Of a stretch of DNA of 39,389 nucleotides, positions 1 to 39,389 are shown one piece after another. The notes under the pieces are model-generated. The model did not search any database, was not told the DNA's origin, and saw only the letters and a program-made list of their open reading frames with translations. Position 1 is the stretch's first letter. Every line of letters begins with the position of its first letter. Position numbers and translations under genes: made by a program. This stretch comes from a candidate division WOR-3 bacterium (GTDB taxonomy: Bacteria > SDB-A): assembly GCA_016926475.1 (NCBI GenBank), contig JAFGON010000050.1:1-39389 (forward strand). The letters run 5' to 3'.

Positions 1-2
1 AT

Positions 3-212
3 CCTGACATGGAAGAAATTTTCAAAGCTGCTTCGCAATTCGGCAAGATATACTCCATTGTAGGAGGTTTGCACGGATTTGATCGTTTTGAGCTTTTCAA
101 AAATTTAAGCTTTATATGCCCCACTCATTGCACACGGCATAGGGAAATGATAAAAAAAATGTACCCTCAAAAATACATAGAGGGGGGAGTTGGAAAGTCA
201 TTTGAAATATAG
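3..212 (+). CDS. Metallo-beta-lactamase-fold protein, C-terminal fragment
   Basis: The frame is open from the window edge, so this is the last ~69 codons of a gene that starts upstream. Visible features are IVGGLHGF followed by a short helix and then CPTHCTR, ending in GVGKSFEI. In the MBL-fold subfamily annotated as dihydropterin-6-yl-methyl ribofuranosylaminobenzene phosphate synthase-like, a GG-L/F-H motif and a terminal P-x-HCT metal-binding histidine are followed by a GVGK-type last strand, which matches. The enzyme substrate cannot be told from this piece. The next gene starts 44 bases downstream with its own ribosome binding site, so the two may share a transcript. The internal ATG at 9 is not a credible start because the protein would lack the catalytic core. 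Confidence 0.55.
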   Translation, partial: PDMEEIFKAASQFGKIYSIVGGLHGFDRFELFKNLSFICPTHCTRHREMIKKMYPQKYIEGGVGKSFEI

Positions 213-256
213 AGAACCAAAAAGAATATTTTTTAATCTTACCGAATGGAGGCCGA

Positions 257-1831
257 ATGAAAATTAGTTCTGTCGCTGAAATGCGCTCTCTTGATGAAAA
301 GGCGGTTTCAATTTATGGGATACCCCAGGAAATCCTGATGGAAAATGCCGGTCATGCAGCCTATTCGGTAATACAGAATGAATTCGGTGTTGAGGGTAAA
401 AGATTTATGGTTTTATGCGGCACGGGTAATAACGGAGGTGACGGACTTGTAGTGGCAAGGAAGCTGTATTCTTCTGGAGGAGATGTCAAAGTCTTGGTAG
501 TGGGTGAAATTTCCAAATTTAAAGGGGCGGGAAAGAAAAACTTAGAAATCATCAGAAAGCTAAATATTGAAATTATTACCATTGTTGAACCATCTCCAAT
601 TATTGATTTGATAAAGAACTCGGACTCGCTCATAGATGCAATATTCGGAACTGGTCTCGACAGGCAGGTAGATGGCTTGCACAAAGAAATAATCAATATA
701 ATCAGGTCTAGCGGCAAAAAAGTGTTTTCGCTCGACATACCTTCGGGTATAAACGGTGACACAGGCCAAGTAATGGAAACGGCTGTTAGAGCTGATTTTA
801 CAGTAACATTCGGCCTTCCAAAAATCGGAAATATCATGCATCCCGGATTTGATCATTGTGGCAAGATCTACGTCTCTCATATATCTTTTCCCCCCGAATT
901 ACATGGAGCAGAATATATAAAAATCTCGACAAACGATCCGGTGGTTTTACCTAAGAGGGAGAGTAATTCGCACAAGGGGGATTTCGGTAAAACACTTTTT
1001 ATAGCCGGTTCGTCAAAATATCTTGGAGCTCCATATTTATCTGCAATGTCTTTTCTCAAATCTGGTGGTGGGCTTTCTTTTTTGGCGACTCCCGAAAGCG
1101 TTGCGCCCTTTATCGGGATGAAAGGCGCCGAAATAGTTTTAATCCCTCAAAAGCAGACATCATCTGGAAGTCTGTCTCTTGAGAATGAGAAAGAATTGAT
1201 AGAATTTTCCGACAAAGTGGATTTTGTCGTCGCCGGGCCTGGATTATCTTTGGACGATGAGACCAAGAAACTAGTCAAAAAAATCGTAAATAAAATTGAA
1301 AAACCCCTACTATTAGACGGGGACGGTTTGACTGCTTTAACTGAAGACCTAAGTGTTTTGCAAGAGCGGAAATTTCCGACAATTCTCACCCCTCACACAG
1401 GAGAAATGGCGAGATTGGCGAAAGTCGACGTCGAATTTGTGGAGAAGAACAAAATTCAAATTCTTAATAAATTGACAAAAGAACTGAACTCTACAATTGT
1501 GCTAAAAGGAGCACATTCTTTGATTGGATTTTCTGACGGTAGGATTTTTATAAATCTCAGCGGAAACCCAGGCATGGCGACCGCGGGTAGTGGCGATGTT
1601 CTGACCGGAGTTATTTCCGCAATGCATGGTCTCGGTTTTGATGTCGAAAAATCTGTCCGAACCGGAGTATATGTTCACGGTTGCGCGGGAGACCTCGCCG
1701 CAGAAGCAGTCGGTGAGGATGGAATGCTGTCAGGTGATATTATGGAATATTTGCCTGAGAGTTTAAAAATACTCAGAGAAAACTACAAATCTGTTATCCA
1801 GAACTACTCGGGTAAATTAGCACTTGTTTGA
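257..1831 (+). CDS. nnr: Bifunctional NAD(P)H-hydrate epimerase / ADP-dependent NAD(P)H-hydrate dehydratase
   Basis: This 524-residue protein has the usual length of the fused YjeF-type repair enzyme. The N-terminal half (about 1-215) is the epimerase: a helix with MENAGHAA near 28-35, then CGTGNNGGDGLVVARKL near 54-70, and DIPSGINGDTG near 165. The C-terminal half (about 235-510) is the ribokinase-like dehydratase, with GPGL, LDGDGL, TPHTGE and the phosphate-binding GNPGMATAGSGDVLTG at about 436-451. Together they convert hydrated, damaged NAD(P)HX back to NAD(P)H in the cytoplasm. GGAGG lies 5 bases before the ATG, which fixes the start. The protein is metabolic housekeeping and shows nothing unusual. 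Confidence 0.96.
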   Translation: MKISSVAEMRSLDEKAVSIYGIPQEILMENAGHAAYSVIQNEFGVEGKRFMVLCGTGNNGGDGLVVARKLYSSGGDVKVLVVGEISKFKGAGKKNLEIIRKLNIEIITIVEPSPIIDLIKNSDSLIDAIFGTGLDRQVDGLHKEIINIIRSSGKKVFSLDIPSGINGDTGQVMETAVRADFTVTFGLPKIGNIMHPGFDHCGKIYVSHISFPPELHGAEYIKISTNDPVVLPKRESNSHKGDFGKTLFIAGSSKYLGAPYLSAMSFLKSGGGLSFLATPESVAPFIGMKGAEIVLIPQKQTSSGSLSLENEKELIEFSDKVDFVVAGPGLSLDDETKKLVKKIVNKIEKPLLLDGDGLTALTEDLSVLQERKFPTILTPHTGEMARLAKVDVEFVEKNKIQILNKLTKELNSTIVLKGAHSLIGFSDGRIFINLSGNPGMATAGSGDVLTGVISAMHGLGFDVEKSVRTGVYVHGCAGDLAAEAVGEDGMLSGDIMEYLPESLKILRENYKSVIQNYSGKLALV

Positions 1832-1921
1832 TTTTTTTTAAAAAAATTCTGTCCTAAATAAATTTGGGAAGTCTTGAGAAAATTGCAAATTACAGCGACT
1901 TTCCCATAAGGGAGGGAAAAA

Positions 1922-3781
1922 ATGTTAAAACTAAAAAATAAGTTTATTTTTGCGCCTATTAAAACAGGTTACAGTTCTGAAGACGGGGTTGTAAGCGAAA
2001 GGCATTTAGCTTTTTATGGTATCAGATCCAAATTTCTCGGAGCCGTCATTCCCGAGCCTTTCTATTTGGATAAGTCTTTAAGGGAAATCCCAACGCAAAT
2101 GGGTATTGATTCAGACGACAAAATTAAAGGGCTTAAAAGGCTGACGGATTCATTACACAGATTTGACACAAAAGTCATTGCCCACCTAAATCATCCCGGG
2201 AGAATGGCGAACCCGAAAATTACCGGTAACATATTTTTATCTTCGACAGACAAACCGTGCGAAAATGGCGGATTCATACCTAAGAGGATGGATCTTGAAG
2301 ACATAAAAAATACAGTTAAACTTTTTGTCATGGCGGCAGAAAGGGCAAAAGAATCGGGTTTTGACGCTTTGGAGTTGCAATTTGGTCACGGTTACCTTCT
2401 GGCGCAGTTCATTTCGCCATTTGTCAACGACAGAGACGACGAATACGGTGGGGATTTTGAAAATCGAATCAGTTTTCCTCTAATGGTTTTGGAAGCGATA
2501 AAGAAAGCTGTAAAATTGCCAGTAATAGTCAGATTGAGCGGGGATGAGATGGTGCCCAAGGGTATAAAGTTGACTGAAATGGTCGAACTTTCCAAAAAGC
2601 TTGCAGAAAAGGATGTCGAAGCTATACACGTTTCAGCCGGTACAGTTTGCTCAACGCCGCCCTGGTTTTTTCAACACATGTTCGTCCCCAAGGGTAAAAC
2701 ATGGGAGATGGCAAAAGAGATAAAAGATGGTACTGGTTCAAAAATTATTTTTGTCGGTAGAGTTGACAGCCCTGAAGATGTCGATATTCTCCAGAATAAA
2801 TTTTCCGCGGACTATATCGCAGTTGGAAGAGCGCTTGTCGCCGACCCTGATTTTGTTGGCAAAATAACAGGTGAGATCAAAGCAGAGATAAGACCATGTC
2901 TTGCATGTGTTGAAGGCTGTCTTGGTGGAGTCAGGTCAGGTAAAGGTCTCCAGTGCCTTATAAACCCTGAAGTAGGGAGAGAGGATGAAACTTTCGAGAG
3001 GGCTCAAACTCAAAAAAAGTATGCAGTCGTAGGTGGCGGACTCGCCGGAATGCAATCTGCCCTGACACTGAGGAGAAGGGGGCACAAGGTAGATTTGTTT
3101 GAAAAGGAAAATTTAGGAGGACAATTCAACCTCGCCCCTCTGACACCCAACAAAAGGAGCATGGCAAAACTAGTCCCATATTTCAAAAAAGAATTGGAGT
3201 CAAACCAGGTCAATGTCATAAAAAAGGAAGCCATGGAGTCCGACCTCATATCAAAATATGACGGAGTTATTCTCGCTACGGGTTCTGTGCCTGCGGTGCC
3301 GGATATTCCGGGGTTAAAATCATATTTTTGGGCTGATATCCTTCTAGAAGAAAATTTACCTAAAAACAAGAATGTTTTAATAATAGGCGGAGGTCTGGTA
3401 GGCGTTGATGTCGCCACAGCCCTAATCCCTTTGGGCAATAGGGTGACGATTGTTAAAAGGACTACGGATTTCGGCGGAGATATGGAGTTGATGGCTAAAA
3501 CTCTTTCTCTTAAAATGATGAAAGACAAAGGGACAATTTTCAGCGAATACACTCATATAAAAAAAATCGAAGGAAGAACAGTTTTCGCCGAGAGAAACGG
3601 ACAGCAAATTCGTTTTGAAGACATCGACATTATAGTCGTCTCTACCAGCATGAAGAGCTACAACCCTTTGGAAGGAAAAATAAAAGGAAGAGTGCCGGTC
3701 TGGACTATAGGAGACGCGAGAGAAGTTGGCAATGCTCAAGATGCAATTGCTGAAGCATTCGATGTTTCAAGCAGGCTTTGA
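1922..3781 (+). CDS. NADH:flavin oxidoreductase / 2,4-dienoyl-CoA reductase-like Fe-S flavoprotein
   Basis: This 619-residue protein has the full three-part architecture of the FadH / old yellow enzyme family. An FMN-binding TIM barrel occupies about 1-320 (HPGR near 91; FGHGYLLAQFISPFVNDRDD near 154-173; VGRALVADP near 300). A [4Fe-4S] motif follows with C326, C329, C333 and C345 (CX2CX3CX11C). A C-terminal FAD/NAD(P)H half contains VVGGGLAGMQSAL and a second dinucleotide fold IIGGGLVGVDVA. Such enzymes reduce C=C bonds of enoyl compounds or enoates, passing electrons from NAD(P)H through FAD and Fe-S to FMN. The true substrate is unknown. GGGAGGG lies 6 bases before the ATG. The gene stands alone between its neighbours, which gives no pathway clue. 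Confidence 0.9.
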   Translation: MLKLKNKFIFAPIKTGYSSEDGVVSERHLAFYGIRSKFLGAVIPEPFYLDKSLREIPTQMGIDSDDKIKGLKRLTDSLHRFDTKVIAHLNHPGRMANPKITGNIFLSSTDKPCENGGFIPKRMDLEDIKNTVKLFVMAAERAKESGFDALELQFGHGYLLAQFISPFVNDRDDEYGGDFENRISFPLMVLEAIKKAVKLPVIVRLSGDEMVPKGIKLTEMVELSKKLAEKDVEAIHVSAGTVCSTPPWFFQHMFVPKGKTWEMAKEIKDGTGSKIIFVGRVDSPEDVDILQNKFSADYIAVGRALVADPDFVGKITGEIKAEIRPCLACVEGCLGGVRSGKGLQCLINPEVGREDETFERAQTQKKYAVVGGGLAGMQSALTLRRRGHKVDLFEKENLGGQFNLAPLTPNKRSMAKLVPYFKKELESNQVNVIKKEAMESDLISKYDGVILATGSVPAVPDIPGLKSYFWADILLEENLPKNKNVLIIGGGLVGVDVATALIPLGNRVTIVKRTTDFGGDMELMAKTLSLKMMKDKGTIFSEYTHIKKIEGRTVFAERNGQQIRFEDIDIIVVSTSMKSYNPLEGKIKGRVPVWTIGDAREVGNAQDAIAEAFDVSSRL

Positions 3782-3824
3782 AGGTGCAGAATCCGCGATT
3801 CTGATAAAGATGATTTTTTGTATA

Positions 3825-3833
3825 TGATATAAT
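3825..3833 (+). promoter_or_regulatory. Extended -10 promoter candidate for the YggS-family gene
   Basis: TGaTATAAT at 3825-3833 is a perfect extended -10 element, 52 bases before the ATG at 3886. No good -35 is present, as expected for extended -10 promoters. This is a motif match only; no transcription evidence is available. Confidence 0.45.
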
Positions 3834-3885
3834 AAATAGAAGTTTAATATTAAATAATATATCAGAAAATTTTAGGCGGTATTAA

Positions 3886-4554
3886 ATGATAAGACAAAAT
3901 GTAAGAAAAATTTTAAAGGTCCTGCCTGAAGGTGTACTACTTGTCGCGGCTTCCAAAAGAAGATCTGCCGAGGAAATTTTACAGGTGGTAGAAGCGGGTG
4001 CTCGAATAATTGGAGAAAATTACTGCGCCGAGGCGAGAAGAGCTTATGTGAAGATCGGGAAAAAGGCTCTTTGGCACTATATCGGAATACCGTCGAGAGA
4101 GAAACATGATTTGTTGAGGAAAAAATCCCTTGAAATATTCGATATGATAGAGACCGTAGATTCAGTTGAAATAGCACGGGAGATAGACAGGAAATGTCGA
4201 GATATCGGAAAAGTGATGTCGGTTTTAATTGAAGTAAACAGCGGAAAGGAAAGACAGAAGTCCGGAGTTTTCCCTGAGGACACGCGAGGCCTGGTCGAGA
4301 AGATATCTTTATTTGAGAATGTAAAAATAATGGGCTTGATGACCATGGGACCCAGGGCAGGATTGCCGGAAGATTCAAGGTCATATTTTCAGGAGACCAA
4401 AAAATTGTTCGACGAAATATCGGAATTGAACATAAAAAATGTCGAAATGAAGTATCTGTCAATGGGAATGAGCAATTCTTATCTTGTCGCTATCGAAGAA
4501 GGGGCGAACATGATCAGAATCGGCACAAAGATTTACGAAGATTCGAAACAATAA
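3886..4554 (+). CDS. yggS: YggS/PROSC-family PLP homeostasis protein
   Basis: This 222-residue alanine-racemase-like TIM barrel is typical in length for YggS/PLPBP. LLVAASKRRSAEE places the PLP Schiff-base lysine at K24. It is followed by IIGENYCAEA (usually GENYVQE), the WHYIG region (WHFIG in relatives), VLIEVNSGKERQKSG, LMTMGP, and the C-terminal LSMGMSNSYLVAIEEGANMIRIGTKIY phosphate-binding region. Family members have no known catalytic activity; they bind PLP and buffer vitamin B6 and amino acid pools in the cytoplasm. The ribosome binding site AGGCGG is modest. The gene has its own promoter candidate and converges on tenA, with 56 bases between them and no convincing terminator. Confidence 0.92.
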   Translation: MIRQNVRKILKVLPEGVLLVAASKRRSAEEILQVVEAGARIIGENYCAEARRAYVKIGKKALWHYIGIPSREKHDLLRKKSLEIFDMIETVDSVEIAREIDRKCRDIGKVMSVLIEVNSGKERQKSGVFPEDTRGLVEKISLFENVKIMGLMTMGPRAGLPEDSRSYFQETKKLFDEISELNIKNVEMKYLSMGMSNSYLVAIEEGANMIRIGTKIYEDSKQ

Positions 4555-4610
4555 AATCTAACGTCATTTTTTAACTTTTGCGCAAATCAAAATGTGAATT
4601 TTTGGTGGTT

Positions 4611-5261
4611 TTAACTGATACTTGATGCCTCTTCGAATACGCGGAATTCGAATTCGGCGCTCTTTGAAAATGCGCTTTGCATACTTTCTTTGATTTGACT
4701 GTCTGAATTTTCTGCCAGAATTTCTACGATCTGTATAAACTTTTGTGTGTATTCTCTGTATTTGCCGCCTGAATAAGCGTCAATCCATTTTTTATAGGGA
4801 TTGTCTTCAGCGGAATTTTCAAATACATATTCTCCCGTCCTGTTATAAACCCAAAAACAAGGCAAAAGAGCGGCCGCGGCAACTGGATATGGCGAATTGA
4901 AGGCGCTTTCAAGCAGGTAATCCGCGTAAGATTTGAATTCCGGTGATTTACTTTTTGTTTTTGGTATGTCGAAAATTTTGAATAATTCCTGTTCTAAATC
5001 TCTTTCAATGTCAAGCCCGTCCTTTGCCAACTCTATAAAAAAGTATGTTTCTTCAGGATTGTTCGCCCTGGCAGCGATTGCAGATAATGCTCTGGAGTCA
5101 TCGATAATGTACAGAACATCCTGAGAAATATAGTGTGAAAACCACTTACGAGGCAACGTTCCGTCTGCAAGACGCTGAACATAATGGCATTGGAGTATTT
5201 TCTTGTATATGGGTTGAATGTGATCCCAAAATTTCTGTGTGTTATGCCCCAAGGGTCTCAT
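4611..5261 (-). CDS. tenA: TenA-family thiaminase II / aminopyrimidine aminohydrolase
   Basis: This is a 216-residue all-helical TenA protein. The N-terminal region (FWDHIQPIYKKILQCHYVQRLADGTLP) is followed by FSHYISQDVLYI, which carries the conserved F..Y..QD motif. Further on are YPVAAAALLPCFWVY and KWIDAYSGGKYREY, close to the family W-I-x-x-Y-x-G-x-x-Y/F signature. TenA releases or salvages the hydroxymethylpyrimidine moiety of damaged thiamine in the cytoplasm. I chose the ATG at 5261 because it forms a TAATG overlap with the thiD stop; the longer reading starts at a TTG and lacks a ribosome binding site. It is the last gene of the minus-strand thi operon and acts together with ThiD and ThiE in pyrimidine salvage. 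Confidence 0.92.
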   Translation of the reverse strand: MRPLGHNTQKFWDHIQPIYKKILQCHYVQRLADGTLPRKWFSHYISQDVLYIIDDSRALSAIAARANNPEETYFFIELAKDGLDIERDLEQELFKIFDIPKTKSKSPEFKSYADYLLESAFNSPYPVAAAALLPCFWVYNRTGEYVFENSAEDNPYKKWIDAYSGGKYREYTQKFIQIVEILAENSDSQIKESMQSAFSKSAEFEFRVFEEASSIS

Positions 5262-6073
5262 TATTGCCAAAAATGGTAAAAATGGTGAACAGGTCCGTGC
5301 CCATGACCCAAAGAGTAATTTGAGCCTTCTTTGATGGCGCGATCTACGTATTCTTTTGCTTTTTTCAGAGCTTCATTTATCGGCAAACCTTTGGCGAGAA
5401 AAGAAGCTATGGCAGATGAGAGAGTACAGCCTGTGCCGTGTGTGTTCTGAGTCGGTATTTTTTTTGTTTTAAAAGTCAAAACCTGATCATCTTCTGCGTT
5501 GTAAAATACATCTTCTATTTCCTCTTCCTCTATATGCCCTGCTTTGAGCATCACTGAAACTTTACCGTCCATAGAAAGGGTTCTTGCTGCCTTTCGAATT
5601 TTCTCGTGTGAATCGATATTTTCGCCGAGCAATATTTCACCTTCCGGTATATTCGGAGTTATGACCCTCGACATCGGTATCAAAACATTCTTTAAAGTTT
5701 CAATGGCTTCGTCTTGTAGGAGTTTATCGCCGGAGGTCGCCACCATTACTGGATCGAGGACGATGTCTTTTATGGAATAGCTTTGGAGGGTTTCTGCCAC
5801 TGTAATTATGACATCAGAAGAATGCAGCATTCCAATTTTTACTGCGTCTGTCCCTATATCGTCGAGGACTGATTTTATTTGTTGGGCTATGACCTCTTTT
5901 GGAACAGTGAATACCGATTGAACCCCTAGCGTGTTTTGGACTGTTATGGCGGTAATAGCTGTCATAGCGTAACATCCGCAAGCCGATATAGTTTTTATGT
6001 CTGCTTGAATGCCTGCTCCTCCGCCGGAGTCGCTTCCTGCTATCGTCAATACTTTTTTATATGTATTTTTCAC
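5261..6073 (-). CDS. thiD: Hydroxymethylpyrimidine / phosphomethylpyrimidine kinase
   Basis: ThiD phosphorylates HMP to HMP-P and then to HMP-PP, the pyrimidine half of thiamine. The N-terminus KKVLTIAGSDSGGGAGIQAD is the family hallmark, followed by CYAMTAITAITVQNT, KIGMLHS, LDPVMVATSGDKL and the C-terminal anion-hole motif THGTGCTLSSAIA. The 270-residue length is normal for the single-domain enzyme; no ThiE or TenA domain is fused. I chose the GTG at 6073 because GGAG lies 6 bases before it. An ATG at 6085 would add four residues (MECF) but has no Shine-Dalgarno sequence. The stop codon overlaps the tenA start, so the two are translationally coupled. Confidence 0.94.
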   Translation of the reverse strand: MKNTYKKVLTIAGSDSGGGAGIQADIKTISACGCYAMTAITAITVQNTLGVQSVFTVPKEVIAQQIKSVLDDIGTDAVKIGMLHSSDVIITVAETLQSYSIKDIVLDPVMVATSGDKLLQDEAIETLKNVLIPMSRVITPNIPEGEILLGENIDSHEKIRKAARTLSMDGKVSVMLKAGHIEEEEIEDVFYNAEDDQVLTFKTKKIPTQNTHGTGCTLSSAIASFLAKGLPINEALKKAKEYVDRAIKEGSNYSLGHGHGPVHHFYHFWQ

Positions 6074-6106
6074 AAAACACTCCATAGGGCGACTTTGCCG
6101 TCTTCA

Positions 6107-6748
6107 TCATGAATTTTTTTTGTATTCCAAAATTATGTCTTTCAATTCTCTCGCTGCTTTCATAGGGTCGTCGGCAGAAACTATAGCCGAGACAACCGCT
6201 AAAGAATCTGATCCGGCTTTAAGCACATCTAATGCGTTGGAAGAGTTCAAACCTCCGATGGCGATTTTGTGGTGTTTTGAAACAGATACAATTTCCCGAA
6301 CTCCTTCAATGCCTAAGCCGCTTGCGAGTTCAGGTTTTGTGCTTGTCACGAATACAGGAGAAATGCCTATGTAATCAACATCTATTTCATTCGCCTTTTC
6401 GGCTTGTTTAAAATTTTCAACCGACAAGCCGATTATTTTATCGTGTCCTAAAATTTTACGAGCGTATTCGTAAGGCATATCGGACTGTCCTATGTGAATT
6501 CCGTCAGCACCGGAAGCAAGAACGATATCGAGTCTGTCATTTATTATCAGAGGGGTGTCATACCGGGATAAGATATCTTTCAATTTGAGTGCTTGTTCGA
6601 GGAAGTCCTTTGTAGAAAGATTTTTTTCTCTGAGCTGGACAACTCCAACTCCTCCTTTTACCGCCTGCTCTACCACGAATTCGACGCTTCTGCCCCTTGA
6701 GAGAGCTCGGTCTGTAACGAGGTATAAGATTGAATCAGAAAATTTCAT
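6107..6748 (-). CDS. thiE: Thiamine-phosphate synthase
   Basis: ThiE joins HMP-PP to the thiazole phosphate to make thiamine phosphate. The 213-residue protein is a TIM barrel of normal length. Motifs in order are LYLVTDRALSRGR, GGVGVVQLREKNLSTKDFL, LIINDRLDIVLASGADGIHIGQSDMP (pyrimidine and metal binding), IGLSVEN, DYIGISPVF, and AIGGLNSSNALDVLKAGSDSLAVVSAI (phosphate-binding end). A short stretch separates its stop from the thiD start. It sits between the methyltransferase and thiD in the same operon. The start ATG has only a weak AGG-containing leader, consistent with read-through translation from upstream. Confidence 0.94.
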   Translation of the reverse strand: MKFSDSILYLVTDRALSRGRSVEFVVEQAVKGGVGVVQLREKNLSTKDFLEQALKLKDILSRYDTPLIINDRLDIVLASGADGIHIGQSDMPYEYARKILGHDKIIGLSVENFKQAEKANEIDVDYIGISPVFVTSTKPELASGLGIEGVREIVSVSKHHKIAIGGLNSSNALDVLKAGSDSLAVVSAIVSADDPMKAARELKDIILEYKKNS

Positions 6749-6783
6749 CTAAAAACCTGGCTCGTATGTCCTTTCACACAAGA

Positions 6784-7485
6784 TTATTTTTTATGGGCGC
6801 AGACCGCTACATAATCGCCGCAGTCATAGCCTGGTTTCGGTTCTTCGAGTGTATTGTCCGAATAGAGAGGATGCTTTGTCAGGGTCTGGGCGTATTCAAA
6901 AGAAATAAAACCGGCTTTTTTTAAAATTTCAGTTTTCTCGGAGGTTGTCTTCCAGAGAGCTGCGTTGACGAATTCTATTGGATATGGATCTTTTGGCTTG
7001 ACACCTTCCAGAAGAGGATGATCCCATGTCCCGAGAGCTTTTGCGAGATTGTATAAAATACCGTAGGAGCTTTCCTTTGGAACGTCTATTACGACAGCTC
7101 TGCCACTGGGTTTTAAAGCTCTGTGAGTTTTTTTGAATATACTGATCAAGTCCGGCATGTAGCTGGTGGTTCCGTTGAACAAAACCGTGTTGAATTTCTC
7201 CTCTCCAAAATCGGCCATGTCGGCAGAGGTTATTTCGACATTCATTCCTCTTTTTATTGCGATTTCAGCCATTCCACGGGAGGGCTCTATTCCGTATTTT
7301 ATCTCTATGCCGTATTCTCTGGCGAGGAGACTTTCAAAAATCCCGCTTCCGCAGCCGACAGACAAAACTTCTCCGGCGTCTTTCAGAAAATAGGCGACGA
7401 GTTTCAATTCCGAATAAAGGACATTTTTGTTTTCCAAAAACCATGCGTCATACTTTTCGGCGTACTGGTCAAAGGCTCCGCGCAT
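6784..7485 (-). CDS. Class I SAM-dependent methyltransferase
   Basis: This 233-residue protein carries the Rossmann methyltransferase core: VLSVGCGSGIFESLLA (motif I), IEPSRGMAEIAIKRG (acidic residue of motif II), ADMADFGEEKFNTVLFNGTTSYMPD (motifs III-IV) and LKPSGRAVVIDVP (motif V). The N-terminus FDQYAEKYDAWFLENK is typical of UbiE/small-molecule C- or O-methyltransferase relatives. The substrate cannot be deduced. The start ATG at 7485 is supported by AGGAGG four to five bases upstream; an in-frame ATG 33 bases earlier lacks such a site. As first gene of the operon with thiE, thiD and tenA it may be involved in thiamine-related metabolism, but co-transcription is the only evidence. Confidence 0.85.
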   Translation of the reverse strand: MRGAFDQYAEKYDAWFLENKNVLYSELKLVAYFLKDAGEVLSVGCGSGIFESLLAREYGIEIKYGIEPSRGMAEIAIKRGMNVEITSADMADFGEEKFNTVLFNGTTSYMPDLISIFKKTHRALKPSGRAVVIDVPKESSYGILYNLAKALGTWDHPLLEGVKPKDPYPIEFVNAALWKTTSEKTEILKKAGFISFEYAQTLTKHPLYSDNTLEEPKPGYDCGDYVAVCAHKK

Positions 7486-7552
7486 AAACCCTCCTAAAAA
7501 GTTAAATAAAAAACACAATTCTGACTACGACAGAGAATCTAAAATAGAATAT

Positions 7553-7581
7553 ATGATAAAATTATTTTTCTGAACTGTCAA
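7553..7581 (-). promoter_or_regulatory. Sigma70-like promoter of the methyltransferase-thiE-thiD-tenA operon
   Basis: On the minus strand, TTGACA (7576-7581) is followed after 17 bases by TATCAT (7553-7558). The -35 is perfect and the -10 has five of six consensus bases. The predicted transcript start near 7546 leaves a leader of about 60 bases to the ATG at 7485. That leader is too short for a TPP riboswitch and contains none of its conserved blocks. Confidence 0.65.
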
Positions 7582-7713
7582 AGTATAGGGCTTATAAAAA
7601 TCTTTAAAAACAGGGTCTGAAATTTTCATTATCTAAAAAGAATTTTCTCATTGGGGTTGGAAATTTATCGGGGGAGGGGATATGATTTCATTTTGATAAG
7701 AAAAGACACAAAA

Positions 7714-8592
7714 ATGCTGTTTGTAAACTTCTTAAAACATTTGGTTATAACCACTATATTCACAACAATCTGGCAGATTGTAAACATATTCGGCATATTT
7801 CTCTTGTTCGGACTCGTCTTGTATCTTTTGGCAAAATGGACTGAAAACTGCGCGAGATATTCCCATACGATACTTTTACATATTTTTGTCACAGGCTGGA
7901 TAGGGATACCTGTCCATGAAATCGGTCATGCGGTTTTCGCTTTGCTTTTCGGACACAAAATATTGGAGATAAAACTTTTTTCGCCGGATTTTATGACCGG
8001 AACCATGGGCTATGTCAGGCACTCATGGAACAGGAAAAATATATACCATAGAATCGGCAATTTCTTCATCGGAGCGGGTCCCATAATTTTGGGAGGTGCA
8101 CTCATAGCTGGTCTGGCTTTTTTACTCTTGCCTCACGCCAGACAATCATTTTATCCGTCGTTTTGGGTGCAGATGAATTTTACAGATATCCCAATCTTCT
8201 TAGTTCAGATGAAAATCGTCGGTTTGACAGGTCTCGATCTCGTGAAATCAATCTTTTTGAATACGAATTATTCCCGTTTCGCTTTCTGGGTTTTTTTATA
8301 TCTTACGCTCTGCATAAGTTCTCACATGGAACTCAGCCCTTCTGACTTGAAAACTATGATCGATGGTTTTTTTGTCATTGTATTGATAATGCTCATCGTA
8401 AATCTTGTAATAGTCGTATTTGGTTTTAACGTAGACAAGTATGTTTATATGATGACCCAGCACAATGGAATTATTGCCGGGATTTTCTTTTTAGCGGTAA
8501 TAATTTCATTATGCAATTTTATTTTTACATTCATTATGACTTCAATATTCTCTATGATGTTTTTCAAAAAGGTTTTCAACCCTTTTATCTGA
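7714..8592 (+). CDS. M50-like zinc metalloprotease-type integral membrane protein
   Basis: This is a 292-residue, very hydrophobic protein with about six membrane segments. The second segment contains IPVHEIGHAVFALLFGH, with H68, E69 and H72 forming an HExxH zinc-site motif of the M50 (site-2 protease/SpoIVFB) type. A later GPIILGGALIAGL segment and a CISSHMELSPSDLKTMIDGF stretch before a further membrane helix are shared with uncharacterised M50-like membrane proteins as I recall them. An LDG/NPDG second zinc motif is not evident, so protease activity is uncertain. I chose the ATG at 7714; TTG codons at 7693 and 7651 extend the frame. The strong GGGAGGGG at 7672-7679 is better placed for a tiny ORF at 7682 than for this start. 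The gene is divergent from the thi operon. Confidence 0.65.
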   Translation: MLFVNFLKHLVITTIFTTIWQIVNIFGIFLLFGLVLYLLAKWTENCARYSHTILLHIFVTGWIGIPVHEIGHAVFALLFGHKILEIKLFSPDFMTGTMGYVRHSWNRKNIYHRIGNFFIGAGPIILGGALIAGLAFLLLPHARQSFYPSFWVQMNFTDIPIFLVQMKIVGLTGLDLVKSIFLNTNYSRFAFWVFLYLTLCISSHMELSPSDLKTMIDGFFVIVLIMLIVNLVIVVFGFNVDKYVYMMTQHNGIIAGIFFLAVIISLCNFIFTFIMTSIFSMMFFKKVFNPFI

Positions 8593-8694
8593 ATAGCTCG
8601 TTTTTTTGGGGGTGGTTTTTTTAAGAAATTGCACCGTTTATAAATGTCCTGTTATTTAAGGGTATAAAAAATACAAAAACACACTTTCAAAGTA

Positions 8695-8772
8695 TGGCGG
8701 GGTAGACGGGACTCGAACCCGCGACCTCTGGCTTGACAGGCCAGTGTGCTAACCAAACTGCACCACTACCCC
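8695..8772 (-). tRNA. tRNA-Asp (anticodon GTC), CCA encoded
   Basis: The minus strand folds as a complete tRNA: acceptor GGGGTAG pairing with CTACCCC, D-arm GTGC/GCAC with a 10-base loop containing GG, anticodon arm CTGGC/GCCAG with loop CTGTCAA (anticodon GTC), five-base variable region, T-arm GCGGG/CCCGT with TTCGAGT, discriminator G (8698), and genomic CCA at 8695-8697. The body is 75 bases without CCA. All arms pair, so it is expected to be functional. It has its own near-consensus promoter just upstream. Confidence 0.97.
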
Positions 8773-8790
8773 TTCTTTTAAATATAAAAA

Positions 8791-8818
8791 ATTATAAATA
8801 ATAGAAAGTTAAAGTCAA
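8791..8818 (-). promoter_or_regulatory. Promoter of tRNA-Asp
   Basis: On the minus strand TTGACT (8813-8818) is followed after 16 bases by a perfect TATAAT (8791-8796). The tRNA 5' end is at 8772, so the predicted start leaves a leader of roughly a dozen bases. The rest of the 8593-8974 gap is AT-rich with no further gene visible. Confidence 0.7.
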
Positions 8819-8974
8819 GCATTTTGATTGTTATAATAAAAGATTCAGCACTCAAATTTTAGTATCTCGTATTGAAAATTGATTTAATTTTAATAATTTC
8901 ATCCAATATACTTTTTTCATTATTTTTTTCTTAAAGTGTTGTAATATTAAATAACTATAAGTAAGGAGAAAGAT

Positions 8975-11152
8975 GTGAAATCAGCTTTTTTCTCTTATGT
9001 GATATTTTTATGTCCCTTCTTTATAAATTCCACCTTAAAAGCCGAAACTCAGACTTCTCCGAATGTCGAGTTTATAGGAAATTGGCCTTTTGGAATATCC
9101 CAGGCAGCAACAATAGATCCCGTAAGGGATGTTATTTTTTGCGGGTCAGGCGGGGGAGTTTATATTCTCGATATTTCTGATCCGTCAAACCCCCAAAAAA
9201 TTTCAGAAGCTATACACACGAGAGGATTTGTCAATGATCTATATTATAATTCTTCAACTCAGAAATTGATGATAGCAGCAGGGGAGACAGGACTTGAAAT
9301 TTGGGATGTGAGCGATTTGACCGATCCTGTTAAATGGAGCTTTTGTGAAACTCCCGGACAAGCATACGGAGTCACTTCAGACGGAAATTACGCTTATATT
9401 GCAGATGAATTATATGGACTCAGAGTGATTAATATCGAAAATCAAAACAGCGCCTACGAAGTTGGTCATTGTGAAACTCCCGGTTTGGCCTATGGTATAT
9501 ATATGAGCGGGAATTATGTTTATATCGCCGATTTTATGCAAGGCTTAAGGGTGATAGACATAAACGATCCAAACAATCCTTTCGAAGTGGGATATTGCAC
9601 TTCTCCATGTTCAGCACAAGATGTCGATGTCAAACAAAATTACGCTTTTGTCGCCGATCAAAACGAAGGCATTAAAATCATCGACATAAGTTCGCCGTCA
9701 AATCCATTTGAAGTTGGATGGTTAGACACGCCGGGACAAGCAAATGGTTTGTCAGTGGAAGGAAATACAGCATATGTTGCCGACGGAGATTCAGGTATTG
9801 TGATAATTGATGTTACATCTCCTTCAAACCCTATTGAAATCGGATCTTATGATACACCTGGTTCTGCGTACGAGATTGGAGTCAAAGCTGAATATGCTTT
9901 TGTATCCGACAATCAAGAGGGCATGAGAGTGTTAAATATCGAAAACTTATTTTTGCCTTATGAAGCTGGGTACTTCAGTACTCCAGGTCTGGTCAAAGAT
10001 ATAGAGATCATATCTAATTACGCGGTTTTAGCCTGCGGCAATTCAGGGATTAGAATTATAGATATAAGCTCCTTAGTTTTTCCTGTTGAAATAGGTCAAT
10101 GTCAAACGCCTGGTGACGCCTTGAAAGTTAGCATTGCAGGAGATTTTGCTTTTGTAGCCGATGGAGATTCAGGTTTACGGATAATCAATTTAAGTTCGCC
10201 TTCTAATCCTTATGAAGTAGGGCACTATGACACTCCGGGATATGTCAATGATGTGGTTTTTACTAACGGTTTGCCCTATGCTTTTGTAGCTGATGGTTCT
10301 GGTGGTCTGAGGATCATAGATGTCAGTTCTGTTTCTTCTCCTTATGAAATTAGTTCCTGCAACACCCATGGAACAGCGTATAGCATACTAATATACGATG
10401 TTTATATTGCTTATGTTGCAGCTGGTGAATCAGGTGTAAGCGTAATTGATATCAGCAATATTTTAGACCCTGATTTTGTTTATCAATGCAATACGCCGGG
10501 GAGTGCATATGATTTATTGTTTGATCAAGGTTATATAATCGTCGCCGACGGTGACTCAGGGTTAAGTGTCATAAGTAAAAATAATGCATACATACCTCAA
10601 TTTGTTGGCAGCTATTACGACGGGGAAAGAGTGTTAGATTTGGGAACACCCGTTGGCGATGATGTGTTATTTTGTGCCCTTGATACAGCTGGTGTTAAGG
10701 TCTACAGTTTTTGTCCACCTGGGGCATTGTTTTTTTGGGAAGGTGATTTCAACACTCCCGGTTTGGCATACAGCGTAAAAGGTTGGGGCAGTCTGTTGAT
10801 TGCCGATGGAAAGTGCGGGCTTCAAATTTGTTATTGGCATCCGCTTGGAGTGGAAGAGCGGTCAATTACGGTTGAACCAGGAATAAATTTCGGTTTTCAA
10901 CAGGATGTAATGTCTGGAGAAAATCATTTCTTTTTTTCAATCCCGACATCAATTGAAATTATCATTGAAATTTTTGATATATCCGGCAGATCTGTGAAGA
11001 CAATGTTACTCGGGAAAATATCTCCAGGGGAATATCACATCACGTGGACAGGTTATAGCGATATGAATGAAAAACTGAAATCCGGGACTTTCTTTTACAG
11101 ATTTTCAGCTGGTAATTTCGTAAGATCCGGAAAGATATTAGTTTTAAGATAA
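8975..11152 (+). CDS. Secreted LVIVD-repeat beta-propeller protein with FlgD/type IX-like C-terminal domain
   Basis: This is a 725-residue exported protein of unknown function. A signal peptide spans about 1-23 (hydrophobic FFSYVIFLCPFFINSTL, then KAETQ). Residues about 60-620 are a tandem array of ~42-44-residue LVIVD repeats, with units such as GLRVIDINDPNNPFEVG and recurrent TPGxAY and YVADG segments; about twelve are clear and one or two more are degenerate. LVIVD repeats form beta-propeller blades. The last ~75 residues (IEIFDISGRSVKTMLLG, SPGEYHITWTGYS, LKSGTFFYRFSAG, RSGKILVLR) match the FlgD-Ig/type IX-sorting-like tails of FCB-group secreted proteins. The start is GTG with AAGGAG seven bases upstream. 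It stands alone, converging on hemW, and probably acts at the cell surface. Confidence 0.82.
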   Translation: MKSAFFSYVIFLCPFFINSTLKAETQTSPNVEFIGNWPFGISQAATIDPVRDVIFCGSGGGVYILDISDPSNPQKISEAIHTRGFVNDLYYNSSTQKLMIAAGETGLEIWDVSDLTDPVKWSFCETPGQAYGVTSDGNYAYIADELYGLRVINIENQNSAYEVGHCETPGLAYGIYMSGNYVYIADFMQGLRVIDINDPNNPFEVGYCTSPCSAQDVDVKQNYAFVADQNEGIKIIDISSPSNPFEVGWLDTPGQANGLSVEGNTAYVADGDSGIVIIDVTSPSNPIEIGSYDTPGSAYEIGVKAEYAFVSDNQEGMRVLNIENLFLPYEAGYFSTPGLVKDIEIISNYAVLACGNSGIRIIDISSLVFPVEIGQCQTPGDALKVSIAGDFAFVADGDSGLRIINLSSPSNPYEVGHYDTPGYVNDVVFTNGLPYAFVADGSGGLRIIDVSSVSSPYEISSCNTHGTAYSILIYDVYIAYVAAGESGVSVIDISNILDPDFVYQCNTPGSAYDLLFDQGYIIVADGDSGLSVISKNNAYIPQFVGSYYDGERVLDLGTPVGDDVLFCALDTAGVKVYSFCPPGALFFWEGDFNTPGLAYSVKGWGSLLIADGKCGLQICYWHPLGVEERSITVEPGINFGFQQDVMSGENHFFFSIPTSIEIIIEIFDISGRSVKTMLLGKISPGEYHITWTGYSDMNEKLKSGTFFYRFSAGNFVRSGKILVLR
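9150..10840 (+). repeat. Coding tandem array of LVIVD propeller repeats
   Basis: About 13 units of 42-44 codons repeat the pattern [Y/F]VADxxxGLRIIDISSPSNPxEVGxxxTPGxAY. The DNA is diverged between units, so this is an ancient protein-level array and not a recent satellite. Unit boundaries are approximate. Confidence 0.8.
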
Positions 11153-11184
11153 AGTTGGATTACCTGTTTAAGATAATAGAAATT

Positions 11185-12339
11185 TCAAACCATTGGTGAC
11201 AGTGCGGCGGTTATCTCATCCGTCAGAGGGATACCGTCTTCAGTTATGTAGCATCGGGTTTTTGAGAATTTCAGATATCCTTCATGTATGAAAGAAGATA
11301 TTTTCTCAAAATCCAATTTTTGAAACAGACCCTTTCGGATCCCGACTTTTGTCCTCAATCCAGTCATTAGTATTTCAAGCATCCTGTCTTCTTCGGAGAT
11401 TTCCTCCTCATCTTTTGATATTTCACCCTTTGAATATGAGAAAAGATCCGATGAGTTTCTCCATCTTTTGAGCCCTACCCTTGAGACCGAACCGGGACCA
11501 AAGCCAATATAGTCTTTGCCCTCCCAAATATGTGAGTTGTGGACACTGCGAAAGATAAAATCTTTTCTGAAATTACTCGTCTCATATCTTTCATATCCGG
11601 CATCCTGCAGTGTTTCACCCACGAGTTTGAAAAGGGAAAGAGATTTTTTTTCATCCGGCAATTTCAACTCACCACTTTGAGTTTTTTTGTAAAAAAGGCA
11701 GTCCTTTTCTATGGTTAGCATATAGGCTGAAATGTGATCTGATTCAAGAGAAAGTATCATTTTCAGATCTTTTGCTAAAGACTTCTCATCTTCACCGGGA
11801 ACTCCGAAAATGAAATCCACCGAGACAGATTTTGCCCTCGAACTTCTGAGGATTTTATATGATTCGAACCCTTTTTTAGAGTCGTGGATTCTGCCGAGAA
11901 ATTTCAGTTTTTTGTCGTTCAGACTCTGGACTCCGAGAGATAACCTCGTCACGCTTTCTGCTGTCAAAAATCTTATATAGTCTTCATCTACAAGTTCCGG
12001 GTTTAGCTCCAGAGCGAATTCCTGAGCAGGGTTGGTAAGACAAGCTTTTTCGAGTTCTGAAAAGAATTTTATGGCGTTTTTACCTCGGAGTATGTTTGGA
12101 GTTCCGCCTCCTACATGCAGTGTCCTTGGTCTGGAAGCGGGTTTGAAACGGGAAAGTTCTTCGTGAAAACCTGAAAGGTATTGAGAAATTCTGTTGTCCG
12201 TGGAGGGAAAAGATGTAAAATTGCAATAAGGGCATTTTTTAACGCACAGTGGGACATGGACATAAAAGTCCGTCACAAAACTTTTCAGACAGGGGTCAAA
12301 ATGAGTTTTTTTATAGTTTTCGGAATTATTTTTATTCAT
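11185..12339 (-). CDS. hemW: HemW-like radical SAM protein (coproporphyrinogen III oxidase family)
   Basis: This 384-residue radical SAM enzyme has YVHVPLCVKKCPYCNF, with C32, C36 and C39 binding the [4Fe-4S] cluster. The residue after CPYCN is Phe and not the fourth Cys of HemN, which marks the HemW branch. Also present are LHVGGGTPNIL, LELNPELVDEDY, RLSLGVQSLNDKKLKFLGRIH, SVDFIFGVPGEDEKSL, HISAYMLTIE, YERYETSNF and GFGPGSVSR, in the family order. HemW binds heme and acts as a heme chaperone rather than as a coproporphyrinogen oxidase in studied bacteria. The ATG start lacks a strong ribosome binding site; a GTG at 12276 (V22) is a possible alternative. Its 5' end is head-to-head with the next gene. 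Confidence 0.88.
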   Translation of the reverse strand: MNKNNSENYKKTHFDPCLKSFVTDFYVHVPLCVKKCPYCNFTSFPSTDNRISQYLSGFHEELSRFKPASRPRTLHVGGGTPNILRGKNAIKFFSELEKACLTNPAQEFALELNPELVDEDYIRFLTAESVTRLSLGVQSLNDKKLKFLGRIHDSKKGFESYKILRSSRAKSVSVDFIFGVPGEDEKSLAKDLKMILSLESDHISAYMLTIEKDCLFYKKTQSGELKLPDEKKSLSLFKLVGETLQDAGYERYETSNFRKDFIFRSVHNSHIWEGKDYIGFGPGSVSRVGLKRWRNSSDLFSYSKGEISKDEEEISEEDRMLEILMTGLRTKVGIRKGLFQKLDFEKISSFIHEGYLKFSKTRCYITEDGIPLTDEITAALSPMV

Positions 12340-12957
12340 TGTCCCGTGCTCGAAGAAATTTTATCACGATATGGCCGGATTGAAAACAACCCGACAAAAA
12401 TCACTGAAATTGAACTCTGGAACGATGTAATATATCTTTGCAATAACAGCGAAATAGCACGAGACATTTTTTGTATTTTATCCGACACGACAAGGAGGAG
12501 CAGAGCAGGTATGCCGGTTTGCTCCCACCTTTCATGGGCTATTTCAGACGCGGAAACAATTCTCACGCAACAGAGAATAGGCGCATGGCTTGGAGATCTG
12601 TATCCTTATAAAAGAGGAGGGCTTGCTCATCTGGAATTACTGCCCTCTTGCTACGACACGGTGTCGGGAGTTCCAGACGGGTTTTCGTACATATGCGGTT
12701 CAAGATGGGCGGAATTTTATCCTTTTCTCGATTCAGTAGGAGTGCTGTGGCTGGAAAATCTCAATGGGTCTTTGACTGTGAACGATATCTGCAGAACATC
12801 TGGCGTCAGCAGAGGGGAGTTGTCCCTTTTTTTGCTCGGCCTTGCCAGAGTTGACGCTGTCAGGTTCAGTGAGAATCCTTTAGATGTAGATGTCTGTCCT
12901 TTGCCCGACAAAACAGGTAAAATGGAAGGCATAATGTATTTTTTTATTGGAGAATAA
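12301..12957 (+). CDS. Hypothetical protein with possible C-terminal winged-helix-like segment
   Basis: I do not recognise this protein. From the ATG at 12301 it has 218 residues. The first fifteen are hydrophobic but overlap, on the opposite strand, the hemW 5' end, so a GTG start at 12346 is equally possible. The body contains several Cys (CNNSE, DIFC, PVCSH, PSCYD, YICGS, DICRT, DVCPL) without a clear metal pattern. The segment NGSLTVNDICRTSGVSRGELSLFLLGLARVDAVRFS near 160-195 reads like the helix-turn-helix and wing of a winged-helix domain as seen in PqqD-like or MarR-like C-termini. The stop TAA abuts the ATG of the C45-like hydrolase, and its GGAG serves that gene, so the two are translated together. 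Confidence 0.6.
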   Translation: MSFFIVFGIIFIHCPVLEEILSRYGRIENNPTKITEIELWNDVIYLCNNSEIARDIFCILSDTTRRSRAGMPVCSHLSWAISDAETILTQQRIGAWLGDLYPYKRGGLAHLELLPSCYDTVSGVPDGFSYICGSRWAEFYPFLDSVGVLWLENLNGSLTVNDICRTSGVSRGELSLFLLGLARVDAVRFSENPLDVDVCPLPDKTGKMEGIMYFFIGE

Positions 12958-14475
12958 ATGAAGAAGACTTTTTTGTTGCTGACTCTGTGGGTTTTATCTG
13001 CAGGAGTTATTTTTTGTCAGAATGTCAACGGAGACACCACCAGGGTGGACAGAAACATGCTCGTCCTTCGGATCTGGGGGACGCATCAAGAGAGAGGGTT
13101 CGCGTATGGTTACCTTCTTGCACCGAGAATAGGGGATGTGTTTGAGAACTATGTTTTAAGTTATATTTTTTACAACAACGCGTCACTATATGAATCTGCA
13201 AGATCTTTTTATGTAGGCAATTTCTCGGTTTCTCAGGATTATCTCGCCGAGGCAGGGGCTATGATCGATGGTGTTGTGGCAGCCGGTGAGAGCACCTGGT
13301 GCGCTGTTCTGAACAGAGATCTTGATTCGATGGATATTTTGATGGCCAGCGCTATGGATGAGATTGTCGAGGCATTGGAATGCTCCAGCCTTTCTAGCTG
13401 GGGTCCTATGACTCAAAATGACACTATTCTAAACGGATCACTAGTAATAACGAGGATGATGGACTGGACTTCGAATTCGACTCTCAAGGACAACCACCTG
13501 ATTATCGTCAGCATCCCTTCAGAATCCGACGAACAGCCCTGGGTATCGGTCGCCTACTCGGGTTTTATAGCGGCTCTTTCAGCTGTCAACGACAGCGGCT
13601 TGACCTCTTTTAAAAATATGGGAAACTCGCCCGACCACCCCAACCCGACAGACCTCTATCCAGCCTTGATAGCTTCGAGAGACGCTGTCGAGAGCAGAGA
13701 CTTGAATAGCGACGGCAAATGCGATGTCTTCGACGCGGTGAGCGCTTTTAGCTCACACAGATTTTATTGTTCTTCGATAATTCAGGCGACATGCAGTAGA
13801 AACGATACTTTCGCCGCCATAGCGATAGAGTGCGACAACCAGCACGGGGACACTTTCAGAGTCTATTCCCATGATGGGAGTATTCCGCTTTACAATGTCG
13901 TCTGCACAAATCATTTCAGAGCGTTGCAAACTCCCGTGTATTGTTATAGGTATAACAACATAACCGATTCCATCAGGGCAGATTCTTCTGTGACACCTGA
14001 GAGAAGTTGGAAAATTATGTCGGGGGGCGCAGGGGTTTCGAGCAACAATCAGATGATTCAGTGGATCGGCCAGACGAGGACTCTGAAAATCTCTGCGGCT
14101 ACTTCTGATTCGCCGGCATATTTGAGAACACCCGTATCTTTGAACATTGATTCTCTATTCAATGAAACTTTTGTCGAAGAACCCGTTGATAGAGAGGTGG
14201 ATTTTCCCAGGGATTTAAAAGTAAATTTTTATCTGAATCCGCCTTACTTTGAAATACACTATCAAGGTCAGGACCTCGCCAGCTTGGCGTACTCCCTTTT
14301 TGATGCCTCGGGAAGAGTTTTCATTGCAAGAAAGCATTTGGAAGATGGGTTTTCAGGGAGAATAAGTCTATCCGATATGCCTCCTGGAGTTTATTTTCTG
14401 AATATTGAAGGCGAAAGGATTGGCTTTTCAGGTCAAATTTTCCTCATGACCAAAAAAATATTTTCGTTTCGATAA
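12958..14475 (+). CDS. Secreted C45-like Ntn hydrolase with C-terminal sorting-type domain
   Basis: This 505-residue exported protein has a signal peptide at about 1-20 (FLLLTLWVLSAGVIFCQ). The core resembles the C45/acyl-CoA:6-aminopenicillanate acyltransferase-like Ntn hydrolases: GTHQERGFAYGYLLAPRI at the N-terminus; a likely nucleophile C142 in ALECSSLSSWG, followed by LNGSLVITRMMDW (usually the G..l..RN.Dw motif); and VVCTNHFRAL, the family TNHF signature, near 320. Family members are self-processed amidases or acyltransferases; the substrate here is unknown. Residues about 425-505 (YSLFDASGRVFIARKHL, LSDMPPGVYFLNIEGE, IFLMTKK) form a type IX-like tail, so the protein is probably displayed or released outside the cell. 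Its ATG directly follows the upstream stop. Confidence 0.72.
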   Translation: MKKTFLLLTLWVLSAGVIFCQNVNGDTTRVDRNMLVLRIWGTHQERGFAYGYLLAPRIGDVFENYVLSYIFYNNASLYESARSFYVGNFSVSQDYLAEAGAMIDGVVAAGESTWCAVLNRDLDSMDILMASAMDEIVEALECSSLSSWGPMTQNDTILNGSLVITRMMDWTSNSTLKDNHLIIVSIPSESDEQPWVSVAYSGFIAALSAVNDSGLTSFKNMGNSPDHPNPTDLYPALIASRDAVESRDLNSDGKCDVFDAVSAFSSHRFYCSSIIQATCSRNDTFAAIAIECDNQHGDTFRVYSHDGSIPLYNVVCTNHFRALQTPVYCYRYNNITDSIRADSSVTPERSWKIMSGGAGVSSNNQMIQWIGQTRTLKISAATSDSPAYLRTPVSLNIDSLFNETFVEEPVDREVDFPRDLKVNFYLNPPYFEIHYQGQDLASLAYSLFDASGRVFIARKHLEDGFSGRISLSDMPPGVYFLNIEGERIGFSGQIFLMTKKIFSFR

Positions 14476-14542
14476 AAAGTGTACAAAAGAGGAATTTTAA
14501 TCAGTCCAGAGAGCATATTGTAAAATTTCAATCAAAACCTGG

Positions 14543-15829
14543 TCAAAAAGAACGCATTGTCCTGAAGCCAATGAGTTCTATCGCCATCATCGGTATGTTT
14601 TTGCCTCTTGCCGAGCATCTGAGGTACCTGAAATCATGTCCGAACGATCCGCCTCTCATAGATCGGAATTCTCCGGACTCTGATCCTCTGGGGTTGTAGT
14701 TGCTGCCCACAGGGGGGTAATCTGAATAGTAGTTGGAACACCACTGCCAGACATTTCCCGCCATATCGTACAGGCCGAAATTGTTTGAGCTGAAGGCAGT
14801 TACCGGCGACGTCCTCATGTAGCCGTCTTTTGCCATGTGTGAGAAAACCGCTTTGAAATCTCCCCCTTCCATATCTTGAATGTATTCACCCACTGTAGAG
14901 TATCCGGCGTGGTTGGCTTTGGCTTCAACCTTTTCGATGCCGGGGGATCCATCTCCCCAGGGATAAGAGACGACACTCCCCCCTTGAGAGGCGTATTCGA
15001 ATTCAAATTCCGTCGGGAGTCTGTAACCGTTCGTGTAAAGACATTGCCATGTCAATGTGTCGTATTGAACTTCTAATCCTTCGCGGGTTGAAAGCCAGTT
15101 GCAATAACGGGCTGCGTCAAACCAAGTCACTTGAGTGACTGGATGGTCAGGAATGCTGTCTAAGGCGCTGGGGCCGTCTGGACCCTGTGGGTTTCTCCAT
15201 GTGCCCCCATCGTGTTGATAACCGGTTGTGTCCGTATAAAATCCGAGGGTTGTGTCCCTTTCGGCATCGGTTGTATACCCTGTCTCCTGAACAAAAACGG
15301 CGAAATCCCTGTTTGTCACGGGAGTCGTCTTCATGAAAAAACTGTCAATTTTTACCCTGAAGGTAGGTTTTTCGTCGTCAAAAATGGGTCTTGTTGAACC
15401 GATCCTTGAAATTCCTTCAGGTATGAAACTGTAACCTTCAGGGACAATTCTCGGTTTATCTTCGATCAGCGGCGTCTGAGGTGGCTTTTTGAAATATTTG
15501 TTTGAAAAGAAAATTGCCGCCACTGTCAGGACTGCAAAAAACATAAATATGAAAATTAGGGTCGGTTTGAGTTTTGATCTAAGCTCAGTTTCTTCATAAT
15601 CGTATGGGTAGGGGGCTTCCTTTTTTACGTGGGGTGGGTCTTTGGGAGGTGAAGGTATGTTGTGGGATTTAACATCTGAAAATTCTTTTTTGGCTTTAAT
15701 TGGAGGCGGAGGTGGCGGTAGATCTTTTGGAGGGGGAGGAGTATTTTGGGGTAATTTTAGTCCGCAATTCGGACAGACCTTGTCATCTTTGCTTATTGGA
15801 AAAAAACAGTTTGGGCAATTATTTTGCAT
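14543..15829 (-). CDS. Zinc-ribbon, membrane-anchored FGE-sulfatase (SUMF1) domain protein
   Basis: This 428-residue protein has three parts. Residues 1-25 form a zinc ribbon (C5, C8, C19, C22). A proline-rich, charged linker (28-85, including runs of four to six Pro) leads to one membrane helix at about 90-109. An FGE-sulfatase domain fills 125-428: FIPEGISRIGS, KTTPVTNRDFAVFVQETGY, HPVTQVTWFDAARYCNWLS, YRLPTEFEFEYASQGG, GNVWQWCSNYY, MRGGSFGHDFRYLRCSARG and IGFRTMRSF. The paired active-site cysteines of true formylglycine-generating enzymes in the GG-S-x-x-C-x-x-x-x-C region are absent (GHDFRYLRC keeps only one), so sulfatase activation is unlikely. With the ribbon in the cytoplasm the FGE domain would face the periplasm. 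AAGGAGAAAAGG precedes the ATG. Confidence 0.85.
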   Translation of the reverse strand: MQNNCPNCFFPISKDDKVCPNCGLKLPQNTPPPPKDLPPPPPPIKAKKEFSDVKSHNIPSPPKDPPHVKKEAPYPYDYEETELRSKLKPTLIFIFMFFAVLTVAAIFFSNKYFKKPPQTPLIEDKPRIVPEGYSFIPEGISRIGSTRPIFDDEKPTFRVKIDSFFMKTTPVTNRDFAVFVQETGYTTDAERDTTLGFYTDTTGYQHDGGTWRNPQGPDGPSALDSIPDHPVTQVTWFDAARYCNWLSTREGLEVQYDTLTWQCLYTNGYRLPTEFEFEYASQGGSVVSYPWGDGSPGIEKVEAKANHAGYSTVGEYIQDMEGGDFKAVFSHMAKDGYMRTSPVTAFSSNNFGLYDMAGNVWQWCSNYYSDYPPVGSNYNPRGSESGEFRSMRGGSFGHDFRYLRCSARGKNIPMMAIELIGFRTMRSF

Positions 15830-15935
15830 CCTTTTCTCCTTTCTCAGAGGGAATTATAGATTAAAATAGATGAAAAATAAATATATTTGGGGTTGTTATA
15901 CCTGTAAAATTATATATCTTTAAAAAGGAGTGTTT

Positions 15936-15953
15936 GTGAAAATGTCTCGCTGA
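15936..15953 (+). other. Five-codon leader ORF with its own Shine-Dalgarno
   Basis: AAGGAG at 15925-15930 is placed five bases before GTG AAA ATG TCT CGC TGA. The ORF ends 22 bases before the ATG of the flavin reductase-rubredoxin gene, whose own site (GAGAG) is weaker. It could be a leader peptide that couples translation or a chance match; nothing in the peptide (VKMSR) suggests an attenuator. Confidence 0.25.
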
Positions 15954-15975
15954 CGATCTATAAATAGAGAGTTTT

Positions 15976-16662
15976 ATGGATACTAAATGCTTTTACAAAT
16001 TGAATTACGGTGTTTATGTAGCCGCCACAAAATTTGACCAGAAATTAAACGGTCAAATTGTAAACACATGCTTTCAAATTACCTCAGACCCTCCGAAAAT
16101 CGCCTTGAGCATAAACAAAAATAACCTCACCCATGAATATATAATGCATAGCAGAGTTTTGTCTTTGTCGGTTCTTTCGGAAAAAACACCGATGACTTTT
16201 ATAGGCAGGTTTGGTTTTAAAAGCGGAAGGGATATTGATAAATTCCAGGGCGTAAATTACAAAATCGGTAAACTTGGTGTACCTATCGTCCTCGACTTCA
16301 CTACGGGTTATTTTGAAGTTGAAATAGTGGATGAACTCGACGTCGGAAGTCATACTCTTTTTATCGGACGAGTAGTGGACGCCCAGGAGTGCAGCGAAGA
16401 TGAGTCAATGTCCTATAATTATTATCGAGAGGTGAAAAAAGGGCGTTCGCCTAAATCAGCTCCTACGTACATCATTGAGGAAAAAACAAAGGAGGAAAAA
16501 ATGAAAAAATGGGTATGCGATGTCTGTGGTTATGTCTACGATCCTGAAACTGGCGACCCGGATTCAAATATTGCACCTGGTACTGCTTTTGAAGATATTC
16601 CCGAGGATTGGGTCTGCCCCGTCTGCGGTGCCGACAAAAAATCTTTTTCACCACAAGAATGA
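15976..16662 (+). CDS. hrb: High-molecular-weight rubredoxin: flavin reductase-rubredoxin fusion
   Basis: This is a 228-residue two-domain electron carrier. Residues about 1-155 are a flavin reductase-like FMN-binding split barrel ([40 protein letters not shown]). A charged linker (156-175) precedes a complete rubredoxin at 176-228, with iron ligands C181, C184, C214 and C217 in CDVCGY and CPVCGA. The same architecture is known in Moorella Hrb, which passes electrons from NAD(P)H to flavodiiron protein FprA for nitric oxide or oxygen reduction. Its position ahead of desulfoferrodoxin and ferritin fits a role as electron donor to superoxide reductase. The linker DNA contains a strong internal ribosome binding site, so free rubredoxin may also be made. 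Confidence 0.9.
16488..16503 (+). promoter_or_regulatory. Internal ribosome binding site and ATG for a free rubredoxin
   Basis: Within the fusion gene, AAAGGAGG (16488-16495) lies five bases before an in-frame ATG at 16501. Translation from there to 16662 gives a 53-residue protein, the length of an ordinary rubredoxin, beginning [10 protein letters not shown] exactly as stand-alone rubredoxins do. The site is encoded by the Lys/Glu linker codons. Both products would share one reading frame. Confidence 0.6.
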
Positions 16663-16674
16663 CAGGAGGTAAAA

Positions 16675-17055
16675 ATGACTCAAAGATCCCAAATTTACAA
16701 ATGCGATATCTGCGGGAATATTGTTGAAGTTCTTCACCCCGGAGCCGAAGCTCTTGTCTGTTGCGGTCAACCCATGAAAATCAAGAGTGAACTGACAAAA
16801 GAAGGTGCTGGAGAAAAACATGTCCCGGTGGTAGAAAAGTCCGGCGGGAAGGTAAAAGTTAAAGTCGGATCTGTCGCCCATCCCATGGAAGACAAACACT
16901 ATATTGAATGGATAGAGGTACAGTGCGGGGACAAAATCTGCAAGAAATACTTGAAACCAGGGGACTCTCCTGAAACTGAGTTCGAAGACTGCCCTGACGG
17001 AGAAATAACAGCGAGAGAATACTGCAACGTGCACGGACTTTGGTCCATTAAATAG
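16675..17055 (+). CDS. dfx: Desulfoferrodoxin (two-iron superoxide reductase)
   Basis: This 126-residue protein is of typical length and reduces superoxide to hydrogen peroxide without making oxygen. Residues 1-36 form the desulforedoxin domain with the FeS4 centre I ligands C10, C13, C29 and C30. The catalytic centre II ligands are H49 (EKHVPV), H69 (AHPM), H75 (DKHYIEW), and C117 and H120 in the terminal CNVHG. K48 next to H49 is the conserved active-site lysine. AGGAGG precedes the ATG, 12 bases after the rubredoxin stop. Reduced rubredoxin is the known electron donor, which fits the gene order. Confidence 0.97.
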   Translation: MTQRSQIYKCDICGNIVEVLHPGAEALVCCGQPMKIKSELTKEGAGEKHVPVVEKSGGKVKVKVGSVAHPMEDKHYIEWIEVQCGDKICKKYLKPGDSPETEFEDCPDGEITAREYCNVHGLWSIK

Positions 17056-17063
17056 GAGAAAAA

Positions 17064-17552
17064 ATGTTAGACCCCAAAATGCTGAAATCCTTTAACGATC
17101 AAATAAACGCCGAATTGTATTCCGCTTATCTATACCTTTCTATGTCGTCTTACTTCCATGGCCTTAACCTCAAGGGCTTCGCGAACTGGATGAGGGTTCA
17201 GGCGAAGGAAGAACTCGGACACGCCATGAAGATATTCGATCATGTAATCGAAAGAGGAGGAAGAACTGAACTTTCAAAAATCGATACCCCTCCTAAAGAG
17301 TGGTCTTCCATTGTGGAAGTTTTTCAGAAAACAGTCGAGCATGAAAAACATGTCACTTCTTTGATCCACAATCTTGTAAAAACTGCGAGGGAATCCAACG
17401 ACTACGCCTCGGAATTTTTTTTACAGTGGTTCGTGTCAGAACAGGTTGAAGAAGAAGCTTCTGCCCAAGAGATTCTCGACGAAGTTGAGATGATAAAGGA
17501 AACCAAAAACGGAATTTTCATGCTCGATAGAGAGCTTGGAAAGAGAAAGTAA
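17064..17552 (+). CDS. ftnA: Bacterial non-heme ferritin
   Basis: This is a 162-residue four-helix bundle of normal ferritin length. The diiron ferroxidase ligands are visible: E17 (NAELYSAYLY), E50 and H53 (AKEELGHAMKIFDH), with further acidic ligands around EHEKH and EQVEEE. It has no heme-ligating methionine of the bacterioferritin type at the expected place. It stores iron as ferric mineral in 24-mers and removes ferrous iron that would react with the peroxide made by desulfoferrodoxin. The ribosome binding site TAGGAG overlaps the stop of dfx, showing tight coupling. Confidence 0.95.
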   Translation: MLDPKMLKSFNDQINAELYSAYLYLSMSSYFHGLNLKGFANWMRVQAKEELGHAMKIFDHVIERGGRTELSKIDTPPKEWSSIVEVFQKTVEHEKHVTSLIHNLVKTARESNDYASEFFLQWFVSEQVEEEASAQEILDEVEMIKETKNGIFMLDRELGKRK

Positions 17553-17556
17553 AGAG

Positions 17557-18312
17557 ATGAGCCCGACGAAAAAAAGCATACTCGAGATAGAGGGACTCAG
17601 CCTTTCTTTGAACGGCAAGAGTATTTTAAAGGATCTTACTGCAGAGATTTGGCGAGGATACGTTCACGCCATTGTCGGTCCGAACGGAGCCGGAAAATCC
17701 ACTCTCGCAAGCGTAATAATGGGTTTATCGGGATACGGAAATTTCGAAGGTGAAATTTTTTTAAACGGGAAACCTTTGAAGGGACTCGGAATTTACGAAA
17801 GGGCTAAACTCGGATTGACTTTGGCTTGGCAGGAACCCGCGAGGTACGAAGGTCTGATGGTCGGAAATTTCGTGTGCGCTTCAAAGGGAACCGGCAGTGA
17901 TCACAAATACGCTTCGAAAGCTTTGAAAGCTGTCGGGCTCGAACCGAAAGAATACCTGAAGAGGAGCACGGATAAAACTTTGAGCGGAGGCGAGAGAAAA
18001 AAAATTGAACTCGCCTCTATTTTCCTCATGAAACCAAAAATCGCTATCCTCGATGAGCCTGATTCAGGAATAGACGTGGAGTCGCTTCAGAGAATTTTCG
18101 AAATTGTCCTGAAACTAAAAAAAATGGGCACCACGGTGATTATGATAACCCACAGCTTAGAGGTCCTCAGGCATTCAGATCACGCTTTTTTAATGTGTGA
18201 CGGAAGAATTGTCGACAAGGGATCAACCCTGAAAATATCTAGGTATTTTAAGAAAAAATGTGTGCCTTGCAGGCATAAAAACAAACCGGATAGAGGAATT
18301 TATGGAAGATAG
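17557..18312 (+). CDS. sufC: SufC-type Fe-S assembly ATPase (minimal SufCB / SMS type)
   Basis: This 251-residue ABC ATPase has no membrane segment. Walker A is GPNGAGKST at 41-49, the signature is LSGGERKKIE, and Walker B with the SufC-specific ending is ILDEPDSGIDVES. The switch His lies in ITHSLEV. SufC pairs with SufB/D subunits as the scaffold that builds Fe-S clusters; ATP hydrolysis drives the conformational change. I chose the ATG at 17557, four bases after the ferritin stop, because the longer reading uses a TTG inside the ferritin gene. Its last 11 bases overlap the sufB start. No sufS, sufU, sufE or second sufB/D copy is in the window. Confidence 0.93.
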   Translation: MSPTKKSILEIEGLSLSLNGKSILKDLTAEIWRGYVHAIVGPNGAGKSTLASVIMGLSGYGNFEGEIFLNGKPLKGLGIYERAKLGLTLAWQEPARYEGLMVGNFVCASKGTGSDHKYASKALKAVGLEPKEYLKRSTDKTLSGGERKKIELASIFLMKPKIAILDEPDSGIDVESLQRIFEIVLKLKKMGTTVIMITHSLEVLRHSDHAFLMCDGRIVDKGSTLKISRYFKKKCVPCRHKNKPDRGIYGR

Positions 18313-19234
18313 GGCGATTCAACTTTTTTCAGAGACAGGACAGGATATTGAAGACCTTACCAACCCAAACGTCGCGCATCTGATTATCAACAACGATAAA
18401 GTGGTAAGTAAAAATGATGTCGAAGGGCTTTCGGTCAAGACCTATGGAATAGAAAACGGGGTTCACATTGTTTTGAATCTTTATCCGGGGATAATCATAG
18501 AAAGACCTGTTCATTTATGCTTTGGAATGCTTTTGGAAAACGGGATACAGAACATACAGATGGAGACAGTTATCGGTGAAGGTTCATCGATAAATGTCCT
18601 CTCTCATTGCGTTTTTCCGAACGCTGTTGATATTCAGCATATAATGAACAATAGGATAAAACTCGAAAAAAAAGCAGTTTTTAGATATTATGAAAGGCAT
18701 GTTCACAGCGAAAACAGCGGAATGAGGATCGTTCCGAAATCATATATAGATTTGGCGGAAGGGGCGAGGTTTGCTTCTGAATTTGTCCTTTTGAAGGGAC
18801 GGGCTGGAACTGTTGACGTCGAGTACGAGGCTAAATGCGGTGCGAATTCGGTCGTCGAGATGTTGACGAGAATAAGCGGCAGAGGCGACGATAAAATCTC
18901 GATAAAAGAGACTGGGTTGCTCGAAGGACAAAATTCAAGAGGCGTGCTAAAAACCAAAATCGCTCTCAGGGACAATTCCCGTGCTGATGTCTTCAACAAA
19001 CTCATAGCGCAGGCAGCTATGGCGCGAGGGCACGTTGACTGCAAAGAAATCGTAATGGACCAAGCGATAGCCAACGCAGTTCCAATAGTTGAAGTAAGAC
19101 ATCCAAAGGCTCATGTAACCCACGAAGCTTCTATTGGAAGTGTCGACAACAAACAACTTGAAACTTTGATGTCAAGAGGCATGACAGAGGAATCCGCAGA
19201 AGAACTGATAATTGGAGGTTTGCTTTCCGGATGA
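18302..19234 (+). CDS. sufB: SufB/SufD-like Fe-S assembly scaffold (SmsB-like)
   Basis: This 310-residue protein is shorter than SufB (about 480) and SufD (about 420). It keeps the SufBD right-handed beta-helix core and the C-terminal signature: VEVRHPKAHVTHEASIGSVD, then LMSRGMTEESAEELIIGGLL, where SufC docks. The short form with an adjacent SufC matches the two-gene minimal SMS type described for anaerobic bacteria and archaea. GAGGAATTT precedes the ATG at 18302, which lies inside the sufC 3' end; a GTG at 18260 would be longer but is not needed. Few Cys are present (C in LCFGM, SHCVF, AKCGA, VDCKE), so cluster ligands could include His and acidic residues. Confidence 0.88.
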   Translation: MEDRAIQLFSETGQDIEDLTNPNVAHLIINNDKVVSKNDVEGLSVKTYGIENGVHIVLNLYPGIIIERPVHLCFGMLLENGIQNIQMETVIGEGSSINVLSHCVFPNAVDIQHIMNNRIKLEKKAVFRYYERHVHSENSGMRIVPKSYIDLAEGARFASEFVLLKGRAGTVDVEYEAKCGANSVVEMLTRISGRGDDKISIKETGLLEGQNSRGVLKTKIALRDNSRADVFNKLIAQAAMARGHVDCKEIVMDQAIANAVPIVEVRHPKAHVTHEASIGSVDNKQLETLMSRGMTEESAEELIIGGLLSG

Positions 19235-19593
19235 TATCTGGGAAAAACATCGCTTTGGTTGGGGCTTCAAAGAATAGGGAGAAATTCGGAAATGCCTTAT
19301 TCAGATACCTCAAGATGAGGGGATACAACGTCTATCCGGTCAACAGAAATGGCGGAATTATCGAAAACACAAGGGCTTATCGCACTATAGAGGAATTGCC
19401 TGAAGGTGTGGATCTTGTTGTTTTTGTCGTCCCGAAGAATGAATCTTTTGAGGTTTTGAAAAAGGCGGTCGAATTAGGTCATAAAAAATTTTGGTTTCAG
19501 CCCAATACTTTAGGAAAAGATGCCGAAAAGTATCTCGCCGAGATACCCCATTTGAAATATACCGCTGGAAGATGCATCATGACAGAGACGTAG
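19231..19593 (+). CDS. CoA-binding domain protein (CoA_binding_2 family)
   Basis: This 120-residue single Rossmann domain starts KNIALVGASKNREKFGNALFRYL, continues with GYNVYPVNRNGG and VDLVVFVVPKNESFEVLKKAVELG, and ends PHLKYTAGRCIMTE. That is the YccU-type stand-alone CoA-binding family, related to the N-terminal domain of succinyl-CoA synthetase alpha. Its cellular role is not established. The terminal CIMTE is common to the family (often C-x-x-x-E/H). The ATG overlaps the sufB stop by four bases (ATGA), so it is translated with the Fe-S assembly pair. Confidence 0.9.
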   Translation: MISGKNIALVGASKNREKFGNALFRYLKMRGYNVYPVNRNGGIIENTRAYRTIEELPEGVDLVVFVVPKNESFEVLKKAVELGHKKFWFQPNTLGKDAEKYLAEIPHLKYTAGRCIMTET

Positions 19594-20313
19594 ATGTCTC
19601 TTTTTTTATTGACGGCTCTGATTTCATTGGCAGGAATGTTTTTCACAGCGGAAGACTCAGCTGTTTTTGAAACGACAACAACTGATACCATAGTCGCTCT
19701 GCCGTTTGGCTCAAGCCCAGAGTTTTACTCGAACGGGCTCATCCCTCAGGATTATGAAATACTCGACTCTCTGAGGGTAGATATTAATGGAGACTGCTTG
19801 GAGGAAGAGGTCTATCTGATAAAAAGACGTTTCAGAGACTGGCCTTTTTCCAAGTTTTATCAAATGGAAAGTCGCATATCGGAAAACCACGATGAAGATA
19901 CGATGTCCTGCAGCGTTTTCGTCTTCGGCAGAAAATCCGAACAAGACTCAACCCAGAGTTTTTTATGGGGAGGGTCGCCAATGTTCATACCTTTTATTGC
20001 GATTGAACCCTACGATGCCGAATTAGACGGAGTTTTCGAGATTGCCGCCCTTGAGAGCAGATATTCTCTATGGGAAAAAAATATCGCGACATCTGTGGGA
20101 ATTTGGAAATGGGACGTCTTTGGATTCAGAAAAGTCTGTTCAACTGGAGAAATAAACTTTAACTGCACTGAATTTAAAACTTTTATCAATCTCGATGGAA
20201 CAATGATTTTAGGTTTAAAATATCGATGGGTGCATGAAAATAAAAAACATGGCGACTCTGGTAACGGGGTTGAAGGGATAAAAACTAAAAGAGCTAAACC
20301 CTTTCGGTTTTGA
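19594..20313 (+). CDS. Hypothetical exported protein
   Basis: I do not recognise this 239-residue protein. The N-terminus (SLFLLTALISLAGMFFTAEDS) looks like a signal peptide with cleavage near residue 18-20. The segment LRVDINGDCLEEEVYLIKRR resembles the D-x-N-x-D-x-x-x-E calcium loop of FG-GAP/VCBS-like repeats, and IEPYDAELDGVFEIAALESRY and INLDGTMILGLKYRW have similar flavour, so a beta-propeller-like fold is possible. Its ATG directly follows the stop of the CoA-binding gene with no separate promoter visible, which puts an exported protein at the end of a cytoplasmic Fe-S/oxygen defence operon. A weak A/T-rich stretch follows the stop. Confidence 0.6.
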   Translation: MSLFLLTALISLAGMFFTAEDSAVFETTTTDTIVALPFGSSPEFYSNGLIPQDYEILDSLRVDINGDCLEEEVYLIKRRFRDWPFSKFYQMESRISENHDEDTMSCSVFVFGRKSEQDSTQSFLWGGSPMFIPFIAIEPYDAELDGVFEIAALESRYSLWEKNIATSVGIWKWDVFGFRKVCSTGEINFNCTEFKTFINLDGTMILGLKYRWVHENKKHGDSGNGVEGIKTKRAKPFRF

Positions 20314-20366
20314 AAATTTATGCAATGCAAATGTATGATTGAACTCCGAAGGGTATGACATAGTCT

Positions 20367-20394
20367 TTGAAAAAAAAATAAACTGTAATAAAAT
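20367..20394 (+). promoter_or_regulatory. Candidate promoter of the DUF3160-PAP2 pair
   Basis: TTGAAA (20367-20372) and TAAAAT (20389-20394) are separated by 16 bases. The leader to the ATG at 20520 would be about 120 bases, with no evident riboswitch. Motif evidence only. Confidence 0.35.
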
Positions 20395-20519
20395 ACTAAT
20401 GTGAGGTGAGTTGTCAAAGAAACACTTATCGCGGATTGAGATGTTTTTTTCGTAAATTCGGAGGAATTAAAAAAGAAAATTTTACACGTGGCCTTGTCAC
20501 CCGTAGAGGAGGAGACGTT

Positions 20520-22535
20520 ATGTCAGTTAAAATTTCTGTCGCCATTTACGCTTTTGTTGTCTTTCCCGCTTTTTTATGGGCTGGTTTCGACATTTCAGAT
20601 TCCATACCAGAGACTTATCAGGGTGTTGATTTTAACTACCCTTTGAACCCTGGACAAATTCAGTTTCTCGAGTTAGCACATCTGAATCAGAGGGCGGTGA
20701 ATTATTTAAGCCAAAACGGTTTTGTAGTCGTTCCAGACGACTACAAAGATTTCTACATGCTGTATGAAAATTTCAAGTATGATTCAATACCGTCCTACGT
20801 GACAGCAGACGCCATGCTCAACACTTATCACATTGTATTCAACAAGATCATCAGAGATTTGGAAGACAGATTCTTGAGAGAAAGACTCACAGAATTGACA
20901 AAAGACCTTTGCAAAACAGCTCGAGAAAAGTACATGGAATTCAAAGGCACTGGATTTGAAGATGCGGCTCTCGACGTTTGGGCTTATTTTGAAGTGGCTC
21001 TTTACTTGCTGGAAGAAAAACCTTCCGACTTTCCTGAAGAGATCAAGGATGTAGCTCAGAGCGAGATCGAAATGATAATGCAGGCCAAAGGCATTGGAGT
21101 CTCTGAATTAATGACTATTGGTGAAGATGTGTACCAGGAAGATTACAGCCAATACAAACCGAGAGGACACTATGAAGGAAAACCCGAAAGGGAGAGATAC
21201 TTCAGGGCGATGATGTGGTATGGAAGAATAGCTTTCAACACCGGCAAGATGGACGGATTGAGAAGGACAATTATTTTCGCTTCCATCATGTCCGATTCAG
21301 AACACGGCTTTGTTGAAAGATGGCAAGAAATAACTTCGCCGATAGAATATTTTGTCGGAGGTACGAAAGAAATTACTGTTTCTGACATAGATCCGATATT
21401 CGAAAAGGTATACGGTGAAAACCCGAGGACGGAAGAGGTTTTGAGACTTACGAAGATTTCTGAATTCGCCCTGGAAATAAAGGAAATTTCAAAATGCCAA
21501 GACCTGCCATTTAGAGTTGAGGAGGAGCATCTCTTCAAGTTTATGGGTCAAAAATTTGTCCTCGACACGGAAATTTACAGGAAACTGGTGTTTGAAGCAG
21601 TTGGGACTCTCGATAATCCGCGTGATCTCCCAAAAGCACTCGATGTCTTCGCGGTTTTTGGGAATGAACAGGCTCTGGAGATACTCGAAAGAGATGGAGA
21701 CACTGAATTTTTGAATTACTCCAAGAACATTGAAAAACTGAGAACAATCGCTCAAAGTATGACGAGACAGAATTGGGAAAGAGACGTATACACCTATTGG
21801 CTGTTTGTCCTAAAAACTTACACCAGAGACAAAGGAGCTTCTTACCCGTCTTACATGAGAAAACTGTCTTGGCTTTTCAGAAACCTCTACGCCGCGCTCG
21901 CCAGTTACACCGAACTGAAACACGACACAATTCTCTACGCGAACCAGGTAATGGCTGAAAGCGGTGAAGACATACCTTTTGAAAAATATCTCTGCAGTGT
22001 CGAACCCGATCCGGTTTTCTTTTTTTCTCTTTTAAACCTCATAGGTTTGACAGAAGAAGCACTTGAAAAAACAGGTTGCGAGATGGATGACTCCAAAACT
22101 CTTCTTTCAAATCTTGAAGACGAGACAAGTCTTCTAGCCGGTATCGCTCTGAAAGAGCTGAGGGGAGAGGAACTCGAATACGAAGAATTCGATATTCTCT
22201 ATTATTTCGGAGGTTGGCTTGAATGGATGGTTTTCGAATCAGCCGACGACAGAGCGGGAAGCCCTGACTACGAATGGGCAGGAGTGGTCGCGGACATAGC
22301 AACAGATCCAAACGGAAGAGTACTGGAAGAGGCTACTGGGAAGATATTCAGGATATATGTAGTGATACCAGGAAAAGGCGGTCGTCCTCAAATCGCAGGC
22401 GGGGGGGTTTACTCATACTATGAATTTCCATGGCCGATTTATGACAGGTTGACGGATTCAAAATGGAGAAAAATGCTCAAGGAGAATTCGGAGCCATCAA
22501 GACCGTGGTGGTCTGAATCTTTTATTGTGGAATGA
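20520..22535 (+). CDS. DUF3160 family secreted protein
   Basis: This is a 671-residue protein of the DUF3160 family, whose function is unknown. A signal peptide covers about 1-21 (VAIYAFVVFPAFLWA). Recognisable segments are YVTADAMLNTYHIVFNKI near 100, EDYSQYKPRGHYEGKPERERYFRAMMWYGR near 205-235, which is the strongest family marker, and QNWERDVYTYWLFVLKTY near 420. The C-terminal part contains VVADIATDPNGRVLEEATGKIFRIYVVIPG and ends with an aromatic, beta-rich VYSYYEFPWPIYDRLTDSKWR. The ATG at 20520 has AGGAGGAG six bases upstream; the frame extends to a GTG at 20406 but would not have a signal peptide at its N-terminus. The stop overlaps the PAP2 start by four bases. Confidence 0.85.
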   Translation: MSVKISVAIYAFVVFPAFLWAGFDISDSIPETYQGVDFNYPLNPGQIQFLELAHLNQRAVNYLSQNGFVVVPDDYKDFYMLYENFKYDSIPSYVTADAMLNTYHIVFNKIIRDLEDRFLRERLTELTKDLCKTAREKYMEFKGTGFEDAALDVWAYFEVALYLLEEKPSDFPEEIKDVAQSEIEMIMQAKGIGVSELMTIGEDVYQEDYSQYKPRGHYEGKPERERYFRAMMWYGRIAFNTGKMDGLRRTIIFASIMSDSEHGFVERWQEITSPIEYFVGGTKEITVSDIDPIFEKVYGENPRTEEVLRLTKISEFALEIKEISKCQDLPFRVEEEHLFKFMGQKFVLDTEIYRKLVFEAVGTLDNPRDLPKALDVFAVFGNEQALEILERDGDTEFLNYSKNIEKLRTIAQSMTRQNWERDVYTYWLFVLKTYTRDKGASYPSYMRKLSWLFRNLYAALASYTELKHDTILYANQVMAESGEDIPFEKYLCSVEPDPVFFFSLLNLIGLTEEALEKTGCEMDDSKTLLSNLEDETSLLAGIALKELRGEELEYEEFDILYYFGGWLEWMVFESADDRAGSPDYEWAGVVADIATDPNGRVLEEATGKIFRIYVVIPGKGGRPQIAGGGVYSYYEFPWPIYDRLTDSKWRKMLKENSEPSRPWWSESFIVE

Positions 22536-23149
22536 ACTTTCTGCCTTTCGGTATAGATTTAACGTTGCTCGAAGTTTTAAACAGATACTTGCACAGTGTT
22601 CCATTGGACTATACTTTCTGCTTTTTTTCCGACGAAAGGTCTTCTTTGATACCAATTTTCCTGTCTCTTGTTTTTTTTCTGAAAAAATATCGGGAAAAAG
22701 GGGCTATTCTTTTCGTATTCGCCCTTTTAGCTGTCGGACTATCCGATTTTTTAGGGGCTGAAATTTTCAAAACCTTGTTTTCAAGACCCAGGCCCTGCCA
22801 AGAAATTGGAGGGCTTTTTTATTTTGATAAAGATTCCTCGCAATGGCTTGTTACCGACGGTATAAAGAACTTTAAATCTTCTTCGTCTTTTGTCTCAAAT
22901 CATGCTTCGAACTCTTTCGCTTTTTCACTTTTTTCTTCATTCTATTTTAAAAAACTTGCACCTTTTTATATTTTAGCCGCTTTGTTGGTCGGGGTTTCGA
23001 GGATTTACACTGGTGTTCATTATCCTTCGGACGTAATCGCCGGATTTTCTCTAGGAGCTTTATGCGCATTCTTTTCCAAATGGGCTCTTGAATCTCTACA
23101 GAAAACAGGTTTTTTGAAAGTTTGTCCGTTGATTTTTAAGAAGAGGTAA
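22532..23149 (+). CDS. PAP2-family membrane phosphatase
   Basis: This 205-residue integral membrane protein has about five or six helices. It contains the three PAP2 motifs: KTLFSRPRP (KX6RP), SFVSNHASNSFAFS (the P-S-G-H position reads S-N-H), and SRIYTGVHYPSDVIAG (SRX5HX3D). The catalytic His residues are therefore present. Family members remove phosphate from undecaprenyl pyrophosphate, phosphatidic acid or lipid A; the class here is unresolved. The long loop between motifs 1 and 2 (EIGGLFYFDKDSSQW and following) resembles lipid A or undecaprenyl phosphatases that act on the periplasmic side. Its ATG overlaps the stop of the DUF3160 gene. Confidence 0.88.
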   Translation: MNFLPFGIDLTLLEVLNRYLHSVPLDYTFCFFSDERSSLIPIFLSLVFFLKKYREKGAILFVFALLAVGLSDFLGAEIFKTLFSRPRPCQEIGGLFYFDKDSSQWLVTDGIKNFKSSSSFVSNHASNSFAFSLFSSFYFKKLAPFYILAALLVGVSRIYTGVHYPSDVIAGFSLGALCAFFSKWALESLQKTGFLKVCPLIFKKR

Positions 23150-23157
23150 ACTATCAT
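23129..23157 (+). promoter_or_regulatory. Candidate promoter of the ferredoxin-aldehyde oxidoreductase operon
   Basis: TTGATT (23129-23134) and TATCAT (23152-23157) are 17 bases apart; the -10 is identical to that of the thi operon. The -35 lies at the end of the PAP2 gene. A leader of about 40 bases carries GGGAGGGAG before the ATG at 23206. Confidence 0.45.
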
Positions 23158-23205
23158 ATTAGAAAATTTACTATAACTATAAGCCAAAGGGAGGGAGTAA
23201 AAGGC

Positions 23206-23598
23206 ATGAAATACCTGAAAACTTACCCTGAAAAGTGTTTGGGCTGTATGCAGTGCATGGACATTTGTTCAGAGACTTTTTTTGGAGAAAAGAACCATTC
23301 CAAGTCGGCTATAAGAGTTACACCAAAAGAAGAAAGTGGTTTCGACATAATTGTATGCAACCAGAAATGCAGGCTTTGTGTTGATGAATGCCCGGTGCAG
23401 GCTCTGACAGTTACCCCTCGAGGGATCGTCATACTGAATAAAAAACTCTGCGTCGGATGTCTGGCTTGTGTTGCGGTTTGTCCTTTACAAGCGATGATGT
23501 GGTTGCCAAGTGTGGAAAATCCATTTAAATGTATAGCTTGCGGTAAATGCGTCGAAGTGTGTCCCGTGGGCGCCCTTGAAATCGTCGAGGAGGAATAA
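23206..23598 (+). CDS. Polyferredoxin with four [4Fe-4S] motifs, electron partner of the aldehyde oxidoreductase
   Basis: This 130-residue protein has 16 cysteines in four motifs: CLGCMQCMDIC, CNQKCRLCVDECP, CVGCLACVAVCP and CIACGKCVEVCP. That gives four cubane clusters. The second motif has a CX3CX2CX3C spacing, unlike the CX2CX2CX3C of the others. Small multi-cluster ferredoxins next to aldehyde ferredoxin oxidoreductases serve as the electron-transfer subunit (YdhY/AorB-like). The stop TAA abuts the ATG of the oxidoreductase, and the shared GAGGAGG lies at its end, so equimolar production and complex formation are likely. No signal peptide: cytoplasmic. Confidence 0.9.
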   Translation: MKYLKTYPEKCLGCMQCMDICSETFFGEKNHSKSAIRVTPKEESGFDIIVCNQKCRLCVDECPVQALTVTPRGIVILNKKLCVGCLACVAVCPLQAMMWLPSVENPFKCIACGKCVEVCPVGALEIVEEE

Positions 23599-25758
23599 AT
23601 GTCAGACCTTGAAAAAATATTATCGGCACACAGACAACTCGCCGAGTTCATCTACGAGTTGAAACCCGTCCAGAGAGGATACAACGACAGGACTCTGTAT
23701 GTGAATCTTTCGGACAACACCATAAAAATCAAGCAGGTCACCAGTGAGATGAAGGAAAAATTCACGGGGGGGAGGGGTTACGACCTCAGACTTTTATGGG
23801 ATGCCGTCAACGAGAACACTAAGTGGAATTCCCCCGAAAATGAAATAGTAATTGCCGCGGGACCCATTGGAGGCAACACCAATTACGCCGGCTCTGGCAA
23901 ATCCATAGTTGTGACAGTTTCTCCTTCGACAGGGATACCAATTGATTCCAACGTTGGAGGTTATTTTGGACCCTACCTTAAATTTTCCGGTTTTGACGCC
24001 ATAGAAATTCAGGGAAAGGCCGAGAATGAAGTGATTGTTTTTATAGACGGTGACGAAGGCTCTGTTAGAATAATCGAAGCCCCGGAAGAAGCTGTTGACA
24101 GCCACATTCTCGGAGAACAGATAGTCGAAATGTTTTCAAAGAGCGAAGAAGATAAAATTCACATCAGCTCGGTCTCCGCGGGAACGGGATCGGAGCATTC
24201 CTACATCGGATGCCTGAACTTTTCCCTATACGACAAAAGGAGAAAAGGGGTCAGATTCAAACAAGCCGGAAGGGGAGGGACAGGAACTGTATTCCGGGAC
24301 AAAAAAATTAAAGCCCTGATCGTGAGGTTTTCAAAACTTTCTTCTTCTTCAAACAACCCTGCCGATATCTCTAAGCTACAAAGAGTCGGGCTTAAACTTC
24401 ACAACGAAATAATCCAAAGAGACGAACTCGACTGCAACATGAGAAAAGTGGGTACCGCTCACCTGGCGGAAATAATGAACGACTACGACCTTCTTCCGAC
24501 TATGAACTACAAATTCGGAAGTCACGAGAAAGCGAGAAATCTCGCTTCCGACCTTTTGTACGAAAAATTTCTTTCCAAAGGTAAGCCAGACGGTTGCTGG
24601 TACGGATGCACTTTGGCGTGCGCCAAAGTAGTAGAAAATTTTAAACTAACTACAGGACCTTACAAAGGCAGCAAAGTTCTGGTGGATGGACCGGAATACG
24701 AAACTGTAGCGGGTTGCGGTTCAAACCTAGGAATCTTCGACATGAGGGATGTTCTTGAAATCAATTTTTACTGTGATTCGTACGGTCTTGACACTATTTC
24801 ATTCGGCACAATGACAGCATTTATAATGGAATGCTGGGAAAAGGGTATCCTCGACCTGGAGAAAACGGGCGGACTTGATTTTACTTGGGGAAAAGCAGGG
24901 TCTGTCCTTGAACTTCTGCATTTGATCTCTCGGGGCGAGGGATTCGGGCTTATCGCAGGAAAAGGCATAAGGAGAATGAAAGAGTATTTCGAGAAAGAGT
25001 TCGGAGGGGACAGGAAACTGATGGACGATATCGGAATGGAGGCGAAGGGGCTGGAATACTCGGAATATGTCACAAAAGAATCATTGGCTATGCAGGGCGG
25101 GTACGGGCTTGCCAACAAGGGTCCGCAGCACGACGAAGCTTGGCTGATTTTCATGGATATGGTCCAGAATTTGATCCCTACATTCGAAGACAAAGCTGAA
25201 GCGCTGCATTATTTTCCCATGTTCAGAACATGGTTCGGAATCCAGGGGCTTTGCAAACTACCCTGGAATGACATCACACCCGCGGACAACGCAAGGACAG
25301 ACGAACCGGCGAAAGTTCCGGAACATGTTCAGAATTACGTCGATATTTTCAACGCCATTACTGGAAACGGCATAGACAAAGAAGGATTGATACTACAGTC
25401 TGAGAGGGTTTATAACTTTCAGAGAGTTTTCAACCTTCGGCTTGGACACGGAAAGAGAGCTGACGACTGGATCCCATACAGGTCCGTAGGTCCTGTCACC
25501 GCAGAGGAATACGAATCAAGACAGGAAAGATACGACAGGCAACTAGAAGAAAAGGCGGGGGTAGACCCAAAAAAGTTGAACACTGAAGAAAAGGTGAAAA
25601 GACTTAGGGAATTCAGGGAAGACCAGTATCAAAAGCTTATCGACGCCGTCTATGAGAGAAGAGGTTGGACAAAAGAGGGCATTCCGACAATTGAACATCT
25701 TAAAAAAATCGGTATGGACTTGCCTGAAGTCGTCGAGATAGTTAAAAAACACTTATGA
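23599..25758 (+). CDS. Aldehyde ferredoxin oxidoreductase-family tungsto/molybdoenzyme
   Basis: This 719-residue protein has the full AOR architecture. The N-terminal domain binds the bis-pterin cofactor (FTGGRGYDLRLLWD, AAGPIGGNTNYAGSGKSIVVTVSPSTG, GYFGPYLKFSGFDAIEIQGKA). Domains 2 and 3 follow. Cluster ligands are probably C333, C337 and C341 (GCWYGCTLACAK) and C552 (GLCKLPWND). The C-terminus ERRGWTKEGIPTIEHLKKIGMDLPEV is the usual family end. Such enzymes oxidise aldehydes to acids, or reduce acids with low-potential ferredoxin, in the cytoplasm of anaerobes. Substrate and metal (W or Mo) cannot be told. The length exceeds archaeal AOR (about 605), matching bacterial YdhV/BamB-type members. 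Confidence 0.92.
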   Translation: MSDLEKILSAHRQLAEFIYELKPVQRGYNDRTLYVNLSDNTIKIKQVTSEMKEKFTGGRGYDLRLLWDAVNENTKWNSPENEIVIAAGPIGGNTNYAGSGKSIVVTVSPSTGIPIDSNVGGYFGPYLKFSGFDAIEIQGKAENEVIVFIDGDEGSVRIIEAPEEAVDSHILGEQIVEMFSKSEEDKIHISSVSAGTGSEHSYIGCLNFSLYDKRRKGVRFKQAGRGGTGTVFRDKKIKALIVRFSKLSSSSNNPADISKLQRVGLKLHNEIIQRDELDCNMRKVGTAHLAEIMNDYDLLPTMNYKFGSHEKARNLASDLLYEKFLSKGKPDGCWYGCTLACAKVVENFKLTTGPYKGSKVLVDGPEYETVAGCGSNLGIFDMRDVLEINFYCDSYGLDTISFGTMTAFIMECWEKGILDLEKTGGLDFTWGKAGSVLELLHLISRGEGFGLIAGKGIRRMKEYFEKEFGGDRKLMDDIGMEAKGLEYSEYVTKESLAMQGGYGLANKGPQHDEAWLIFMDMVQNLIPTFEDKAEALHYFPMFRTWFGIQGLCKLPWNDITPADNARTDEPAKVPEHVQNYVDIFNAITGNGIDKEGLILQSERVYNFQRVFNLRLGHGKRADDWIPYRSVGPVTAEEYESRQERYDRQLEEKAGVDPKKLNTEEKVKRLREFREDQYQKLIDAVYERRGWTKEGIPTIEHLKKIGMDLPEVVEIVKKHL

Positions 25759-25776
25759 TTTAAGGGAGATCCGGAA

Positions 25777-26055
25777 ATGATTAAGGTAAATGAATATTTT
25801 GAGGGTATGGTCAAGAGTCTTGGACCGGAAACTCAGGAAAAAAAATTTACGCTGGGTGTTATAATGCCCGGCAGTTATGAATTCACAACTGGCGTCAAAG
25901 AGCTGATGGAAATTGTCCAGGGTTCTCTCGAAATCCACTTTGAAGGACATCCTGCGAAAGAATACCCGAAAGGACAGAATTTCACGGTCCCTGAGAACAC
26001 CAAATTCACCGTCAAGGCGGAAAAGCCCACCGCTTACATCTGTTATTACGGGTAG
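25777..26055 (+). CDS. ppnP: Pyrimidine/purine nucleoside phosphorylase (PpnP, YaiE family)
   Basis: This is a 92-residue single cupin of the usual size. It aligns from memory with E. coli PpnP: VNEYFEGMVKSLG at the start, LGVIMPGSYEFTTGVKELMEIVQGSLEI in the middle, GQNFTVPENTKFTVKAEKPTAYICYYG at the end. PpnP splits diverse nucleosides with phosphate to give free base and ribose-1-phosphate. GGGAG lies ahead of the ATG, 18 bases after the oxidoreductase stop, so it is in the same operon. A link to aldehyde oxidation is not obvious; it may simply be co-regulated. Confidence 0.9.
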   Translation: MIKVNEYFEGMVKSLGPETQEKKFTLGVIMPGSYEFTTGVKELMEIVQGSLEIHFEGHPAKEYPKGQNFTVPENTKFTVKAEKPTAYICYYG

Positions 26056-26073
26056 ATCAGCCGGTGTAAAAAA

Positions 26074-26664
26074 GTGCGCCGTCCGTATGGTTCTTTAGAA
26101 AAGATACTTCGTAGGCGCAAGGTCGGTATAGCAGGCTGTGGCGGGTTAGGGTCCAATTGCGCCGTATCGTTAGCGAGAGCCGGAATAGGTGGTCTTTTAC
26201 TCGTCGATTTCGATTTCGTGACGGAATCCAACCTCGACAGGCAGTATTATTTCATAAATCAAGTCGGAAAGAAAAAAGTTGAAGCCCTCCAAGAAAATAT
26301 CCTTGGAGTTGACCCTGAGGTGAAAGTCGAAACTTTTTTCGGCAGAATCCGGGAAGACAACGTGAAAGAGCTTTTCGGGGATTGCGGTTTGATTGTGGAA
26401 GCTCTTGATGTCGCCCAAGAAAAAGCTTTTTTCATACAGAAAGTTTCCGAATGTTTTCCGAGAAAACCCATTGTTTCCGGTTCCGGAATCGCAGGATACG
26501 GGAGTAATAACAGAATAAAGACGAGAAGGTTCGGAAATTTGTGGGTTTGCGGAGACGGCGAAACAGAAGTTTCAAAACAGAACCCGCCGCTTTCGCCTAA
26601 AGTCACCGCCATAGCGAACTTGCAGGCGAATCAAATTCTGGAGATAATCCTGAAGAATCGCTAG
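26074..26664 (+). CDS. thiF: ThiF-family (family 2) sulfur carrier adenylyltransferase
   Basis: This 196-residue E1-like enzyme has GIAGCGGLGSNCAVSLARAGIG (ATP-binding GxGGxG at 21-26), LLVDFDFVTESNLDRQYYFINQVG and KKKVEALQENILGVDP. It ends KTRRFGNLWVCGDGETEVS and ANLQANQILEIIL. The SNLxRQ and GDGETE motifs and the small size fit the 'ThiF family 2' of anaerobes, which lacks the MoeB zinc Cys pairs. It would adenylate the C-terminal glycine of the ThiS-like protein encoded directly after it. The start is a GTG at 26074 with a poor ribosome binding site, 18 bases after ppnP. The target may be thiazole synthesis, although thiG/thiH are not in the window. Confidence 0.88.
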   Translation: MRRPYGSLEKILRRRKVGIAGCGGLGSNCAVSLARAGIGGLLLVDFDFVTESNLDRQYYFINQVGKKKVEALQENILGVDPEVKVETFFGRIREDNVKELFGDCGLIVEALDVAQEKAFFIQKVSECFPRKPIVSGSGIAGYGSNNRIKTRRFGNLWVCGDGETEVSKQNPPLSPKVTAIANLQANQILEIILKNR

Positions 26665-26868
26665 ATGAATATAAAACTAAACAAGAAAGATTTTATAGTA
26701 GAACGGGATGAGTTGAGCTTGTCAGAATTGCTCAAAATCGTAGCGCCGAGGCACCCCATAGCAGCGGTAAGAATAAACGGCAAATTCGTAAAAAAAGAAA
26801 ACTATCCCTGCTCTTTCTTAAACGAAAATGACCGTGTCGTTATCGTATATATGCTCGGCGGCGGGTGA
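26665..26868 (+). CDS. thiS: ThiS/MoaD-like sulfur carrier protein
   Basis: This 67-residue ubiquitin-fold protein ends in GGG, the thiocarboxylate-forming tail. The pattern SLSELLKIVAPRHPIAAVRINGKFVKKENYP and NENDRVVIVYMLGGG fits the ThiS family (usually V..NG..V......L...D.V.I....GG). Its ATG follows the thiF stop with no gap. The carrier delivers sulfur to thiazole synthase or, if MoaD-like, to the molybdo/tungstopterin of the neighbouring oxidoreductase; the ThiF type favours thiamine. The final Gly-Gly-Gly is one glycine longer than the usual GG. Confidence 0.85.
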   Translation: MNIKLNKKDFIVERDELSLSELLKIVAPRHPIAAVRINGKFVKKENYPCSFLNENDRVVIVYMLGGG

Positions 26869-26995
26869 CGTCATCTAAAAAATCCTCCCTTTAAAAACTA
26901 TACAAAGAGCTACCTGGAAAAATTCCATTTTGAGCACTGGAATAAAAGTTTTGACTCTGGGGTAAATAAGGTAGAAAACAAACAGGAGGTGAAAG

Positions 26996-27634
26996 ATGAG
27001 GAAATTCGACACCGGAGGCTCTCTTAAAACAGGCATAATCCTCGCTTTGCTTTTCCATTTAGTGGCTTTTATCTCTTTGCCGGAACCTTCTATACCGGTT
27101 TATAAACCTTCGGAAATAGACCAGAGGGAGACCCGGCAGATGGACGTCAAGGTAAACATTGATTTCAGGACAATAGAAGAAGTGGTGAAACTGATAGAGG
27201 ATCGTCAAATTGTCGAAATACCAAATCAAAACGGCGGAGAGATAATAATTTCAGAAACAGGAGACAGCCTTTTGGGCAACATAAGCGATTCGGTTTTTCT
27301 CATAGACACTGTTTCGTTGATTTCTGAAGATTCTTTTGAGTCGGTTTCAGAATACGCCATGTCCTATGAAATACCTCCGAGACCCATAAAACTTCAAGAG
27401 CCAGATTATCCTCCTTCAGCTTTGAACGCCGGAATTGAAGGTACGGTGGTTTTAATGCTCTGGGTTGATCTCGACGGAAAAGTGACGAAAGCGGAAGTTC
27501 TAAACTCGACAAACCCTCTTTTCGATCAGAACGCGATAGAAGCCGGTATGGGTTGTCTTTTCGACCCGGCGGAAAGCGCCGGGAGGCCCGTAAGGGTTAA
27601 AATAGTCTTCCCTGTAAACTTCAGGCTCGATTGA
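26996..27634 (+). CDS. TonB-family energy transducer protein
   Basis: This 212-residue protein has an N-terminal membrane anchor at about 10-30 (TGIILALLFHLVAFISLP), a periplasmic spacer of about 95 residues rich in Glu, Ile and Ser (without the Pro-Lys repeats of enteric TonB), and a TonB C-terminal domain at about 130-212: LQEPDYPPSALNAGIEGTVVL, MLWVDLDGKVTKAEVLNST, and FDQNAIEAGMGCLFDPA, ending VRVKIVFPVNFRL. It would pass proton-motive force to outer-membrane receptors, or act as a structural TonB-like protein. No exbB or exbD lies next to it. AGGAGG precedes the ATG, and a clear terminator follows the stop, so it is a single-gene unit. Confidence 0.85.
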   Translation: MRKFDTGGSLKTGIILALLFHLVAFISLPEPSIPVYKPSEIDQRETRQMDVKVNIDFRTIEEVVKLIEDRQIVEIPNQNGGEIIISETGDSLLGNISDSVFLIDTVSLISEDSFESVSEYAMSYEIPPRPIKLQEPDYPPSALNAGIEGTVVLMLWVDLDGKVTKAEVLNSTNPLFDQNAIEAGMGCLFDPAESAGRPVRVKIVFPVNFRLD

Positions 27635-27643
27635 AGGTATGTA

Positions 27644-27673
27644 AAAGCGGCGCTTGTTCAAAAACGCCGCTTT
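27644..27673 (+). terminator. Rho-independent terminator after the TonB-family gene
   Basis: AAAGCGGCG (27644-27652) and CGCCGCTTT (27665-27673) form a perfect nine-pair stem with a 12-base loop, followed by ATTTTG. It lies ten bases after the tonB stop. This is the clearest terminator in the window. Confidence 0.85.
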
Positions 27674-27689
27674 ATTTTGAAAAGAACTG

Positions 27690-27719
27690 TTGACATTTCA
27701 TCCTATTGATATCAAAAAT
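27690..27719 (+). promoter_or_regulatory. Candidate promoter of the mfd-parvulin operon
   Basis: A perfect TTGACA (27690-27695) lies just after the terminator; 18 bases later is AAAAAT (27714-27719), a weak -10. The leader to ATG 27743 would be short. The -35 is the stronger part of the evidence. Confidence 0.35.
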
Positions 27720-27742
27720 TCATTTCACCAAAGCAGAAAATC

Positions 27743-30700
27743 ATGAACGGGGAAATATTTAAGAAAATTGCCGAAGAATTGGGGAAAAGCACTTCGAACC
27801 GAATTTCGAGATCGAGCGCATCTGAACTGGCTTTGTATATTTCGAGTCTTTTCTATTGCCGGGAAAAAAGTGTTCTCGTTGTTCTCGATGATGAAAAGGA
27901 AGTCGAAAAGGTATTTTCTGATGTTTTTGTGATAACTGGTGTTATACCTGAAATTTTCTCTAAATGGGACAAGTCGATTCCCGGAGAGTTTTCTCCGTCG
28001 CCTGACATCGTCGGAAGAAGGCTGAATTTTATCTCGGGAATCGGCACCGGGAAGAGGAGCATCTATCTGACCGACACCAAATCTTTCAAAGAAAAGGTGC
28101 CTTCTCCTGAAAGAATTCAGGCTTTTTCAACGGTATTGAATGCAGGGCAGAAAATCCAAACAGAGAAATTCTCGAGATTCTTGATCAGTTCAGGGTACAC
28201 TTTGGAGACAAACACTATTAACCCCGGAGAGTATTCGATAAGAGGTGGAATAATAGACGTGTTCTCACCAGCGGAAAGCTTTCCTGCGAGAATCGAATTG
28301 TTCGGAGAAGACGTCGAAGATATAAGGATTTACGAACCTTCAAAAGGAAAAAGCATCAAAAGCGTCGAAGAATACAGGGTGTTTCCTGCCAGGGAAATAA
28401 TGCTTTTCGAAGATGAAATTGAAAAGCTGAAAGCCGAGTATCCAGAATATCCGGATGCATTTATTTTTGGCGGCGAGACAATTGCCTCGAGTTTAAGAAA
28501 ACACGATGTCCCCCTAAAAGATTTAAAATTTGACGGTCTGGTTTTAACCGAGTCTGAAAGTGAAAATTCTTCAGCGTCGATCGATTGGGGAACAGGTTTT
28601 GCCTCTTTTCTTGATTTAGGCATAGATAAAATTGAAAGCAAATCAATAGAAAGCGAATACGAAGATTTTCGAATGTTTTTTTTCGTGAGATCCCAATCTC
28701 TATCTAAAGCGTTGAAAAAATATTATCCAGAGGCTGATTTCATCGGTAAACCATTAAGTTCCGGTTTTGCATTAAATATCGCGAAAGCGCTTTTTATAAC
28801 TGAAAAAGAACTCTTCGGGCACGAACCGAGGCTGATAGGTAAAAACGAAAGGGAGAAGTTCTTTTTAAAGGAGGAAATTGAATTTTTACCTTTGGGAAGT
28901 TATGTTGTCCACGAAGAATCCGGAATAGCCAAGTATAGAGGGATAAAAACAATAGAAAACGCGGGACAAAACACAGAGTATCTAATACTTGAATACGCTG
29001 ACGAAGCTTTTTTGTATTTACCTGTCCACAAGCTACACCTTGTAACCCGTTACATTGGACCAAAAGATAGCTCTGAACCTAAATTGAGCAATTTGGGCTC
29101 TTCAAGATGGCTTGAAAAAAAGCGACGGGCAAAAAAACAGATCTGGGACATGACAATTGAGCTGGCTCAGCATTACGCCGTGAGAAAAGCTTCAAAAGCC
29201 CCTTCCGTTGAAATCGACGACGAATTACGTCAATCACTTTCTCAGACTTTTGAGTTCGAGGAGACTCCTGACCAGCTTAAAGCCATAAATGACGTGTACA
29301 CTGATCTTTCAAGCTCAAAACCAATGGATCGGCTGATCTGCGGAGAAGTTGGTTTTGGGAAAACCGAGGTGGCTATCAGGGCTGCTATGAAGTCAGCCAA
29401 CAGCGGGTTTCAAACGGCTGTTCTGGTGCCTACAACGGTTTTATGCCAGCAACACTTAGAAGTATTCAGGAGAAGGCTTGAAGATTATCCTCTAAAAATC
29501 GAAATGCTGAGCAGGTTTGTCAGCAGGGAAGGTGCGAAAAAGGTATTGGAAAATGTCGCTCTTGGAAAGACGGACATAGTTGTCGGGACGCACAGACTTT
29601 TGTCGAAAGATGTTGTTTTCAAGAATTTGGGACTTTTGGTGGTGGATGAAGAACACAAATTCGGTGTTAAGCAGAAAGAGAAGTTGAGAAAAATCAAAAA
29701 AAATGTCAACACCCTCATGATGAGTGCGACTCCGATACCGAGAACTCTTCACATGTCTCTCTGGAACCTGATGGATGTCAGTCAGATCAACACACCCCCT
29801 CCCGGCAGAATGCCTATAGAAACTTCGATAATTCCGTTTTCCGAAAAAGTCATAAAAGACGCGGTTTATTTCGAAGTGGAAAGAGGTGGGCAGGTGTTTT
29901 TTCTACACAACAGAATCGACAGCCTGCAAGCAGTGGAGGTCTACTTGAAAAAAATCTTTCCGGACGTGACCATGAAAAGTTGTCACGGGAGGATGTCGAG
30001 CGCTCAAATAGAAAAGATAATGATTGAATTCTACGACCACGAGTTCGACATGTTGATATCGACGACAATAATTGAATCTGGTCTGGACATAAAAAACGCC
30101 AACACTTTAATTGTCGACAGGGCGGACACGTTAGGATTAGCTCAGCTTCACCAGATAAGGGGAAGAATAGGAAGAAGCGATGTCCGTGCTTATTGTTATT
30201 TTATGATACCGAGAAAAGGGCCGAAAACTGACAGCGGAAGGGAGAGGTTGAAGGCGATACGATCTTACGCCAGACTCGGCGCCGGTTACCAGCTTGCACT
30301 TCACGACATGAAAATAAGAGGCGTGGGAAATCTTCTTGGTAAAGAACAGTCGGGGTACGATTTTGATATCGGATACGAACTTTACATGAAATATCTCGAA
30401 GAAGCTGTCGAAAAAGTCAGAGCTGAAAAAGGTCATGAAAAAGAGATAACACACGAAATATGGGCCGATTTTCCGTATTACATTCCGCCGGAATACGTCA
30501 AAGACGTCAACGAGCGTGTATACCTTTACAGGAAAATCGCGGCGGCAGACCTATCTGGACTCGACGAAATAAAATCCGAAGTCAGAGACAAATTCGGCCC
30601 GCTTCCGGATTCAGCAAAGATTTTTTTTGAAATCTCAACACTCTACAGGTTGCTGAAAAACACCTTGATAACATCTCTCGCACTCGCAGAATCGGTAAAA

Positions 30701-30892
30701 ATTCAATTTGCAAAGGACCCTGAAAGGTGGTATATTGAAAAACTTGTTTTTAACTTGCCTAAAGATTGGCGTCCTCATTTCAGAAGAGACGATGAAAGAG
30801 AATTACTCGTCGAAATAAAAGGATGGAATCGGAATTTAAAATCTTTGCGCAGATTGCTTGAAGCATTGAATATGGACGGTGAAAATTTATGA
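27743..30892 (+). CDS. mfd: Transcription-repair coupling factor Mfd
   Basis: This 1049-residue protein is slightly shorter than the E. coli form (1148). Mfd frees RNA polymerase stalled at DNA lesions and recruits UvrA. The UvrB-like N-terminal module (about 1-230) includes GEYSIRGGIIDVFSP. The polymerase-interaction domain starts at LPLGSYVVHEESGIAKYRGI near 390. The SF2 translocase follows: ICGEVGFGKTEVAIRAA (Walker A, K540), VVDEEHKFGVKQKEKL (DEEH box), MSATPIPRTLHMSLW, STTIIESGLDIKNANTLIVDRAD, and GQLHQIRGRIGRS-like QLHQIRGRIGRS. The C-terminal TRCF domain ends the protein. The start ATG has no strong ribosome binding site. Its stop overlaps the next gene by four bases. Confidence 0.96.
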   Translation: MNGEIFKKIAEELGKSTSNRISRSSASELALYISSLFYCREKSVLVVLDDEKEVEKVFSDVFVITGVIPEIFSKWDKSIPGEFSPSPDIVGRRLNFISGIGTGKRSIYLTDTKSFKEKVPSPERIQAFSTVLNAGQKIQTEKFSRFLISSGYTLETNTINPGEYSIRGGIIDVFSPAESFPARIELFGEDVEDIRIYEPSKGKSIKSVEEYRVFPAREIMLFEDEIEKLKAEYPEYPDAFIFGGETIASSLRKHDVPLKDLKFDGLVLTESESENSSASIDWGTGFASFLDLGIDKIESKSIESEYEDFRMFFFVRSQSLSKALKKYYPEADFIGKPLSSGFALNIAKALFITEKELFGHEPRLIGKNEREKFFLKEEIEFLPLGSYVVHEESGIAKYRGIKTIENAGQNTEYLILEYADEAFLYLPVHKLHLVTRYIGPKDSSEPKLSNLGSSRWLEKKRRAKKQIWDMTIELAQHYAVRKASKAPSVEIDDELRQSLSQTFEFEETPDQLKAINDVYTDLSSSKPMDRLICGEVGFGKTEVAIRAAMKSANSGFQTAVLVPTTVLCQQHLEVFRRRLEDYPLKIEMLSRFVSREGAKKVLENVALGKTDIVVGTHRLLSKDVVFKNLGLLVVDEEHKFGVKQKEKLRKIKKNVNTLMMSATPIPRTLHMSLWNLMDVSQINTPPPGRMPIETSIIPFSEKVIKDAVYFEVERGGQVFFLHNRIDSLQAVEVYLKKIFPDVTMKSCHGRMSSAQIEKIMIEFYDHEFDMLISTTIIESGLDIKNANTLIVDRADTLGLAQLHQIRGRIGRSDVRAYCYFMIPRKGPKTDSGRERLKAIRSYARLGAGYQLALHDMKIRGVGNLLGKEQSGYDFDIGYELYMKYLEEAVEKVRAEKGHEKEITHEIWADFPYYIPPEYVKDVNERVYLYRKIAAADLSGLDEIKSEVRDKFGPLPDSAKIFFEISTLYRLLKNTLITSLALAESVKIQFAKDPERWYIEKLVFNLPKDWRPHFRRDDERELLVEIKGWNRNLKSLRRLLEALNMDGENL

Positions 30893-32544
30893 AAAAAACA
30901 ATTTTTCTTGTTTTGTTGCCGGTTTTAATAGGGTGTAGAAATGAAGTCGTTTTGGTTAGAATAGACGGCGAACCCGCTTTATCTCAAAGCGACATACCCG
31001 AATACGCCTTTTATCTTCCGGAAGATTCTTTCTTCTATTTACTCGATTCCATGACTGAAGCAAAACTCATCCTTCTGGCAGCTGAGGAAGAGAATTTTCC
31101 GCAACTGATTAACTCCGACATCGAAGACCTGAAAAGAATTCTAATTATCGATTCGCTCTGGGATTCAATCCAAGACAGCCTCTTGGCGGAGCATGATTCT
31201 CTCGCCTACAAATACTGGGAATGGTCCCAGATTTTGGTCAGGACTTTTCTCGTCAGGCTTCCTCCCGGAAGGCAAAAGGAAGCTCGCGATATAGCCGATT
31301 CTATTGAGATTTTCATGGGTGATTCTCTGATGTTGAAAAAATACGTGGATGAAGTCTGCGACAGGTACAATTTCAAAGGCTTGTATTTTGGCCCTTCAGG
31401 AGACTTAAGGGATATTTTCCCATACGTGGTCTCTTATAGTCTGGCAGAAGAGTTGGTTGACATGGAAGATATGTCTGTTTCTGAACCCATCGTCACAGAC
31501 ACGGGCATTTTTATTTTGGCGAAAATCAAAAGCATCCCTACAACTGATTTTTACGATTTTGAAGAGGTTAAAGAAAACCTGAAAATGCAGGAAAAATTCA
31601 GGTTTTTAGCCGAACAGAGCAATAGGATGATAGACAAGTTGAGAAGAGAGACAGATATAACTTTCAACGGAGAAATTTTCGACTTGTTTTCAAAATTTCC
31701 GCATTTTGAGAGAGTTTTGGAAGAAGAACCTATTGTTTTACCTGACCTCGACAGTGTTGTTTTCAACCAGTGGATAGCTGTAGCTGGAGAAGACACGGTT
31801 TTTGTGCGCGACATGCTAGACAAAATAAAATCAGGAAGAGTTCTTTACCCCGATCTGTCCGACACTTCATTTCTCCGCTTTTTCCTTATGAGAGATGTGA
31901 TGCCGCCTTATCTTCTGATTCAAGAAGCCCTGAGAAGAGGAATAGCACTTGAAGGAAACCTTGGGTCGAGGTTTGAGAAACTCAGGGATTCTCTAGTTTA
32001 TGAATCGTATATCGCCTCTCATACTGGAATCCAGGCTGATTCACAGGAAGTTTACGCTTATTACCTTTCAAACCCCGGTTATTTTTCCATACCGGAAAGG
32101 CAGGAATTGTTCATAATAGGAACTGCCGATTCTCTTTTCATGGATGAACTTTTGGATTCAGTTTCCCAGGGCGTGCCCTTTGAAACACTGGCGACGAGGT
32201 ATTCTGTTCTTCCGTCAGCTCAAAACGGAGGCGATCTCGGTTACGTGACGAGGGGAAGGTACAGAGAGGAAATTGAAAATTTGATTTTCTCGTTGGAACC
32301 ACAGAGCGTTTCTCATCCGATTTTGCTGGATGGTTATTGGGTGTTGTTCAAGACGGGACTATACAAACCCGATTCTTTGCTGCCTTTCACAAATGTTTTT
32401 GAAAGGTGCAGAAATCTGTACCAATCAGAATTACGTTCTCAAATGACAAGTTTTATATTGGAGACCAAAGGTTTGAAAAACAGGGTTGAAATTGACAGTT
32501 CAGCCCTGAGAAATCTTTTAAGAGGAAAAAAGGAGGAAATATGA
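30889..32544 (+). CDS. Predicted lipoprotein with SurA/parvulin-type peptidyl-prolyl isomerase domain (1 of 4)
   Basis: This is a 551-residue envelope protein. A lipoprotein signal ends in VLIGC with Cys16 as lipidation site and Arg-Asn after it, which does not retain it in the inner membrane under the enteric Lol rule. The SurA-like helical N-domain spans about 20-150. A poorly conserved parvulin-like region lies at about 130-230. A clearer PpiC/parvulin domain is at 380-490 (YYLSNPGYFSIPERQELFII, VPFETLATRYS, NGGDLGYVTRGRY, LEPQSVSHPILLDGYWVLFK). It probably helps fold or escort outer-membrane proteins. The ATG lies in the ATGA overlap with mfd, so it depends on translation of mfd. Isomerase activity is unproven. 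Confidence 0.8.
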   Translation: MKKTIFLVLLPVLIGCRNEVVLVRIDGEPALSQSDIPEYAFYLPEDSFFYLLDSMTEAKLILLAAEEENFPQLINSDIEDLKRILIIDSLWDSIQDSLLAEHDSLAYKYWEWSQILVRTFLVRLPPGRQKEARDIADSIEIFMGDSLMLKKYVDEVCDRYNFKGLYFGPSGDLRDIFPYVVSYSLAEELVDMEDMSVSEPIVTDTGIFILAKIKSIPTTDFYDFEEVKENLKMQEKFRFLAEQSNRMIDKLRRETDITFNGEIFDLFSKFPHFERVLEEEPIVLPDLDSVVFNQWIAVAGEDTVFVRDMLDKIKSGRVLYPDLSDTSFLRFFLMRDVMPPYLLIQEALRRGIALEGNLGSRFEKLRDSLVYESYIASHTGIQADSQEVYAYYLSNPGYFSIPERQELFIIGTADSLFMDELLDSVSQGVPFETLATRYSVLPSAQNGGDLGYVTRGRYREEIENLIFSLEPQSVSHPILLDGYWVLFKTGLYKPDSLLPFTNVFERCRNLYQSELRSQMTSFILETKGLKNRVEIDSSALRNLLRGKKEEI

Positions 32545-34265
32545 AAAAATATCTGACGATCATTTTCATTCCGGTAATATTGATTCTGACTTCCTGCACA
32601 GGAAAACCGAAAGTTATCGACAGGGACACGCTTTTGATATCTATCGGCGACGATAACATGAAAAGAGAGATTGGGATCGTCGAAGTCAGAGCAAATTTCT
32701 TTTCTTACGAAGGTGAATCCCCAGACACAGCAATAATGAGACTCAACCAGGTCGTGGACAACCTCATAGAGACGCATATACTGGGGCTGGGAGCTCAAGC
32801 CGCGGGTATGCTTGATGACAGCACTGCAGTTTACACGATTGAAATGGCTAGAGAAAACAGCGTTTTAGGAGAACTTTACTGGCAGGTAGTCATAAACAGA
32901 GCTGTTGTTGACTCTTTGGAAATTGTCAAGATGTGGGAAGACATGGCTCAGGAAATCTGGTGCAAACACATACTTTTAAACGACAGTACGCTCGCAGACA
33001 GTGTTTACAAAATTCTGGCCGAAAAATGGGAAACTCCAGATAGGGACAGCCTTTTCAACGAAATGGTCCAACTCTATTCTCAAGACCAGGGGACGAAACC
33101 GATAGGAGGAGACCTTGACTATTTCACAAAAGGCAGAATGGTAAAACCTTTCGAAGACGCCGCTTTCGCGATGGCGGACGGTCAGTTGTCGGAACCGGTG
33201 AAAACCGATTTTGGATGGCATTTGATATACCGAATATCCGCCAGGGAAAACATGAGAAGAAGACCTCTTGAAGAATCATACTTGCAGTTGAAAGCCATGA
33301 AGGAACAGGAACTCCAGAGAGAACTGGCCGACAACTACATTGACAGTTTGAAAAATGCTTTCAACGTGCAGGTGCAAGAACCGGGGTTCAGCGTCCTGTT
33401 CAAAAAAATGGAAGCGGGTAGTTCAGCTAACCCGTTTGGCGCTCCTCCGGTAGAATTTTCAGAAGAAGAGAAATCGCTACTGTTTTTAACCTACGGAGAC
33501 GTAGAAGTCACTTTAGGGAATCTCAAAGCCAAACTCGACGAGAGAAAGTGGATACTTCCTTATTTCACCCAGGACACTGTCATGTTCAGAAAGAACTGTG
33601 AAAACATAGTTCTGACTGATATGCTGATGGTAGCGGCGCTGGAATTGAAAATAGACAAACTCCCGGTCGTGGAGAGAAACGTGTATGCTCAAGTTGACAG
33701 AACTTATTCATGGCAGTTTGTCGAAGACTCCATAAAGAAAAATGTAGTAGTGGAAGATCGGGATCTTCTTTCGTATTATGAAAGCAACCCCCAGGAATTT
33801 ACTCTTCCGGAGAGAAGAAGAGCCAGGCTGATAGAGATGACGACCCTCGATTCTCTTCAAAACGCGGTTTTACCGCAGTTGCGTAGAGGTGACACTGTCA
33901 GATTTGACACCCTGGCCAAGCTTAACTCCATTCATTTCTCTTCGAGAAGCGGTGGCAGATTGGGCTTGTTCCCTCGCGGAAGGTACCCAGCTTTTGACTC
34001 TGTCATTTTCTCCATGACCGAAATTGGAAGCATATCCGATCCTTTCGCTGTCGACAGCGGACATTTTTCTGTTGTCATGCTCGAAGAAGTCATACCCGAA
34101 ACCCTTCTTTCTTTTGAAGAGGTAAAAACGAGAATAGACGGAAACTTGAGAATATCAAAAACGGATTCCATCAAATTAATCGTCCTTGAAGACCTAAGGG
34201 CTAAATTTAAAATTGACACGGTTTCGAATTACGAAATGCTTTTAAAACAGATAATCGGTGAATAA
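32541..34265 (+). CDS. Predicted lipoprotein with two parvulin-type peptidyl-prolyl isomerase domains (2 of 4)
   Basis: This 574-residue envelope protein has a lipobox ILTSC with Cys19. An N-terminal SurA-like helical part is followed by one parvulin domain at about 130-235 (EIWCKHILLNDSTLADSVYKIL, YSQDQGTKPIGGDLDYFTKGRMVKPFEDAAFAM, SEPVKTDFGWHLIYRI), which matches the family well. A second domain at about 405-515 (LPERRRARLIEMTTLDSLQN, SSRSGGRLGLFPRGRYPAFDSVIFSM, DPFAVDSGHFSVVMLEE) is also recognisable. It overlaps the previous gene by four bases (ATGA), with GGAGG upstream. It is the strongest parvulin member of the four. Confidence 0.86.
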   Translation: MKKYLTIIFIPVILILTSCTGKPKVIDRDTLLISIGDDNMKREIGIVEVRANFFSYEGESPDTAIMRLNQVVDNLIETHILGLGAQAAGMLDDSTAVYTIEMARENSVLGELYWQVVINRAVVDSLEIVKMWEDMAQEIWCKHILLNDSTLADSVYKILAEKWETPDRDSLFNEMVQLYSQDQGTKPIGGDLDYFTKGRMVKPFEDAAFAMADGQLSEPVKTDFGWHLIYRISARENMRRRPLEESYLQLKAMKEQELQRELADNYIDSLKNAFNVQVQEPGFSVLFKKMEAGSSANPFGAPPVEFSEEEKSLLFLTYGDVEVTLGNLKAKLDERKWILPYFTQDTVMFRKNCENIVLTDMLMVAALELKIDKLPVVERNVYAQVDRTYSWQFVEDSIKKNVVVEDRDLLSYYESNPQEFTLPERRRARLIEMTTLDSLQNAVLPQLRRGDTVRFDTLAKLNSIHFSSRSGGRLGLFPRGRYPAFDSVIFSMTEIGSISDPFAVDSGHFSVVMLEEVIPETLLSFEEVKTRIDGNLRISKTDSIKLIVLEDLRAKFKIDTVSNYEMLLKQIIGE

Positions 34266-34276
34266 AGAGGTGCAAT

Positions 34277-35161
34277 TTGAAAAGGCTAATATATTTGATT
34301 TTGGCTTTGGCTTTTTTGGTTTCATGTTCCAAAGATGACCGGCAAAACATACCTCAAGACACTGTTGACGCAGGGGATATTTCTGCCCGTGGTTTCATAA
34401 TGGACGATGACACTTCGACTCTCATAGCGGTTGTAAACGGGAAAAACGTCAGATACGCCCCTTTTAGATCTTACATGATCAACATGCTCGGCATAGACCC
34501 TGACACCTTTTCGTCTGAAATTGTTTCGAGTGTCCTTCAGACTTGGCTTTCAAGGGAAGCTGTATACGATGTCGGTGTGCAAGAAGGATACGAAAAAGAT
34601 TCAATTTACATATTTATGGAGTTCGACGCCACGAGACAGATCATTTCTCAAATGGTTTTGGAAAGGCTGACGCTCTCGATGCCGGGGGTCAGTGAAAACG
34701 AGATAAGAAGCGCTTACGATAAATGGAAAGAAGAAATAAAATACGAAAAGAAAGTGGTTTTGTACCAATTCTTCAGCGAAACGATGGCTACAATAGCCAG
34801 AGATAAAATCCTTGAAGGAGTCGAAGATACTCTGGTGCCGAACCTGGTAGGACTTGACACTGTTGAAGGGATCAGGAGACTTTATTCCAACATGGAATTG
34901 ATTGAAGAAGCTGTCGCGAATCTGAAATCGGGAGAAGTAAGCGAACCCTTCAGCGTCGGAGATGGTTATTTCGTAGCTAAAGTAATTGAAGAAAAATACA
35001 TTGAATCTCCAATGACGCCTTATGAGCAGATCAGGCCTTACATAATGCTATACCTCACTGAGTTGAACAAATACGACTACCTGAACAGTTTTGTCGACAC
35101 TCTTCTTCAGAACAATGTGACCATTTTCGACGACAGCATTAAGTTGAGGGTGAGTAATTGA
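34277..35161 (+). CDS. Predicted lipoprotein related to SurA/parvulin proteins (3 of 4)
   Basis: This 294-residue protein has a lipobox FLVSC with Cys17 and starts at TTG with AGAGGTG upstream. After a SurA-like helical N-domain (VVNGKNVRYAPFRSYMINMLG, EAVYDVGVQEGYEKDS, MPGVSENEIRSAYDKWKEEIKYEKKVVLYQFF) comes one degenerate parvulin-like region at about 155-240 ending LKSGEVSEPFSVGDGYFVAKVIEEK. The LKSGEVSEPF-x-x-G-x-x-x-x-K pattern is the C-terminal half of a parvulin, but the catalytic front half is weak, so it may be a chaperone without isomerase activity. The gene is separated from the previous stop by 11 bases and overlaps the next by four. Confidence 0.74.
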   Translation: MKRLIYLILALAFLVSCSKDDRQNIPQDTVDAGDISARGFIMDDDTSTLIAVVNGKNVRYAPFRSYMINMLGIDPDTFSSEIVSSVLQTWLSREAVYDVGVQEGYEKDSIYIFMEFDATRQIISQMVLERLTLSMPGVSENEIRSAYDKWKEEIKYEKKVVLYQFFSETMATIARDKILEGVEDTLVPNLVGLDTVEGIRRLYSNMELIEEAVANLKSGEVSEPFSVGDGYFVAKVIEEKYIESPMTPYEQIRPYIMLYLTELNKYDYLNSFVDTLLQNNVTIFDDSIKLRVSN

Positions 35162-36483
35162 AAATATTTTCAACGATCTTCCTGTTTTTTCTGCTCTCGG
35201 CATCTCTTTCGTCCGCAAACGCTGATGAAATTATATCTATCGTAGAGAAAGAAGCCGTGACGAGAACAGAACTTGAGACGTATATGAAAACGTCGATCTT
35301 TTTCATTGGGGGATTTGAACTTCCCAATAAAAGACTCCAGGAAGAATTTGAAAAAGAAAGGTACGAAAATCTTTTAAACATTTATCTTGTACTGAATTCA
35401 GGCGACACCACAGGAATTTTAGACGTGTCGCCTGAAGCTGTAGAAGAAGAATTTATGGTTTTGCTCGGAGATTTGGCTTATGGAATAACCGGTGATTCGA
35501 CAATGGTTGATTCAATAAGCGCGTATTTTTCCCAAGCCGGTATCGACTGGATATTGGCCAAAGAATTATTACGAAAAGAGTTCTATTTCAAAATAGCCGC
35601 TGAAAGGTATGTTTCTTTTTCCCATCCGGATCTTACAAATTTTGATAATTACTGGGTCTCTGAAGATATCCTCCGAGAGCTATACGAAGAAATCAAGGAC
35701 AGCCTCAGCGCCCCTGTTGCATACAGTTTCTCAAGAATCGTCCTCATGACAATCCCGTCTGAAAAATGGCTCATGGAAGTGAACTCCAAAGCGGCGACTA
35801 TCATGCAAGCTCTGAGTTCAGGAGAAGACTTCAGGACTCTCGCTTCCATATACAGCGACGATTCAGAGGGGAGAGCCAACGGAGGATACCTTGGAATAGT
35901 GAAAAGAGGCGAACTAAACCCTGAGGTAGAAAACGCCATTTTTTCAATTGAGACAGGAACAGCCGGTTTTGCTCAAAGCCCGGCGGGTCTGCATGTATTG
36001 TACGTACCCATGAAATGGGCTGACAGTGCAAAAGTCTACGAGATTTTTATTTCTTTGCTTCCCAAAAGAGAAGACACACTTAAAACTCTCGCGGACTTGG
36101 ACGAAGTCATGAAACTTCTTCACGATGGGACTCCTTTTGAAGAAGTCGCGAAAAGGTATTCAAACGACCAATTCACCAAAGACGACGGGGGATTTCTGGA
36201 AAATGTACCAGCTGAGTCTCTCGATGTGTCCTTGAGATCGATTCTCGATATGCTCCAACCCGGTGAATTCACCGAACCGATTCCTTCACCTTTCGGCTTC
36301 ATTGTTTTAAAACTCGAAGGGGTTGTCCTTGGAGAACAGGAGTCATACGAGTCTTTCAAAGACCGTATAAAAGAGATTCACCTTCTCAGGGAAAGACAAA
36401 CCGCGATAGAAAAATGGTTGGAAGAGCTTGAAAACAGCCTCTACGTCTGGCAAAGAGATTCTGTTCTGACAAATGAGAATTGA
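35158..36483 (+). CDS. surA: SurA-like periplasmic parvulin chaperone (4 of 4)
   Basis: This 441-residue protein has a cleavable signal peptide (FSTIFLFFLLSASLSSANA, then DEIISIV) and no lipobox. EIISIVEKEAVTRTELETYM is the usual SurA N-domain start (vd-x-I-v-a-v-V-n-x-x-v-I-t). Two parvulin domains follow: about 185-285 (AYSFSRIVLMTIPSEKWLME, YSDDSEGRANGGYLGIVKRGELNPEVENAIFSI) and about 292-395 (YEIFISLLPKREDTLKTL, YSNDQFTKDDGGFLENVPAES, PGEFTEPIPSPFGFIVLKLEG). SurA carries unfolded outer-membrane proteins through the periplasm. The start is TTG in a TTGA overlap with the preceding stop, with GAGGGTGAG upstream; the length is close to E. coli SurA (428). Confidence 0.9.
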   Translation: MKIFSTIFLFFLLSASLSSANADEIISIVEKEAVTRTELETYMKTSIFFIGGFELPNKRLQEEFEKERYENLLNIYLVLNSGDTTGILDVSPEAVEEEFMVLLGDLAYGITGDSTMVDSISAYFSQAGIDWILAKELLRKEFYFKIAAERYVSFSHPDLTNFDNYWVSEDILRELYEEIKDSLSAPVAYSFSRIVLMTIPSEKWLMEVNSKAATIMQALSSGEDFRTLASIYSDDSEGRANGGYLGIVKRGELNPEVENAIFSIETGTAGFAQSPAGLHVLYVPMKWADSAKVYEIFISLLPKREDTLKTLADLDEVMKLLHDGTPFEEVAKRYSNDQFTKDDGGFLENVPAESLDVSLRSILDMLQPGEFTEPIPSPFGFIVLKLEGVVLGEQESYESFKDRIKEIHLLRERQTAIEKWLEELENSLYVWQRDSVLTNEN

Positions 36484-36727
36484 CGTATTTCTAGACGCTG
36501 TCTGCCTTTTTAAAAGCAGAACGATGTCTTCGAAGGCTTGCCAAGAAGGAATCGTAAAAATCAACGGATCTGGAGCAAAACCTTCAAAAGAAATCAAAGA
36601 AGACGATATCTTGGAAATTCGGAACTTTACAAGCACTAAACGTTTTCGCGTTCTGGCGATACCACAAAAAAACGTCAAAAAATCCGATGTCGGAATGTTT
36701 ATCCAGTTTTTAACGGGTTTGTCATGA
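36473..36727 (+). CDS. S4-domain RNA-binding protein (Hsp15/RqcP-like)
   Basis: This 84-residue protein is a single S4 domain: MRIDVFLDAVCLFKSRTMSSKACQEG, IVKINGSGAKPSKEIKEDDILEI, then a short basic tail with FTSTKRFRVLAIP. Relatives such as Hsp15 and RqcP bind stalled 50S subunits carrying peptidyl-tRNA; the exact target is unknown. Its ATG lies 11 bases inside the end of surA, so translation is coupled. It closes the mfd-parvulin operon and links it to a transcription/translation rescue theme at both ends. Confidence 0.85.
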   Translation: MRIDVFLDAVCLFKSRTMSSKACQEGIVKINGSGAKPSKEIKEDDILEIRNFTSTKRFRVLAIPQKNVKKSDVGMFIQFLTGLS

Positions 36728-36828
36728 AGCTATAATGTCATTTTCCAGAATTGTAACCTGTATCTTTTTTTATTGTCAACCCTCCGTGATTTTCGACCTG
36801 TTTTTGAAAAGTGTCCTGACACGCGTAA

Positions 36829-36858
36829 GTTAAGTCTAAAGCACTTTATAAACTTAAC
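36829..36858 (+). repeat. Inverted repeat in the 36728-36962 intergenic region
   Basis: GTTAAGT (36829-36835) and ACTTAAC (36852-36858) are perfect inverted arms seven bases long around a 16-base spacer. A shorter palindrome GTGTCctGACAC lies just before (36811-36822). They could be operator or weak terminator elements for this 235-base gap. No T-run follows, so a terminator is not clear. Confidence 0.35.
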
Positions 36859-36887
36859 CCCTTAATTTATTTTCCCGAATACAGTAG

Positions 36888-36917
36888 TTGAATTTTTAGC
36901 TTTGGATGTTGTAAAAT
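36888..36917 (+). promoter_or_regulatory. Candidate promoter of the C25 peptidase gene
   Basis: TTGAAT (36888-36893) and TAAAAT (36912-36917) are 18 bases apart. The predicted leader of about 40 bases ends with a strong AGGAGG before ATG 36963. Confidence 0.45.
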
Positions 36918-36962
36918 ACTTGTTAATTTTCTGTTTGTTTTCAAAAACCATCAGGAGGTCAA

Positions 36963-39389
36963 ATGAGAAAGTTTTTTTTAGCTCTTTTTTTCCCGGTGAT
37001 TTTGTCGGCTCAGACCTATAACTTGTCCCCTTCTTCTACCTACGTTGAAGTGACCCAGTCAAACTTTTCTTTTGTCGGACTGACGGCGGGTTTTGACATG
37101 GTCACTGTATCTCAGCGAACCGAAAACAGTCAAAATTATTCCGTGATCACTATAGAAAACACCCACAGCTCGGGAAGATTGGGTGAGCCTCAAATTCCTG
37201 TCATTAGGAGAATAATTGAAATCCCGAGCGGTTCGCAAGTTGCTTTAAGCGCTACTTCCCGCGGAGAAATTGACGCTTTTTTGACCGTACCTCTTTTCCC
37301 AAACCAACCTTCCCTCGAAAAGGTTCCCGGAGCCGTTGCTCCTTTCACGATAGACAGAAACGCCTATGGTGAAAACCGGGTTTACGGCGAAGAATTGGCG
37401 AGGATCGTTGATGATGGATACATAAGAGGACACAGGTTTGTCACGGTGGAGATTTTCCCGGTCCGGTATGAACCTTATTCTGGAAAATTGACTATGCGAG
37501 AAAATATCGATTTAGAACTGATTCTGACGGGTTCTGATCCCGCTCTTACAAGGTCCAATTACGAGAGGTATTACAACAAAGAGTTTGAAGCATTTTTGAA
37601 AATGTCTGTTCTAAATTCGTTCGCATACGGAGAGACGGATTATCCGGATCTTCCGACAGGATACCTCATAATAGTTCCCGATGTGCTCGCTTCAAATTTA
37701 GATGTTTTTGTGCAGTGGAAAGAGAGGAAAGGATACGATGTAACCGTCGCGCTGAAATCACAAGTCGGCACGACCAACACCGCCATAAAAAACTATATTC
37801 AAAACGCTTACGACAACTGGCCTGTCCCTCCAGCGTATGTTCTTCTCGTTGGTGACGACGAAATACCCGCGTTCACTGGAGGTGAATCCAACGCTATAAC
37901 AGACCACCCCTACGGACAGCTTCAGGGAGGAGACCTTTTCCACGAAGTGTGGCTTGGCAGGTTTTCGGTGACAAATTCGTCACAGCTTGCCAACATAATA
38001 GAGAAAACTTTAAATTACGAACAACCTTCTATCTGGACGCAAGGAAACACGTGGTGCAAAAAAGCTGTCTTCATGGCGAGCAGCGACAACCATACTGTAT
38101 CTGAAGGAAGCCACAGATATGTAGTTCAGACTTATTTGGGCCCCGCGGGGTTTGTCTGCGACACACTCTGGTATTACCATGGGGCGACGACCGCGCAGGT
38201 CAGTTCTGCATTCAACGACGGACGTTCATGGGGAGTCTATTCCGGGCATGGAGGTACGACGAGCTGGGCTGATGGTCCGCCTTTCTCGCAGGCTAACGTC
38301 AACGCCCTTACCAACGTCAGTGAATACCCGATAGTGATGAGCTTTGCCTGCAACACAGGACAATGGTCTGTGGGCGAGTGTTTCGCGGAGACATGGATAA
38401 GAGCTGGTGACAAAGCCGGCGTCAGTTTCTGGGCTTCCGCCCCTTCTTCTTACTGGACTGAAGACGACACTCTCGAAAGATGGATTTTTCATGCGATTTT
38501 CGATTCTACTGTGACATGGCAGAGGGGTTTTTACGACTACGGTCTTCTCGGCGTCTATACTTACGGAGGAACATATGTCCCTCCCCAGTATTACTATGAG
38601 GCTTACAACCTGTTTGGAGATCCCTCGATTGACGGATGGACGGACTATCCAAATGCCCTCTCCACTAATTATCCGTCGTCGATACCCGTGGGTTCAATCG
38701 ACGTGCAGGTCACCGTAAATACGGCGAAAGCCCCGGCGCACAACGCTCTCGTTTGCCTTAAAAATGATGATTCGACTTGGGTCGGTTACACAAATTCATC
38801 TGGCGTAGCGACAATCCATGTCAATAACATAGCTCCTTGTTCGCTCTTGGTGACCGTCACCGGGCATAATCTCGATCCTCATTTTGGAACGATATACGTC
38901 ATTTCAAGCGGAGCTTACGTGAGCTATCTCAGATATATACCAGATGGTAACGGACAGGTAAACCCTGGAGAGACTCTAAACTTAAGTGTTTGGCTCAAAA
39001 ACTGGGGAACTCAGACAGCGCACAATGTCGTCGGCTCAATTTCATCTTCAGATCCGAATATTACAATAAATCAAAACACAGTCAACTACGGGACTATCAA
39101 CGCCGGTGATTCATCACTTGGATCAGGAAATTTCAACGTGACTACAGCCTCGGGTCTTGAAGATGGATACACGATACCTATGACGATGACCATATCTGCC
39201 ACGGAGAGCACCTGGGTCAGCAATTTCAGCTTTACGGTAAATGCTCCGGTTTTGGAAGCGACGGGCTACTACGGTCCTTCCGAAGTGATGCCCGGGGACA
39301 CGGTTGTATTCGGACCCATGCTTGAGAATTCAGGCAGCGGGAACGCCTACACGGTTCAGGCACGGCTTCGCTGCATCAGCAAGGATCCC
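36963..39389 (+). CDS. Secreted gingipain-like C25 family cysteine peptidase, 3' end outside window
   Basis: The frame is open from the ATG at 36963 to the window edge (809 residues seen), so the C-terminus is missing. AGGAGG precedes the ATG. A signal peptide covers about 1-17 (FFLALFFPVILSA, then QTY). An N-terminal prodomain-like beta region (VEVTQSNFSFVGLTAGFD, LGEPQIPVIRRIIEIPSG) is followed by the C25 catalytic domain: YLIIVPDVLASNLDVFVQWKERKGYDV, VLLVGDDEIPAF, YSGHGGTTSW with likely catalytic H429, and SFACNTGQW with likely catalytic C463 (34 apart, similar to gingipain), then NLFGDPSIDGW. Ig-like/CARDB-type domains follow (about 570-809, including DGNGQVNPGETLNLSVWLKN). It should be exported and act outside the cell; a sorting tail may follow beyond the window. 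Confidence 0.9.
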   Translation, partial: MRKFFLALFFPVILSAQTYNLSPSSTYVEVTQSNFSFVGLTAGFDMVTVSQRTENSQNYSVITIENTHSSGRLGEPQIPVIRRIIEIPSGSQVALSATSRGEIDAFLTVPLFPNQPSLEKVPGAVAPFTIDRNAYGENRVYGEELARIVDDGYIRGHRFVTVEIFPVRYEPYSGKLTMRENIDLELILTGSDPALTRSNYERYYNKEFEAFLKMSVLNSFAYGETDYPDLPTGYLIIVPDVLASNLDVFVQWKERKGYDVTVALKSQVGTTNTAIKNYIQNAYDNWPVPPAYVLLVGDDEIPAFTGGESNAITDHPYGQLQGGDLFHEVWLGRFSVTNSSQLANIIEKTLNYEQPSIWTQGNTWCKKAVFMASSDNHTVSEGSHRYVVQTYLGPAGFVCDTLWYYHGATTAQVSSAFNDGRSWGVYSGHGGTTSWADGPPFSQANVNALTNVSEYPIVMSFACNTGQWSVGECFAETWIRAGDKAGVSFWASAPSSYWTEDDTLERWIFHAIFDSTVTWQRGFYDYGLLGVYTYGGTYVPPQYYYEAYNLFGDPSIDGWTDYPNALSTNYPSSIPVGSIDVQVTVNTAKAPAHNALVCLKNDDSTWVGYTNSSGVATIHVNNIAPCSLLVTVTGHNLDPHFGTIYVISSGAYVSYLRYIPDGNGQVNPGETLNLSVWLKNWGTQTAHNVVGSISSSDPNITINQNTVNYGTINAGDSSLGSGNFNVTTASGLEDGYTIPMTMTISATESTWVSNFSFTVNAPVLEATGYYGPSEVMPGDTVVFGPMLENSGSGNAYTVQARLRCISKDP

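Follow-up and report, generated by a model that had tools for sequence, protein, structure and literature searches.

The best described relatives of the proteins reported here are chaperones of the SurA and PrsA types. SurA, represented by structures from E. coli (1m5y) and of a Bacteroides PPIase (8hm3/8hm4), has a signal peptide, an N-domain, two parvulin domains and a C-terminal region, and the SurA Bt3848 of a Bacteroides is reported to co-purify with BamA (PMC12578637). PrsA, PEB4 and PpiC are foldases, either lipoproteins or periplasmic, that resemble the present proteins in an N-domain, one parvulin domain, a C-terminal helix and the lipid anchor. In C. difficile, prsA2 lies directly 3' of mfd (PMC6288519). 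A Skp-type chaperone is known in a type IX translocon (PMC10994853), and the portions of the translocon literature at hand name SkpA, SprE, PorD and a PPI subunit and no SurA set. There, SkpA, which is homologous to Skp and differs in this from the four proteins reported here, and the PPI subunit of the SprA translocon are folding helpers linked with type IX secretion. The open-access literature searched described no tandem SurA/parvulin set and no link with SprA.

The window analysed, a 39,389-nucleotide stretch from a candidate division WOR-3 bacterium, carries four such genes, A to D, in tandem (30889-36483) downstream of mfd. The junctions are ATGA (a 4-base overlap) between mfd and A, ATGA between A and B, an 11-base gap between B and C, and TTGA between C and D, as a first-pass annotation made from the DNA had described. 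Because the first ATGA joins mfd to A, the coupling takes in mfd. Scans for promoters and terminators gave counts close to those of shuffled sequence.

Features of the mfd-A-B-C-D-C25 region of the window
Feature	Coordinates	Strand	Length and start	Evidence or remark
mfd (transcription-repair coupling factor)	27743..30892	+		TIGR00580, 890 bits (cut-off 800); upstream partner of A
A, two-unit SurA-like predicted lipoprotein	30889..32544	+	551 aa, ATG	Pfam, hhalign, AF2, Foldseek, lipobox
B, two-unit SurA-like predicted lipoprotein, two parvulins	32541..34265	+	574 aa, ATG	Pfam, hhalign, lipobox
B, first parvulin domain (residues 137-245)	32949..33275	+		catalytic residues kept
C, one-unit SurA-like predicted lipoprotein, degenerate parvulin	34277..35161	+	294 aa, TTG	Rotamase_2, hhalign, AF2, Foldseek, lipobox
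D, predicted soluble exported SurA, two parvulins	35158..36483	+	441 aa, TTG	Pfam, PDB matches, signal peptide without lipobox
C25 peptidase, incomplete (runs off the window)	36963..39389	+		PF01364, 7e-58; conserved neighbour within the phylum

Pfam and profile comparison place all four among the SurA/PrsA-type proteins, and for A and C the predicted fold agrees. Parvulin matches above the curated Pfam cut-off number one in A (419-488), two in B and two in D (Rotamase, 97.8 bits); C has Rotamase_2 alone above cut-off (37.1 bits, cut-off 27). In hhalign comparisons, both A and B matched the B-type profile Bx at 100% over nearly their full length. The B type has an internal repeat (Bxn-Bxc 100%, 1.2e-38), and the halves of A matched those of Bx at 98.4% and 99.7%, while the halves of B itself, compared through profiles of just four sequences, reached no more than 12.8%. 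The case of C is less direct. Within this phylum alone its profile is weakly related to A, B and D (20%, 29% and 0.6%) and its best PDB sequence match had an E of 0.42, but it is tied to the set through C and B types from other phyla (C-Cx 98.5%, C-Bx 98.8%). The predicted folds of A (AF2 pLDDT 75, two repeated units) and C (pLDDT 63, a low-confidence model) are nearest to PrsA, PEB4 and SurA, and the top Foldseek matches of C are SurA/PrsA-like. In a VIA comparison, where the absence of a family from the lists does not exclude that family, the low-confidence C model matched 6vj6 (Z 10.3, rmsd 9.1 over 200) with an N-domain and one parvulin fold. We therefore rejected the idea of members without relation to SurA: C is weak in Pfam and PDB searches, but profiles and predicted fold place it. 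The first-pass claims of common descent and of one- and two-domain members agree with these data.

D is a classic two-parvulin SurA type by domain make-up. Its sequence matched 8hm4 (1.3e-13) and E. coli SurA 1m5y (8.8e-11), and SurA structures matched it over 185-430 and 215-430. Because D scored 50 bits against the E. coli-type SurA equivalog NF008038, whose curated cut-off is 394, we file it as a SurA-type protein only and not as that equivalog. Unlike described SurA, D has parvulins without the full catalytic set and lies after mfd beside three lipoprotein paralogues. PrsA, PEB4 and PpiC are the counterparts of C and of the separate halves of A and B, with the differences that a single chain of A or B contains two units and that the parvulins of C and A are degenerate. 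In A the first parvulin is a mere remnant and the second is recognisable but without the catalytic His. C is a single unit whose parvulin has no GG loop and no His at either place, so we do not class it as an active PPIase. Degenerate members had been suspected from the DNA, and here they are.

Among all members, the full catalytic set (His, Asp, GG, Phe, GWH) is kept solely in the first parvulin of B, where the catalytic His, Asp/Cys, Phe and His stand at the places taken to correspond to those of Pin1 in 4/4 genomes of the phylum. This residue pattern suggests that most of the parvulin domains would serve as binding modules, with proline isomerisation left to the first domain of B. Lipoboxes are present in A (Cys16), B (Cys19) and C (Cys17), each in 4/4 genomes; the Cys column of B is nearly invariant across 15 sequences and Cys17 of C is invariant in 9/9 aligned C types. 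D has no lipobox in any of the four genomes, and its signal peptide was judged by eye. The proposed split into three lipid-anchored proteins and one soluble protein is therefore borne out by the lipoboxes; the anchored members may, as was also proposed, face the periplasm from the outer membrane.

The order A-B-C-D-C25 is kept in 4/4 genomes of the phylum. Mfd lies directly 5' of A in three of these, rather than four, because the G001 contig ends just before A. Across the whole genome, seven Rotamase matches fall in five frames (A, B, D, one on C82 and one on C57) and Rotamase_2 adds C, so that four of the six parvulin genes found are consecutive, which is far beyond chance.

According to the first-pass annotation, such genes usually number one or two per bacterium and are scattered, which does not match our survey. 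We searched 154 genomes, of which 138 had Mfd at E<=1e-130, and read 132 flanks (120, nine other-phylum loci, two from the same phylum and the window), five of them too short; flank reading left out G052, G025, G051, G098 and G115, and in G001 Mfd is on another contig. With parvulins called by a home-made profile trained partly on these loci, parvulin genes lay directly 3' of mfd in 55 of the 124 other-phylum genomes with readable flanks, and two or more stood there in tandem in 33. Relatives therefore hold these genes in tandem rather than scattered singly. B-C-D-like sets follow mfd in other phyla, the C and D types being recognisable there by profile. B-C-D is the shared core, and the set described here enlarges an arrangement that is widespread. 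In Bacteroidota (L264-L273) a PPIase, a ~290-aa lipoprotein and SurA occur in the identical order B'-C'-D', and profile comparison links C' with the C type (Cx-Cb 99.9%, 4.3e-31; C-Cb 94.1%). This trio differs in being away from mfd and without A, and in B', unlike B, the two clear parvulins lie side by side and the signal peptide has no lipobox. The four-gene form is not unique, since locus L074 has mfd and four such genes.

At L074 the extra gene is that locus's own duplicate, its two B-type genes being each other's closest relatives (100/100 support). This would fit recent, redundant duplication, with interchangeable members kept for dosage. We find that explanation very unlikely for A to D, because A and B form separate, well supported clades kept in 4/4 genomes, the order, lipoboxes and patterns of catalytic-residue loss are conserved, and the C and D types persist across phyla. 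The branch position of A among the B types is weakly supported (53/90). B-C-D would be the old core cassette, to which A was added as a two-unit paralogue.

A new finding is that, across phyla, the two-parvulin form goes together with SprA, the translocon protein of type IX secretion. Strong SprA matches (above the TIGR04189 cut-off; weak ones are below it at E<=1e-10) occurred in 18/20 genomes with the two-parvulin form vs 2/43 with the single-parvulin form, under class rules set once the SprA result was known, although the domain counts themselves predate that result. Genome-wide, with D and B profiles whose sequences all came from SprA genomes, a bias in favour of such genomes, the matches listed (ending near 6e-36 and 4e-40) include a full-length D type in 36/39 SprA-strong vs 2/100 SprA-free genomes and a full-length B type in 25/39 vs 2/100. 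The SprA-strong genomes without full-length D among these matches are G081, G108 and G128, and G016 and G064 have full-length D despite having no SprA. Some SprA-free genomes (e.g. G088, G087, G050) have frames of 412-540 aa with partial D matches outside the full-length rule.

The correlation is entangled with phylogeny. In an Mfd tree made by FastTree, which has many weak forks, most SprA-strong genomes with two-parvulin sets cluster together; the correlation largely follows deep clades and may have shared ancestry as its cause. This grouping would suit general outer-membrane chaperones, with D as the SurA for BAM and A to C as helper holdases, as would the full-length D of G016 and G064, the 297-330 aa gene plus D' retained by SprA-free Bacteroidota (L280, L281, L282) and the reported co-purification of Bt3848 with BamA (PMC12578637). 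By contrast, genomes that have no SprA carry B-type genes far more rarely (2/100, among the matches listed), and G041, which stands beside SprA-free genomes with single-parvulin sets in the tree, combines a two-parvulin gene with a weak SprA match. We regard this explanation as plausible, though we lean slightly against it.

We consider it likely that lipid-anchored holdases and a soluble SurA together feed outer-membrane assembly. A to D form one paralogous set, which would act as periplasmic chaperones of the SurA/PrsA type expressed with mfd. D would move freely in the periplasm, carrying unfolded outer-membrane and secreted proteins, and the anchored members would catch and hold such proteins near the assembly machinery, with handover between members. 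The clients would be outer-membrane barrels generally; because the enlarged set is found almost only in SprA genomes, the very large SprA barrel and the cargo of type IX secretion are probably among them. The set might instead serve the folding of SprA itself, a chain of ~1,700-2,400 aa that would need extra holdase capacity. SprA frames of that size do track the two-unit B type, but 14/39 SprA-strong genomes have no full-length B among the matches listed, and we think this narrower role improbable.

Apart from SkpA, little is known, to our knowledge, of the chaperones that serve type IX secretion in the periplasm. Should the SurA set be among them, named genes become testable in model Flavobacteria, and the widespread mfd-parvulin gene order and the orphan lipoprotein would be accounted for. 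If it is not, SprA bacteria still rely on several SurA-family members, some of them lipid-anchored, instead of one SurA. A bolder proposal, which we hold only tentatively and rather doubt, is that the two-unit lipoproteins A and B, the degenerate C and the SurA D form a so far unnamed module that evolved with the SprA translocon in many phyla as a station, anchored in the membrane, where SprA and its cargo are kept waiting, and that the Bacteroidota orphan ~290-aa lipoprotein beside SurA belongs to it.

The first-pass annotation had also suggested a dedicated type IX relay, in which the anchored members would hold CTD-bearing cargo and hand it to SprA/PorV. The circumstantial part of this stands: the genome has SprA, found in 4/4 genomes of the phylum, with 65 Por_Secre_tail and ten C25 matches, the two-parvulin form tracks SprA across phyla, the C25 gene is conserved as a neighbour in 4/4 genomes, and a Skp-type chaperone is already described for a type IX translocon (PMC10994853). 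A dedicated relay fits less well with the C-D pair of SprA-free Bacteroidota, the co-purification of Bt3848 with BamA and a correlation that largely follows deep clades. The other points given above in favour of general chaperones bear against it too, and the portions of translocon literature at hand name other helpers. We judge such a relay unlikely. The cargo genes are scattered through the genome; the C25 gene 3' of D is one of the ten and the single one adjacent.

Rereading the sequence, we found the four ORFs and their junctions exactly as the first-pass annotation had described them, as four SurA/parvulin-like envelope genes in tandem (A to D). The first ATGA is the mfd/A junction; it couples mfd to A, and the unit is therefore mfd-A-B-C-D. 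Each of the four proteins has a parvulin domain over curated Pfam cut-offs. The order A-B-C-D and then a C25 peptidase gene is kept in all four genomes of the source's phylum, with mfd immediately 5' of A in three; in the fourth (G001) the contig stops just before A. About 480 bases separate D from the C25 gene in the window, and in every locus read the contig ends inside this gene. Two more parvulin genes lie elsewhere in the source genome (G000; see table).

Locations of the cluster genes and of other features discussed
Feature	Location	Remark
A	window 30889-32544 (+)	
B	window 32541-34265 (+)	
C	window 34277-35161 (+)	
D	window 35158-36483 (+)	
C25 peptidase gene	window 36963-39389; compared loci L016, L017, L018	3' of D in 4/4 genomes
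505-aa ORF	window 12958-14475	terminal type IX sorting domain Por_Secre_tail (match 14230-14412)
Parvulin gene outside cluster	G000:C82:32166-32363	655-aa frame
Parvulin gene outside cluster	G000:C57:51200-51406	543-aa frame
MoxR-type AAA ATPase gene	Bacteroidota locus L264 5539-6492	317 aa; 3' of SurA

By sequence, D is a SurA match: its best solved-structure matches were 8hm4/8hm3 (titled PPIase and PPIase-BfUbb complex; 1.3e-13), and E. coli SurA was matched at 8.8e-11. A and B matched PrsA-type parvulins, and Rotamase_2 was the sole Pfam family over cut-off in C (6.3e-9). In profile-profile comparisons with counterparts from other phyla, both A (100%, 1.4e-38) and B (100%) matched B types over nearly their full length, C matched C types (98.5%, 3.8e-15) and B types (98.8%), and D matched D types (100%). 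Within B types, one half matches the other (100%, 1.2e-38) and both halves match the C type; a B-type protein is therefore two PrsA/SurA-like units in a single chain. Own-phylum sequences alone (n = 4) gave no half-half match (A halves 3.8%, B halves 12.8%). As read from the profiles, C is one PrsA/SurA-like unit, and D combines one N-domain and two parvulins.

Related parvulin proteins were present in the input alignments of the structure models of A and C and may bias them parvulin-ward; in the A model (mean pLDDT 75) the succession of a strand pair, helices, a parvulin and a long helix is present twice. Its best Foldseek matches were PrsA 4wo7 (3.2e-8), PEB4 and SurA. The A model aligned to 6vj4 with VIA Z 16.4 (rmsd 12.3 over 202 residues) and its second parvulin to 6xd8 with VIA Z 15.4 (rmsd 1.9 over 93). 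The C model is weak (mean pLDDT 63, pTM 0.39). Its best Foldseek match was 3nrk (1.6e-7), the first 36 matches were parvulin-type chaperones/foldases throughout, as we take 3nrk and 9a7d to be, and 6vj6 gave VIA Z 10.3 (rmsd 9.1 over 200).

At the Pin1-type places, for which we assume Pin1 numbering, His, Asp, GG, Phe and the final His occur together in the first parvulin of B only (4/4 genomes). The first parvulin of D keeps the Asp and the final His and lacks the first His. The second parvulins of D, B and A, as well as C, are without both His, and the first parvulin of A is a C-terminal remnant only. A rule-based scan, which overlooks relaxed lipoboxes and may give matches from wrong starts, found a lipobox in A, B and C in 4/4 genomes and in D in 0/4. 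When sequences were compared across phyla, B types (n = 15) had a nearly invariant anchor Cys and C types (n = 9) an invariant one.

We surveyed 154 genomes, 150 of them outside the source's phylum at one per family, and found Mfd in 138. Among 127 readable 3' flanks, the same-strand parvulin chain directly after mfd had no genes in 69, one in 22, two in 23, three in 10 and four in 3, and all three four-gene chains were from the source's phylum. Outside it, at least one parvulin gene followed mfd in 55/124 and two or more in 33/124. Between mfd and spoVT, C. difficile carries prsA2 (PMC6288519). A trio like B-C-D (two-unit, one-unit, SurA) follows mfd in G009, G076 and G060, and with a wider gap in G139; that of G006 is not beside mfd. 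One compared genome (L074) has mfd with four such genes (577, 612, 285 and 430 aa). A, B and the L074 pair form distinct clades in a tree, and the L074 quartet therefore arose independently. The gene set is real, conserved and ordinary in kind, and a few lineages have it in an enlarged form.

Ten of 20 fetched Bacteroidota loci (L264-L273) encode first a protein of 522-700 aa in which two parvulins are clear (B'), next one of 281-302 aa and then SurA, the last gene being cut by the contig end in L269. A locus titled Bacteroidetes bacterium (L274) shares this order, and its middle protein gives a weak parvulin match. As far as L275 and L283 were read, B' is present there and no SurA gene comes after it. 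L276 and L277 come from a single genome, at two distinct positions; in L278 a 609-aa gene with a weak match precedes SurA, and L279-L282 are without B'. No Pfam family reached cut-off in the four middle proteins run (L264, L265, L281, L268). By profile comparison the middle-protein family matched C types from other phyla (99.9%, 4.3e-31), and 11/15 carry a lipobox by rule. Several other loci have a 317-321 aa gene at the place of the L264 MoxR-type ATPase gene, which was assigned by Pfam on the L264 copy.

SprA, the type IX translocon barrel, was found in the source genome and in 4/4 genomes of its phylum. The source genome has 65 Por_Secre_tail matches in 2.15 Mb and 10 C25 matches; one ORF with this sorting domain lies in the window. 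Across the survey, SprA occurred in 54/154 genomes, over the TIGR04189 cut-off (strong) in 39 and otherwise weak (E<=1e-10), in frames mostly of ~1,700-2,400 aa. Nearly all 54 represent different families, so the translocon extends far beyond Bacteroidota. Outside the source's phylum, where 5 flanks were too short to class, a two-parvulin gene follows mfd in 20 genomes, of which 18 had strong SprA, 1 weak and 1 none. Those with single-parvulin genes only (n = 43) had 2 strong, 3 weak and 38 none, and those with no parvulin gene there (n = 61) had 10, 11 and 40. Strong SprA differed between the two- and single-parvulin classes (Fisher p 1.3e-11, with genomes treated as independent, though related). 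Genome-wide, with D and B profiles built from SprA genomes only, a full-length D-type match occurred in 36/39 SprA-strong, 2/15 weak and 2/100 SprA-free genomes, and a B-type match in 25/39, 0/15 and 2/100. Eight SprA-free genomes (G088, G087, G050, G140, G075, G008, G115, G148) have 412-540 aa frames with partial matches, which may be two-parvulin proteins overlooked by the full-length rule. In a FastTree of Mfd (60 rows, many weak forks), one region contains many SprA-strong genomes and a different one the SprA-free single-parvulin genomes. The source's phylum, G056, G151 and G028 are placed elsewhere, and G041 (two-parvulin gene, weak SprA) is among SprA-free genomes. The tie to SprA was unexpected and is a correlation as counted, before phylogeny correction.

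The anatomy is compatible with a holdase set: three anchored members, their parvulins probably mainly non-catalytic and one member isomerase-competent judging by its residues, plus a soluble SurA. The most likely job of such a set would be feeding BAM, and SprA and its cargo would be likely clients in these lineages. We infer the membrane side, the clients and any handover between members. The first-pass annotation had raised a dedicated relay for outer-membrane or type IX cargo. B' was read in 13 Bacteroidota genomes (L264-L273, L275, L277, L283) and SprA is in all 13; some SprA genomes, for example L279, are also without B' beside SurA, and the SprA-free genomes (n = 3) are too few to decide this tie. 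These three, from 31 named genomes searched, are all Bacteroidota (Alistipes L116, Bacteroidales L106 and L138). Their loci (L280-L282) have a 297-330 aa gene 5' of SurA and no B' there, yet all three genomes have a D-type SurA frame, which argues against a role in type IX secretion only. So does the co-purification of the SurA Bt3848 with BamA (PMC12578637). The authors of the translocon structure describe the skpA operon as retained in Bacteroidota without type IX, which is therefore a precedent for dual use (PMC10994853).
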